Shown here one piece after another: positions 1-42,462 of a stretch of 42,462 nt of DNA. The stretch lies in IMG/VR virus record IMGVR_UViG_3300043433_000035, positions 1 to 42,462 of that record; one strand, given 5' to 3'. The notes under the pieces were generated by a model. The model saw only the letters and a program-made list of their open reading frames with translations. It had not been told where the DNA came from and did not search any database. The number at the start of each line of letters is the position of its first letter. The stretch's first letter is position 1. The DNA is from a virus. Position numbers and translations under genes: made by a program.

Positions 1-200
1 AATCTTTTTGGTATTTCAATATATTCTGGAAGTACTTCAAAACACAAGAGTGTATCTTTCAGACCATTTGACTCTAAAACACTGGATAGTGGGAATTCAG
101 TATCCATTCCAAGATGTTCGTGTGCTTTGAGCGCTCTTTCCCAGCTACTATCAGCTAGTGATGCTTCCCGGATTTTTTTTAGTGTGATCATTACTGGCAT
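1..200 (-). CDS. Ala-rich repeat-family protein, 5' part (copy E, continues across the window ends)
   Basis: The gene starts at 200 with MPVMITLKK and runs off the left edge after 66 codons, at EYIEIPKR. It belongs to the same family as the proteins at 2578-3057, 7345-7812, 40990-41628 and 41647-42192. From about residue 29 its DNA is identical to 7426-7544. Its 3' end is very likely the partial gene at 42213-42462 on the same strand. With the 90 nt present in the internal copy, the joined reading frame is 540 nt, or 179 residues. The function is unknown. The N-terminal domain resembles Ala-rich phage proteins with a conserved WCAR-x-VQHLM core. It is transcribed from the promoter at 235-263 and would lead a minus-strand operon running into 42.2-40.6 kb. 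Confidence 0.8.
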   Translation of the reverse strand, partial: MPVMITLKKIREASLADSSWERALKAHEHLGMDTEFPLSSVLESNGLKDTLLCFEVLPEYIEIPKR

Positions 201-234
201 TGTTTTTTTCCTCTCTTCTTGTTTCGATAAATTA

Positions 235-263
235 ATACTACATCAGTCTGACGATGTCGTCAA
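235..263 (-). promoter_or_regulatory. Sigma70-like promoter with palindromic operator over the -35
   Basis: On the minus strand the -35 is TTGACG (263-258), the spacer is 17 bp and the -10 is TAGTAT (240-235). The -35 is the left arm of the palindrome TTGACGACATCGTCAG. The stop codon of the helicase gene (260-262) overlaps the -35. The whole block, including the stretch to the start codon, is nearly the same as that at 7092-7153. It would drive the repeat-family operon. Confidence 0.75.
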
Positions 264-1951
264 TATATATTTTTATTTATTTTATCAACCAGCACTATAG
301 CTTCTGCGGATTTTACAGTCTGGGCACTTAACCACGATGTACTATACGTCAGATAAAACTTGCGGAAAATTTCACTATCTGACAGCCCTCTTGCGCGCTC
401 ATATCCTGCCCATTGCGCCATGACTGTACGTAACTTTGCGATATTTTCCTGTCGTTCTATATGTCTTTTGACATTTGCCATAACAGCAATCTGAGGTAAA
501 CGTTGTGCTGCCAGTTTATCCCTGTACTCTTGTGCCGGCATGTTAGCCACAGCTACTGCACCGTGCATTTGAGCAAGTGTCGCTGCATCTAGTTCATATA
601 AATCCCCATCCACATACTCTATAGATGACCCGGCATCACTATTAGTAACGGGAATTGGTTCACTGCAATATGGACACACTTTTAAAAATCTGGCAAAACT
701 ACCCGTGCACTTGTTACACGCCCACACGTGTGACACTTCGGATTTACTACGTTTTTCTGCTCTATCAAGTGTCCATTCCCGATGTGATATTTCCACACGG
801 GGGGCATCGTTGTAATGCACCACTTTTGCATGACGTGCAATGTTGCCGACATGGTCTACATATATACCATGACTCTTGCCGTCGAGTAGCCGCAACATAC
901 GTCCGGCACGTTGTACAAATCGTCCGAAAGATTCAGTTGCGGCTACGTCTTGAACGGCCACAATGGCGGGTAAATCAAAACCTTCATCAAAAAGTGCAAC
1001 ATTGATTAAAACCATCAACTTTTTAACGCTAAAATCATCAACGGCTTTTATGCGCTCATCGTCTGGCATTGCGCTATGTACACACTTTGCAGTAATGCCA
1101 GCAGCGTTGTATTCTGTTTCTAATTGATAACCTGTACTAACATCGGGCGCAAAAACGATTGTGAGTAGTCCGCTCAATAACTTTTGATACGTCCGAACAG
1201 CATCACCGATAACCTGTCCTTTTTCAGCGTGTGCTACCAATGATGATGTGGCTACAGCGCGGGATGATTCGGCGGCGGAAAAATCCCCACTTGCTGTAAT
1301 TTTTATATCATCACGGGAAAAGTCGGATTTCGGCGCAAATAATTTATAATCCGTTAAAAATCCAGAGTTAATCAGACCCCGCATTGTTGTACCAACTCGA
1401 AGGGTATTAAAAACCCCGTCAGCATGTGCACCTAACCCGTGACCGTCTGCCCTGTGTGGTGTGGCAGTAACACCCAGCCCCCTCGCGTTGGGGAACATAG
1501 CTACAGCTTTGCCCCATTTGTTGGCACGTAGTACGTGGTGCGCTTCATCCATTACCCATAATCTTACAGTAGGTAACCATGCTCTAAGTTGGTCTCCACG
1601 GCGAACTAGTGTATCGACACCCGCTACAGCATGTTTAGAATTACAATCGTAAAAACTTTTACCGGTATATTTTAAATGTAATCGGACACACAATTTTACA
1701 ACCTTTGGTGGTCCTATAATTCGATGGTATACCCCATTCATGGCAAGAGCTTTGCTAATTTGACTTACAAGCTCTTGCCTGTGCGCAATTGCACACGTTG
1801 CCCCTTGTTCATCATTTATAATATCGGAAAAAAATACCGTTTTGCCGGCTCCGGTAGGTAGTACAGCAAGAACTGCATTCACCCCTGTCGCCCAGTCTGC
1901 AAGAACAGCAGCTTTTAGTTCTAATTGATACGGTCTTAACGTTGGTTTCAT
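260..1951 (-). CDS. Superfamily 2 DNA helicase (DEAH box) with zinc finger
   Basis: This 563-residue protein is an ATP-dependent helicase or translocase, probably acting in phage replication or recombination. The motifs are visible in order: RPYQ (6-9), Walker A LPTGAGKT (31-38), DEAH (135-138), TATP (162-165), a motif V-like INVALFDEGFDLP and QRAGR (347-351). A four-cysteine zinc finger follows (C412, C415, C426, C429). The layout matches RAD25/type III restriction-like SF2 helicases of phages. The start at 1951 overlaps the stop of the upstream gene (ATGA), so the two are translationally coupled. It is transcribed from the divergent promoter region at 2218-2259. The exact substrate cannot be told from sequence. 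Confidence 0.92.
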   Translation of the reverse strand: MKPTLRPYQLELKAAVLADWATGVNAVLAVLPTGAGKTVFFSDIINDEQGATCAIAHRQELVSQISKALAMNGVYHRIIGPPKVVKLCVRLHLKYTGKSFYDCNSKHAVAGVDTLVRRGDQLRAWLPTVRLWVMDEAHHVLRANKWGKAVAMFPNARGLGVTATPHRADGHGLGAHADGVFNTLRVGTTMRGLINSGFLTDYKLFAPKSDFSRDDIKITASGDFSAAESSRAVATSSLVAHAEKGQVIGDAVRTYQKLLSGLLTIVFAPDVSTGYQLETEYNAAGITAKCVHSAMPDDERIKAVDDFSVKKLMVLINVALFDEGFDLPAIVAVQDVAATESFGRFVQRAGRMLRLLDGKSHGIYVDHVGNIARHAKVVHYNDAPRVEISHREWTLDRAEKRSKSEVSHVWACNKCTGSFARFLKVCPYCSEPIPVTNSDAGSSIEYVDGDLYELDAATLAQMHGAVAVANMPAQEYRDKLAAQRLPQIAVMANVKRHIERQENIAKLRTVMAQWAGYERARGLSDSEIFRKFYLTYSTSWLSAQTVKSAEAIVLVDKINKNIY

Positions 1952-2187
1952 TCAATCAAACTCCGCACATATTGTGCATCTCGCTGTAACTCTTTTAATA
2001 TGTCCAATACATCTTCAACCTCTTCATAATTATCATAATCACGCAATATATCAATAATATGACACAGGTCATCGTCGTAAGGGACTATTTCCCTAACCGC
2101 CTCTAATGCATCTATAGTGTTTCGCTTTACATCACCATGGTATTCAGTACCGTACTTGTGAAAATCGATAAGTTTATTAATGTTCAT
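1948..2187 (-). CDS. Small acidic hypothetical protein, first gene of the helicase operon
   Basis: This 79-residue protein begins MNINKLIDFHK, preceded by a GAGG ribosome site. It is rich in Asp, Glu and Leu in its second half (EEVEDVLDILKEL), suggesting helices. No family was recognised. A longer reading from 2259 is possible but lacks a good ribosome site and would start inside the promoter. It overlaps the helicase start by 4 nt (ATGA), so it may be a helicase partner or simply a coupled leader gene. It is driven by the minus-strand half of the divergent promoter at 2218-2259. Confidence 0.75.
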   Translation of the reverse strand: MNINKLIDFHKYGTEYHGDVKRNTIDALEAVREIVPYDDDLCHIIDILRDYDNYEEVEDVLDILKELQRDAQYVRSLIE

Positions 2188-2217
2188 TCCATCACCCTCA
2201 GTTAAATTTACAAATTG

Positions 2218-2259
2218 ATGATAAAAGATATTGACGGGGTTGTCAATGAGTGATAACAT
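2218..2259. promoter_or_regulatory. Divergent overlapping promoters sharing one operator
   Basis: The palindrome TTGACGGGGTTGTCAA (2231-2246) supplies a -35 on each strand. Plus strand: TTGACG (2231-2236), 17 bp, TAACAT (2254-2259). Minus strand: TTGACA (2246-2241), 17 bp, TATCAT (2223-2218). A single bound dimer would cover both -35 boxes and so could control the helicase operon and the exonuclease-SSB-polymerase operon together. Confidence 0.75.
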
Positions 2260-2294
2260 TCATTACATCAACAAACCGATGTAGGAGGTAAAAA

Positions 2295-2462
2295 ATGATG
2301 GGATTTTTCAAAAAAAAGGAAGTTGTAAAAGTAGAACCTTATACACCTAAAAATAATTTAACAATCCAAGAAATAGAACACATGTTATTCCATGGTGAAA
2401 TAGTAAGGTATGACTCAGATAAGCACCGATATTGCTTGGGACAGTATTCAATCGATGATTAA
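2295..2462 (+). CDS. Small hypothetical protein, first gene of the rightward early operon
   Basis: This 55-residue protein is read from the first ATG of an ATGATG pair after a strong AGGAGGT site (2283-2289). The second ATG at 2298 has the better spacing and would give 54 residues. It has a basic N-terminus (FFKKKEVVKV) and ends GQYSIDD. It is the first gene after the plus-strand promoter at 2231-2259. No family was recognised. The strong translation signal and position suggest an early takeover protein, but that is inference. Confidence 0.7.
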   Translation: MMGFFKKKEVVKVEPYTPKNNLTIQEIEHMLFHGEIVRYDSDKHRYCLGQYSIDD

Positions 2463-2463
2463 A

Positions 2464-2571
2464 ATGTTAGGTTCAGATAAAAAGATTACTTCCCGCAATG
2501 GGTTGAAGAGGTTGCAATGGTACATCATTCTTTTGATAATTAAAAAGCTGAAGATAAATGACAAGGGATAA
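2464..2571 (+). CDS. Possible 35-residue basic/hydrophobic peptide
   Basis: A short reading frame starts 1 nt after the stop of the previous gene and ends 6 nt before the next. It contains a hydrophobic run (WYIILLIIKKL) among lysines and arginines and might be membrane-active. There is no clear ribosome site, so translation would depend on coupling. It could be chance. Confidence 0.3.
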   Translation: MLGSDKKITSRNGLKRLQWYIILLIIKKLKINDKG

Positions 2572-2577
2572 ATAGTC

Positions 2578-3057
2578 ATGACTGTAATGATCACATTAAA
2601 TAAAATCCGTGCAGGTTCACCCTGCGTAGGTGGTTGGCAAAAAGTACTAAAAGCCCATGAACATCTTGGAATGGATACACCATTTCCGCTATCCAGTGTT
2701 TTAGAGTCAAATGGTCTGAAAGATACACTCTTGTGTTTTGAAGTACTTCCAGAATATATTGAAATACCAAAAAGATTCGCAATTTGGTGTGCTCGAGATG
2801 TGCAGCATTTGATGGAAGATGAATGTGGTGTTAATGCAATTAATGTAGCAGAACGTTATCTTGATGGTAATGCGACGTGGGAAGAACTACAAGCTGCTGC
2901 TTGTGCTGCTACTCGTGCTGATGCTGCTGCTGATGCTGCTCGTGCTGCTGCTTATGCTGTTGCTTGTACTGCTACTCGTGCTACTGTTGATGCCGATATG
3001 GAACAAAAACAAATTGATAAACTTAGAGAGATGTTAGATGAATCCAACAGTCAATAG
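2578..3057 (+). CDS. Ala-rich repeat-family protein (copy A)
   Basis: This 159-residue protein begins MTVMITLNK. Residues 1-100 form a conserved domain (AHEHLGMDT, PEYIEIPKRF, WCARDVQHLM, VAERYLDGNAT). An Ala-rich tract of about 45 residues follows, with TRADA/AADAA-like units coded by GCT-rich triplets, then a conserved tail (MEQKQIDKLREMLDE). Its DNA is nearly identical to 7345-7812 over the first 310 nt. Only the Ala tract and a few bases differ. The last codons overlap the start of the exonuclease gene (3038), as the second copy overlaps its own downstream gene. The architecture matches a widespread family of Ala-rich phage proteins of unknown function. A resemblance to the WACDCAER-type Imm5-like domain is only a guess. 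Confidence 0.85.
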   Translation: MTVMITLNKIRAGSPCVGGWQKVLKAHEHLGMDTPFPLSSVLESNGLKDTLLCFEVLPEYIEIPKRFAIWCARDVQHLMEDECGVNAINVAERYLDGNATWEELQAAACAATRADAAADAARAAAYAVACTATRATVDADMEQKQIDKLREMLDESNSQ

Positions 3058-4144
3058 TGCTGGTCAATGGGTAAAATGTCCCGCATCTGTTCAGGCTCAA
3101 CAACGATTTCCCCGCGTGGGGGAAGTATCACAGTCAACGTTAGAGGGTCGGGCATGTCATGACATAGCACAAAAAATGATAAATGCAACTTTGGACAAGT
3201 CAGTAGGGTCATTATCTAATGACGGTGTATTAATCACACAAGAACTATTTGAAGCAGCGCAAGAATATGTGAATGACGTGTTTTCATTATGTGGTGACTA
3301 TGATTTACACATTGAAGAACGTGTTAGTTTGAGCGAGTACTTGCCGGGATGGTACGGTATTCCAGATTGTTATGTTTACAATACTACAGATAATCATCTC
3401 ATCATTTGGGATGCTAAATTTGGTCATGAACTGATCGACGCTGTAGAAAATTGGCCAATGATGATTTATGCAATGGGGTTGGGTAAAAAATTAAATATTA
3501 ATAAACAGTGTAAAATTACTTTGCGAGTTGTTCAACCTCGTAGCTTTCATAGCGGCGGTACAGTTCGGGAATGGTCGTTAACGTATGCGAGTCTGAGTAA
3601 ATATAAAATCATACTTCACAATAAATTACATGATATTGCACAAACAGAACCACCTGCACAAGTAGGTTCACAATGTAAACATTGTACGGCTCGAGCACAC
3701 TGTGAGACGTTGTCACGTGTAAATTACGAGAATATTGACTATATGGACAATTTACATACTCATAATTTAACAGGTCATTCTTTAGGGATGGAGTTAAAAC
3801 TACTACAACGCGCTAAAAAAATGCTTGAGTACCGTTTGTCTGGATTGGAAGAGCAAGCTATACACGAATTGAAAACAGGATCACACGTATCATTTTTCAG
3901 TGTGAAAGAAAGTAAAGGAAGGGAAAAGTGGCGTAAAGATATACCTGTAGAACAAATTGTTACAGTGGGTAAACTAAAGGGGGTAGACGTATGTAAGCCT
4001 GTGGAACTCTATACTCCCGCACAACTTCGTAAAAAAGGCATTGACGATACCGTCATAATGCAATATAGTGAAACACCATCAACAGGGTTAAAACTTGTTG
4101 AGATGGATGAAAAATCAATTAAATCAGTTTTCGAGAGAGGATAA
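3038..4144 (+). CDS. Cas4/AddB-like PD-(D/E)XK exonuclease (DUF2800-like)
   Basis: This 368-residue nuclease is likely a 5'-3' exonuclease for recombination or replication. The catalytic core is visible as GIPD (D110) followed by WDAKFGH (D125, K127). Cysteines C14 and C213-x2-C216-x5-C222 have the spacing of an AddB/Cas4-type iron-sulphur cluster, with one Cys at the N-terminus and three near the C-terminal side. It lies directly before the SSB-like gene and the polymerase, a usual recombination/replication order. The start overlaps the upstream Ala-rich gene by 20 nt. Family assignment is from recalled motif layout. Confidence 0.85.
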   Translation: MNPTVNSAGQWVKCPASVQAQQRFPRVGEVSQSTLEGRACHDIAQKMINATLDKSVGSLSNDGVLITQELFEAAQEYVNDVFSLCGDYDLHIEERVSLSEYLPGWYGIPDCYVYNTTDNHLIIWDAKFGHELIDAVENWPMMIYAMGLGKKLNINKQCKITLRVVQPRSFHSGGTVREWSLTYASLSKYKIILHNKLHDIAQTEPPAQVGSQCKHCTARAHCETLSRVNYENIDYMDNLHTHNLTGHSLGMELKLLQRAKKMLEYRLSGLEEQAIHELKTGSHVSFFSVKESKGREKWRKDIPVEQIVTVGKLKGVDVCKPVELYTPAQLRKKGIDDTVIMQYSETPSTGLKLVEMDEKSIKSVFERG

Positions 4145-4148
4145 AATT

Positions 4149-4928
4149 ATGCAAGAAGTACTATTTCCAGTTGGTCGTTTGGTGTCTGGTCACCCAATGG
4201 AACCGCAAAGTATTATCGATAATAACGATAAACCCCTGCTCAATAACGATGGTCAACCTGTCACACAGCGCTACATTGGTGTAGCAATCCCTAAAGGTAC
4301 AGAAACACACTGGAATCAAACAGAATGGGGTGCAAAAATTTACGCAGAGGCACAAGACCCTGTACATGGATATCCCAATGGTGAAATTGGTCAACCTGCA
4401 TTCAGTTGGAAAATTGTTGATGGTGACAGCACAGTGCCCAATAAAAAAGGTAATAAACCTTGTGACCAAGAAGGTTATAAGGGTCATTGGGTTATTATGA
4501 TGTCTACGCGGATCCCCTACAATTGCTATCATGTCGGCCGTTATGAACCGATGCAGGCAATACAAAATAAGGGGGAGATTAAACGCGGGGATTATTGTCG
4601 TGTGATGTGCACAGTAAAAGGTAATAAACCATCAAAAACACCGGGAGTTTACATCAACCCTCAAATGTTTGAGTTATCACGTCCGGGCATTGAAATCGTG
4701 AGCTTGGGTAATGCCCCAGCAGCCGCCAGTGTGTTCGGTGTGTCTGCTCCGGTCATCCCTGCAAATGCTGCTGTTGATAATAATATAGCACCACCTCCAC
4801 CTCCTCCGCCTGCTACAGACTTGGTAGAGTCATACACTTACAACGGCGTTACATATCTTAAATCTCAATTACTGGCAATGCCGGGATGGACAGAAGATAT
4901 GATAGAACAAAACTGTACCCGCGTTTAA
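4149..4928 (+). CDS. Single-stranded DNA-binding-like protein (DUF2815-like)
   Basis: This 259-residue protein is preceded by a GAGAGGA site. It has a compact N-terminal domain (FPVGRLVSGH; IGVAIPKG; GDYCRVMCTVKGN) followed by a proline run (seven Pro near residues 212-218) and a short C-terminal segment (VTYLKSQLLAMPGW). An OB-like domain followed by a flexible linker fits a phage SSB. It sits between the exonuclease and the polymerase, and a terminator-like hairpin follows at 4941-4962. The reading frame upstream to 4095 is unlikely to be used because the ribosome site belongs to 4149. Confidence 0.8.
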   Translation: MQEVLFPVGRLVSGHPMEPQSIIDNNDKPLLNNDGQPVTQRYIGVAIPKGTETHWNQTEWGAKIYAEAQDPVHGYPNGEIGQPAFSWKIVDGDSTVPNKKGNKPCDQEGYKGHWVIMMSTRIPYNCYHVGRYEPMQAIQNKGEIKRGDYCRVMCTVKGNKPSKTPGVYINPQMFELSRPGIEIVSLGNAPAAASVFGVSAPVIPANAAVDNNIAPPPPPPPATDLVESYTYNGVTYLKSQLLAMPGWTEDMIEQNCTRV

Positions 4929-4940
4929 TCCTTCGCTTTT

Positions 4941-4962
4941 ACCCCGCTTCGGCGGGGTTTAT
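4941..4962 (+). terminator. Intrinsic terminator between SSB-like and polymerase genes
   Basis: The perfect stem ACCCCGC-ttcg-GCGGGGT is followed by TTATC. The T-run is short, so it may only attenuate and lower polymerase expression relative to the SSB-like gene. Confidence 0.6.
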
Positions 4963-4979
4963 CTTGAGAGAAAACTATA

Positions 4980-7112
4980 ATGACACATCTATTGTCACAA
5001 TGTGACCCAATAGCGGGTTGTGGTAAAAATTATCCCGCTGATTTACATAATTGCACACATTGCGGCGCGGATGCCGCATTTTCCAAACCTGCGCCACTTA
5101 ATCCGCGTGATTGGGGTTATGATATAGAAACGTATCCCAATATATTCTCTGCGGTATTCATTCACGCGTTGACGGGCTTAACTAAAATATTTGAAATATC
5201 AGACCGTAAAAATGATTGGTTTGAACTTGTGGAATTTATGCGACAATTGGGGCTAAGTGGTGGTCGTGGTGTAGGATTTAATAACATCCATTTTGACTAC
5301 CCAATATTACATTATATAGCACTTAACCCTAATTGTGGTGTGGATGCTATATACAATAAAGCAATGTCAACAATTAAAGGCAGTCAAACAATTTGGGGTA
5401 ATGAACATATCTTTTTACAATTAGATTTATTTAAAATTCATCATTTTGATAATCGGGCAAAATCAACAAGTTTAAAAGCACTTGAAATTGTGATGCGTTC
5501 TCACAATGTCGTGGATTTACCTTATCCGGTTGGCACGTATCTTAATAACGACGAAAAAGATATATTAATTAAATATAACATTCACGATGTTAAAGAAACG
5601 TTGAAATTTTATGTTCGATCACTTGCTGAAATTGAACTACGTGAAAATTTATCAAAAACTTACGATATTGATATGACTAATTTTAGCAATACAAAGATAG
5701 GCAGTACCATATTAGTATCACAGATGGAAAAATCGGGCATTCAATGCTACACCCGCGATTTCAACAACAAACGTGTACCACGCCAAACAATACGAACCAG
5801 TATTAATCTGGGTGATGTAATATTTCCGTATGTTAAATTTGAACAATTAGAATTTAACCATATTGTAGAATTTTTTAAAAATAAAACATTAACACGTGAT
5901 GAAATATCAGAACAGCTTAAAACTAAAGGTGTATTTAACGAGTTATCGGCGATTGTGGAAGGGTTTCAATATGATTACGGTGTCGGCGGTATTCACGGGA
6001 GTGTGAAGTCTCAAACTGTATCAACTGATGAAACACATCAAATTGTCGATGTAGACGTGACATCATTTTACCCAAGAATGGCAATTATTAATAAAATGTA
6101 TCCTGAACATTTGGGTGAAGCATACTGTGACATATACAATAATATATTTGAACAGCGTAAAACGTATAAAAAAGGTACACCGGAAAATGAAGCATTAAAA
6201 GAAGCATTGAACGCTTCATATGGTAATTCGAATAATTTGTTCAGCCCATTGTTAGACCCTAAGTATACAATGATGACCACAATCAACGGACAATTGTTAT
6301 TGTGTATGCTGGCTGAACAATTGATAAAAATACCTAATTTGATGATGATTCAGGCTAATACCGACGGATTAACATTCAGTTGTCCACGCATACATATCGA
6401 CCATATGCGTACAGTGTGTAAATGGTGGGAGAATGTTACACAGTTGGAGCTGGAAGAATCTTTCTATAGTCGTATGATTATACGTGACGTTAACAACTAC
6501 ATTGCAGAGTACGAAAACGGTAAATTAAAACGCAAAGGTGCTTACGAATATAACACACTGTGGCATCAAGACCCGTCAGCTCAAATTGTCGCACGGGCGG
6601 CAGAATCAGCACTAGTACGTGGTGAGGATATTCGCACATATATAACGAATCACAAAAATCCGTTTGATTTTATGATTCGTGCAAAAGTACCACGAGATAG
6701 CAAACTTGTAATGAGGTGGGAAGAATCAGATGTTGAGCAGGAGTTACAAAATACCACACGGTTTTTTGTTAGTCATAACGGCGGTTCACTGCTTAAAATT
6801 TCACCACCAAAAGGGGCGGCGGGAACATGGAAGCGCAAGAATGGGATTACTGATGAATTTTACAATAGTGTGATGAATGAGATTAAAGGGCTGGCAGGTG
6901 AGGTAGATACCTCCGGAACACCTCACGACTCACGTATACACACGGGTAATCGTAGCACTCATGCAATGCGTGAGTCGTCACTATGTGCCGGCTGGAGTGT
7001 TACAGAATGCGCAAATGCTAATGATTTCAACTGGTCAGAGTTAAACTACGAGTATTACATTAAAGAATGTGAAAAAATTGTGTTACCTCTATTGACGACA
7101 TCGTCAGACTGA
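4980..7112 (+). CDS. Family B DNA polymerase with 3'-5' exonuclease and N-terminal zinc ribbon
   Basis: This 710-residue protein is the replicative polymerase. A zinc ribbon (C8, C14, C25, C28) leads into the exonuclease domain: Exo I D48-I-E50, Exo II around D106 (NNIHFDY), Exo III Y199-NIH-D203. Polymerase motifs are motif A D359-VTSFYP, motif B K407-x3-N411-x2-Y414-G415 and motif C A459-N-T-D462-G. Motif C has Asn where most family B enzymes have Asp (DTDS), but D462 is kept. A YGVGG segment (333-337) matches the exo-pol switch region. At 710 residues it is short for the family. The final codons overlap the promoter at 7092-7120. Confidence 0.92.
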   Translation: MTHLLSQCDPIAGCGKNYPADLHNCTHCGADAAFSKPAPLNPRDWGYDIETYPNIFSAVFIHALTGLTKIFEISDRKNDWFELVEFMRQLGLSGGRGVGFNNIHFDYPILHYIALNPNCGVDAIYNKAMSTIKGSQTIWGNEHIFLQLDLFKIHHFDNRAKSTSLKALEIVMRSHNVVDLPYPVGTYLNNDEKDILIKYNIHDVKETLKFYVRSLAEIELRENLSKTYDIDMTNFSNTKIGSTILVSQMEKSGIQCYTRDFNNKRVPRQTIRTSINLGDVIFPYVKFEQLEFNHIVEFFKNKTLTRDEISEQLKTKGVFNELSAIVEGFQYDYGVGGIHGSVKSQTVSTDETHQIVDVDVTSFYPRMAIINKMYPEHLGEAYCDIYNNIFEQRKTYKKGTPENEALKEALNASYGNSNNLFSPLLDPKYTMMTTINGQLLLCMLAEQLIKIPNLMMIQANTDGLTFSCPRIHIDHMRTVCKWWENVTQLELEESFYSRMIIRDVNNYIAEYENGKLKRKGAYEYNTLWHQDPSAQIVARAAESALVRGEDIRTYITNHKNPFDFMIRAKVPRDSKLVMRWEESDVEQELQNTTRFFVSHNGGSLLKISPPKGAAGTWKRKNGITDEFYNSVMNEIKGLAGEVDTSGTPHDSRIHTGNRSTHAMRESSLCAGWSVTECANANDFNWSELNYEYYIKECEKIVLPLLTTSSD

Positions 7113-7120
7113 TGTAGTAT
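7092..7120 (+). promoter_or_regulatory. Operator-containing promoter inside the end of the polymerase gene
   Basis: TTGACG (7092-7097), a 17-bp spacer and TAGTAT (7115-7120) form the promoter, with operator TTGACGACATCGTCAG covering the -35. The stop codon of the polymerase (7110-7112) lies in the spacer. The segment from here to the start codon at 7154 is almost the same as the minus-strand segment at 263-200, so the two were duplicated as a unit with the Ala-rich gene. Confidence 0.75.
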
Positions 7121-7153
7121 TAATTTATCGAAACGAGAAAAGAGGAAAAAACA

Positions 7154-7342
7154 ATGAATGTTTGTAACAAGTTATTAGATGGAATCGTTTACGGACGTGA
7201 AAAATGTGATACACGCCGTGTAAATAATTATTGTCGATGTATTGCTACTGATGTTGTGTATTCACCAACTGTATCCGCTTATGATGTTGTGTATACCGAA
7301 GATGTAGATGTAACAAACGTCGTTGAATCAAATAAGGAATAG
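7154..7342 (+). CDS. Small hypothetical protein with clustered cysteines
   Basis: This 62-residue protein begins MNVCNKLLDG, with AGAGG upstream. It has four cysteines (C4, C18, C27, C29) in the first half and a Val/Asp-rich second half. No family was recognised. It lies between the promoter at 7092-7120 and the second Ala-rich copy, 2 nt upstream of that gene. Confidence 0.65.
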   Translation: MNVCNKLLDGIVYGREKCDTRRVNNYCRCIATDVVYSPTVSAYDVVYTEDVDVTNVVESNKE

Positions 7343-7344
7343 TC

Positions 7345-7812
7345 ATGACTGTAATGATCACATTAAATAAAATCCGTGCAGGTTCACCCTGCGTAGGTGG
7401 TTGGCAAAAAGTACTAAAAGCCCATGAACATCTTGGAATGGATACTGAATTCCCACTATCCAGTGTTTTAGAGTCAAATGGTCTGAAAGATACACTCTTG
7501 TGTTTTGAAGTACTTCCAGAATATATTGAAATACCAAAAAGATTCGCAATTTGGTGTGCTCGAGATGTGCAGCATTTGATGGAAGATGAATGTGGTGTTA
7601 ATGCAATTAATGTAGCAGAACGTTATCTTGATGGTAATGCGACGTGGGAAGAGCTACGAGCTGCTGCTTATGCTACAACTGTTGATGCTGCTCTTGCTGC
7701 TTATGCTGCTGTTGATGCTTATGCTGCTGCTTGTACTGCTACTCGTGCTACTGTTGATGCCGATATGGAACAAAAACAAATCAATAAACTTAGAGAAATG
7801 TTAGATGAATAA
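7345..7812 (+). CDS. Ala-rich repeat-family protein (copy B)
   Basis: This 155-residue paralogue of 2578-3057 has the same N-terminal domain and C-terminal tail but a different Ala tract (units such as VDAALAAYAAVDAYAAAC). Positions 7426-7544 and 7635-7749 are identical to the two window-end fragments, implying a third near-identical copy. The stop overlaps the start of the next gene (7805), as in copy A. Function is unknown. The contrast between a constant N-terminal half and a variable repeat tract suggests recombination or slippage in the tract. Confidence 0.85.
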   Translation: MTVMITLNKIRAGSPCVGGWQKVLKAHEHLGMDTEFPLSSVLESNGLKDTLLCFEVLPEYIEIPKRFAIWCARDVQHLMEDECGVNAINVAERYLDGNATWEELRAAAYATTVDAALAAYAAVDAYAAACTATRATVDADMEQKQINKLREMLDE

Positions 7813-8029
7813 AACAATGAAAGTGAAAGCAAGAAAATTACACAGGTGTGATGAGTGTAATAAACGCATTTATGAAGGTGACATTTACGAAAAATATTTC
7901 GAGACTTCCGGAGGGAGTATTTTATCATTTAAAACATGCAATAGTTGTACATCAATAAGGGATGCAGAAGTAGATTGGCCGGATGAACTTGATTATGTAG
8001 GGTACAACTTTTTAATTACAGGTGAATAA
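7805..8029 (+). CDS. Small zinc-binding-like protein
   Basis: This 74-residue protein contains two CxxC pairs, CDEC near the start and CNSC in the middle (C15/C18 and C46/C49), a likely zinc ribbon. It begins MNKTMKVKARKLHRC. A second start at 7817 would remove four residues. It overlaps the Ala-rich gene by 8 nt and touches the next gene, so it is part of a tightly packed operon. Role unknown. Confidence 0.75.
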   Translation: MNKTMKVKARKLHRCDECNKRIYEGDIYEKYFETSGGSILSFKTCNSCTSIRDAEVDWPDELDYVGYNFLITGE

Positions 8030-8265
8030 TGAAAACAATATTATCGCAAGAGTTTTGCAATCATCAAATTGCGAAAGTTCGGAAGAGAATAAAAATAATG
8101 GAATGGTTATTTTTGTATCGATGGTTATTTATCCGAAAAGTGAAAAAAGTTGGAGGGTTGTCAAATTCCCAAATTGAAAAATTAATACGTATGAATATAT
8201 TTGATTGTAAGTCCAGTCTTTTTATTATTAACGATATGTTTCGGATTGGGAAATCATATAAATGA
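8029..8265 (+). CDS. Small basic hypothetical protein
   Basis: This 78-residue, Lys/Arg-rich protein has an aromatic, hydrophobic stretch (WLFLYRWLFI) in the middle. Its start shares a base with the previous stop (TAATG) and its stop overlaps the nuclease start (ATGA). No family was recognised. It may be a DNA-binding or membrane-associated accessory protein, with no direct evidence for either. Confidence 0.65.
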   Translation: MKTILSQEFCNHQIAKVRKRIKIMEWLFLYRWLFIRKVKKVGGLSNSQIEKLIRMNIFDCKSSLFIINDMFRIGKSYK

Positions 8266-8750
8266 CACAATTAATACAATGGGCAACCCGTCATAATATT
8301 TCACATGTTGCACTGACCGAGTTACGGCAGATGTACGGTGTGGATAAAGAAACAGATCCACTTAACTGTGATAATGTTGGACAATCCGAAGCAACTTTAC
8401 AGAATGCTGTACGGATGGCGGCATCAATTAAGGGTTTGAGATTGTGGCGTAACAATGTGGGGGCTTGTAAAGATGTCACAGGTCGGGTTATTCGCTATGG
8501 TTTGATTAACGATTCGGCAGCAATCAATAAAAAATTAAAATCTCCCGACTTGGTTGGCATTCGCCCCGTGGTAGTCACAAGTGAAATGATAGGTCATACA
8601 ATCGGACAATTTACCGGTAGGGAGTGTAAAAAACCGGGATGGCACTACACAGGTACAGATAGAGAAAAAGCACAACTTGCATGTGGCGAGTTAATTTTAA
8701 GTTTAGGTGGTGATTGGGCTTTCATTGACAATCCTGTCAACATGGTATAA
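8262..8750 (+). CDS. VRR-NUC-like endonuclease
   Basis: This 162-residue protein probably acts on branched DNA. The VRR-NUC pattern is visible: GLRLWRNNVG, then SPDLVGIRP (catalytic Asp), GRECK (E-x-K-like) and a C-terminal AQLACGELIL segment followed by GGDWAFI. It lies between replication genes and just upstream of the regulator. The stop codon lies within the promoter at 8725-8753, so the operator is partly coded by its last codons (DNPVNMV). Confidence 0.85.
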   Translation: MTQLIQWATRHNISHVALTELRQMYGVDKETDPLNCDNVGQSEATLQNAVRMAASIKGLRLWRNNVGACKDVTGRVIRYGLINDSAAINKKLKSPDLVGIRPVVVTSEMIGHTIGQFTGRECKKPGWHYTGTDREKAQLACGELILSLGGDWAFIDNPVNMV

Positions 8751-8753
8751 TGT
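8725..8753 (+). promoter_or_regulatory. Operator-containing promoter for the TetR-like regulator and primase
   Basis: TTGACA (8725-8730) lies in the perfect palindrome TTGACA-atcc-TGTCAA (8725-8740). A consensus TATAAT (8746-8751) is 15 bp away, and TAATGT (8748-8753) gives the usual 17-bp spacing. It is the most symmetrical of the operators, which fits autoregulation by the product of 8787-9065. Confidence 0.75.
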
Positions 8754-8786
8754 GAGGAGTAATAACATCTAACAAGGTATAAAATT

Positions 8787-9065
8787 ATGACTGGTTGTAA
8801 AATTTTAGACGCTGCTATAGATATGGCGTTGGAGGTAGGTTTTAACAACGTGCGACGTGATGCAGTAGCACAACGTGCGGGTTGTGCTACTGGTATGGTT
8901 AATTATGTATACAAAAACATGGACGGTCTACGAACCGCAATCATGGAAGAAGCTATCGAATCTGAACACATTAGCATTATTGCTCAAGGGTTAGCACAGG
9001 GTGACCCAACAGCAATGTCAGCACCAGCAAGGCTTAAAAGTAAAGCATTAAGTGCGTTAATGTAA
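8787..9065 (+). CDS. TetR-like DNA-binding regulator (short)
   Basis: This 92-residue protein begins MTGCKILDAA, with AAGG upstream. Its first 60 residues have the TetR N-terminal pattern: helix 1 (ILDAAIDMALEVGFNNV), then a helix-turn-helix (RRDAVAQRAGCATGMVNYVYKNMDGL). The ligand-binding domain of TetR proteins is missing, so only a DNA-binding domain and a short tail remain. It follows the palindromic operator promoter and precedes the primase gene. Inference: it is the repressor of the eight similar operators in this genome, since TetR-type domains bind palindromes of this kind. Direct binding is untested. Confidence 0.8.
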   Translation: MTGCKILDAAIDMALEVGFNNVRRDAVAQRAGCATGMVNYVYKNMDGLRTAIMEEAIESEHISIIAQGLAQGDPTAMSAPARLKSKALSALM

Positions 9066-9088
9066 CTATTCATACAAGAGAGAAAACT

Positions 9089-11437
9089 ATGAAGATACTT
9101 CCCGCCGCGTTGGGGGCGTTGCTCCCCTACGCTCAATTTTTAATATATAAACTTGTCCCCTCTACGACCCGACAAGGTAAAACCGATAAATTACCTTGTG
9201 ACATTGATGGTAATATGGTGAATGCTCACGATAGCAAATACTGGTTAGACGCAGATACCGCCTGCAATGCGGCGACCCAGCGCGGTGATGAATGGGGTGT
9301 TGCGTTTGCATTAACTGATGATGACCCATTTTTTTTCATTGATATCGATAACGCGCTAACAGATGGTAAATGGTCGCAATGTGCAACGGAGTTGTGTACA
9401 TTGTTCGGCGGTGCAGCGGTCGAAGTATCACAGTCCCAAACCGGATTACACATCATTGGTCAGTTGTCAAGTTTTCCAGAACATTCATGTAAGAATACAA
9501 GCTACAATTTAGAATGTTACACATCTAAACGTTTTATAGCCTTAACGGGTATTAACGCAACTGGTGACGCCGGTACAAACCATGATGCGGCATTTAATGC
9601 TACCGTTGCCCGTTATTTTTCTGCTAGTGAGACTATCAACCTTGCAACATGGTCAACTGAACCTGTTGCGGCGAGTTGTCCGATTGTCGATGATGCACGA
9701 CTAATCGAAAAAGCATTAAAAACTACCAGCGCTGCGGGTGTGTTCGGTTCTCGTGCCACCTTTGCTGATTTGTGGACATGTAATATAGACGCACTAAGCG
9801 GTGCATATCCTGACGATGTACGGGAGTTTGACGCTTCCAGCGCTGACGCCGCACTTGCTCAGCATCTCGCATTCTGGACTGGTGGGCAGTGTGACCGTAT
9901 AGAGCGATTAATGCGTCAATCTGCACTTGTGCGCGATAAGTGGGATAGTCATAAATCATACATGCGACTGACAATAACTAACGCAGTTGCAAAATGTCGT
10001 AAATTTTACAATGTTGGTGCTAATATTGAAATTTTACCAAATAGCCCTACGCCTATTATGCGTAATGGTGGCGGTTATCAATTAATGCCGCCGACGCAGT
10101 TGATGGAACACTTTAAAGATTGCGTATATGTCGCCAGTAGTCACAGGGTGTTAACAGCGAAAGGTTTACTTTTAAAACCTGAGCAATTTAATGCAATGTA
10201 TGGTGGTTATAATTTCGCATTAGACGATGTAGATAAAACGACTAAAAAAGCATGGGAAGCATTTACAGAGTCCCAATGTATTAATTTCCCTAAAGCGGAC
10301 ACATTATCATTTCGCCCCGACTTACCAGAAAAGTGCATATATCTCGAGGATGGGGTGAGTGTAGTCAATACTTACACCCATATTGACATACCATCGATGG
10401 AAGGGGACGTCACACCGTTTTTAAATCATTTACATAAAAATTTACCCGTAGAACGTGATGCAACTATTTTAACATCGTTTATGGCAGCGTGCGTACAGTA
10501 TAAAGGAGTCAAGTTCCAATGGGCACCACTTATACAAGGTGTGCAAGGTAACGGTAAAACATTCTATACTAGATGTATTATACAGGCTGTAGGTCAACGT
10601 TATACGCACATGCCAGCAGCAGCCGAAATTGGGGAAAAATTTAACGCCTGGTTATTTGATAAGATATTTATAGGTGTTGAAGATATATATGTCCCAGAGC
10701 ATAAGTTGGAACTTTTGGAAGTTTTGAAACCTATGATCACAGGTGAAGTGTTGGCTAAACGGGCGATGCAGACAGACCAGACAATGCACCGAGTTTGTGC
10801 CAATTTCATTTTTAACAGTAATCACAAAAATGCTATTAAAAAGACACTTAACGATCGTCGTTTTGCAGTCTTTTACACAGCCCAACAGAACGCTGCTGAT
10901 TTGAAGCGCGATGGAATGGATGAAGCGTATTATGTAAATTTATATAAATGGTTTAAGCATCAAAACGGTTCTGCATACGTGACGAATTATTTGCAAAATT
11001 ATAAAATCCCAGATGAATTTAATCCTACCATAGGTGCACAGCGTGCACCAGTGACCAGTACAACCAATGAGGCGGTGAATGCATCATTGGGGGCAGTCGA
11101 ACAAGAAATAATGGAATCAATAGAAGAAGGTAAGGCAGGGTTTGCTGGCGGTTGGATAAGTTCTTTGGCTTTGGATAAATTAATAGATCGGATGAGAATG
11201 GAGCGACAAATACCACGGAATAAACGACGCGAATTGTTACGTTCGCTTGGTTACGATTGGCACCCAGCATTAAATAATGGACGTGTAAACGATGTTATTT
11301 TTTCCGAAAATGGAAAACCTCGTTTATACATAAAAGAAGGACATATACATCAAAATCTTACCCGCCCTGTAGAGGTGGTGAGGTTTTATCTCATGGCACA
11401 GGGTGTAGGGGTTGACGGATCAGTCAGGGTAATATAA
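9089..11437 (+). CDS. Primase-helicase (primpol-like domain plus SF3/DUF5906-like helicase)
   Basis: This 782-residue protein starts after GAGAG. The N-terminal part resembles an archaeo-eukaryotic-type primase/polymerase: FFFIDIDN near 83-88, SQSQTGLHIIGQ near 115 and ECYTSKRFIALTG. The C-terminal part is a helicase with Walker A GVQGNGKT (484-491), Walker B FIGVEDIY (about 526-533), a sensor-like ANFIFNSNH segment and an arginine finger region NDRRFAVF. It would prime and unwind DNA for the family B polymerase. It is the last large gene of the early block. Confidence 0.9.
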   Translation: MKILPAALGALLPYAQFLIYKLVPSTTRQGKTDKLPCDIDGNMVNAHDSKYWLDADTACNAATQRGDEWGVAFALTDDDPFFFIDIDNALTDGKWSQCATELCTLFGGAAVEVSQSQTGLHIIGQLSSFPEHSCKNTSYNLECYTSKRFIALTGINATGDAGTNHDAAFNATVARYFSASETINLATWSTEPVAASCPIVDDARLIEKALKTTSAAGVFGSRATFADLWTCNIDALSGAYPDDVREFDASSADAALAQHLAFWTGGQCDRIERLMRQSALVRDKWDSHKSYMRLTITNAVAKCRKFYNVGANIEILPNSPTPIMRNGGGYQLMPPTQLMEHFKDCVYVASSHRVLTAKGLLLKPEQFNAMYGGYNFALDDVDKTTKKAWEAFTESQCINFPKADTLSFRPDLPEKCIYLEDGVSVVNTYTHIDIPSMEGDVTPFLNHLHKNLPVERDATILTSFMAACVQYKGVKFQWAPLIQGVQGNGKTFYTRCIIQAVGQRYTHMPAAAEIGEKFNAWLFDKIFIGVEDIYVPEHKLELLEVLKPMITGEVLAKRAMQTDQTMHRVCANFIFNSNHKNAIKKTLNDRRFAVFYTAQQNAADLKRDGMDEAYYVNLYKWFKHQNGSAYVTNYLQNYKIPDEFNPTIGAQRAPVTSTTNEAVNASLGAVEQEIMESIEEGKAGFAGGWISSLALDKLIDRMRMERQIPRNKRRELLRSLGYDWHPALNNGRVNDVIFSENGKPRLYIKEGHIHQNLTRPVEVVRFYLMAQGVGVDGSVRVI

Positions 11438-11469
11438 TATAAATTATATTAAAAATGGAGGCGCGCGCA

Positions 11470-11586
11470 ATGCGAAATAGATATCCGGGTATATGTTACA
11501 AGTGTTTAAAACTTGTAGAAAAAAATACAGGTCGTTTCGAGAGACTGTTGGGAACGTGGAGAGTTATTCACGACAAATGCATCTAA
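11470..11586 (+). CDS. Small zinc-finger protein
   Basis: This 38-residue protein begins MRNRYPGICYKC after a GGAGG site. C9-x2-C12 and H34-x2-C37 form a likely zinc site. The pattern (YPGICYxC ... GxFER ... WRVIHDKC) is one seen in small phage proteins of unknown role. Its stop codon is the first base pair region of the terminator at 11586-11609. Too short for many gene finders, but the ribosome site and pattern are convincing. Confidence 0.75.
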   Translation: MRNRYPGICYKCLKLVEKNTGRFERLLGTWRVIHDKCI

Positions 11587-11609
11587 CCCGCCTTGAGCGG
11601 GTTTTATTA
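11586..11609 (+). terminator. Intrinsic terminator before the lysis genes
   Basis: The stem ACCCGC-cttga-GCGGGT is followed by TTTATTATTT. It closes the early operon and lies 15 nt before the endolysin start, so the endolysin would depend on readthrough or a promoter not seen here. Confidence 0.7.
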
Positions 11610-11624
11610 TTTGAGAGGTTTAAC

Positions 11625-12143
11625 ATGGGATCTAAGTTAAGCAAGGCTGTAACGGGGTTGATTTTGGCTGGGGCAAGTGCTGGGGCAATATTGTCACAAT
11701 TCTTAGATGAGAAAGAAGGGAACCGTACTACCTCTTATCAGGACGGGGTGGGTATATGGACAATATGTAGAGGATTGAAATATGTGGATGGTGTACCCGT
11801 CCAACCTGGCATGGTGTTAAGCGCTGAAAAATGTAATGAGTTAAATCAGATTGAAGCTGAAAAAACTATAGATTGGGTCAATCAGAATGTGCAAGTCAAA
11901 TTAACAGCGCCTCAAATTGCCGGAGTTGCCAGTTTTTGTCCGTATAACATCGGACCAAGTAAATGTCGCTCATCTACATTTTGGAAAAAATTAAATTATG
12001 GCGATATAGAGGGAGCATGTAACGAAATGAAACGTTGGGTGCATGACGGCGGTAAAGATTGCAGGTTGCGCGATAGTGGATGTTATGGGCAGGTTATTAG
12101 ACGCGATCAGGAGGCTGAACTATTATGTTGGGGAAATACATAA
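11625..12143 (+). CDS. SAR endolysin, glycoside hydrolase 24 (T4/P21-type lysozyme)
   Basis: This 172-residue muramidase cleaves peptidoglycan. The N-terminal signal-anchor-release segment (GLILAGASAGAILSQFL, about 11-27) is followed by the catalytic triad E31-x8-D40-x5-T46. ATG at 11625 follows GAGAGG. Reading from 11493 would pass through the terminator and lacks a ribosome site. Several cysteines (for example in ICRG, SFCP, KCRS) could support disulphide control. It overlaps the spanin start by 19 nt. Confidence 0.92.
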   Translation: MGSKLSKAVTGLILAGASAGAILSQFLDEKEGNRTTSYQDGVGIWTICRGLKYVDGVPVQPGMVLSAEKCNELNQIEAEKTIDWVNQNVQVKLTAPQIAGVASFCPYNIGPSKCRSSTFWKKLNYGDIEGACNEMKRWVHDGGKDCRLRDSGCYGQVIRRDQEAELLCWGNT

Positions 12144-12595
12144 TTATAGTAATAGTCACTTTGGTAATGACTACAGGTGGTGTTTTTTATATGAACACAA
12201 TGAAAACCACCGCTTACAATAGAGGATATGATGCAGCCATGGAAGTGGTGCGGGTTAATTCGCTGGATTTACTAACTCAACAACAGAGTAAAATTGACGA
12301 GGTAACTAAAGATGCTGAAAAACGTATTGATCAGGCTCATGCTGACGCTGCTGCTGCCAATGTTGTTTCTGACGGGCTGCGCAAAACCATTAGTAAATTC
12401 AATAGTCGCAGTAAAGGTTCCGATGCTTCAGGAGCAAGCCCGTCAGAAAGCGAGAAAATTAATATGCTCTCCGAGTTGCTCATCAGCGCTGACAAGAGAG
12501 CGGGAGCGCTGGCAGAGATTGCTGACGAGGCCATCGAGCGGGGATTAACATGCGAAAGGTCTTATGATGCTTTGTCTGCCGGCATGAAAAATTGA
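12125..12595 (+). CDS. Rz-like inner-membrane spanin (DUF2514-like)
   Basis: This 156-residue i-spanin has an N-terminal membrane segment (YIIIVIVTLVMTTGGVFYM) and a long periplasmic helical region (AYNRGYDAAMEV ... AEKRIDQAHADAAAAN ... LSELLISADKRAGALAEIADEAI). It works with the outer-membrane spanin coded within it to disrupt the outer membrane. GGAGG precedes the start. It is followed by the hairpin at 12590-12631. Confidence 0.85.
   Translation: MLGKYIIIVIVTLVMTTGGVFYMNTMKTTAYNRGYDAAMEVVRVNSLDLLTQQQSKIDEVTKDAEKRIDQAHADAAAANVVSDGLRKTISKFNSRSKGSDASGASPSESEKINMLSELLISADKRAGALAEIADEAIERGLTCERSYDALSAGMKN
12312..12548 (+). CDS. Rz1-like outer-membrane lipoprotein spanin, nested in Rz
   Basis: This 78-residue protein lies entirely inside the Rz-like gene in another frame. 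It has a signal peptide (MLKNVLIRLMLTLLLPMLF) and a lipobox LTGC ending at about C22, giving a mature lipoprotein of about 57 residues. Nested Rz1 genes are a known phage arrangement. GAGG lies upstream. Mature protein is less proline-rich than lambda Rz1. Confidence 0.85.
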   Translation: MLKNVLIRLMLTLLLPMLFLTGCAKPLVNSIVAVKVPMLQEQARQKARKLICSPSCSSALTRERERWQRLLTRPSSGD

Positions 12596-12631
12596 CATCC
12601 TCCCCACCATGAAGGATGGGGTTTTACGGAG
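12590..12631 (+). terminator. Terminator hairpin resembling an IS200/IS605 end
   Basis: TCCCCACC-atgaa-GGATGGGG followed by TTTTAC would end the lysis transcript. The string GACATCCTCCCC with GGATGGGGTTTTAC resembles the hairpin ends of IS605/IS1341-type elements. No transposase or matching second end was seen nearby. Confidence 0.6.
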
Positions 12632-12636
12632 CACAG

Positions 12637-12660
12637 AAAAAAAAGGCCGCCTAAGCGACC
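12637..12660 (-). terminator. Minus-strand intrinsic terminator
   Basis: In the minus-strand RNA GGUCGC-uuag-GCGGCC (one G-U pair) is followed by eight U. It lies 22 nt after the stop of 12682-12951 and ends that transcript, facing the lysis terminator. Confidence 0.75.
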
Positions 12661-12681
12661 TTCTTCATCAAGTGATGATGG

Positions 12682-12951
12682 TTATAATTTTTCAATATCC
12701 AAATCATATCCAAATTTTTCATTATTAATCAGCTCTCTATGAGCAATGACATGGACATCCTCTGGAAGACTATTAATCGTCCCCGTTTCGCCATTGCCAT
12801 ATTTTGTATGCATGCAGAATTTAAATCCAACTTCACTTTTTTCAATGAAAAACTGATATTCTTCATTGTCATTGCATGCTGTTTTCAATGTTGCCCAACT
12901 CGGCGCGTCATAAAAATCTTCTTTATTGCCTTTTATGTAATTGAATTCCAT
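12682..12951 (-). CDS. Hypothetical accessory protein
   Basis: This 89-residue acidic protein begins MEFNYIKGNKEDFYDAP, with AAGG upstream, and is followed by its own terminator. No family was recognised. No transmembrane segment or signal peptide is seen. Being a solitary minus-strand gene between late blocks, it looks like an added accessory gene. Confidence 0.7.
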   Translation of the reverse strand: MEFNYIKGNKEDFYDAPSWATLKTACNDNEEYQFFIEKSEVGFKFCMHTKYGNGETGTINSLPEDVHVIAHRELINNEKFGYDLDIEKL

Positions 12952-13365
12952 TATTTAACCTTGCTGAAGTTGTTTGGATGTGGTGCTGGGTGCCTCCCAG
13001 AGTCTTGTGGCGTTGACACACAAAACGGCAACTGATAAAAACCCGCAAAATAAATTTCAACGCTTACCCCATGCGCTAGCTGGATTCACCACAATGAAAA
13101 AGTAACTTTAATCATAAATCATTTTTTCATTATAATCTCCGTCTCTTCCAGAGTGTCAGGCTTTAACGACACGGCAGCCAACCATTTAATGGGTCAATAT
13201 CAAACCCTGTTTACATCATTCTGTACTGGTTCCATGCGCTGATTACCATATCAAAGTGACAATTTAGTCATGTGGGATGACTAACGCTAACATGGGTACA
13301 CATTGACGATGATGTACCGCCGATGCACTTACTGTGCTACTTGCACCTGCTAACTAACGAGCATT
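12952..13365. other. Intergenic stretch of about 414 bp without a recognised gene
   Basis: No reading frame with a ribosome site was found on either strand. It holds a hairpin-prone segment (CTGGGTGCCTCCCAG near 12988-13002), a TATAAT-containing AT-rich segment near 13130 and inverted pairs such as GGTACA/TGTACC near 13296-13319. It may contain a small RNA or be the remains of lost genes. Confidence 0.5.
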
Positions 13366-13542
13366 TTACAATAAAACGTATGGTAAACATAGTAGAACAT
13401 TTAAAAATACATACGTATTAATCACGTGTTTAAATTCAGGTATTATTATTCCCTGTGTTATAGACCACGCAAATGGTAATCCAATTAACATGATTGACAT
13501 TAAATAAACGCTACCAATTATGTAATATTTAAAAAACTTCAT
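13366..13542 (-). CDS. Small membrane protein with two predicted helices
   Basis: This 58-residue protein begins MKFFKYYIIG, with AGGTGG upstream. Two hydrophobic segments (IIGSVYLMSIMLIGLPFAW and VFLNVLLCLPYVLL) flank a short polar loop. It is transcribed from the operator-containing promoter at 13579-13607, which supports it being a real accessory gene. No family was recognised. Confidence 0.7.
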   Translation of the reverse strand: MKFFKYYIIGSVYLMSIMLIGLPFAWSITQGIIIPEFKHVINTYVFLNVLLCLPYVLL

Positions 13543-13578
13543 TTAATACCACCTATTGAGGTTTACTTGATATTGTTA

Positions 13579-13607
13579 ATATTATACTATACTGACGATA
13601 CTGTCAA
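13579..13607 (-). promoter_or_regulatory. Operator-containing promoter between two accessory genes
   Basis: On the minus strand TTGACA (13607-13602) is 17 bp from TAATAT (13584-13579) and 15 bp from TATAAT. The operator is TTGACAGTATCGTCAG. The plus-strand gene at 13627 starts 20 nt beyond. A weak plus-strand pair, TTGATA (13567-13572) with TATACT (13588-13593), overlaps the same site, so the repressor could control both genes. Confidence 0.65.
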
Positions 13608-13626
13608 TATAAATAAGGATACAACA

Positions 13627-13956
13627 ATGAAAAAATTAATTTTAATAATTTTTTTACTGCCAATTTCAGCCGCTGCAAAGGTTTGTGATGGTACCAGATT
13701 GTCCGATTATATGAACACAATGATACAAGAAGGGGTTACATGTGTCGTTCATTTGCAACGTTTTGGTACTGAAAGGATGTGGAATGGTGATGCATGTACG
13801 ACGATGAGAGACCAAATTGTACGCGCCGAACGTGAAAATAAACGATTAAAAGCTGACGGATGTACAAAATTATCAAATTATGATTCTGAAAAAATAGAAA
13901 CAGAATCTTACAATTTACAACGAAATTTGAAGTTGTATTTCGATGGTAAGCTATAA
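13627..13956 (+). CDS. Secreted hypothetical protein
   Basis: This 109-residue protein starts MKKLILIIFLLPISAAAKV, a clear signal peptide with cleavage after AAA. Four or more cysteines in the mature part (C40-like in VTCVV, DACTT, DGCTK and KVCDG) suggest disulphides in the periplasm. AAGG lies upstream. It may be a lysogenic-conversion-type or superinfection-exclusion protein, but that is inference from secretion and position only. Confidence 0.75.
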   Translation: MKKLILIIFLLPISAAAKVCDGTRLSDYMNTMIQEGVTCVVHLQRFGTERMWNGDACTTMRDQIVRAERENKRLKADGCTKLSNYDSEKIETESYNLQRNLKLYFDGKL

Positions 13957-13964
13957 ATCAGCAC

Positions 13965-13999
13965 ATTCCACTATGTTTCACACTTGAACATAGTGGAAT
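13965..13999. other. Perfect 13-bp hairpin without T-run
   Basis: ATTCCACTATGTT is repeated in inverted form as AACATAGTGGAAT, with a 9-nt loop. It follows the stop at 13956. Lack of a T-run argues against a classical terminator. It may stabilise an mRNA end or bind a protein. Confidence 0.55.
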
Positions 14000-14099
14000 A
14001 TCCTCCCCCGTAAGTCATATCTAGTGTAATATTCTATTTTGTTTATTTTTTGACCCGCGCTGTTATAAAGTACTAATTCTCCCCAATTTTACACCCGGT

Positions 14100-14381
14100 G
14101 GTGGGGGTGGTTCAGGGGTGGGATAACCACATGATTGCAATAAGAAATTCCGGAAATACCCCTGCATCCCTACACTTTCTCCCTATTCACGGCCGCTGAC
14201 TATATATCCCTATATTTATATATATATCCTATTATAATATTTATTAGGGGGTAAGGGGGTATACAATATAAGTAAAAGAAACATAAGGAGTTTTTCACAC
14301 CCCGAAGAAAAAATGCTGTATAGGGTGTACGGGGTATGAAATGTATGTTGGCGTTTCTGTCAGAACTGTGGCATTATCGCG
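14100..14381 (+). repeat. Duplicated intergenic element, copy 1 (before the terminase genes)
   Basis: About 280 bp are recognisably the same as 27910-28201. Shared blocks in order are ATAACCACATGA, AATTCCGGAAAT, CTATTCACGGC, a long A/T-only core, a G-rich block and a final 33 bp identical in both (14349-14381). C-rich blocks at 14157-14175 and 14297-14305 can pair with G-rich blocks at 14246-14263 and 14319-14337, giving alternative hairpins. The small-terminase start lies 33 nt beyond and has no ribosome site. No function is known to me. Confidence 0.75.
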
Positions 14382-14413
14382 ACATGTGATTATCATTGCG
14401 CGAGTTTAAAAAC

Positions 14414-14842
14414 ATGGCGGCTAAAAAAAATGAATTCGGGCTAACTGAAAAACAAGAAAAATTTGCCCAAGAATATATTCGATGTAAAAATGCTTCACAG
14501 GCATATCGTAATTCTTATAATGCCGAAACAATGTCACCCGCTGTTATTAACGTTAAGGCATGTGAAATTTTAAAGAAGGGTAAGATTGCGGTAAGAGTGA
14601 ATGAATTACGTGGCGAAATTAAAGAACGACATAATATAAGCGTGGATTCTCTTATTAAAGAATTAGAAGAAGCGAGACAAATTGCTTTATCTGCAATAAC
14701 ACCTCAAACAGGTGCGGCAGTTACAGCGACAATGGGTAAAGCTAAATTAACCGGGCTGGATAAACAAATTATAGAAATATCTGGCGAAATATCGACGCGT
14801 AAGGTTTTAAGTGATTTTTATGCAACCAACACTAAATCCTAA
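14414..14842 (+). CDS. terS: Terminase small subunit
   Basis: This 142-residue protein recognises phage DNA for packaging. It shows the terminase small subunit pattern: LTEKQEKFAQEYIRCKNAS, then AYRNSYN, AxxILKKGKIAVRVNELR, a helix-turn-helix layout. The start at ATG 14414 (MAAKKNEFG) fits the family better than the earlier frame start at 14396. There is no evident Shine-Dalgarno site. It overlaps the large subunit gene. Confidence 0.88.
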   Translation: MAAKKNEFGLTEKQEKFAQEYIRCKNASQAYRNSYNAETMSPAVINVKACEILKKGKIAVRVNELRGEIKERHNISVDSLIKELEEARQIALSAITPQTGAAVTATMGKAKLTGLDKQIIEISGEISTRKVLSDFYATNTKS

Positions 14843-16208
14843 CCTCCGAGAATTTTGGGAAACGCGGGAAACACCCGAAGGTGTACCAATTCGCTTCCGT
14901 ACGCTCTATGGTGGACGTATGTCGAGTAAATCGCACGATGTAGCGGGTATTGCTATAGCACGCGCAAATCACCATACAGAGCGTTTCCTGTGCTTGCGTA
15001 TGTATCAGAATAGGATAGCCGATAGTGTATATACATTACTCAAAGATAAAATTGATTATTTTGGGTTAAGTAAAGAATTTAAAATATATTCCGACGCAAT
15101 AGAGCATAAAAACGGTTCTATATTTAGATTTTACGGAATGGCTCGTAATGTCGATGAAATAAAATCTTTCGAAGGTGCCACTGTGGCATGGATTGAAGAG
15201 GCGCATAATTTAACGGAAAATATGTTTAAAATTATCCGCCCTACAATTATGAGAAATGAAAATGCGGAAATATGGACAACGTTTAATCCTAAATTAGCTA
15301 CAGACTTTGCATATAAACGTCTTGTGCTAAATCCTCCCACTGGGACTATTGTTCGCCAAATTAATTATATTGATAATCCTTTTTTATCCGATACAGCAAT
15401 TGCAGACATTGAATCATCAAAAGTAGAAGACTTTGAAGAATTTCAGCATGTGTATTTGGGTGTACCGCTAGACAACGATGACAGGGTTGTTATTAAACGC
15501 TCATGGTTACAAGCTGCTATTGACGCACATTTGAATGTTACACCACTTAACGGCGTGTGGACTGGCAGCCCTACAGTGGGTTATGACGTGGCGGATGATG
15601 GTGATGATAAGAACGCTACCGCAGTTATGAGCGGTTCTGTATGTGTTGGTTTGGATGAGTGGAAAGGTGGGGAAGACGAACTACGTGAATCAGCCGCCCG
15701 TGTGAAAATCACTGGGGACTCATTTGAAGCGTCTTATATCGGTTATGACAGTATCGGCGTAGGTGCTGGAACTGGTTCGCATTTAAATTCGCTTGGCTGG
15801 CGTAGTCATTTTAAATTTAACGCCGGTGGTAAAGTGACTGAGCCAAAAAAACATTACAGTACGACAAAAATAACCAACGAAGATTTTTTCTCAAATTTAA
15901 AAGCTCAAGCATGGTGGCTTACCGCAGATCGGTTTCGTAATACTTTTTTAGCCGTCACAAAAGGGCAAGATTTTCCCGCTGACCAGATGATAAGTATATC
16001 CAGTGATATAGACTCTAAATTAATGGAAAAATTAATTGATGAACTATCCACCCCAAAACGCGATTTTGACAATAGCGGTAAAGTCAAGGTAGAATCAAAA
16101 AAAGACCTTGCAAAGCGTGAAATAAAATCCCCCAATATTGCCGACGCGTTCATAATTGCAAATAGTCGCGGATTATTAGCACGCCGTTCATTACGAGAAA
16201 TATTATGA
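14820..16208 (+). CDS. terL: Terminase large subunit (packaging ATPase and nuclease)
   Basis: This 462-residue protein cuts and pumps DNA into the head. Deviant Walker A YGGRMSSKS (30-38) and Walker B VAWIEEAH (122-129) form the ATPase. The nuclease domain shows YDVADDGDDKNA (about 254), GYDSIGVGAG and a C-terminal NIADAFIIANS. A GTG at 14811 is closer to an AAGG site and would add three residues. It overlaps terS by 23 nt and the portal gene by 4 nt. Confidence 0.93.
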   Translation: MQPTLNPNLREFWETRETPEGVPIRFRTLYGGRMSSKSHDVAGIAIARANHHTERFLCLRMYQNRIADSVYTLLKDKIDYFGLSKEFKIYSDAIEHKNGSIFRFYGMARNVDEIKSFEGATVAWIEEAHNLTENMFKIIRPTIMRNENAEIWTTFNPKLATDFAYKRLVLNPPTGTIVRQINYIDNPFLSDTAIADIESSKVEDFEEFQHVYLGVPLDNDDRVVIKRSWLQAAIDAHLNVTPLNGVWTGSPTVGYDVADDGDDKNATAVMSGSVCVGLDEWKGGEDELRESAARVKITGDSFEASYIGYDSIGVGAGTGSHLNSLGWRSHFKFNAGGKVTEPKKHYSTTKITNEDFFSNLKAQAWWLTADRFRNTFLAVTKGQDFPADQMISISSDIDSKLMEKLIDELSTPKRDFDNSGKVKVESKKDLAKREIKSPNIADAFIIANSRGLLARRSLREIL

Positions 16209-17500
16209 AAGAAAATACATCTGACGGACTTGTGAACATTGCTAGCGGTTTGGGGACTGAAAAAGCTAAACGCTCACACAATAAATTTCAATATGCGACG
16301 CTCAATACATGGCAACAATGGGACGCTGCATACCAAACCAACTGGATTGCCCGCCAGATTGTGGACATCCCCGCCGAGGATATGACGCGTGAATGGCGCT
16401 CTGTTAAGTGTGAGGGCGCCGAAGACATACGCATTGAAGAAGACCGTTTAATGATACCAAGTCTTGTACATGAAGCGGAATGCTGGGCAAGATTGTATGG
16501 TGGTGGCGGTATTTTGATGATCACAGGTCAGGACTTAACAAAGCCGCTAAATTTAAACGCTATTAAAAAGGGCGGGTTGCAACGTTGCATCGTATTCGAC
16601 CGTTTTGATATGCAAGCTATGACACTGAATACATGGAACGTATTAGCCAATAATTATTTACAACCTGAATTTTTTACAATTACGGGCGGTGCTCAACAGA
16701 TACACTGGTCACATTTTGCACGATTTAATGGCGCACGTTTACCACGCCGGCAAATGGTGCAAACTCAGGGTTGGGGTGATTCAGAACTAAGAAAATGTTT
16801 AGATGACATTATGGACATTGTGGCATCTAAAGACGGTATAGCTGAACTAATGCAAGAAGCTAATATCGATGTGATTAAGCGTCAAGGATTGAGCGAAGAA
16901 ATAGCGACCGACCAAGATAGTGCAATCATGAAACGCTATGCAATTTTTAGTCTTATGAAATCCACGATCAACATGGCACTGTTGGACGGAGACGAGACGC
17001 TAGAACGTCAGACGCTCAATCTGTCCGGTGTGGCGCCAATCATTGAGACGTTCATGACGTGGATAAGCGGAGCGGCCGATATACCTGTTACACGCCTATT
17101 TGGTACGTCCGCAAAAGGTTTAAATGCTACAGGTGATGGGGATTTAAATAACTATTACAACTCTATTCGCTCTAAGCAACTTACACAGCTTGACCCGGCT
17201 ATGCGCCGACTCGACGAAGTGTTAGTGCGTTCAGCACTCGGATACTGGCCGGACGATTACAATTATCAATGGAACCCATTATCACAGCCAAACCACGTTG
17301 AAGCTGCTACAGCTAGTAAAATACTGGCCGACCGCGATAGCATTTATCTGGAGCGCGGCGTTGTGCAAGTGTCGCAAATTCAACGTAATTTACAAGCTAA
17401 CGAAACATATCAATATAATGACGAAGACATTGCCGAATTGGAAGAGTTAGAAGACGCAAATATGTTTGAAGAACCTGTACAACGTGATAATATACCGTGA
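16205..17500 (+). CDS. Portal protein (DUF1073-like)
   Basis: This 431-residue protein forms the dodecameric DNA gate of the head. Motifs of the DUF1073 portal family are visible: WQQWDAAYQTNWIARQIVDIP, ARLYGGGGILMI, FGTSAKGLNATGDGDLNNYY and YWPDDYNYQWNPL. Length is normal for the family. It starts in an ATGA overlap with terL. Its stop codon lies inside the 14-bp stem of the structure at 17494-17600. Confidence 0.9.
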   Translation: MKENTSDGLVNIASGLGTEKAKRSHNKFQYATLNTWQQWDAAYQTNWIARQIVDIPAEDMTREWRSVKCEGAEDIRIEEDRLMIPSLVHEAECWARLYGGGGILMITGQDLTKPLNLNAIKKGGLQRCIVFDRFDMQAMTLNTWNVLANNYLQPEFFTITGGAQQIHWSHFARFNGARLPRRQMVQTQGWGDSELRKCLDDIMDIVASKDGIAELMQEANIDVIKRQGLSEEIATDQDSAIMKRYAIFSLMKSTINMALLDGDETLERQTLNLSGVAPIIETFMTWISGAADIPVTRLFGTSAKGLNATGDGDLNNYYNSIRSKQLTQLDPAMRRLDEVLVRSALGYWPDDYNYQWNPLSQPNHVEAATASKILADRDSIYLERGVVQVSQIQRNLQANETYQYNDEDIAELEELEDANMFEEPVQRDNIP

Positions 17501-17600
17501 AATTGAGCAAGAAGCCAACTACATCATGGTGTAATAGTTGGTGGAAGGATTCCATAGAATCCCTGAATTCTGTGCTGGGGTGAGACCTCAATTTCACGGT
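17494..17600 (+). ncRNA. Candidate structured RNA element at the portal stop codon
   Basis: ACCGTGAAATTGAG (17494-17507) pairs perfectly with CTCAATTTCACGGT (17587-17600). Inside are two further perfect stems: CCAACTA/TAGTTGG (17515-17521 with 17535-17541) and GGATTC/GAATCC with a CATA loop (17547-17562). The result is a closed multibranch fold of 107 nt. The portal TGA lies in the outer stem. No known RNA family was recognised. It could equally be a DNA-level inverted repeat. Confidence 0.5.
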
Positions 17601-17655
17601 GTGGTTAACCAATGGGTAAAGTTGTAAAAACTGCTCAACTGGTTACTTTTGGTAT

Positions 17656-17669
17656 GCCCCTTGCGGGGC
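17656..17669. terminator. Terminator-like GC hairpin
   Basis: GCCCC-ttgc-GGGGC is followed by GTTAATTATT on the plus strand. There is no proper T-run, so termination is uncertain. It separates the portal transcript from the convergent gene at 17678-17902. A 20-codon reading frame, MGKVVKTAQLVTFGMPLAGR, ends across the hairpin (17612-17674) and lacks a ribosome site. Confidence 0.45.
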
Positions 17670-17677
17670 GTTAATTA

Positions 17678-17902
17678 TTAGTTCCAGATTACTAGTAAAG
17701 CGTTTTGATTTTTACGTTCATGAATTGTCGCAACACACTTACCATCAACATCACGAAAAACAACACCAGCGCCTGCATGGTTATCTTTTACTTTTGAGAA
17801 TGTTTTACATTCCTTTCCTGATTTGTTCAGTTCAATAACTGCGTGTTTAAAGTTTGCTTTTGAGTGACCACTTTTAAATCCTAGCTCGATGTGTGCGTTC
17901 AT
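17678..17902 (-). CDS. Small hypothetical accessory protein
   Basis: This 74-residue protein begins MNAHIELGFKSG, with AAGGA/AGGG upstream. It is basic, with a pattern suggesting a beta-rich fold (GAGVVFRDVDGKCVATIHER). No family was recognised. It has its own operator-containing promoter (17941-17969) and lies against the direction of the late operon, so it is an accessory gene under the early-type control. Confidence 0.7.
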   Translation of the reverse strand: MNAHIELGFKSGHSKANFKHAVIELNKSGKECKTFSKVKDNHAGAGVVFRDVDGKCVATIHERKNQNALLVIWN

Positions 17903-17940
17903 TACCCTATCCTTTAAGTCTGTTCCGTTTCGATAAGATA

Positions 17941-17969
17941 ATAATACTCCATATTGACGAGACCGTCAA
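17941..17969 (-). promoter_or_regulatory. Operator-containing promoter
   Basis: Minus strand: TTGACG (17969-17964), 17 bp, TATTAT (17946-17941). The operator TTGACGGTCTCGTCAA covers the -35. It drives 17678-17902. Confidence 0.75.
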
Positions 17970-17972
17970 CAA

Positions 17973-18455
17973 CTATTTACTATCCCGCATCTCTTGATTT
18001 AATTTATTGAACACGTCACGAAACGTACCAAATTGTTCTTTAGGTATTTTGTTCAGATAACGGTATGTAATTGTTCCTGTTTTTTCATCCAGAACAATCC
18101 TACCACCCTCCACACCCACGACAAAAAAGAATCGTGGAAACTTACGCCATTGTGTAATTAGACCATCATCAATAGCTTTTTGAATGTACACCGGAAGAAT
18201 TACCGCCTCGACATCTATAATTTTACCCTTTTCTATGTCTATGGCATCTTTTGTTTTTTGAATACTTTCTTTAAGTGTCCGAAGTGAGTCATTCTGTTTT
18301 TCCCACTTGTTCAATGTTGCCCGACCATTGCGTTTATCATTAAGAGGTTGACCGTTTGCCATTCTTACGGTATCAATATGATTCTGTAATTTAACGTCAA
18401 ATAATGCTTCTTTTTTAATTAAAGAGGCTTTCAATATTTCCAACCGCTTAGTCAT
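17973..18455 (-). CDS. Hypothetical coiled-coil accessory protein
   Basis: This 160-residue protein begins MTKRLEILKASLIKKE after a strong GGGGGAG site. A reading from a TTG at 18518 would lie inside the promoter and is rejected. Residues 1-80 are charged and helical (NDSLRTLKESIQKTKDAIDIEKGK), suggesting a coiled coil. The second half is mixed (FFFVVGVEGGRIVLDEKTGTITYRYL). No family was recognised. It is driven by the promoter at 18490-18518. Confidence 0.75.
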   Translation of the reverse strand: MTKRLEILKASLIKKEALFDVKLQNHIDTVRMANGQPLNDKRNGRATLNKWEKQNDSLRTLKESIQKTKDAIDIEKGKIIDVEAVILPVYIQKAIDDGLITQWRKFPRFFFVVGVEGGRIVLDEKTGTITYRYLNKIPKEQFGTFRDVFNKLNQEMRDSK

Positions 18456-18489
18456 TTTTTTATCTCCCCCATGTGTTATCATGTAATTA

Positions 18490-18518
18490 ATAATATCCAA
18501 TACTGACGGTATTGTCAA
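18490..18518 (-). promoter_or_regulatory. Operator-containing promoter
   Basis: Minus strand: TTGACA (18518-18513), 17 bp, TATTAT (18495-18490), with operator TTGACAATACCGTCAG. It lies directly against the plus-strand start codon at 18520, where the head morphogenesis gene would need its ribosome site. Confidence 0.75.
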
Positions 18519-18519
18519 T

Positions 18520-19308
18520 ATGAAACTATCAGGAATTCAATATAATGTTGTTTTACAGCGAATGATTAAAACGTTGAAACGCGACATAGATATGGAAATA
18601 GTACCGCTTGTACGTCAGTACGCAGACGATACGACTCTGGATAGCACACCTGTGGTCACAGTTGACGCGTGGAGCGACATTATAGCCGCGGCACTGACAA
18701 AGATTATAGACCGCTGGGACAGCTCCTATTACGGGAGTATAGCGAATGACATCGCCAATAATTTTGTTACTACAACGATGAAACGTAATAAAAAATCATT
18801 TGGGTTCGATGTTTTTCAAAACTCGCAAGAATTAATTGATTATATGAAAGCTGCGAGTTGGCAAAATGCACAACTGATAACGTCGATTAACTCGCAATAT
18901 TTAACGCAAGTCAGTAATATCGTAATGGGTAATATGCGTCAAGGTATGCGTCCGTCCTACATTGTAGAGCAACTGCAAGAACAATACGGGGTTACACAAA
19001 GACGGGCAAAAATGATAGCGCGTGACCAGACCGCTAAAATAACCGGTGAAATTACAAAACTTAGACAGCAGCAAGCAGGTTTTAAATATTTCCGGTGGTT
19101 GGACAGTCGCGACCAGCGTGTACGTCACCGTCACAAAGAAATAGCTAACAAAATGACGCCATACGGTAAAGGTGTGTATAAGTGGACAGAATTGCCGTTG
19201 AGCGACAACGGCGAACCGATACAGCCGGGTAGTGATTTTCAGTGTCGATGCGTTGCTATTGCAGTCAGTGACGCCGCTGTAGCAACATTTCAAAAAACCG
19301 GAAAATAG
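18520..19308 (+). CDS. Head morphogenesis protein (SPP1 gp7 / Mu gpF-like minor head protein)
   Basis: This 262-residue minor head protein shows the family C-terminal pattern: RAKMIARDQTAKITGEI, then FRWLDSRDQRVRHRHKEIANK and PGSDFQCRCVA. It helps assemble or is injected from the capsid. The start at 18520 has no Shine-Dalgarno site, because the operator of the divergent accessory gene abuts it. The next in-frame ATG (residue 15) lacks one too. This suggests the accessory genes were inserted just before the start codon. Confidence 0.88.
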   Translation: MKLSGIQYNVVLQRMIKTLKRDIDMEIVPLVRQYADDTTLDSTPVVTVDAWSDIIAAALTKIIDRWDSSYYGSIANDIANNFVTTTMKRNKKSFGFDVFQNSQELIDYMKAASWQNAQLITSINSQYLTQVSNIVMGNMRQGMRPSYIVEQLQEQYGVTQRRAKMIARDQTAKITGEITKLRQQQAGFKYFRWLDSRDQRVRHRHKEIANKMTPYGKGVYKWTELPLSDNGEPIQPGSDFQCRCVAIAVSDAAVATFQKTGK

Positions 19309-19450
19309 CGACAATTACGATTACTGGTATAAATGTTACTATTATCCAGCTCATTACAGGAATATACCAATCATACTTTCCGGGTATATAAGATGCGATG
19401 GACGTTATTGTGGTCATTACAACCCATAAAGTTATAATAAATGCAAGCAT
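19265..19450 (-). CDS. Small membrane protein with two predicted helices
   Basis: This 61-residue protein begins MLAFIITLWVVMTTITSIA after AAGGAGT. Two hydrophobic segments (about 1-20 and 31-55) flank a polar loop (YIPGKYDWYI). Its 3' end overlaps the end of the head morphogenesis gene by 44 nt on the opposite strand. It may be a holin-like or exclusion protein. There is no direct evidence. Confidence 0.6.
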   Translation of the reverse strand: MLAFIITLWVVMTTITSIASYIPGKYDWYIPVMSWIIVTFIPVIVIVAIFRFFEMLLQRRH

Positions 19451-19452
19451 GT

Positions 19453-19486
19453 TTGACACTCCTTAAATGCGTGTTATTATACACGT
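19453..19486 (+). promoter_or_regulatory. Likely late promoter for the capsid genes, with overlapping palindromes
   Basis: TTGACA (19453-19458), a 16-bp spacer and TATTAT (19475-19480) precede the protease gene. The -10 lies in CGTGT-TATTAT-ACACG. The expected start site (about 19487) is only some 6 nt before the ATG at 19493. A minus-strand TATAAT (19481-19476) overlaps the same palindrome. Confidence 0.6.
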
Positions 19487-19492
19487 AATAAT

Positions 19493-20620
19493 ATGACGGA
19501 TAAATTCATGCAAATTTTAGTCAACGATCGCAAATCGTATTCAATCACTCAACGAGAATATACCGATGAGGGATTTTTGCGCGTCCCCGGTAATGTTGCT
19601 CGTAGTGGTGTACAAGAATATTTAGCTAGCGAATTGCGTTTGCCCGGTAATCCGAATCGTATCGTTAAAGTTTATCGTCCACCAGAAGAAGTTTTTAATT
19701 CCGACTCTCTCACTTCTTATGATGGAGTGGATATTACTATAAATCACCCTGACGGACTTGTCAATAGTAAAAACTTTAAAAAAGTATCCGTCGGATTTAT
19801 TCGCGGTGATGGACGGCGTACAGATAACGACCATGTGGAATGTGACCACATAATTAAAGCGCAAGAAGCCATCGACGCTATAAACAGCGGTAAGTGTGAG
19901 TTATCAGCAGGATACACCGCTGTTTATGACCATTCTCCGGGTATTACCACCGATGGGGACGAATACGAATATATACAACGTAATATTAGAATTAACCACG
20001 TAGCAATTGTAGACCGTGCCCGTGCTGGTGCGACTGCAAGGATTTTTGACAACCACTCAACCGGAGGCAACATAATGCCTGTAATGATCACAACTGATAG
20101 CGGTCGAAGCATTGATGTTGCCGACACTGCGAACGCACAACTTGTAGCCGATGCATTTGATCGGCTATCGGTACGCGTAACAACTGCTGAGGCTGCGCAA
20201 CAAACCGCTCAGGCTATTGCAGATTCACTTACCGCACAAGTGACAGAGCTTAAGAATGCATCTAGCGACGCTGCTATTACCGCTCGCGTTAAAGAAATCG
20301 CAACATGTCAGATGACCGCTCGTAAAATCTGCGGAAAAGATTTCATCTGTGATAGTGCAGACCCAATTGAAATCATGCGCTTTGCTCTCTCTGCAAAGAT
20401 GCCTAAGCGCGATTGGGCAGATAAAGCTGCGGCATATATTCAAGCCTCTTTTGACATGGCAGCAGAGGTGGAAGAAGAAGAGGAAGAAGAAACAAAAGAC
20501 AGCGCCGCACAGCTTGCACAAGTTGCCGCCGATGCTGCGCGTGGTAATCCTCAAAACAAACCATCGCCTTACGAACTGCGTAAAGTACACTTATCAAATG
20601 CCTGGAAAGGGGTGAAATAA
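19493..20620 (+). CDS. Prohead protease-scaffold fusion (DUF2213-like)
   Basis: This 375-residue protein combines a capsid maturation protease (about 1-185) and a scaffold (about 195-375). The protease part shows VDITINHPDG, KCELSAGYTA and RINHVAIVDRARAG, as in DUF2213. The scaffold part is helical (DRLSVRVTTAEAAQQTAQA), ending in an acidic run of glutamates and a basic tail. No ribosome site precedes 19493. A strong internal site precedes the codon at 20075. Confidence 0.85.
   Translation: MTDKFMQILVNDRKSYSITQREYTDEGFLRVPGNVARSGVQEYLASELRLPGNPNRIVKVYRPPEEVFNSDSLTSYDGVDITINHPDGLVNSKNFKKVSVGFIRGDGRRTDNDHVECDHIIKAQEAIDAINSGKCELSAGYTAVYDHSPGITTDGDEYEYIQRNIRINHVAIVDRARAGATARIFDNHSTGGNIMPVMITTDSGRSIDVADTANAQLVADAFDRLSVRVTTAEAAQQTAQAIADSLTAQVTELKNASSDAAITARVKEIATCQMTARKICGKDFICDSADPIEIMRFALSAKMPKRDWADKAAAYIQASFDMAAEVEEEEEEETKDSAAQLAQVAADAARGNPQNKPSPYELRKVHLSNAWKGVK
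20075..20620 (+). CDS. Nested scaffold protein from an internal start
   Basis: In frame inside the protease-scaffold gene, ATG at 20075 is preceded by CCGGAGG (20061-20067) with a 7-nt gap, the best ribosome site in this gene. It would give a 181-residue scaffold beginning MPVMITTDSGRS. Nested scaffolds within protease genes are known, for example Nu3 within lambda C. Confidence 0.7.
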   Translation: MPVMITTDSGRSIDVADTANAQLVADAFDRLSVRVTTAEAAQQTAQAIADSLTAQVTELKNASSDAAITARVKEIATCQMTARKICGKDFICDSADPIEIMRFALSAKMPKRDWADKAAAYIQASFDMAAEVEEEEEEETKDSAAQLAQVAADAARGNPQNKPSPYELRKVHLSNAWKGVK

Positions 20621-20621
20621 T

Positions 20622-21098
20622 ATGGCTGTACAATCATCAACATCTTACTCATTGACGCATGGTGCGGCATACGAAGGTATGTTAGTAGACCAACAACTTT
20701 CAAACATCATTTCACGTTTGAATAAATCAGAAACTGCTACGATTCCCTTTGGTCGAGCAGTGGTTACCGACGGTGATGATGGTGCAAAATTGCCGACCGG
20801 CTCATCAACGAACCTCAATGTTATTGGGATAACTGTACGCGAACTAAATCGAGCATATAAAGACAACGACGAGACATTTGGTGCAGTGCCCAACCGCGAT
20901 TTTGCAATTGTTACCATGGGTGTGGTGTATGTTAAGCCGGTTGTTGCTGTCACAAAAGATGATCTGGTGTACGTGGTGCTTGCAAACGGTACTTTTACAA
21001 ATGTGGCTGGTGGGGCGGTTGCTATCACTGATGCAAAATGGGCGTCTAGTTCTGACGCAAACGGTTTTGCTAAAATTTCCTTAGGGCTTAGGGGTTAA
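20622..21098 (+). CDS. Capsid cement/decoration protein
   Basis: This 158-residue protein lies between the protease-scaffold and the major capsid gene, the usual place for a head stabilising protein. It is small, beta-rich and rich in Gly/Val/Ala (SYSLTHGAAYEGMLVDQQ; GITVRELNRAYKDN; VYVKPVVAVTKDD), as in cement proteins of related phages. GGGG precedes the start. Confidence 0.75.
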   Translation: MAVQSSTSYSLTHGAAYEGMLVDQQLSNIISRLNKSETATIPFGRAVVTDGDDGAKLPTGSSTNLNVIGITVRELNRAYKDNDETFGAVPNRDFAIVTMGVVYVKPVVAVTKDDLVYVVLANGTFTNVAGGAVAITDAKWASSSDANGFAKISLGLRG

Positions 21099-21099
21099 T

Positions 21100-22074
21100 A
21101 TGCACATTGTCACAGTTAACGATAACGCGACGGGCGAATCATACCAGTATGACGCCGACATGGTAATTAACAATGCGGACTCGGGTCTTGCATTTTATAT
21201 AAGTCAACTTAACGTTCTTGAATCAAAAATTTATGAAGTTAAGTATGGTAATATTATTTATCAAGAGCTCATCCCCGTAGATACTTCTGACCCTGAGTGG
21301 GTTGATAGTGTCAGTTACATCAGTTATGACGCCGTAACTATGGGTAAATTTATTGCTGCGAATGGTAAAGATTTACCGCAGTCTGATATTGACGCAAGTA
21401 TTTCAGAAATTAAAATTGGTTATGCCGGTAACAGCTATGGCTACACCATTGAAGAGTTGCGTAAATCCCAGCAAATGCGTATTCCGCTGGATGTAACAAA
21501 GGCGCGTGTTACATATCGAGGAGCGCAGGAACATATGCAGCAAGTGGCATTTTTCGGTGACGAAAATCGGAAAATGACAGGCTTGTTTAATAACGCAAAC
21601 ATCACCGTGGCTAACTCTACTGTAGACTGGAAAACCGCTACAGGTGCAGAAATGGTCAAGGATATGAACGATCTGCTTGTTAGTATCTGGACAGATTCTG
21701 CCAATGTTCACATTCCAAACGTGTTGTTGTTGCCGTCCGACAAGTGGGCTACTGCCAGCTCTAAACGTATGGATACAGGTACAGACACTACTGTTCTTCA
21801 GTTTTTCAAAATGAACAACTTGTTTACCGATGTAACAGGTCAGGAGTTGGAAATTCGTCCAATCTTGCAACTGAAAGAAGCTGGTGCAAGTAAAAAGCCG
21901 CGCATGATGGCGTATGAGAAGAACCCTGACAACTTAACACTGCGTCAGCCTATTCCTTGGCGCTCGTTGGCTCCACAGCCTACAGGTTTACGAATTGAAA
22001 TCCCCTGTGAATATAAGACAAGTGGGGTGGAATTTAGGTATCCCGGCTCAGCAGGTTATAGGGATATGGTGTAA
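21100..22074 (+). CDS. Major capsid protein (DUF2184-like)
   Basis: This 324-residue protein forms the capsid shell. It begins MHIVTVNDNATGESYQYDAD and shows the DUF2184 features (YISYDAVTMGKFIAANGKDLPQ; GYTIEELRKSQQM; FFGDENRKMTGLFNN; RIEIPCEYKTSGVEFRYP). The HK97-type fold is implied by family. A strong terminator follows at 22087-22112, so capsid transcripts end here. Confidence 0.88.
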   Translation: MHIVTVNDNATGESYQYDADMVINNADSGLAFYISQLNVLESKIYEVKYGNIIYQELIPVDTSDPEWVDSVSYISYDAVTMGKFIAANGKDLPQSDIDASISEIKIGYAGNSYGYTIEELRKSQQMRIPLDVTKARVTYRGAQEHMQQVAFFGDENRKMTGLFNNANITVANSTVDWKTATGAEMVKDMNDLLVSIWTDSANVHIPNVLLLPSDKWATASSKRMDTGTDTTVLQFFKMNNLFTDVTGQELEIRPILQLKEAGASKKPRMMAYEKNPDNLTLRQPIPWRSLAPQPTGLRIEIPCEYKTSGVEFRYPGSAGYRDMV

Positions 22075-22086
22075 AATCAACAACTT

Positions 22087-22112
22087 AAACCCTCCTAAGA
22101 GGGTTTTTTTTA
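22087..22112 (+). terminator. Strong intrinsic terminator after the major capsid gene
   Basis: ACCCTC-ctaa-GAGGGT is followed by eight T. It separates the capsid block from the homing endonuclease. Confidence 0.85.
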
Positions 22113-22180
22113 TTCGTTGTATCTAAATATAAAACATGTATAATCGGTTACCTAGATTTTATACTTGGGTACAATGAGAG

Positions 22181-23593
22181 ATGAGACTTAATAAAGATAT
22201 TTTTATAAAACGTGCTAACGATATTCACTGTAACAAGTTTAATTATGACCTTGTGCAGTTTAAAACAGTTCATGATTTTATCACCATTCAATGCCCTATA
22301 CACGGGTGTTTTGAGCAAAAAGCATATTCACATCTGAAAGGTGTTGGGTGTAAGCAGTGTGGTCATGCTAGGAGCGCTGAAAGAAGAAAAACAACACACG
22401 ACGACTTTATAAAGAAAGCTAAAGAAATACACGGTGATAAATACGATTATTCATTTGTTAATTACACCCATTCAAACGTCCCAGTTAAAATAATTTGTAA
22501 AATTCATGGAGAGTTTGATCAAACCCCTAAATCCCACTTACGCGCTCAAGGTTGCCCCACATGTAACATGGGCGGTAGATTATCACGGGGGGAATTTATA
22601 AAAAGAGCTAAAGAAATACACGGTGGTAAATACGATTATTCACTTGTCAATTATACCCATTCAAAAGTCCCAGTTACTATAATTTGTAAAATTCACGGGG
22701 AGTTTAATCAAACCCCTGAATCACACATTAAACAACGTTCGGGTTGTCAATCATGCGGCGCAAGAATAACAGTATCAAAAGACGAAGTAGAAATTTACAA
22801 TTTTGTTAAATCATTAGTACCCACTGCGATACAGACAGACAGAAGTATAATATATCCTAAGGAATTAGATGTAGTAATACCATCGCACAAATTAGCCATA
22901 GAATTCAACGGGGTATATTGGCATAACGACTCTGTAAATAAAAATACACAACGACATCTTGAAAAACGTTTACAATGTGAAAAAGAAGGTTACAGGTTGA
23001 TAAGTATTCGTTCAGACATTTGGAAAGAAAGGCAACCACAAATAAAATCAATTATAAAAAATGCATTACAAAAAAATAAAAAAAGAATATTTGCCCGAAA
23101 GTGTACAATTGGGGAAATAAGTCATGCAATTGCTCAACCCTTTCTGGATTTAAATCATGTACAAGGTTCCAGACCAGCTTCCCAATATTGGGGAATGTTT
23201 CATCTTGATGAATTGGTGGCTATAATGAGTGTTACCCATAAGCAAAACTTAAACGGTTGGGAACTTGTACGATTTGCAACATCTTGTAATGTAGTCGGTG
23301 GGTTAAGTAAAATGTGGAAATATATAACCACAGTGAATAATATAAATAAAGCCATCTCTTATGTAGATAGAGACTTGTTCACAGGTGAGAGTTACAAAAA
23401 CGCTGGGTTTATTTATGAGTCAACAACTGTAGGGTTTCGCGTCGTGGTTGGTAAAACTACAGAATCTCGTCAAAAATGGAATAAAGCTCCGGATGGACTT
23501 ACACAGTCTGAGTGGTATAATCGCGAGGGTGTGTCAAGAATATACGACTCGGGTCAAGATAAAATTGTATGGCATAATCAACATAACAGGTGA
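22181..23593 (+). CDS. Free-standing homing endonuclease (Hef/Vsr-like, PD-(D/E)XK type)
   Basis: This 470-residue protein is likely a mobile DNA endonuclease that spreads itself between phages. Three tandem modules with the pattern FIKRAKEIHG-KYDYSLVNY, an IKIICKIHGEF-like strand and a C-x2-C pair start near residues 8, 75 and 138; these are probable zinc-binding DNA-recognition repeats. A nuclease domain follows: ELDVVIPSHKLAIEFNGVYW with D230 and E241, then H248. A C-terminal region shows CTIGEISHAIAQPFLDLNHV. It sits alone between a terminator and the next head gene, with a different feel from its neighbours. Confidence 0.88.
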   Translation: MRLNKDIFIKRANDIHCNKFNYDLVQFKTVHDFITIQCPIHGCFEQKAYSHLKGVGCKQCGHARSAERRKTTHDDFIKKAKEIHGDKYDYSFVNYTHSNVPVKIICKIHGEFDQTPKSHLRAQGCPTCNMGGRLSRGEFIKRAKEIHGGKYDYSLVNYTHSKVPVTIICKIHGEFNQTPESHIKQRSGCQSCGARITVSKDEVEIYNFVKSLVPTAIQTDRSIIYPKELDVVIPSHKLAIEFNGVYWHNDSVNKNTQRHLEKRLQCEKEGYRLISIRSDIWKERQPQIKSIIKNALQKNKKRIFARKCTIGEISHAIAQPFLDLNHVQGSRPASQYWGMFHLDELVAIMSVTHKQNLNGWELVRFATSCNVVGGLSKMWKYITTVNNINKAISYVDRDLFTGESYKNAGFIYESTTVGFRVVVGKTTESRQKWNKAPDGLTQSEWYNREGVSRIYDSGQDKIVWHNQHNR

Positions 23594-23598
23594 GAAAA

Positions 23599-23910
23599 AT
23601 GACAGTAATTAAATGTGGCGCAAATACTGCGCGTAAAATTGTTATTAATATCGGTGACAAAGACGAAACACACTATGCATTATTACCCGGCGGTGTAGAT
23701 GCGCCGGAAATTGAAGTACCGGCGAGTGTGCTAGATATCGAGTTTGTGAAAAATTTGATCAATAGTGGTGATATTGTGGTTGTCAAGAATGAACCGACAA
23801 GTGACAACATTGAAAACTTACGCAATCAATGTAAGTTGTTGGGTATAAAGTACGAAAAAAATTGGACTGAGAGTAAACTCCAAGAAGCTATCAACAAATT
23901 TACCGAGTAA
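23599..23910 (+). CDS. Head accessory protein with HeH/LEM-like C-terminus
   Basis: This 103-residue protein begins MTVIKCGANTARK after AGGTGAG. An N-terminal beta-rich domain (IVINIGDKDETHYALLPGG) is followed by a helix-extended-helix segment (NLRNQCKLLGIKY ... TESKLQEAINKF) like the HeH/LEM domain of phage proteins. It probably acts in head completion or connector assembly. The endonuclease stop overlaps the upstream GTG at 23590. Confidence 0.7.
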   Translation: MTVIKCGANTARKIVINIGDKDETHYALLPGGVDAPEIEVPASVLDIEFVKNLINSGDIVVVKNEPTSDNIENLRNQCKLLGIKYEKNWTESKLQEAINKFTE

Positions 23911-23913
23911 AAT

Positions 23914-23940
23914 GCCGCCCCGTTAAGGGGCGTTTTCTTT
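23914..23940 (+). terminator. Intrinsic terminator
   Basis: CGCCCC-gttaa-GGGGCG is followed by TTTTCTTTT. It closes the 23599-23910 transcript and overlaps the end of the convergent small gene. Confidence 0.8.
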
Positions 23941-24081
23941 TCTCTGTCGCACCATTTTACGCTGTCTACACCTTGCTCTACACACTTTTTGTTTGCTGCT
24001 TGTTTTTGTGTACCACTCCCCGCATTCCGGACACCTGTATTGTAACGTCCCACATGACGTACAACGACGTCTGTCAGTCAT
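23923..24081 (-). CDS. Small basic zinc-ribbon protein
   Basis: This 52-residue protein begins MTDRRRCTSCG after GAGGGA. CTSC and CPEC form a zinc ribbon (C7/C10 and C17/C20), followed by further cysteines and a strongly basic tail (RCRQRKMVRQRK). It looks like a nucleic-acid binder. A longer reading from 24117 has no ribosome site. It is convergent with the head genes. Confidence 0.65.
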   Translation of the reverse strand: MTDRRRCTSCGTLQYRCPECGEWYTKTSSKQKVCRARCRQRKMVRQRKENAP

Positions 24082-24200
24082 AGTTCCCTCTCTCTGTATA
24101 TCTAACGCTGGCAGCATTGTACCATCATGAAGATTGTACAGCGCACTGAGGATTTACATAAATGCTTCCTGATATGAATAGATCAATCGAGGGTAATAAA

Positions 24201-24647
24201 ATGGCTGAAGGTATCAATATCGAACATCACGACCACGACTACCATCCGAAAGGTTACGGGTATCGTCACGACGGTGCTGTAATGGGTTTCGGTTGGGGAA
24301 TTGTGGCATTTATTGCTTTTTTAGTTGTGATTTGGGCTGTGTGGTCTAACCATAATCGTTGCAGCGACCAGCATTTGGTCAATGTGCGTGCATTGGATCA
24401 GGTCGGTTATCAAGCCGGCTACGTTCAGAAACAGCTTAACGATATGCAATATACGCTAAATAACCAGTGCAACAAAGATGACTATCGTTATGATGAAAAT
24501 CTGCGTTTCGGTAACCCTGTAGGCAATCACACCCAAACAGCGTGTTATGCTCGTAAAGGATACGGTTACGGTCAGGGAAGTGTAATCAATGGTTCTCCGA
24601 TTAACGAATCGCATACCTTTGCCTCAGAAAATAGTGCATTCGGTTAA
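24201..24647 (+). CDS. Membrane-anchored protein of the head/lysis-accessory region
   Basis: This 148-residue protein begins MAEGINIEHHDHDYH after GAGGG. The N-terminus is rich in His and Gly. One transmembrane helix follows (WGIVAFIAFLVVIWAVW, about 36-52), then a soluble part with four cysteines and a GYGYGQG segment. No family was recognised. It lies within head genes and may be a virion or host-membrane protein. Confidence 0.7.
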   Translation: MAEGINIEHHDHDYHPKGYGYRHDGAVMGFGWGIVAFIAFLVVIWAVWSNHNRCSDQHLVNVRALDQVGYQAGYVQKQLNDMQYTLNNQCNKDDYRYDENLRFGNPVGNHTQTACYARKGYGYGQGSVINGSPINESHTFASENSAFG

Positions 24648-24666
24648 TCAATCTGGGGAATTAAAT

Positions 24667-25098
24667 ATGATTCATATCGATAACGAATGTCACAAAAATA
24701 GTTGTGATGATGAAGTTGCAAAAACAACAGTCCATTTAGAAAGTGATTGTCGTCATGAGCGAGAATGCAAACCTAAAAGGCATGGTGAATTTGAATTTGA
24801 AGAAGCATTTGTTCGACCTGCTGTAGTTGCTGTAGATAACGGTACGACTATTATCCAAGTCAAACCGTGCACCACTACTGTCCAATTACTTAATAACCCT
24901 GCATTGTTGAAAACTTATTTCATTGATGTGCGCCCATTAGGTAAACATGACAAAGGGAATGTTGTGATCACTTCTTTAGGTGGTATTACATTAACCTCAT
25001 TCAGCGGTACTTATGGTACTACAGGTGTCGAGCTGAATGGTATTGCTGCTTATCTATCTCTATCTTGGGATGGTAACGCATGGGTACCCGCAGTTTAA
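24667..25098 (+). CDS. Probable head decoration or fibre protein
   Basis: This 143-residue protein begins MIHIDNECHKNSCDDE after GGGGA. The first 50 residues are charged and Cys/His-rich. The rest is a beta-rich domain (TTIIQVKPCTTTVQLL ... VVITSLGGITLTSFSG ... YLSLSWDGNAWVP) that looks like a small jelly-roll or fibre knob. Assignment as decoration protein rests on position and composition. A terminator follows. Confidence 0.55.
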   Translation: MIHIDNECHKNSCDDEVAKTTVHLESDCRHERECKPKRHGEFEFEEAFVRPAVVAVDNGTTIIQVKPCTTTVQLLNNPALLKTYFIDVRPLGKHDKGNVVITSLGGITLTSFSGTYGTTGVELNGIAAYLSLSWDGNAWVPAV

Positions 25099-25106
25099 CA
25101 CCACAG

Positions 25107-25130
25107 AGGGGCGTTCTGCGCCCCTATTTC
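25107..25130 (+). terminator. Intrinsic terminator
   Basis: AGGGGCG-ttctg-CGCCCCT is followed by ATTTCATT. It lies 8 nt after the stop at 25098. Confidence 0.7.
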
Positions 25131-25196
25131 ATTGATTCGATTGTTTGTTTGAAGTTTATTTATTTAGTTATCAATTCAACCGATGAGGTTTATAAT

Positions 25197-25724
25197 ATGT
25201 CATTTTTAACTCTGAGCGGCTTGAAAAAAGCTCTTCAATATATTCAAGATAATAGTAGAACTATTAAGTATCACCCCTTTGAACCTTTAAAAGGTATGAT
25301 TGTCATACCCAAAAACATACCCGACGACGAACAATATCATTTATTTTTAATTCAAAAATTTGAGCCGCGTTTAATTGATAAGTTCAGTAACGAATTAACA
25401 TTACTATCAATAAACGGACAAGAGTTTTTAGATATTTTATCAGACGATAAATATATTGAAATTCTCAAACATCAAATTAGAAAATTAGGATATTCTGAAC
25501 CGTCCGACCGTCAAATATATAAACTTCTCAGGCAACAGATGGGGGATTATTCAACTCCAGTCACCAATCCTGTCAGTGAAATTATAGCTTTAATGGGTTC
25601 GTTAACACCAGAGATTGATATAACCCCAAAATGGTCAGTTGAGCAAGAATCAGAAATAGAATTACCTTCGCCACCACCAGAGGAGCCTGCTACAATTGAA
25701 ACCCCGAAAAAAAAGAAGGGGTAA
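25197..25724 (+). CDS. Hypothetical head/connector-region protein
   Basis: This 175-residue protein begins MSFLTLSGLKKALQYIQDN after GATGAGG. It has a mixed N-terminal domain, a helical middle (LKHQIRKLGYSEPSDRQIYKLLRQQ) and a proline-rich, then lysine-rich end (PSPPPEEPATIETPKKKKG). No family was recognised. The reading upstream to 25080 runs through the terminator and is rejected. Confidence 0.7.
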   Translation: MSFLTLSGLKKALQYIQDNSRTIKYHPFEPLKGMIVIPKNIPDDEQYHLFLIQKFEPRLIDKFSNELTLLSINGQEFLDILSDDKYIEILKHQIRKLGYSEPSDRQIYKLLRQQMGDYSTPVTNPVSEIIALMGSLTPEIDITPKWSVEQESEIELPSPPPEEPATIETPKKKKG

Positions 25725-25727
25725 AGT

Positions 25728-26147
25728 ATGCTAAATCCTAAACAAATGTCACATATTACCAAGGCCGCCCAATCTGGGGCGGCACTATCATTTGACCCGT
25801 GGGAAAAAAACCAAGGCGTGATTACACTGCGTAAAATCCATGCACGTACAAAGATGGGTGAGGCTCGCAGACTTGATGCCGCCAGATTGCAAATGCCGTA
25901 TATAAAAGCACTATGGGAACAGATGAACGGTGGTTTAACGGGTATGGCATTACCGAAACCAATGAAAACATTTATGAATAATATGTTTGAGCGAGTTAAA
26001 AATGACCGCGACTATGCCCGACTAGTTTATAATATTTTCCCATTGATTGCAGATCGGTATGGTGCAGGGACTCAATCAAATGGAAAACCTCGTTTATCTT
26101 TTGTACGTATGAAGGATGACCCTGATTGTGCACGGTTGCGCCGATGA
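25728..26147 (+). CDS. Hypothetical basic structural-region protein
   Basis: This 139-residue protein begins MLNPKQMSHITKAAQSG, with AAGGGG upstream. It is basic and largely helical (KTFMNNMFERVKNDRDYARLVYNIF). Its stop overlaps the next start (ATGA), and its gene lies between head and connector genes. No family was recognised; a head-interior or neck role is possible. Confidence 0.7.
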   Translation: MLNPKQMSHITKAAQSGAALSFDPWEKNQGVITLRKIHARTKMGEARRLDAARLQMPYIKALWEQMNGGLTGMALPKPMKTFMNNMFERVKNDRDYARLVYNIFPLIADRYGAGTQSNGKPRLSFVRMKDDPDCARLRR

Positions 26148-26347
26148 ATATACCGAAAATTTTAGCCAGTGAGGAGTTGACAATACTAAAAGGGATTTTT
26201 AAAGACTATTTGGCGCCGTATATTCAACGTAAATTATCCAACGCAATGGAGCCTGTTAATATGACAAAAGAAGAAGCGGCACAAAAAGCTAAAGAGGATT
26301 TCCCACCTGCACAGGGTGATGATTTTAACGCTGATGAATTTAAATAA
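26144..26347 (+). CDS. Small acidic hypothetical protein
   Basis: This 67-residue protein starts in an ATGA overlap with the previous gene and is rich in Glu, Ala and Lys (MTKEEAAQKAKEDFPPAQGDD). No family was recognised. A bidirectional terminator directly follows. Confidence 0.65.
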   Translation: MNIPKILASEELTILKGIFKDYLAPYIQRKLSNAMEPVNMTKEEAAQKAKEDFPPAQGDDFNADEFK

Positions 26348-26376
26348 ATAAGGGGCATTAGCCCCTTATTTATTTT
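26346..26376. terminator. Bidirectional intrinsic terminator between convergent genes
   Basis: An 11-bp stem, AAATAAGGGGC-atta-GCCCCTTATTT, with T-rich flanks on both strands, ends the 26144-26347 gene and the minus-strand 26378-26572 gene. Confidence 0.8.
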
Positions 26377-26377
26377 A

Positions 26378-26572
26378 TCATGTTAGCCGCATAATACGGT
26401 AATAATAATTCAATCCTGTATTTTCACATTCATAAATAAACCAATCATAACAGTTAAATTTAGGTTGTTGTTTTATAAATTCTTCGGCTCGTTCTCTAGT
26501 TCTAAAAATTACCATTCTGTCATATGGTTCGTGGTCTGGCGCACCTTCAACTATAAATACAGTTTCACTCAT
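26378..26572 (-). CDS. Small hypothetical accessory protein
   Basis: This 64-residue protein begins MSETVFIVEGAPDHEPYD, with GGAGGA upstream. It contains a helix with KxxPKF (ERAEEFIKQQPKFN) and an aromatic end (YDWFIYECEN). It overlaps the upstream minus-strand gene by ATGA, so the two form a two-gene operon. No family was recognised. Confidence 0.7.
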   Translation of the reverse strand: MSETVFIVEGAPDHEPYDRMVIFRTRERAEEFIKQQPKFNCYDWFIYECENTGLNYYYRIMRLT

Positions 26573-26655
26573 TTCTTATCCTCCAACATTTCTTTGATAA
26601 ACTCCGACCATGTGTTAATCTCTTTGTCAATAACTTTATTTTCTGGATGCATCAT
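26569..26655 (-). CDS. Tiny accessory protein, translationally coupled
   Basis: This 28-residue reading frame (MMHPENKVIDKEI...) ends in TGA overlapping the next start (ATGA) and contains the GGAGGA used by that gene. Its start overlaps the start of the divergent DUF4054-like gene by 2 nt. Its own ribosome site is weak. It may be a real leader or a coupling peptide. Confidence 0.5.
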   Translation of the reverse strand: MMHPENKVIDKEINTWSEFIKEMLEDKK

Positions 26656-27067
26656 GGAAATTACTCCCGATATTGTTGCAGCGTTTCGTGCCTTTTTTAA
26701 AGATTTTGCAGATCTGGATAAATGGCCTGATGACATTGTGATCACCGCTCTCTACGAAGCAGACACTGAAACAGGCGGTACCGGTTGGGGCGCTTATCAA
26801 GATATCCCTCAGAACTTTAAACGACGCGGTATGTTTTACTTTGCCGCCGCGTGGTTATCCTCCAATTTTGGCGACGGCGGTATAAGTGACGGTATATCAT
26901 CCGAAGCACGTTTAAATGTTGGCAGCAAATCGATTGGTGACGAATCCATCACCTACCGTACACCAAGTATGATGGAAGTTAACAATGACTGGCTTACATA
27001 CACTGTCTACGGTCAACAATTTTATAGACTTAGAAGACGCGCAGGAATGGGCGCACGTGTTGCTTAG
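26654..27067 (+). CDS. Head-tail connector protein (DUF4054-like)
   Basis: This 137-residue protein begins MEITPDIVAAFRAFFKDF. It matches the DUF4054 family: a helical start, then DDIVITALYEAD, RGMFYFAAAWLSS and a C-terminal QQFYRLRRRAG. It probably adapts the portal to the tail. The upstream frame from 26465 crosses accessory genes and is rejected. Confidence 0.8.
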   Translation: MEITPDIVAAFRAFFKDFADLDKWPDDIVITALYEADTETGGTGWGAYQDIPQNFKRRGMFYFAAAWLSSNFGDGGISDGISSEARLNVGSKSIGDESITYRTPSMMEVNNDWLTYTVYGQQFYRLRRRAGMGARVA

Positions 27068-27076
27068 CAAGTGATA

Positions 27077-27534
27077 TTATTTTACAAATTCGAATACTTG
27101 AACCACTCCACCGCTATATACATCTAATTTTATAGCGGTGTTAATAGCCTCTACACTAGAATAACCCATCCTCATAGCTGTAAGGGTATAATTCGAACCA
27201 GTACCGTTAGCGTCACACCCTGTAAATTGGTATATTGATCCTTGTGATTCTTTTTCAGTTTTGTAAATGTTCACAACACTCCCATCATCACAAATGCACA
27301 TTGCTGTAAAACTGGATACAGATGTATATTCGGTATTGTAATGTATACCTAAAATCATTTTATCAATTAGTTCAATTTCGGCACCAGAATATCCACAGCA
27401 GGCCATTGCTACTATATTTTTACCATTAACGTTCCACACTTTTTTATTTTCTGGCGTGAATATTTTTTACCTGATGTGGATATTATTGTGCCATTACTAT
27501 TGCTCACTAGACCATCCCATGCAATTGTGGTCAT
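27077..27534 (-). pseudogene. Proteasome-like Ntn hydrolase, reading frame split near A-tracts
   Basis: Translation starts at 27534 after GGAGGT with MTTIAWDGLV, the N-terminal pattern of phage HslV/proteasome beta-like proteins (Thr2 as nucleophile after Met removal). The first frame stops at 27412 after 40 codons. The rest of the protein continues in the -1 frame, from KIFTPENKKVWNVNGKNIVA through MACCGYSGAEIELID to AIKLDVYSGGVVQVFEFVK, ending at 27077. The frames switch near A6 at 27468-27463 or at A-AAA-AAG (27445-27439). Either one A was lost or a programmed -1 frameshift gives about 152 residues. Both parts keep family-like sequence, so decay is recent if real. Confidence 0.7.
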
Positions 27535-27686
27535 TTTACAACCTCCAAATACTCAATGTTTATAGGGATTTCAACACCACGCCAAACGCACCAATACACG
27601 TCGTTTTCTAACGAATCAACATAAAGAATATCGTTAAATTTTGGCAGTTCGTCACAATCAAAATTTGTTGTTATTTTAATTTTCAT
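27531..27686 (-). CDS. Small acidic hypothetical protein
   Basis: This 51-residue protein begins MKIKITTNFDCDELPKF. It overlaps the Ntn-hydrolase start (ATGA) and the stop of the upstream gene. Its end codes the GGAGGT site of the hydrolase. It has an aromatic core (VYWCVWRGVEIPI). No family was recognised. Being in the same operon it may be linked to the hydrolase. Confidence 0.65.
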   Translation of the reverse strand: MKIKITTNFDCDELPKFNDILYVDSLENDVYWCVWRGVEIPINIEYLEVVK

Positions 27687-27819
27687 TCCTGTAAGCCTCC
27701 CTCAAAGAAAGCATGGCAGCAAACCAATAATTTTCTGGCGATATACGCGTTAACTTACCGTAAATTGCCAACCCTGCTAAGTATTGTGCTTCTTCAAATG
27801 CTTTTTTTTCTATTTTCAC
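27676..27819 (-). CDS. Small hypothetical protein, first gene of the hydrolase operon
   Basis: This 47-residue protein starts at GTG 27819, 8 nt after GAGGAG. The only nearby ATG runs into a stop at once. Sequence starts MKIEKKAFEEAQYLAGLAIY, helical and amphipathic. It is the first gene after the operator-containing promoter. No family was recognised. Confidence 0.6.
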   Translation of the reverse strand: MKIEKKAFEEAQYLAGLAIYGKLTRISPENYWFAAMLSLREAYRNEN

Positions 27820-27854
27820 GTTGTCATCTCCTCTCTCTTGTTTTGATGAAATTA

Positions 27855-27883
27855 ATACTACATCACATTGACAGTCTCGTCAA
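27855..27883 (-). promoter_or_regulatory. Operator-containing promoter of the Ntn-hydrolase operon
   Basis: Minus strand: TTGACG (27883-27878), 17 bp, TAGTAT (27860-27855), with operator TTGACGAGACTGTCAA. The -10 region (TAGTATTAATTT) also matches the promoters at 263 and 7092. Confidence 0.75.
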
Positions 27884-27909
27884 GTATTCATTTTACCCAA
27901 AAACACGAA

Positions 27910-28201
27910 AGTGTGGGGGTATGTATTGGGGTGCACATAACCACATGAATATAATAAGGAATTCCGGAAATTGCCCCATACCCTTACATTTCTCTCCTAT
28001 TCACGGCTACAGAGTGTCTACTCCTATATATACATATACATTCTTATTATATGTTATATATATAGGGGTAAGGGGTATATATAGTATAAGTGTAAGTAAT
28101 ATAAAACATTTTTTGATACCCCGTCTGAATACCCAGTACAAAGTACATGGGGTATACAGTATATGCTGGCGTTTCTGTCAGAACTGTGGCATTATCGCGT
28201 G
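27910..28201 (+). repeat. Duplicated intergenic element, copy 2 (before the neck genes)
   Basis: This is a diverged copy of 14100-14381. Shared blocks include ATAACCACATGA, GAATTCCGGAAAT, CTATTCACGGC, the A/T-only core, GGGGTAAGGGGTAT and the 33-bp end (28167-28199). C-rich blocks at 27972-27988 and 28116-28123 can pair with G-rich blocks at 28063-28078 and 28147-28155. GTAC-aaa-GTAC caps the second hairpin. The end directly adjoins the start codon at 28202. Confidence 0.75.
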
Positions 28202-28675
28202 ATGCTAAAATTAAAAGATTTTCAACTTGCAAAAAAAGAATTAGAACGCGAATTGAAAAAATTTCGCGGTTATAAATCCGTAACCGTGGGTATACATGAA
28301 GGTGCCGGCGATGTACCGGATGGTAATATTAATATGGCAACACTGGGGGCTGTTTTAAATTTTGGTACTGATGATGGCCATATACCCGCCCGCCCATGGT
28401 TAGAACCGGGTGTTGCGTCAGGCACAAAAGAATACTTACAAATAATTTCGAACGGTATTAAAAACGGCGAATCGCTTGAATCTGTGCTCGATACTGTGGG
28501 AATTGTGGCAACAGGGAAAGTACAAGAATTTATGACAGAGTTAAGCAGTCCTGCAAATGCCGCAAGTACTATCAAGGCGAAAGGTGCCGATAATCCGCTG
28601 ATTGACGAAGGACATTTGCGCGCATCGGTGACGTACCAAGTCACGAGTGACAAACTTGAAGAGGGTTTATCATGA
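28202..28675 (+). CDS. Neck/tail-completion protein (HK97 gp10-like)
   Basis: This 157-residue protein begins MLKLKDFQLAKKELEREL. It shows the pattern of gp10-like tail-head joining proteins: GYKSVTVGIHEGA, ATLGAVLNFGTDDGHIPARPWLEPG and PLIDEGHLRASVTYQV. There is no ribosome site before 28202. An in-frame ATG at 28163, inside the repeat element, would add MLAFLSELWHYRV and has a GGGG about 10 nt upstream, so the true start is open. Confidence 0.8.
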   Translation: MLKLKDFQLAKKELERELKKFRGYKSVTVGIHEGAGDVPDGNINMATLGAVLNFGTDDGHIPARPWLEPGVASGTKEYLQIISNGIKNGESLESVLDTVGIVATGKVQEFMTELSSPANAASTIKAKGADNPLIDEGHLRASVTYQVTSDKLEEGLS

Positions 28676-29028
28676 GTCTAGATATGCGCGGTCATGTTGA
28701 CTCGGTTTTTAAAAGTGTTACTGCTGTACACAAGACTACAGGTAGCGGTGATTATGTTAACGGTATTTGGCAATCCTCCGGCTCGACAACTCAGACGTTT
28801 ATTGCAAACTTACAGCCTGCATCCGACCGCGAAATTGACTTTTTAATTCAAGCCGGCGAGCGTGTCATTGATGTTCGCCGGCTGTATATCAATGACGGGG
28901 ATTTATCGGTTATTGATCAAAATGGTGATTGGGAATTTTTGAATCAACGCTGGAAAACGGTTAAATGCGATAACCGACCGTGGCGAAGCTACTGTAAAGT
29001 AATTGTGAGTTTATACGATGAACAATGA
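28672..29028 (+). CDS. Head-tail joining protein
   Basis: This 118-residue protein begins MSLDMRGHVDSVFKS in an ATGA overlap with the previous gene. The order connector, gp10-like, this gene, terminator, sheath is the usual neck order. It has a beta-rich body (TFIANLQPASDREIDFL; ERVIDVRRLYINDGD). Assignment is from position and general composition. Confidence 0.65.
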   Translation: MSLDMRGHVDSVFKSVTAVHKTTGSGDYVNGIWQSSGSTTQTFIANLQPASDREIDFLIQAGERVIDVRRLYINDGDLSVIDQNGDWEFLNQRWKTVKCDNRPWRSYCKVIVSLYDEQ

Positions 29029-29539
29029 ACAGTTATTTTCGATTTTAGAACCTGTCATACGTACTGTAACAGGTGTTCCTACTGTAATCCTAGCAGACCA
29101 GAATCATCCCGCACCTAAAGGTATTTACGCTACCGTACGTCCCCGCCAATCCGTTACGCAGCGAGGACAAGCCCACATCATTGCAAAAAATATCCCCGAT
29201 AATAAAGTAAGTACGGATGTACGGGCGCAAATTATAGCAACGTGTAGTATTAATTTTTATCGTGGTGACGCAATGGCTGCGGCTGAAAAATTAAAAGAAT
29301 GTAATAAACGTCCTGATGTAAGTATGATACTTTTTAAACATAAATTAGGCTGGTTATCGACAGATGCGGTTAATAATTTAACCGCCTTGCAGTCAAACAA
29401 TTGGGAACAACGCGCACAAGTCAATATAAAGCTCATGTATGAAGTTTCAAACTATGTTGAAATTAATAACATTCTTTCAGCTCAAATAATTGCAGAGAAT
29501 GAAAAAGGTACAACTTTGCAAGTAATAGATATACAGTGA
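29018..29539 (+). CDS. Tail terminator/neck protein
   Basis: This 173-residue protein begins MNNEQLFSILEPVIRTVTG. It lies just before the sheath gene, as tail terminators do. It shows the pattern of phage neck terminator proteins: a helical start, APKGIYATVRPRQS, INFYRGDAMAAAEKL and NWEQRAQVNIKLMYEVS. It overlaps the previous gene by 11 nt. Confidence 0.75.
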   Translation: MNNEQLFSILEPVIRTVTGVPTVILADQNHPAPKGIYATVRPRQSVTQRGQAHIIAKNIPDNKVSTDVRAQIIATCSINFYRGDAMAAAEKLKECNKRPDVSMILFKHKLGWLSTDAVNNLTALQSNNWEQRAQVNIKLMYEVSNYVEINNILSAQIIAENEKGTTLQVIDIQ

Positions 29540-29578
29540 TATACTGTTACTGATTGCAATCATACAGGAATTAAAATT

Positions 29579-30730
29579 ATGAGTTTTCCAGCCGGAAATA
29601 TAATCCCAATCAACGTACGCATTAGTCCCGCAGGGTTAGGTACTGCAAATTTTACCAGCGCTATGTTGTTCGCACCGCAAGATGAAGCACCCGAACTATT
29701 TTTACCGAATACATACCGCGAATATTTTAAATTAAAATCATTATCTGTTGATTTTGATGATACAACCGAGACATATAAAGCCGGTGCTAAATGGCTAGAT
29801 GGCACACCTGCTACAGGTTCTACACGTTCTTTACGTGTCTGGTGTCGTGCTAAGACCGATACAACATGGCCTATTAGTTTAGCTAAAGCATTCGATAAAA
29901 CTTGGTGGTATTGGACAATGGTTACGGGTACCACCTACGCCATTCCAGCAGACGTAAAGGCTATTGGTAAATGGTGTGAAGATACCAATGTGATGTTTAT
30001 TAATAACCAGACAGGCGATGCTGCTGCTAAGATTCGTGGTTCCACTGTTAACAACGATATCGCAACAGAATTGACTACTCTCGGTTATCGTCACGTATAT
30101 ACAGCATGTCATGCTACAGATGCGTATAGTGGTAATGCTCTAGCCAAACATTTTGCATCCGTTAATTACTCTGCCACCCGCTCAACGATTACTGGAGATT
30201 TTAAAAAATCTCCAGGGGTTGCTGCTGAAAGCTTAAGTGATACAGAATACTCTGCAATGATGTTGGCTACCAAAAAAGCGGTATTCTATAGTGTAGTTGA
30301 TTTGCAAGGTTCGTCAGATATGGGTCGCTGGTTAAATACTCGCACTCATTCAACGTACGGCGAATTTATTGATGATGTTGTAAATCTTGATGCAATGGTT
30401 AACTCCCTCACTGTGGCTTTATACAATGTTATTGCTAATCAACCAACCAAACTTGCACAAACTCCACAAGGGCAAGCTACTCTAATCGGCGCAGCTCGTG
30501 CTGTGGGTGAACAGTACATTCGTAATGGTTATTTGGGTGCGCGTAATTATATCGATCCAGATGATGGTCAAACTAAATTCACAGTGGGTTATGAAATATT
30601 AACCAAACCTGAAGATATTTTAGACCTGTCGGATTCAGACCGTAATGCGCGTAAATCGGCACCATTGCGGATTCGTTTATTCCGTGCAGGTGCTATCCAC
30701 ATTGCACAAGTTGATGTTGACGTTTATTAA
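29579..30730 (+). CDS. Tail sheath protein (DUF3383-like)
   Basis: This 383-residue protein forms the contractile sheath. Features of DUF3383 are visible: GNIIPINVRISPAGLGTANF at the start, SLAKAFDKTWWYWTMVTG, NNDIATELTTLGYRHVYTAC, GDFKKSPGVAAESLSDTE and a C-terminal PLRIRLFRAGAIHIAQVDVD. With the tube gene next it shows the phage is a myovirus. Confidence 0.9.
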   Translation: MSFPAGNIIPINVRISPAGLGTANFTSAMLFAPQDEAPELFLPNTYREYFKLKSLSVDFDDTTETYKAGAKWLDGTPATGSTRSLRVWCRAKTDTTWPISLAKAFDKTWWYWTMVTGTTYAIPADVKAIGKWCEDTNVMFINNQTGDAAAKIRGSTVNNDIATELTTLGYRHVYTACHATDAYSGNALAKHFASVNYSATRSTITGDFKKSPGVAAESLSDTEYSAMMLATKKAVFYSVVDLQGSSDMGRWLNTRTHSTYGEFIDDVVNLDAMVNSLTVALYNVIANQPTKLAQTPQGQATLIGAARAVGEQYIRNGYLGARNYIDPDDGQTKFTVGYEILTKPEDILDLSDSDRNARKSAPLRIRLFRAGAIHIAQVDVDVY

Positions 30731-30746
30731 TTGAGGACTGCTAATC

Positions 30747-31154
30747 ATGGCATTACATAATTTAAGTACTGATTTATCAGTTGTTACAGTTAATGGTCGT
30801 CAAATTACAGATTGGGGCGAAACTGATCCACCGTATACCGATGCACCTATTGACCCCTCCAGCGCATTACGTCGTGGTCTGGGAGGTAATGCAATACGTT
30901 TGGACAGGATTAACCCCGGTCGAACTGTAAACTTATATATCAACCCGGGTAGCGCAGATAGTGCATATTTGCAAGGGCTATTTAATTCCAAAGCCAATAT
31001 CACTTTGACATTTACCCAAATTGGTACACTCGAGACGGCGGTAGGTACTGAGGGTGTGATGACAAATGATGGCGAACGTGGTCGTACGGGTATGACAATT
31101 ACGGATGATCAATTCATTATGGAATTTAACGCATGGACAGGGTTAAGGGGTTAA
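30747..31154 (+). CDS. Tail tube protein (DUF3277-like)
   Basis: This 135-residue protein builds the inner tube. It has family features: STDLSVVTVNGRQITDWGE near the start, INPGSADSAYLQGLFNSK in the middle and GMTITDDQFIMEFNAWTGL at the end. GAGGA precedes the start. It follows the sheath as usual. Confidence 0.88.
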   Translation: MALHNLSTDLSVVTVNGRQITDWGETDPPYTDAPIDPSSALRRGLGGNAIRLDRINPGRTVNLYINPGSADSAYLQGLFNSKANITLTFTQIGTLETAVGTEGVMTNDGERGRTGMTITDDQFIMEFNAWTGLRG

Positions 31155-31157
31155 TGT

Positions 31158-31568
31158 ATGTCTAATGTAAAATCGTTTGATATCGGTGGGACAACATATA
31201 ACGCCGTTATGTTATCAGCAGTACAACAGGATGAATTGTTGAGTTTACTCACATCTACAGTTATGCAACGTGGATTAAACGCCGCAATTAATAATGTAGA
31301 ATTAGGCGATAGTGTCTTGATGCCTATGTTTATGTCAATGCCCCAAGATATTAAAACTCAAGTGGCTAATAAACTGATGTACAAAATTGCTGTAAACGGC
31401 GGTAAAGAATTAGTAACAATTCACAATTTTATGGGTGATATGGTTAATTATAATAAACTATTATCACAGTTATTATTGTGGAATTTAGCTGATTTTTTCG
31501 ACTGGTTGCACGGCGTCCTAGAAAGCGAAAAAACGCCGATGCAACCAACACCAGACCAACAGTCGTAA
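31158..31568 (+). CDS. Tail assembly chaperone, first frame (G-like)
   Basis: This 136-residue protein begins MSNVKSFDIGGTTYNA. It lies between tube and tape measure, the conserved place of tail assembly chaperones. It is helical with a Pro/Gln-rich end (TPMQPTPDQQS). An open -1 frame overlaps it from 31493, and slippery runs T-TTT-TTC (31493-31499) and GAAAAAAC (31527-31534) could yield a longer fusion. Confidence 0.8.
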   Translation: MSNVKSFDIGGTTYNAVMLSAVQQDELLSLLTSTVMQRGLNAAINNVELGDSVLMPMFMSMPQDIKTQVANKLMYKIAVNGGKELVTIHNFMGDMVNYNKLLSQLLLWNLADFFDWLHGVLESEKTPMQPTPDQQS

Positions 31569-31726
31569 ATTGGTATTTAATGCGTCCGTGTGTCGGTGTT
31601 GTTGGTTTATGTCCGCCCTTGTGCAGTTGGGCGGATTTAAACGACTGTACATATTCTCTAGCGGATGTTGAGTTATTTAATCAAGCGATTGATGAGATGA
31701 TCGCAACCCGCGAGGTTAAAAAATAA
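31493..31726 (+). CDS. Tail assembly chaperone, frameshift extension (GT-like)
   Basis: The -1 frame stays open from 31493 to the stop at 31724-31726. Its last part, NWYLMRPCVGVVGL then LADVELFNQAIDEMI, looks like a genuine chaperone C-terminus. An ATG at 31580 could start it alone but has no ribosome site, so frameshifting from the previous gene is the better explanation. Its stop shares a base with the tape measure start (TAATG). Confidence 0.65.
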   Translation, partial: FFRLVARRPRKRKNADATNTRPTVVNWYLMRPCVGVVGLCPPLCSWADLNDCTYSLADVELFNQAIDEMIATREVKK

Positions 31727-33177
31727 TGGCGTCGGTACTGACAAAATTTTTAATTGGTATAGGTTGGCAAACCGACGACTTTAAAAAGGGTGAACGGGAT
31801 ATAACCACAGGTCTTGAAAATGTCAAGACTAACATAACAACGACGGGTACGACTATTACAGCAGCGATGATAGGTATGGGTAAATCCGCCATCAATACCG
31901 CTGATAAAATTAATACAATGTCGCTTAGTACCAACACTCTTTACACTAGCACCCGTGACGTTAATAATTTCGGATTAGCACTTCGTGGTGTTGGTGGTGA
32001 TGCAGGTGATGCAGTCGGTGAGATTAAAAACGCCGAGACAGCTCTTGCGAAGCTACGTTCAAGAGGTGAAGCAGGTGCTATATTTGGTGGTGAATTAAGT
32101 ACAGCAGGCATAGATATTAAACCTTTAATGAGGGTCGAGTCTGGTGTTGAATTCATGGCTGAATTGTCTAAGCAGATGCCCAACTTGACAAAAGAGAAAA
32201 GAATATTAGTACAGCAAACCTTAGGATTATCATCCGCAACAATTGAGTTGTTATCAAAAGGTGAAACAGAATACAGTAAAATATTGAGGCATGTTGATAA
32301 TGTGGCAGGATTATCAACGGAGTTACTCGATAATAGTAGAAAATTAAACGAAGCATTAAATGAAACACAGTTGCGGTGGGATGGTATTTATAACACCATG
32401 GCTAATGCTGTTATGCCTATACTAACGGACATGACTACAAAAGGGGGTAACTGGTTAATTGATACAGTTAAACCGATTGTTGAAGAGAACCCTGTAGAAA
32501 TGGCTGTAGGCGGTTCTCTTGTTGCTGCTGGTACCGCAGGTGGTGTGACTAGTGCAGGTTTGAGTATGTTGGGTATGGGTGCCACTGGTGCAGGTGTAGC
32601 TGCCGCTGCCTTACCTACAGCAGTTATCGGTGCAGGAATTATGGCCAGCCCGTATATAGATGAAGCATTACAAGGTAATAAGATTTACGATATTGTTAAT
32701 AGTGCTACAGTGACCGCACTACATGGTCTAACAGGATTTGATATTAGTCGAGGTAATGTTCACAAGGATGAACCAACTGTTTGGGGAAGACTATTTACAG
32801 ATGACAAGTCTGTAGAAAATAAACAGCCGTCATGGTGGGATGGTTTATTTAATGAATCTATAAAGAATAAACAACCATCATTTGGTGACTTTGAGCAGCC
32901 GTCATGGTGGGATAGTGTATACGATGAATCTGTACGAAATGAACAACCCTCGTTTACTGATTCTGTGTACGCGCCAGAACAATATGCGCCAACTGAATTT
33001 AAAGCACCACCACCGCAACAAATTGAGGTGCAGTTAAAATCGTCTAATCTACCCCCTGTCAATCATAATTTATACGTGACATTGGACGGACAAGCAATTG
33101 AAAGCAAAGTGCAAAAAATAAATGAGCGTGCGGCCGTTAATACTATTGCGGATTTGGGGTCAACAACGGCGAGGTGA
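31726..33177 (+). CDS. Tape measure protein
   Basis: This 483-residue protein sets tail length. It has a helical N-terminal half, a Gly/Ala-rich hydrophobic middle (GGSLVAAGTAGGVTSAGLSM; LPTAVIGAGIMASPYI) and a C-terminal part with two copies of QPSWWD (DNA CAGCCGTCATGGTGGGAT at 32824 and 32896), 72 bp apart. Position and composition support the call. At 483 residues it would imply a rather short tail. Confidence 0.82.
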   Translation: MASVLTKFLIGIGWQTDDFKKGERDITTGLENVKTNITTTGTTITAAMIGMGKSAINTADKINTMSLSTNTLYTSTRDVNNFGLALRGVGGDAGDAVGEIKNAETALAKLRSRGEAGAIFGGELSTAGIDIKPLMRVESGVEFMAELSKQMPNLTKEKRILVQQTLGLSSATIELLSKGETEYSKILRHVDNVAGLSTELLDNSRKLNEALNETQLRWDGIYNTMANAVMPILTDMTTKGGNWLIDTVKPIVEENPVEMAVGGSLVAAGTAGGVTSAGLSMLGMGATGAGVAAAALPTAVIGAGIMASPYIDEALQGNKIYDIVNSATVTALHGLTGFDISRGNVHKDEPTVWGRLFTDDKSVENKQPSWWDGLFNESIKNKQPSFGDFEQPSWWDSVYDESVRNEQPSFTDSVYAPEQYAPTEFKAPPPQQIEVQLKSSNLPPVNHNLYVTLDGQAIESKVQKINERAAVNTIADLGSTTAR

Positions 33178-33180
33178 TAG

Positions 33181-33837
33181 ATGTCAATAATAAATATATT
33201 CACGCAGCAAGCGCCGACACTAGCGGGATATTCTTTTGATGCTGTACTTGAGGACACTATAGACGCATCCGTAGAGTGGACAACATACCCCGTAGAATCC
33301 GGTGTTAACGTTAATGACCATCGAATCATACAACCAATTCAGTGGTCATTAACTGGCGCTGTGAGTAATAACCCGCTACAACCACAATTGACCGATTTTT
33401 TAAGTGGTGTAGCATCTAAACTGGTAGATAACCCATACGTTGCCACAATTGCTGGTTTAAGCGCGGGGTTTTTGGCAGGTAGTGCAGGTACACGGGCAAG
33501 TAGTACCCTTTTAAAATTGATAGAGTTAATGGTGTCCGGTGAACCTTTTGATATCGATGCTGGCGATATTCAACTTTCGAATATGGTTATAAGTAGAATC
33601 GGTCGCACGCGTGATCCGTCTAATGAAAACGGCTTGTTATTTACCGCTGAATTACAAGAACTAATAACCATAGACCGACTCGTATCACTTGATCAACCTC
33701 GACAAACTCAATTAAGAGATGGTGATGTGGCCAAATCAGGAATGGCGCGTATTGTCAATAAAGGTCGAAAAGTCACAAGTGATGCGCCCAGTTCGGTGAG
33801 TAAAGAAGCCAACATTGTATTAGATGGGGGAATTTAA
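33181..33837 (+). CDS. Baseplate hub-region protein
   Basis: This 218-residue protein begins MSIINIFTQQAPTLAGYSFD, directly after the tape measure. The first 60 residues (VEWTTYPVESGVNVNDHRI) resemble the N-terminal domain of distal-tail or LysM-type hub-associated proteins of myoviruses. The middle is hydrophobic (ATIAGLSAGFLAGSAG). It is likely to bridge the tube end and the hub. Confidence 0.7.
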   Translation: MSIINIFTQQAPTLAGYSFDAVLEDTIDASVEWTTYPVESGVNVNDHRIIQPIQWSLTGAVSNNPLQPQLTDFLSGVASKLVDNPYVATIAGLSAGFLAGSAGTRASSTLLKLIELMVSGEPFDIDAGDIQLSNMVISRIGRTRDPSNENGLLFTAELQELITIDRLVSLDQPRQTQLRDGDVAKSGMARIVNKGRKVTSDAPSSVSKEANIVLDGGI

Positions 33838-34134
33838 ATGATTGAAATACCTTTAGAATCTGGTTCTAAAAATGCGCATCAAACATTCAGTGTGCAATTA
33901 GGTGATAATTACTTAGATTTTGAAATTAATTACGTGGGTTATATTGACACACCTTGTTGGACTGTCAATATCAGTATGGATAAAACACCATTGGTAATGG
34001 GTGCAATGTTGGTTTCCGGCGCTGATATCACTGCAAATTACAATGCCAACATAGGTCGTTTTGCATTTGTTGGTGATGAAACCACGCTTGATAACCTCGG
34101 TAAAAGTAATAACCTTGTGTGGGTGACAGAATGA
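33838..34134 (+). CDS. Baseplate plug-like protein
   Basis: This 98-residue protein begins MIEIPLESGSKNAHQTFSV. It matches the pattern of small phage baseplate plug proteins: IPLESG start, beta-rich, with TPLVMGAMLVSGADI near the middle. It lies between two hub genes and overlaps the next start (ATGA). Confidence 0.72.
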   Translation: MIEIPLESGSKNAHQTFSVQLGDNYLDFEINYVGYIDTPCWTVNISMDKTPLVMGAMLVSGADITANYNANIGRFAFVGDETTLDNLGKSNNLVWVTE

Positions 34135-35567
34135 CCACACGGCGCAGGTTGTGGAGTATGGATATAGCAGGGGAAACTTTCATTTCTGAATCTGATGGAC
34201 ATCAGTTCCGCATTACTTTTGATGTGATTATCAAACCTGGAAACAGTGTTAGTTTTGCCGATATACGAATATATAACCTGTCAAAATCGAGCACAATTAC
34301 ACAAGGTGACACAGTGACATTTCGCGCTGGGTTCAGTAATGTTGTAGATACTATTTTCACAGGGTTTGTGACAAATACTTTCAGAGAGCGTGAGGGGGCA
34401 GACGTTATTACGCGATTGGCATGTATATCAGGTGATGCACGAGAAGATAGAGGTTCGGTTGCGGCTTCTTATGGGTCTAATGTTTTACTGACCGATATAA
34501 TTAAAGGGTTAGCTAAAGCATGGCCTCGTAGATTATCAATGGATGATTCACAATTTGATGACGTACCCCCATTATCAAGCGGTTATGTGGCCGATGGCGA
34601 TATACCAACACAATTAGACAAATTAAAAAACGCTTTTGATTTTGAATGGACGCAGGATTTGGGGCGACTAATGGTAACTCGAGTTGATAAGCCCCGAAAA
34701 GGTGTTATTACTGAAATATCACAATTCACAGGGATGATAGGTATACCCGAGGTTACAGGTGGTCCAGAAGGGATTGGGGTTTTTGTAATCAACACATTGA
34801 ACCCTTACTTTAGAATTGATGGCCGTATAAATATTAAATCTGAATTCAGTACATTTAATACTGGTAATATTTTTGTTTCGGCGATGACGGGTGACGCCAA
34901 AGCGTCAGGGGAGTATAATATATTCCAAATGCGCCACCGTGGAGATAGTTGGGGCAACCAATGGGTGACAGAAATAGACGCAAAAAGAGCAGGAACTGCG
35001 CAGCGTAATAAGTTACTGAACGAACCATCAGGAGACTCTACAGCCCCAAGTACAACAGGTGCATTAATTTGGGGTGAAAGTGTAAACGCTGATTTTAGGA
35101 CTAAAACCCGTGAAATTGCGGGACGTTTGAGATTTCAACCTAATTGGTTAATGGCCGTCATGGCATTTGAAACCGGACGTACGTTCGATCCTGCCGAACG
35201 CAACAGGGCGGGAGGGAGTGCCACCGGATTGATTCAGTTTATGCCTGATACCGCCAAACAATTAGGTACAACTACAGCACGACTTGCACGTATGACAGCC
35301 GTAGAGCAACTTGATTATGTTGAGAAATATTATGAACCTGCAAAATCAAGAATTAATAACTTGGCGGATTGTTATATTGCGGTTTTGGCTGGTGTAAATT
35401 CGTCCGCTCTCGGTAAACCCGATGATTATATCTTGTGGCGTTATCCGTCTAGAGAATATAACGCCAACAGACCGCTTGACGTAAAAAACAAAGGATACAT
35501 TACAAAAGGTGACGCGGCGGTACGAGTAGATGAAGAAATGCGACGCGGGGTACAATATGCAAGATAA
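34131..35567 (+). CDS. Baseplate hub protein fused to a lytic transglycosylase
   Basis: This 478-residue protein has two parts. Residues 1 to about 300 form a hub-like domain (FRITFDVIIKPGNSVSFADI; LKNAFDFEWTQDLGRLMVTR). Residues about 320-478 form a soluble-lytic-transglycosylase/lysozyme-like domain with catalytic E347 in AFETGR and GGSATGLIQFMPDTAKQLG following. The enzyme would open the peptidoglycan locally during DNA entry. The start at 34131 overlaps the previous stop (ATGA). Confidence 0.85.
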   Translation: MTTRRRLWSMDIAGETFISESDGHQFRITFDVIIKPGNSVSFADIRIYNLSKSSTITQGDTVTFRAGFSNVVDTIFTGFVTNTFREREGADVITRLACISGDAREDRGSVAASYGSNVLLTDIIKGLAKAWPRRLSMDDSQFDDVPPLSSGYVADGDIPTQLDKLKNAFDFEWTQDLGRLMVTRVDKPRKGVITEISQFTGMIGIPEVTGGPEGIGVFVINTLNPYFRIDGRINIKSEFSTFNTGNIFVSAMTGDAKASGEYNIFQMRHRGDSWGNQWVTEIDAKRAGTAQRNKLLNEPSGDSTAPSTTGALIWGESVNADFRTKTREIAGRLRFQPNWLMAVMAFETGRTFDPAERNRAGGSATGLIQFMPDTAKQLGTTTARLARMTAVEQLDYVEKYYEPAKSRINNLADCYIAVLAGVNSSALGKPDDYILWRYPSREYNANRPLDVKNKGYITKGDAAVRVDEEMRRGVQYAR

Positions 35568-35588
35568 AAAACCCGCCACAAGGGCGGG
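35565..35588 (-). terminator. Minus-strand intrinsic terminator
   Basis: In minus-strand RNA CCCGCCC-ttg-TGGCGGG is followed by seven U. It faces leftward, against the late operon, at the very end of the hub gene. It would end a transcript from the promoter at 35620-35648. Confidence 0.7.
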
Positions 35589-35619
35589 GAATAGGTGCAA
35601 CAAGAGAGAATCTTACAGT

Positions 35620-35648
35620 TTTATACATTGTAACATTGACAATGTCAA
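35620..35648 (-). promoter_or_regulatory. Minus-strand promoter facing a nearby terminator
   Basis: TTGACA (35648-35643), 17 bp, TATAAA (35625-35620) is a near-consensus promoter. It overlaps the shorter palindrome TTGAC-aat-GTCAA (35636-35648). The expected transcript, from about 35613 to 35565, is only about 48 nt and has no gene. Confidence 0.6.
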
Positions 35649-35658
35649 CGGGTAATCT

Positions 35659-36327
35659 ATGACTAGCTATGCAAACGTACATAAAACAGCATTTACCGAA
35701 ATGTCAAAAAGTATTTGCACGTCTGTACCCGGTCATGTTCTGGCATTCGACCCGATATTACAACGTGCTCAAGTGCAGATCGGAATAATCCGAGTAGATG
35801 TTAACGGTGCAATGTTTAACCCGCCACCCATCATAGACGCACCCGTGCATTTTGTCGGTGATGGTTATGTGATAGAATGTCAAATAGATGTAGGTTGTGA
35901 AGGGATTATACTATTTAGCCAGCGCTGTATGGACGGTTGGAAAAATACGGGAGGTATAGCCGACAATCCCATCGGTCGTTTTCATGATATGCAAGATGCA
36001 ATATTTATTCCCGGTATACGCTCACAGGGTAATGTTGTCAGCGATTTTAGCAACAATGGTTTGAAACTACGGAATAAAGAAGGCTCCCAAGTTGCATGGC
36101 TTAAAAATGACGGGTCAATTGATATACGCAACGGTGCCGGGTTTATCACATTAGGCGCCGATGGAATTGTGAATATAAACGGTGTTACATTCGATACTAA
36201 AAGTAATATCAAAACACCAACCCAAATAAACGCACAACAATCGTTAATTGTTGCCGATAAAGAAATGAAAGAACACCGCCACGGTGGAGTACAAACAGGT
36301 TCAGGAAATACAGGGGCGCCGATATGA
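35659..36327 (+). CDS. Baseplate spike protein (Gp138-like)
   Basis: This 222-residue protein forms the membrane-piercing spike. The N-terminal OB-like domain shows VPGHVLAFDPILQRAQVQIG and IDVGCEGIILFSQR. The centre is beta-helical (GAGFITLGADGIVNINGVTF), and the end carries H206-R-H208, the metal-binding tip motif of trimeric spikes. No ribosome site precedes the ATG, and the nearby palindrome lies where one would be. Confidence 0.88.
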   Translation: MTSYANVHKTAFTEMSKSICTSVPGHVLAFDPILQRAQVQIGIIRVDVNGAMFNPPPIIDAPVHFVGDGYVIECQIDVGCEGIILFSQRCMDGWKNTGGIADNPIGRFHDMQDAIFIPGIRSQGNVVSDFSNNGLKLRNKEGSQVAWLKNDGSIDIRNGAGFITLGADGIVNINGVTFDTKSNIKTPTQINAQQSLIVADKEMKEHRHGGVQTGSGNTGAPI

Positions 36328-36671
36328 CAGTACGTGTAATTTCTGATGATGGTGATATAGCCACAAATGGGCAGCAATTTACAACGGGACGGGATGAAAT
36401 TGCTCAAACTGTTAAAACCCGTTTGGGTTTATTTTTAGGCGAATACTTCCGTGATATTACAGACGGCACACCGTGGTTTGAACAGATATTGGGAAAAAGT
36501 GTAAATAATAATACCCGTGAAGCTGTATTACGCAATAGAATTGCACGAACTCCGGGGGTAATTAGATTAACTTACTTTAATGCTGATTTTGATGTAGAAT
36601 TGAGAAAATATAGTGTAACCGCTGGAATATTGACCACCGAAGGTATGGAAATGGTGATTGTTAATGGCTGA
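36324..36671 (+). CDS. Baseplate wedge protein (gp25/W-like)
   Basis: This 115-residue protein begins MTVRVISDDGDIATNGQQF. It has the pattern of small wedge proteins: EIAQTVKTRLGLFLGEYFRD and VLRNRIARTPGVIRL. It overlaps the spike gene (ATGA) and the next gene by 8 nt, in the usual order spike, wedge, baseplate J. Confidence 0.82.
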   Translation: MTVRVISDDGDIATNGQQFTTGRDEIAQTVKTRLGLFLGEYFRDITDGTPWFEQILGKSVNNNTREAVLRNRIARTPGVIRLTYFNADFDVELRKYSVTAGILTTEGMEMVIVNG

Positions 36672-37878
36672 AATTACAAAACGCGGATATAGATTAAAGA
36701 CTCAAAACGAATGGTTTGCGTCTGAAAAAGAATTATATGTAGCAATCGATCCGTTGTGGAATCTCGATCCATCTACTCCTGACGGTTTAAAGATAGCTCA
36801 TGATGCCGAAATTTTTGGGGCATTCGATGAGACATTACAACAAGCACACAGCAGCAAAGACCCGAACAAAGCCCGATTTGTTGACCTTGATATTTTATGT
36901 GCGTTAACTGGTACTAGACGAAGTCAGGGTACACGTAGTAATGCCACAGTTACATTATCGGGTACTCCGGGTGTATTTATTCAACGTGGGTCACGCATTC
37001 GATCTCGAACTACAGGTTCAACGTGGTTTACAGAGCAAGGTGGCACATTAGATACGAACGGTAAATTTACGATAAACGCAATATGTGAAACTGTAGGTCC
37101 CGTACAAGCGGACGCAGGTACACTGACACAAATTGTTGATACTATCGGCGGCTGGGTAAGTGTAACTAACGGACAACCCGCAACACCGGGTACCGCTGTA
37201 GAGCTCGATTCTTCATTACGTGTCAAACGTGCAACGGCTGTAGGTCGTCCGGGTAATAATCAACTCGATTCGATGTACGGTGAACTATTTGCAGTACAGG
37301 ATGTACGACGTGTCAAAATTTATGAAAACGATACAAACAGCGCTGCTGTTTCGGATGATAACCCACATGGGTTACCTGCCCATTCTATCGCGCCGATTAT
37401 TGACGGCGGAACAGATGATAACGTGGCGTTAGCTATATATCTTAAAAAAAATCCAGGCGTAAAATTATTTCAGGCAGGAACAGCTGTTGAGGTGGTAGTT
37501 ACATCTCCGCAATATCCTACAAATACACAAAGAATTAAATTCAGTCGCCCCATATATGTTGATATGAAAGTAGCCGTGACAATCAAAAACGATGGTACTC
37601 TACCCTCCGATGTGGATGTTCAAATTCAAAACGCGTTTATTGAATTTGCAGTGGGTGGATTGGTTCCGGCTCAATACGGATTCAAAGTACAAGGGTTTGA
37701 TATCGGAGAAGATGTACCGTATAGTACAATGTTCACACCAATCAACCAAGTAATAGGGCAATTCGGCAATAGTTATGTTTCAGTTATGACAATCAACGGT
37801 TCCAATACAACAGTGGATATAAAATATAATGAATTGTCACGCTGGACAACATCCAACATCACGGTAACTGTGGTATGA
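36664..37878 (+). CDS. Baseplate J-like protein
   Basis: This 404-residue wedge protein shows the baseplate J features: a helical start (GLKIAHDAEIFGAFDETLQQ), SNATVTLSGTPGVFIQRGSR and DSSLRVKRATAVGRPGNNQ, then a long beta-rich region. ATG 36664 (MAEITKRGY) is preferred to a TTG at 36658. It overlaps the previous and the next gene. Confidence 0.88.
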   Translation: MAEITKRGYRLKTQNEWFASEKELYVAIDPLWNLDPSTPDGLKIAHDAEIFGAFDETLQQAHSSKDPNKARFVDLDILCALTGTRRSQGTRSNATVTLSGTPGVFIQRGSRIRSRTTGSTWFTEQGGTLDTNGKFTINAICETVGPVQADAGTLTQIVDTIGGWVSVTNGQPATPGTAVELDSSLRVKRATAVGRPGNNQLDSMYGELFAVQDVRRVKIYENDTNSAAVSDDNPHGLPAHSIAPIIDGGTDDNVALAIYLKKNPGVKLFQAGTAVEVVVTSPQYPTNTQRIKFSRPIYVDMKVAVTIKNDGTLPSDVDVQIQNAFIEFAVGGLVPAQYGFKVQGFDIGEDVPYSTMFTPINQVIGQFGNSYVSVMTINGSNTTVDIKYNELSRWTTSNITVTVV

Positions 37879-38531
37879 ATATACCCGACCGTATATACTC
37901 CCAATATCGGAACAAACCGAAAGCTGTAAAATGGCTTAATATCGTCGCAGATATGATTACGCCTCTTGTCGATACCGCCGGTGTAGTTCGTAAAATGTAT
38001 GATATCGACACCATGGTAGGTGAACAACTCAATATAATTGGTCGAATTGTAGTTATTCCTCGTAGTTTTATCGGGCATGCCGAAATGTTTCCCGGGTTGT
38101 TTGATTTAGACGATGGTGACGAATTTGGAAATGAAGATGCGGTATTTTCCGAGTTAAATATAGATATAGATTCGTTAATGTCTGACGAACTGTACCGCCT
38201 TGTGATAAAATCTAAAATAATAAAAAACAATAGCGACGCCACGATAGAGTCTATTCTAGATAGTATTAACTTTTTACTACCTAATGCTTATGTTTTTCGT
38301 TTGTTGGACGGTGAAGATATGTCCTTCAGTGTTGAATATTACGGCAATATATCAGATCTGGAACGTTGGGCGTTATTAAATTACAAGTTGATACCAAAAC
38401 CCCAAGGGGTAAGATTTAGTGGATTTTTGGAAGGTTATAATTATGTTGAATTTGGCGATGAAGAAGCACAATTTGGCGATGAAGAAGCACAATTCACAGG
38501 CTTTGTAGGAGTATTCTCAAATGGCACTTAA
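37875..38531 (+). CDS. Baseplate protein (DUF2612-like)
   Basis: This 218-residue protein begins MNIPDRIYSQYRNKPKAVKW. It shows GEQLNIIGRIVVIPR and ELYRLVIKSKIIKNNSDATI, as in DUF2612 and P2 gpI-like wedge proteins. A perfect 21-bp tandem duplication (38451-38492) codes FGDEEAQ twice near the C-terminus. It starts in an ATGA overlap. Confidence 0.82.
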   Translation: MNIPDRIYSQYRNKPKAVKWLNIVADMITPLVDTAGVVRKMYDIDTMVGEQLNIIGRIVVIPRSFIGHAEMFPGLFDLDDGDEFGNEDAVFSELNIDIDSLMSDELYRLVIKSKIIKNNSDATIESILDSINFLLPNAYVFRLLDGEDMSFSVEYYGNISDLERWALLNYKLIPKPQGVRFSGFLEGYNYVEFGDEEAQFGDEEAQFTGFVGVFSNGT

Positions 38532-39234
38532 GCGTAACGAGCGATATCCCGGACGTTTTGATAACCCATCAACCGAACATCCACAAGGGGCTTTCAAAAA
38601 CAGATCTGCACCCAATGCTAAAGACGGTACGTATTTAGAACGTGACTGGGCAAACGACTGGGACGGTTTTTTTGCAGCATTGTTAAAAAATGCAGGCGTA
38701 ACAGCGAACGGTAGTGTTGATACAGCATTAAGTAGTCAATATTTTGATGCATTACATAACTTTTACTATCTTCCTGTGGGTATCCCACTACCTTGGCCGA
38801 CTGCCACGGCACCTACAGGTTGGCTTAAATGTGATGGGAACACATTCGATACAACGGCAAATCCTAAACTAGCAAGCGTTTATACAAGTGGTAGATTACC
38901 TGATCTGAGAGGTGAATTTATTCGTGGGTGGGATGATGGACGGAATGTTGATGCTGGGCGATCAGTACTGAGTACGCAAGCAGCAACAAAATTACCTTCA
39001 ATATATACATACGTAGAGAGTGCCGAGGTGGCTATACTGGTTACACCACCAGTTAATGCATTTGGAGGTATATTCCCATCTGAAATTAAACCATCTGACT
39101 ATGACGACGAAAGGGTCAATATGGGTCAATACTTCTCAACGAGCAATCTAAATTTGAGGGGAAAATCAGGGCTTTCTACATTCCGTGTTCGCCCTCGTAA
39201 CGTTGCGTTTAATTATATAGTGAGAGCATTATAA
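38521..39234 (+). CDS. Tail fibre protein with collar domain
   Basis: This 237-residue protein carries an N-terminal baseplate-binding part (YPGRFDNPSTEHPQGAFKN) and a tail-collar-type domain with the signature PVGIPLPWPTATAPTGWLKC, then LPDLRGEFIRGWDDGRNVDA and a C-terminal FRVRPRNVAFNYIVRAL. It probably makes first contact with the host surface. It is short, so the receptor tip is small. Confidence 0.88.
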   Translation: MALKRNERYPGRFDNPSTEHPQGAFKNRSAPNAKDGTYLERDWANDWDGFFAALLKNAGVTANGSVDTALSSQYFDALHNFYYLPVGIPLPWPTATAPTGWLKCDGNTFDTTANPKLASVYTSGRLPDLRGEFIRGWDDGRNVDAGRSVLSTQAATKLPSIYTYVESAEVAILVTPPVNAFGGIFPSEIKPSDYDDERVNMGQYFSTSNLNLRGKSGLSTFRVRPRNVAFNYIVRAL

Positions 39235-39827
39235 TGACAATTCAATTTGATGAAAATGGATATGCCTTAACGTCTGGATTCACCACCGTATATAATATTT
39301 CGTATGAAACTAGAGAGTTTATGGGTGCACACGAAACATTTATTAGTGCAACTACAGGGGTTCCTGCTCAAGCATACTTGGATATACCACCAAAACCAAA
39401 GAATGGTTTTGCTATATGTCGAACCATTGACGATCTCGGATGGGAATATGTGGAAGACCACAGGGGTGAGATTCGATATAGTACAATAACAAAGCAAACA
39501 ATTTCAATTAATGAACTTGGCGAATACCCAAAAAACTCAACAGATATATCACCATCACTTTTCGATGTTTGGGATGGCACTAAGTGGGTAGTCGACGAAA
39601 AAGCAAAAACTGATGCAATGATCCAATCTGCGACACTCAAGAAATCAGAATTAAAATCTATTGCCGATTCTGAAATTGCGTGGCGACAAGATGCTGTAGA
39701 TATTGATATTGCTACGGAAAAAGAAAAAAAATCATTAGACGAATGGAAAAGATATAGAGTAGAATTAAGTCGCATTGATGTATCGAAACCTATTGATATA
39801 AAATTTCCCACACAACCAAAAGGATAA
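39234..39827 (+). CDS. Tail fibre assembly chaperone (Tfa-like)
   Basis: This 197-residue protein begins MTIQFDENGYALTSGFTT in a TAATG overlap with the fibre gene. It shows the Tfa pattern: a beta-rich start, WDGTKWVVDEKAK in the middle and a helical end with DEWKRYRVELSRIDVSKP. Confidence 0.88.
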   Translation: MTIQFDENGYALTSGFTTVYNISYETREFMGAHETFISATTGVPAQAYLDIPPKPKNGFAICRTIDDLGWEYVEDHRGEIRYSTITKQTISINELGEYPKNSTDISPSLFDVWDGTKWVVDEKAKTDAMIQSATLKKSELKSIADSEIAWRQDAVDIDIATEKEKKSLDEWKRYRVELSRIDVSKPIDIKFPTQPKG

Positions 39828-39831
39828 TATT

Positions 39832-39945
39832 ATGAAAAATTTTGTAGGCGGTAAAAGTAGACCACCACGCTCAACTCCTACCACCGATAAAAACGGTAAA
39901 GGTAAAGGTAAAGGTAAAGGTAAAGGTAAAGGTAAATCTTTATGA
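39832..39945 (+). CDS. Small Gly-Lys repeat protein
   Basis: This 37-residue protein starts at 39832 with MKNFVGGKSRPPRSTP and ends in seven GK pairs coded by a GGTAAA hexanucleotide repeat (39895-39936). AGGA lies upstream. It overlaps the next start (ATGA). It is strongly basic and might bind nucleic acid or membranes. The repeat is likely to change length by slippage. Confidence 0.6.
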   Translation: MKNFVGGKSRPPRSTPTTDKNGKGKGKGKGKGKGKSL

Positions 39946-40385
39946 TCGTTCTAATGTGTTTACTATTAGCGGCGTTAATTATAAGACCATCTTTATCTGG
40001 GTTTGTATTCGTAGTGATCACCGTGATTTTCAATATAGCATTAGATGACCTTGATGGCATGTTGTATTACCCAGCGGCAGCATTTTGTGATTTGATAATA
40101 ATCACCCTTATAGCATTATCAAACGTGTCGGTAATGGGGGTTAAATTACTATACATTTCGATCATTTCAATGTTTTTTAATGCTGGTGGCTGGGTATTAT
40201 GGTTATATCATGTTCCGCCGATGATTTATGACAGTGTGTTTATGTTGTTGTATATTATCGCAGCAGTAATAATTATAGCGGGGAATGGTGATGGATTACG
40301 GATGGTACGAACATATTTCCGTCGTTTTAATATTCGTCGTTTTAATATTACGCGGCTTGGCGATAATACAAAGAGTGGTCAATAA
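39942..40385 (+). CDS. Multi-pass membrane protein, possible holin or antiholin
   Basis: This 147-residue protein has about four hydrophobic helices (roughly 2-35, 42-60, 64-90 and 97-113) and a basic C-terminal tail (YFRRFNIRRFNITR). It begins MIVLMCLLLAALIIRPS. It lies next to a single-pass holin-like gene at the end of the late operon, so a lysis role is plausible. No family was recognised. Confidence 0.65.
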   Translation: MIVLMCLLLAALIIRPSLSGFVFVVITVIFNIALDDLDGMLYYPAAAFCDLIIITLIALSNVSVMGVKLLYISIISMFFNAGGWVLWLYHVPPMIYDSVFMLLYIIAAVIIIAGNGDGLRMVRTYFRRFNIRRFNITRLGDNTKSGQ

Positions 40386-40387
40386 AC

Positions 40388-40630
40388 ATGAATTTAACAG
40401 ATACAAGAATCGGCAGCGGCGTAGCGGTAGGAACGATGAGTAGCGGGACAGCCACTTGGTTAAACTTAATACCTGATGAAATCGGCAAATTGGGTACTTT
40501 GGCCGGTATTATTTTATCTGTGACATTGATTGTGATGTACATTCGTAAAATACGACAAGAATCAAAAGAAAATGCGTTAAAAATTGAATTACTACAAATA
40601 CGAATGGAGAAATACAAAAACCCAGCGTAA
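40388..40630 (+). CDS. Holin-like protein
   Basis: This 80-residue protein has one clear transmembrane helix (LAGIILSVTLIVMYI, about 39-53), an N-terminal segment GSGVAVGTMSSGTATWLNLI that may form another, and a charged C-terminus (RKIRQESKENALKIELLQIR). This layout fits small phage holins. It would control release of the SAR endolysin coded far away at 11.6 kb. The last codons overlap the terminator. Confidence 0.7.
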   Translation: MNLTDTRIGSGVAVGTMSSGTATWLNLIPDEIGKLGTLAGIILSVTLIVMYIRKIRQESKENALKIELLQIRMEKYKNPA

Positions 40631-40639
40631 TGCTGGGTT
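40614..40639. terminator. Terminator between convergent transcripts
   Basis: AACCCAGC-gtaat-GCTGGGTT overlaps the holin stop. The minus strand has a run of T after the stem, so it is strong leftward. It ends the minus-strand paralogue operon and may also stop the late operon. Confidence 0.75.
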
Positions 40640-40645
40640 GCCGTG

Positions 40646-40993
40646 TTATTTAACTTCTTCACATTTGTTAAGGTATGCCCAAGTGCCGCCTACATCGGTA
40701 GTAAACTGATATGTCCCACCACGCTTAATAAAAATGGTATCGCCTACTACAGAGCGGTAAATACCTTTTTCAATCTCTGTCATTTCACCACTGAACGCAA
40801 CTTTGTCATTGTACACCATTTGAAAAGATGTACCGTTATCAGAAACTAAAACCGGTTCAGGTACGTCGTGGATTATTTCAAGTGATTCATCATCTATCGC
40901 TGAAATTATATGAGCTTGACACACTTTAGTAATTACGTTTGCATGTGCAGGTAATCCAATAGCAATAAGCATTATCATAATGATATGTTTCAT
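40646..40993 (-). CDS. Secreted hypothetical protein, last gene of the paralogue operon
   Basis: This 115-residue protein starts MKHIIMIMLIAIGLPAHA, a signal peptide with likely cleavage after AHA. Two cysteines (KVCQA and NKCEE) could form a disulphide. The mature part is beta-rich (TIFIKRGGTYQFTTDVGG). It overlaps the upstream Ala-rich gene (ATGA). It may be a periplasmic effector, for example of exclusion, but only location is shown. Confidence 0.75.
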   Translation of the reverse strand: MKHIIMIMLIAIGLPAHANVITKVCQAHIISAIDDESLEIIHDVPEPVLVSDNGTSFQMVYNDKVAFSGEMTEIEKGIYRSVVGDTIFIKRGGTYQFTTDVGGTWAYLNKCEEVK

Positions 40994-41628
40994 TTACGCA
41001 ACATCTCCATAAATTTAACAATTTGTTTTTGTCTCGCAGCAGCAGCGCGATTACCGGCATGAATTCTATTGCAAGTATAAGAAGCAGCATGAGCATAATC
41101 GACAGCAGTACGAGCATTAGCAGCAGTATCAACAGCATAAGTATCATCAATAGCAGTCATTAATTTTCCCACGGTTACATCACCATCAAGATAACGCTCT
41201 GCTACATCAAGTTCACCACCGTAAACAGCGGTAATAGTAGCGGCATAAGCTGTAGCACAAGCATAATCAGCACCACGGCTACAAGCAACAGCAGCATCAG
41301 CATCATCAATAGCAGCGCTCAACTCTTTCAGAGTCGCATTACCATCAAGATAACGCTCTGCTACATCAAGTGCGTTAACACTACGTTCATCTGTCATTAA
41401 ATGTTGTACCTCTCGAGCACACCACAGAGCGAACCGTTTCGGAATTTCAATATATACTGGTAATGCTGCAAAACATAAAATTGCATCGTCCAAACCGTTG
41501 GAATCCAAAATACTTGACAGCGGAAATGGTCTATCCAGACCTAGATGTTCATGTGCTTTATGTACTTTTACGCAACTCTTAGGTTTCAATACACTGTATA
41601 CTTTGTTTAGTGTGATCATTACTGGCAT
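40990..41628 (-). CDS. Ala-rich repeat-family protein (copy C)
   Basis: This 212-residue paralogue begins MPVMITLNKVYSVLK after AAGGA. It keeps the N-terminal domain (AHEHLGLDRPFPLSS; IEIPKRFALWCAREVQHLM) and tail (RQKQIVKFMEML). The segment LDVAERYLDGNATLKEL is repeated once later as LDVAERYLDGDVTVGKL, an internal duplication of about 60 residues with its Ala-rich part. It is more diverged from copies A and B than they are from each other. Confidence 0.82.
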   Translation of the reverse strand: MPVMITLNKVYSVLKPKSCVKVHKAHEHLGLDRPFPLSSILDSNGLDDAILCFAALPVYIEIPKRFALWCAREVQHLMTDERSVNALDVAERYLDGNATLKELSAAIDDADAAVACSRGADYACATAYAATITAVYGGELDVAERYLDGDVTVGKLMTAIDDTYAVDTAANARTAVDYAHAASYTCNRIHAGNRAAAARQKQIVKFMEMLRK

Positions 41629-41646
41629 GATTATTCCTTATTTAAA

Positions 41647-42192
41647 TTAAGCTGCGTCTAGCATCTCTCTAATCTTATCAATTTGTTTTTGGTACGTATC
41701 GAGGGGTTCGGGAGTACTGCCACAATGTGTAGCTGCGTTTTCAACAAATTCGACAGTGCGAATAACATCGCGAGCAATATAGGCAACATCGGTAATAGTA
41801 TCGTTAATACTTTCATCAGTAAGGCAGTAGATAAGAGTATTGACGATATGGGTGCGCTCAAGGTCGTACAGGTCTTCTAACTCATCCCGCGTTGCATTAC
41901 CGTCAAGATAACGTTCTGCCACCTCTAATGCTTCGATATCCTCGCTGTCGTCCATCATTAAATACGATATATCCTGAACACACCACAATGCGAATTTTTT
42001 TAATATTTCAATGTGTTCGGGTAGTGCTTCAAAACACTTTAATGCCCCGTGCAAGTCACTGCAATCTAATACGTTACATAGGGGAAATTGTGTATTCATC
42101 CCCAAATGCTTATGTGCTTTTAATACTTTTTCCCAGCCGTCTATAGAGGGTTGGGATTCTAGAATTTTATTTAACGTGATCATTACTGGCAT
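41647..42192 (-). CDS. Repeat-family protein lacking the Ala tract (copy D)
   Basis: This 181-residue paralogue begins MPVMITLNKILESQPS after AAGGA. It has the family N-terminal domain (AHKHLGMNTQFPL; WCVQDISYLMM; LEVAERYLDGNAT) and the tail (YQKQIDKIREMLDAA). In place of the Ala tract is an ordinary acidic region (LYDLERTHIVNTLIYC ... ITDVAYIARDVIRTVEFVEN). This shows that the Ala tract is not required for the family. Confidence 0.82.
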   Translation of the reverse strand: MPVMITLNKILESQPSIDGWEKVLKAHKHLGMNTQFPLCNVLDCSDLHGALKCFEALPEHIEILKKFALWCVQDISYLMMDDSEDIEALEVAERYLDGNATRDELEDLYDLERTHIVNTLIYCLTDESINDTITDVAYIARDVIRTVEFVENAATHCGSTPEPLDTYQKQIDKIREMLDAA

Positions 42193-42212
42193 TTTGTAGT
42201 TCCTTATTTAAG

Positions 42213-42462
42213 TTATACTGCGTCTAACATCTCTCTAAGTTTAACAATTTGTTTTTCACGCGTGGCAGCATCAACAGCAGCGCGAGCAGCACAAGCATCA
42301 GCACGAGTAGCAGCATCAGCATCAGCACGAGTAGCAGCATCAGCATCAGCACGAGTAGCAGTACAAGCAGCAGCATAAGCATCAACAGCAGCATAAGCAG
42401 CAAGAGCAGCATCAACAGTTGTAGCATAAGCAGCAGCTCGTAGCTCTTCCCACGTCGCATTA
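42213..42462 (-). CDS. Ala-rich repeat-family protein, 3' part (copy E, joins to 1-200)
   Basis: The fragment enters from the right edge at the NATWEEL position of the family and ends LDAV, stop at 42213. From 42462 inward, 115 nt are identical to 7635-7749. The tract then has ADADAATR units coded by a 24-bp tandem repeat. The tail is EKQIVKLREMLDAV. It is in the right frame and strand to be the end of the gene starting at 200, with 90 nt missing between window ends. Confidence 0.78.
   Translation of the reverse strand, partial: NATWEELRAAAYATTVDAALAAYAAVDAYAAACTATRADADAATRADADAATRADACAARAAVDAATREKQIVKLREMLDAV
42301..42360 (-). repeat. 24-bp tandem repeat, about 2.5 units
   Basis: Units at 42301-42324 and 42325-42348 are identical, and 42349-42360 is a half unit. 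Each codes eight residues (ADADAATR as a repeating pattern). Such exact repeats can gain or lose units by slippage, so this copy probably varies in length. Confidence 0.75.

Follow-up and report, generated by a model that had tools for sequence, protein, structure and literature searches.

The five genes that we call copies A to E are paralogues of a single early phage protein family, PHROG 18326, of uncharacterised function. They are carried by IMGVR_UViG_3300043433_000035, a phage contig of 42,462 nt that was analysed over its whole length (the window) and is distantly related to the Edwardsiella phages MSW-3 and PEi21, whose polymerase is 59% identical to its own. According to structural models, a typical copy is predicted to consist of a conserved all-helical head of about 100 amino acids, a helical hairpin whose length varies and which is encoded by an in-frame codon repeat, and a closing helix that is again conserved. 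The copies and their repeat tracts are arranged in the window as follows.

2578..3057, plus strand: copy A, 159 aa, with a head of about residues 1-104, an Ala-rich tract and a conserved C-terminal helix (phrog_18326, E 1e-34; AlphaFold model)
2890..3000, plus strand: GCT/NNT codon repeat tract of copy A
7345..7812, plus strand: copy B, 155 aa, with a tract unlike that of A (98% identity to A over the first 315 nt)
7657..7767, plus strand: GCT/NNT codon repeat tract of copy B
7426..7749, plus strand: stretch of B, 324 nt, matched exactly by the known parts of E (119 nt, a gap and 115 nt), E being inverted relative to B
40990..41628, minus strand: copy C, 212 aa, diverged, with an internally duplicated VAERYLDG segment (repeat search, phrog match)
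41647..42192, minus strand: copy D, 181 aa, diverged, without the Ala tract (composition, phrog match)
1..200, minus strand: 5' part of copy E, which starts at 200 and leaves the contig at its beginning (sequence match to B)
42213..42461, minus strand: 3' part of copy E, with a long Ala-rich tract and the C-terminal helix, leaving the contig at its end

The earlier note had described near-identical 5' DNA in A, B and the copy at the window ends. This stands for A and B, which differ at seven positions in their first 315 nt (102, 103, 104, 108, 111, 309 and 314), but only in part for E, whose first 80 nt or so are diverged from B, with about 70% identity. All five of the A/B mismatches before nt 300 fall within one 10-nt patch (permutation p <= 5e-6), in which E carries the allele of B. 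Past its diverged beginning, E is identical to B for 119 nt up to the contig end and for 115 nt from the other end, and about 90 nt between its halves are absent from the contig. Direct comparison confirmed that the tracts of A and B are unlike in length and order; over their final 60 nt or so the two genes become nearly identical again, which makes the variable part an insertion flanked by conserved sequence on both sides. The divergence described for C and D is equally evident, with head nucleotide identities to A of 78% and 71%, respectively, an internal direct repeat of 88 nt in C (80%, at 41125-41212/41284-41371) and an Ala content of 6% in D. At both the A and the B locus the stop overlaps, through the same LDE codons, the ATGAA start of an unrelated downstream gene, as had been reported.

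Assignment to the family is based on profile searches, in which A to D matched PHROG 18326 at 1e-34 to 8e-17, the match covering the head and the first part of the tract; all 71 aligned family members matched it too. Our study identified 513 confirmed relatives in IMG/VR viral contigs, and copy A matched 21 phage records, with MSW-3 and PEi21 not among these. A scan of genome contigs with a single, narrow peptide pattern yielded only two relatives, both in MAGs of candidate phyla, and searches of NCBIfam and PADLOC with the family gave no match. The PHROG 18326 proteins of Erwinia phage phiEt88, Pseudomonas phages AF and PPpW-3 and Burkholderia phage Bcep176 resemble A to D in the head, the Ala-rich tract and the closing helix. 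However, each of these phages has one copy, against five, partly homogenised in their heads, in the window phage; furthermore, the tracts of the latter are built from NNT codons and feature Tyr, Asp, Val and Cys, while the GC-rich relatives show a Trp/Arg/Asp pattern. Between two and five copies were found in 18 of the 71 records counted, several of which represent the same lineage, and most records have a single copy. Since many phages have one copy, the array is not required for function.

The model of copy A obtained with AlphaFold has a mean pLDDT of 85.7, with a less certain tract (54-72) and a confident closing helix. For a GC-rich member, L066, the mean pLDDT is 92.4 and the tract is modelled with confidence as a hairpin whose two helices span about 40 residues each (H102-141/H145-184). 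Across the family, tracts range from 41 to more than 100 residues and also vary in order, and yet proline accounts for only 22 of 6076 residues and the non-Ala residues show a period-4 pattern. On these predictions the tract is best seen as a variable-length hairpin fixed at both ends, rather than as a loose tail. A PDB sequence search found no credible relative of the family, and Foldseek returned no match in the PDB for the copy A model.

The codon usage of the tracts is extreme. In the tract of A, 18 of 19 Ala codons are GCT, whereas ten large ORFs use it for 122 of 439, so that the bias is far past chance; in low-GC phages, T occupies the third position of 62-97% of tract codons (mostly more than 80%) and of 25-39% of head codons. 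Among codons one step away from GCT in 12 low-GC tracts, 208 changed the amino acid and 30 were silent, where 2:1 would be expected without selection, a ratio whose significance is overstated because repeat codons are not independent of one another. The two-step codons TAT, CGT and TGT are also common, so particular residues seem to be favoured. Taken as a strong hint, these counts suggest that selection acts on the tract residues.

The proposal of repeat-driven change was supported by the codon repeat structure and by tract lengths at orthologous loci, which were compared where DNA matched on at least one flank. Where the downstream DNA was 98% alike, lengths were 330 and 222 nt; where it was identical, 198, 255 and 270 nt; and where the upstream DNA was 99% alike, 399 and 351 nt. 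The earlier note had suggested comparing tract lengths among isolates; in the contigs compared here they differ between orthologous loci, but are mostly identical among contigs of the same strain from different samples. One contig (L048) has five copies against three in its sister contigs, and the additional copy is a hybrid, which supports unequal exchange between copies as its probable origin. Together, these observations are consistent with slippage and exchange in the tract on an evolutionary time scale.

Imm5 and Imm5_like (PF14423, PF21805) were the sole recurring Pfam matches, in 6 and 2 of the 71 members with best values of 0.0023 and 0.0007, respectively; it is important to note that members score about 10-16 bits against a curated cut-off of 25, which none reaches. 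Other weak Pfam matches (PEX14-like, HMA and similar) lie in the Ala tract or occur once, and were rejected as composition-driven. Profile-profile comparison with Imm5_like proteins gave a probability of 92% when the tract was included and of 79% when it was left out, while the best of 100 column shuffles gave 22%, and a BFVD structure match named Imm-5-like had a TM of 0.74. Apparent likenesses to Imm5/Imm5_like are a predicted all-helical build, the motif region W..CA..V..L..D.R...A....ER as aligned by the profile comparison, and an Ala-rich second half; of the D/R motif region, D81 is nearly invariant in the family, but the R is lost in A and B, and the models are all-helical. It differs in scoring below the cut-off, in an additional N-terminal part of about 60 residues, in lacking an adjoining toxin gene and in its location in phage early regions. 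No toxin gene was seen next to copies A to E, which lie among genes for a helicase, an exonuclease, an annealing protein and a polymerase and small genes of no assigned role. Where the earlier note had allowed for a profile match to a known housekeeping function, the search returned PHROG 18326 and this sub-threshold link to Imm5 instead.

The top PDB match of the L066 model was 7jtu_B (115 residues at 4.1 A, Z 5.5, Foldseek E 4.0, 9% identity), a weak match whose Z lies within the range given by unrelated helical proteins. PDB 7JTU holds the toxin SsdA bound to SsdAI, the helical protein that confers immunity to it and touches it via a protrusion (PMC7901873). SsdA is one of the DYW deaminase toxins, for which Imm5 has been given as an immunity partner (PMC3482391). 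Chain B is probably SsdAI, judging from its length and the all-helical match; SsdAI and the family are both helical, but at 9% identity their alignment is in the chance range for helical proteins. We found no true PF14423 members in 379 genomes of one phylum, so Imm5 is tied to SsdAI through published work and a weak similarity in fold. Because the 7jtu_B match is weak and the identity of the chain is deduced, we do not assign the family to Imm5; the sequence and fold signals, weak but convergent, suggest a distant kinship.

From this kinship we tentatively draw what is, in our judgement, the likeliest single reading: that the early copies are inhibitors distantly akin to Imm5 immunity proteins, with the hairpin as their changeable surface. 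In such a scheme the head would be a distant Imm5-type immunity or inhibitor domain, the hairpin would be a surface altered from copy to copy, and the early copies would form a small inhibitor set against toxins or defence factors of the host or of rival elements, akin to bacterial polyimmunity. Polyimmunity loci (PMC3482391) likewise maintain several related, non-identical small genes per genome; they differ in that the copies described here are in a phage and are scattered across early operons. Slippage and unequal exchange within the tract, together with recombination among the copies, would generate new variants; ordinary homologous recombination is the probable route, since genes for an exonuclease and an annealing protein are present in the phage. 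The contig also carries, by profile search, helicase and primase genes; the two genes that bear on recombination are these.

3038..4144, plus strand: exonuclease gene (phrog_69, E 1e-55), which starts within the 3' end of copy A
4149..4928, plus strand: gene for a Gp2.5-like single-strand binding/annealing protein (phrog_7011, E 9e-72)

A fuller version, in which an Imm5-like set with slippage-diversified hairpins and conversion-homogenised heads provides phage polyimmunity, blocks varied toxins (possibly deaminases) during infection and doubles as inversion joints of early-gene modules, is unlikely when taken whole.

Next after the inhibitor reading comes a plainer one, possible if less probable, in which the tract is a mechanical spacer for which any Ala-rich helix-former suffices, slippage alters it freely and the head alone does early work unrelated to immunity. 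Tracts that vary in length and order while retaining a helix-forming composition would be expected of such a spacer, and many family members are single-copy. A free spacer would not, however, yield silent changes that are rarer than amino-acid-changing ones in low-GC tracts, nor does it sit well with the frequent two-step codons and the residues they seem to favour, or with a conserved closing helix.

The surroundings of the copies raise a further alternative. The palindrome TTGACNNNNNNGTCA occurs 15 times in the window, a count that includes both strands of symmetric sites, against 0.44 expected; it is also present in a close relative, IMG/VR contig 3300047298_000009 (G004; about 91% nucleotide identity over long aligned pieces), and in a stricter form in MSW-3. 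Three operator-like sites lie close to copies of the family.

249..263, minus strand: operator-like TTGACNNNNNNGTCA, upstream of E and overlapping a promoter-like -35; a 62-nt stretch here is repeated at 7090-7151
2231..2246, no strand assigned: operator-like palindrome between the gene at 1948-2259 (minus strand) and a small gene plus copy A (plus strand) (palindrome search)
7092..7106, plus strand: operator-like site with a promoter-like sequence, both lying ahead of B and of the small gene 7154-7342

Given these sites upstream of E and of the small genes before A and B, the early copies appear to lie in regulated early operons. The helicase, exonuclease-polymerase and structural modules follow three different orders in the window, G004 and MSW-3, and the module joints in the window and in G004 are family copies. 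These results could mean that the copies are chiefly recombination joints, promoter-linked cassettes near the heads of early operons through which modules are inverted or exchanged. The G004 copies X, Y and W have at most 27 nt in common (a larger value for W/V reflects flanking DNA counted twice), so the module order of G004 is not a repeat-assembly error. The order in the window is less secure: flipping the segment between B and E gives the MSW-3 order, and up to 324 nt are common to these two copies, so the window order is uncertain and the repeat was perhaps mispaired by the assembler, although both orientations might coexist. This repeat may by itself account for the window order, and with a single copy in most relatives we regard a chiefly joint-forming role as quite unlikely.

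Assembly could also bear on the near-identity of the heads. The A and B heads are 98% alike, but each is only 72-82% like any G004 copy, in surroundings that are 86-91% identical between the two phages; C and D in the window, and all copies in G001 and in G004, are about 69-81% alike. The simplest account is that the A and B heads were recently homogenised, or recently replaced by duplication, and the mosaic structure of E, with its sharp switch points, favours conversion or crossing-over. The gene conversion of the constant part claimed in the earlier note therefore holds for A, B and E but is not general, as C, D and most paralogues elsewhere are diverged. If one repeat node had been used at several places, the near-identity of A, B and E would be partly an assembly product. 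Both ends of the contig fall within the shared stretch, 119 and 115 nt into it, which is where a short-read assembler would be expected to halt at a repeat, and the contig of G002, in which two heads share 366 identical nt, also terminates inside a copy. Nevertheless, A and B differ in the patch, tracts, flanks and 3' ends, and E has 5' and 3' sequence of its own; these differences require three distinct loci, even with heads and tails mispaired, and make an artefact very unlikely.

Least probable of the readings weighed is the one that the earlier note had suggested from a constant and a variable part in several copies, a system dedicated to diversification or serving as a decoy: reverse transcriptase (PF00078) was absent from the window and five relatives, with control genomes positive, and a diversity-generating retroelement was rejected on this ground; together with mostly identical same-strain tracts this leaves rapid programmed diversification unsupported, no silent-cassette store was seen in the window, and nothing speaks for a decoy.

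It is important to consider that the ingredients are ordinary ones: a phage family already known (PHROG 18326), repeat slippage and recombination between copies. The pattern described here is real and recurrent, and was not found in the literature searched, where we found no paper on gene conversion of repeat-bearing paralogues in phages, none on a phage Imm-5-like family and none joining Imm5 and SsdA. With members in hundreds of contigs, the family is a common one in phages, and our results make its function testable. The copies also represent a natural case of repeats re-ordering early phage modules. If the hairpin is a recognition surface, phages would have a simple way to vary an inhibitor through recombination, with no need of silent cassettes or a reverse transcriptase, and the family would represent a new class of inhibitors of toxins or defences that standard tests could address.

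The window, its sister phage G004 and Edwardsiella phage MSW-3 each have a different arrangement of the helicase, exonuclease-polymerase and structural modules relative to one another (window 1-7812 against the comparison sequences L112 and L100), and the joints of the re-ordered modules in this comparison are occupied by PHROG 18326 copies. The order in the window itself may be an assembly choice. The contig of another carrier of the family (L048) has five tandem copies, compared with three in sister contigs of other samples; the additional one is a hybrid between two others. Relatives were also identified in MAG contigs of Falkowbacteria (L020) and Saccharibacteria (L021), and a true gene (L102) of the immunity protein family Imm5_like is present in the same Falkowbacteria genome as L020. 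The presence of L020 and L021 in these MAGs could be due to phage or binning contamination.

Other repeats were found in the window. Two direct repeats of 69 nt each (14318-14386 and 28136-28204), 81% identical and separated by 13.8 kb, share the core GGCGTTTCTGTCAGAACTGTGGCATTATCGCG and are possibly promoters or regulatory sites. One long ORF contains a 135-nt direct repeat (22403-22537 and 22592-22726; 89% identical), and a small ORF ends in a Gly-Lys run encoded by seven perfect GGTAAA units (39895-39936). ARAGORN predicted a tRNA-Gly (ccc) at 38786-38873 (-) that overlaps an opposite-strand ORF and may be spurious.

A palindromic, operator-like motif, TTGACNNNNNNGTCA, has 15 matches in the window, where 0.44 are expected:

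249-263, 2231-2246, 7092-7106, 8725-8740, 13593-13607, 17954-17969, 27868-27883 and others: operator-like motif

Several of these sites overlap a promoter-like -35, with TAGTAT/TATAGT 17 nt further on. A phage regulator probably binds this palindrome, which is also carried by G004 and MSW-3.

Follow-up and report, generated by a model that had tools for sequence, protein, structure and literature searches.

A Repeated Array of GGGGTA Sites Upstream of Phage Virion Operons Is Likely an Activator-Dependent Late Promoter Region

The window analyzed here, which is the whole of IMG/VR virus record IMGVR_UViG_3300043433_000035 (42,462 bp), contains two copies of an intergenic repeat of about 300 bases, each at the head of a block of virion genes. 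Taken together, results of our analysis make it likely that this element is an activator-dependent late promoter region which controls the virion operons, and that it functions most likely as a DNA control region and not as a structured RNA. The comparison of related phages reveals an array of sites, an extended -10 box, a regular spacing between this box and the last site, and the association of the element with one particular replication module. The putative activator of the array is probably a 92-aa TetR-type protein. Evenly balanced, in our opinion, is the broader proposal that the two represent a widespread and so far undescribed late switch, in which a minimal activator composed of TetR_N only is combined with a portable site array of ~300 bp that serves unrelated virion modules and possibly also acts as an origin. 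The timing of late gene expression in this broad phage group, which includes Klebsiella phages studied for therapy, appears to be undescribed in the open-access literature searched, where we found no paper that describes the element, and none that reports a late promoter or a late activator of the TetR type for these phages. The present finding names a promoter, a site and a probable regulator.

Two Copies of the Element in the Window

The use of region 14090-14400 as a blastn query against the whole record returned, besides the query itself, region 27937-28199 (75% identity, E = 2.3e-39), and no third copy in the window. A first-pass annotation, prepared from the sequence alone, had placed two copies of about 290 bp at 14100-14381 and 27910-28201, each preceding virion genes and both sharing an exact end of 33 bp, and our results agree with it in all these points. 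The borders of the element, taken from a family profile (nhmmer), are 14076-14383 for copy 1 (E = 3e-48) and 27890-28200 for copy 2 (E = 7e-54), both on the plus strand. The first late gene downstream of copy 1 encodes the small subunit of terminase (TerS; 14414-14842, plus strand; phrog_51, E = 2e-25), while the one downstream of copy 2 encodes the neck1/tail completion protein (28202-28675, plus strand; phrog_222, E = 7e-41). The copies are about 14 kb apart and have the same orientation, and each of them heads a late operon. Their common 33-bp end, TGGCGTTTCTGTCAGAACTGTGGCATTATCGCG (14349-14381, plus strand), is identical with 28167-28199 and does not occur elsewhere in the window, even when 3 mismatches are allowed.

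Upstream of copy 1, at 13967-14002, there is a long inverted repeat (ATTCCACTATGTT ... AACATAGTGGAAT), mostly kept in L006 and devoid of a T-run, which is perhaps the terminator of early genes. Four genes of the same genome are paralogues that belong to the unknown family phrog_18326 (2578-3057, 7345-7812, and, on the minus strand, 40990-41628 and 41647-42192).

Homologous Elements in Other Phages

The family of elements is large and apparently undescribed. Near copies at both positions are present in contigs 3300043405_000016 and 3300047298, and distant blastn matches lead to Klebsiella phages of the Jedunavirus genus and to Pectobacterium phage PEAT2 (72 phage records, with about two places in each). 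In Jedunavirus phages and PEAT2, the element is again intergenic and located 5′ of terS, as copy 1, and 5′ of neck1, as copy 2; Edwardsiella phage PEi21 has it at both positions as well. An iterated nhmmer profile recovered the element from L016-L033 and L053, which are IMG/VR relatives, and from the position 5′ of neck1 in L072, L074-L077, L079, L080, L083, and L084; homologues of copy 2 thus placed occur in IMG/VR phages as well. The element is also carried by Shewanella phage SppYZU01 and Acinetobacter phage Scuro. The neck copy is absent from L073, L078, and L089, where another virion gene directly precedes neck1. In phage pKp383 (L012), the part of the neck copy (41842-42043) that connects C2 with the promoter does not follow the consensus of the family.

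For a systematic count, 77 loci were collected by primase similarity, from 80 of 218 primase relatives. Among these loci, 47 contain the element (E < 1e-4), in all 47 cases on the same strand. Another 21 are too short to judge, and of the 56 testable loci, 9 are devoid of the element, although their sequence continues for at least 7 kb past the primase gene. The element heads the late genes in many environmental phages, and its place 5′ of the first late gene and its sense orientation are constant in many genera. That both copies could be decayed coding sequence, as the first-pass annotation had allowed for, does not agree with the conservation of the element and its intergenic location.

The same annotation had listed a mobile element as one of the options. 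The presence of two diverged copies in one genome would be expected of an element that had inserted twice, but the probability of this explanation is in our view negligible. It is contradicted by synteny, namely, by the same two positions and the same orientation across genera; besides, the window holds no further copy, bacterial genomes searched for the conserved end motif gave no exact match, and the search of plasmids gave just one match of 27 bp, which is at chance level.

Architecture of the Element

The blocks of the element follow one another in the order G1, C1, AT core, G2 (tandem), C2 (often tandem), G3, and promoter, which confirms the earlier description of ordered C-rich and G-rich blocks around an A/T core. 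In copy 1 (all blocks on the plus strand), sequence and alignment assign G1, with GGGGTG-type sites, to 14097-14122; C1, with TACCCC, to 14157-14175; the AT-rich core to 14200-14246; G2, a family-conserved tandem of GGGGGTA, to 14247-14263; C2 (CACACCCCG) to 14296-14304; and G3 (CGGGGTA), 36 bp upstream of the -10 box, to 14330-14336. In copy 2, likewise on the plus strand, the tandem GGGGTA of G2 is at 28065-28077, C2 (TACCCCGtctgaaTACCC) is at 28118-28134, and the GGGGTA of G3 is at 28149-28154, again 36 bp upstream of the -10 box. The spacing between C2 and G3 in the family clusters at 22-23 and 31-38 bp. In related phages, the core of an element usually has the highest AT content of any 100-bp stretch in the genome.

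The G blocks contain sites of the GGG(G)TA type and the C blocks contain their complement, so that a single consensus, GGGGTA/TACCCC, is present in both orientations around the AT core. The enrichment of GGGGTA in the elements as compared to the remaining parts of the genomes is about 9-50 fold. Unbiased clustering of k-mers mainly brought up repeats in coding sequence. The blocks are complementary because their common consensus runs in opposite directions.

This complementarity bears on a possible role of the element as RNA. The first-pass annotation had interpreted the differing but still pairing blocks as a sign of selection on structure, and had proposed, among other options, a late promoter with a leader RNA. 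A structured leader RNA (a riboregulator or an antitermination RNA, such as put of HK022), acting on the late operon and having its own promoter within the AT core, would agree with the ability of the C-rich and G-rich blocks to pair alternatively and with the computed promoters that the records of Klebsiella phages KpV52 and KpV79 place midway along the element. Helix co-evolution was tested by comparing the pairing of native arms with that of arms swapped between phages. The native C2-G3 arms scored 8.30 vs. 8.19 for the swapped ones (p = 0.24; inner positions, p = 0.65), and native arms were no better than swapped ones in the case of C1-G2 (p = 0.99) and G1-C1 (p = 0.13); G1 and C1 appear well matched in the four closest copies, yet the match is about as good between arms that have been swapped. 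While homologues of the element, which the earlier note had proposed to collect for a test of covariation, are thus abundant, compensatory changes in the helices are absent by the arm-swap test, and therefore the differing sequence with retained pairing mostly reflects the common motif. Moreover, the scan of Rfam gave no match of the element to a known RNA family, and the conserved -10 box and the predicted transcription start are downstream of all hairpin blocks. A leader RNA is accordingly very unlikely.

The regulatory features annotated in KpV52 and KpV79 are inside the homologous element, although elsewhere in it than those described here, and they are unexplained; these records mention neither the repeat family and its site array nor the 3′ promoter or the regulator.

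Extended -10 Promoter at the 3′ End

Directly upstream of the first late gene, related phages share the sequences TGTGGTATnAT, TGTGGCATTAT, TGTGATAAT, or TGGTAAAAT. The conserved TGTGGyATnAT is an extended -10 box (TGn followed by the -10 hexamer), and within the window it occurs solely at 14367 and 28185. The homology-based late promoter of copy 1 (14348-14377, plus strand) comprises TTGGCG, a spacer of 18 bp, and CATTAT with TGn before it, with a predicted start near 14384, and that of copy 2 (28166-28195, plus strand) comprises CTGGCG, a spacer of 18 bp, and CATTAT with TGn, with a predicted start at the neck1 ATG (28202). The -35 hexamers are poor in most copies, including both copies of the window; L027-L032, with TTGACt-17-GACAAT, are exceptions. 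The earlier statement that no promoter of the common type lies in the element has to be revised, as relatives reveal the extended -10 within the exact 33-bp end. A simple promoter scanner missed it: no fitting promoter was found by this means at the 3′ end of the element, and the site indicated by homology is not the best-scoring hexamer. The -10 box of the window (CATTAT) is weak and homology-assigned, and in the window clade the hexamers selected by an unbiased pick are different ones.

In the 3′ 100 nt of the element, the extended -10 motif was found in 42 of 78 distinct copies, as compared to 2 of 241 other sequence windows and 4% of shuffles. When the -10 box was picked independently of G3, it was located 26 ± 3 bp downstream of the last GGGT in most copies. 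In the window clade, the homologous box is at 36 bp, while L016, whose large terminase subunit (TerL) is 85% identical, keeps the same box at 26 bp; the difference of 10 bp corresponds to one helical turn. The Rayleigh test of this spacing gave 4.5e-9 for 48 copies and about 1e-4 for 65 copies, values that are inflated by the relatedness of phages. All in all, the late promoter, one of the options of the first-pass annotation, is well supported.

In accordance with that annotation, the genes that follow the element lack ribosome-binding sites: upstream of neck1 (ATG at 28202) there is no match of at least 3 bases to AGGAGGT, and TerS (ATG at 14414) is preceded by GAG only. The neck1 message would be leaderless, given the start predicted at its own ATG, which fits the missing ribosome site. 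The arrangement in L075, L076, and L079 resembles that of neck1 in the window, while a short leader that includes a ribosome site is present in Jedunavirus phages and L077.

At 14384-14389, the predicted start of copy 1 coincides with an ATG-TGA start-stop, and the sequence ACATGTGATTAT is kept in L003, L007, and L016. On the minus strand, at 27855-27883, a divergent promoter of the sigma-70 type (TTGACG, 17 bp, TAGTAT) abuts copy 2 and faces minus-strand genes; a minus-strand promoter is annotated at the matching place in the records of KpV52 and KpV79.

The Element Follows the Replication Module

Comparison of proteins revealed a double dissociation, in which the element follows the replication module and is independent of the terminase and virion module. 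SppYZU01 and Scuro have in common with the window the helicase, exonuclease, gp2.5, a 162-aa nuclease-like protein, the TetR-type protein, and the primase, and they carry the element despite having no detectable homologue of the TerS, TerL, portal, capsid, neck, or sheath proteins of the window. Conversely, TerL (72% identity), portal, capsid, neck, and sheath proteins of G012 are related to those of the window, and this phage has neither the replication module nor the element. The genes downstream of the element represent four TerL families (best matches phrog_2, phrog_38, phrog_15, and phrog_979) or encode minor tail proteins. The factor that acts on the element should therefore come from the replication module, and whichever late module lies downstream is the one served. 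This suggests a rule of module exchange: one late-control element serves unrelated virion modules, provided that the replication module brings the regulator.

The same observations concern the proposal that the element is a packaging site (pac or cos) bound by the small terminase. One copy is directly 5′ of the terminase gene, and repeated sites beside an AT-rich stretch resemble regions of the cosB type. Still, the second copy is 5′ of neck1, and the element is retained with unrelated terminases, or where a gene of a minor tail protein follows, and is absent from G012 in spite of its 72% identical terminase, which argues against a site bound by terminase. Additionally, related phages assemble as circularly permuted genomes, according to PMC3391216. 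We regard a packaging site, also named among the earlier options, as highly improbable.

Candidate Regulator

The replication module common to phages with the element encodes one clear helix-turn-helix (HTH) regulator, the 92-aa protein (8787-9065, plus strand; just 5′ of the primase gene), which is the probable cognate regulator of the array. Its match to Pfam TetR_N scores 25.8 bits (cut-off, 24), and the TetR_N match was obtained for 36 of the 39 proteins in a family of its diverse homologues. PDB profile matches are to TetR-family regulators and cover their HTH part. An alignment-based AlphaFold model has a pLDDT of 94.9, while the fold of the TetR-type protein from the single sequence is poor (pLDDT 58). 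The protein resembles the TetR family in its TetR_N HTH and in its fold, but differs from it by the absence of the C-terminal ligand-binding/dimerization domain, in place of which there is a short helical tail. Owing to the missing ligand domain, the fold of the model matches those of TetR-family proteins weakly (best E = 5e-3). In the phages examined, the TetR-type gene precedes that of primase, either adjacent to it or at a distance of a few small genes; as it is nearly always beside primase, this linkage points to the module and not to this particular protein.

Proposed Mechanism and the Origin Alternative

We propose that a small phage DNA-binding protein, made together with the replication genes, binds to the GGGGTA/TACCCC array. 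The most likely candidate is the 92-aa HTH protein of the TetR type whose gene is immediately 5′ of that of primase. From the site near -41 or -51, the bound protein would recruit the host sigma-70 RNA polymerase in a class II-like manner to a promoter with a weak -35. The virion genes would thereby be switched on after the replication proteins appear, and the second copy would serve as a separate late promoter for the neck/tail block. Several observations weigh against this proposal: the -10 box of the window is weak, 9 of the 56 testable primase loci have no element, and CP-T1 and G017 combine the TetR-type gene with no recognizable element.

The main rival of the late promoter is a replication origin, in which a replication-module protein would bind initiator sites placed both ways around an AT-rich unwinding core. 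The element could be such an origin alone or one doubling as a promoter, which would couple late transcription to replication. The mirrored sites that flank the AT-rich core and the linkage of the element with helicase and primase also fit an origin, and they count against a promoter-only reading. In addition, the highest AT content in a relative's genome is usually found at the element, and some copies match the family profile on both strands. On the other hand, the two operon-head copies, ~14 kb apart in one orientation, and the constant phase between promoter and last site fit transcription better. The GC skew, which is weak evidence, indicates no clear origin: its extremes mostly coincide with switches of the coding strand, away from the element, SppYZU01, with its skew minimum at the element, being an exception. 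An origin, which the first-pass annotation had considered as a replication site, is thus supported by the AT core, symmetry, and module linkage, but not by the copy arrangement and promoter phasing; it seems to us unlikely, albeit the least unlikely of the alternatives.

Comparison with Known Regulatory Systems

Late promoters of certain phages are driven by small phage activators, such as Ogr of P2 or C and Mor of Mu. The late promoter region proposed here would resemble these systems in the involvement of a small phage DNA-binding protein that is made ahead of the late phase and would act at a sigma-70 type promoter whose -35 is poor, and in the location of its site just upstream of a promoter that heads virion operons. 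Unlike in those systems, the candidate protein is unrelated (TetR_N type), its putative site is GGGGTA/TACCCC, activation is here a prediction, and in place of one short dyad there is a two-sided array of ~300 bp with an AT core.

The part of Comeau et al. 2012 (PMC3391216) that deals with tetR genes in myoviruses of the phiPLPE group suggests their role in osmotic stress and does not name a target site. The tetR product of CP-T1, a phage of this group, is a relative of the 92-aa protein of the window. In CP-T1, as well as in G017, where the gene is diverged, and in G026, where the terminase side is cut, the TetR-type gene is present with no recognizable GGGGTA element. At the place of the element, 5′ of the terminase gene, Vibrio phage CP-T1 (L116) has long nested inverted repeats with an AT core but of a different sequence (17463-17748), while in G017 (L057, 64-192) there is a cluster of ACTGTA upstream of terS, which comprises 4 of the 7 genome copies of this motif within 119 bp. 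These stretches of CP-T1 and G017, which hint at co-divergence of the site sequence with the recognition helix, may be diverged counterparts of the element.
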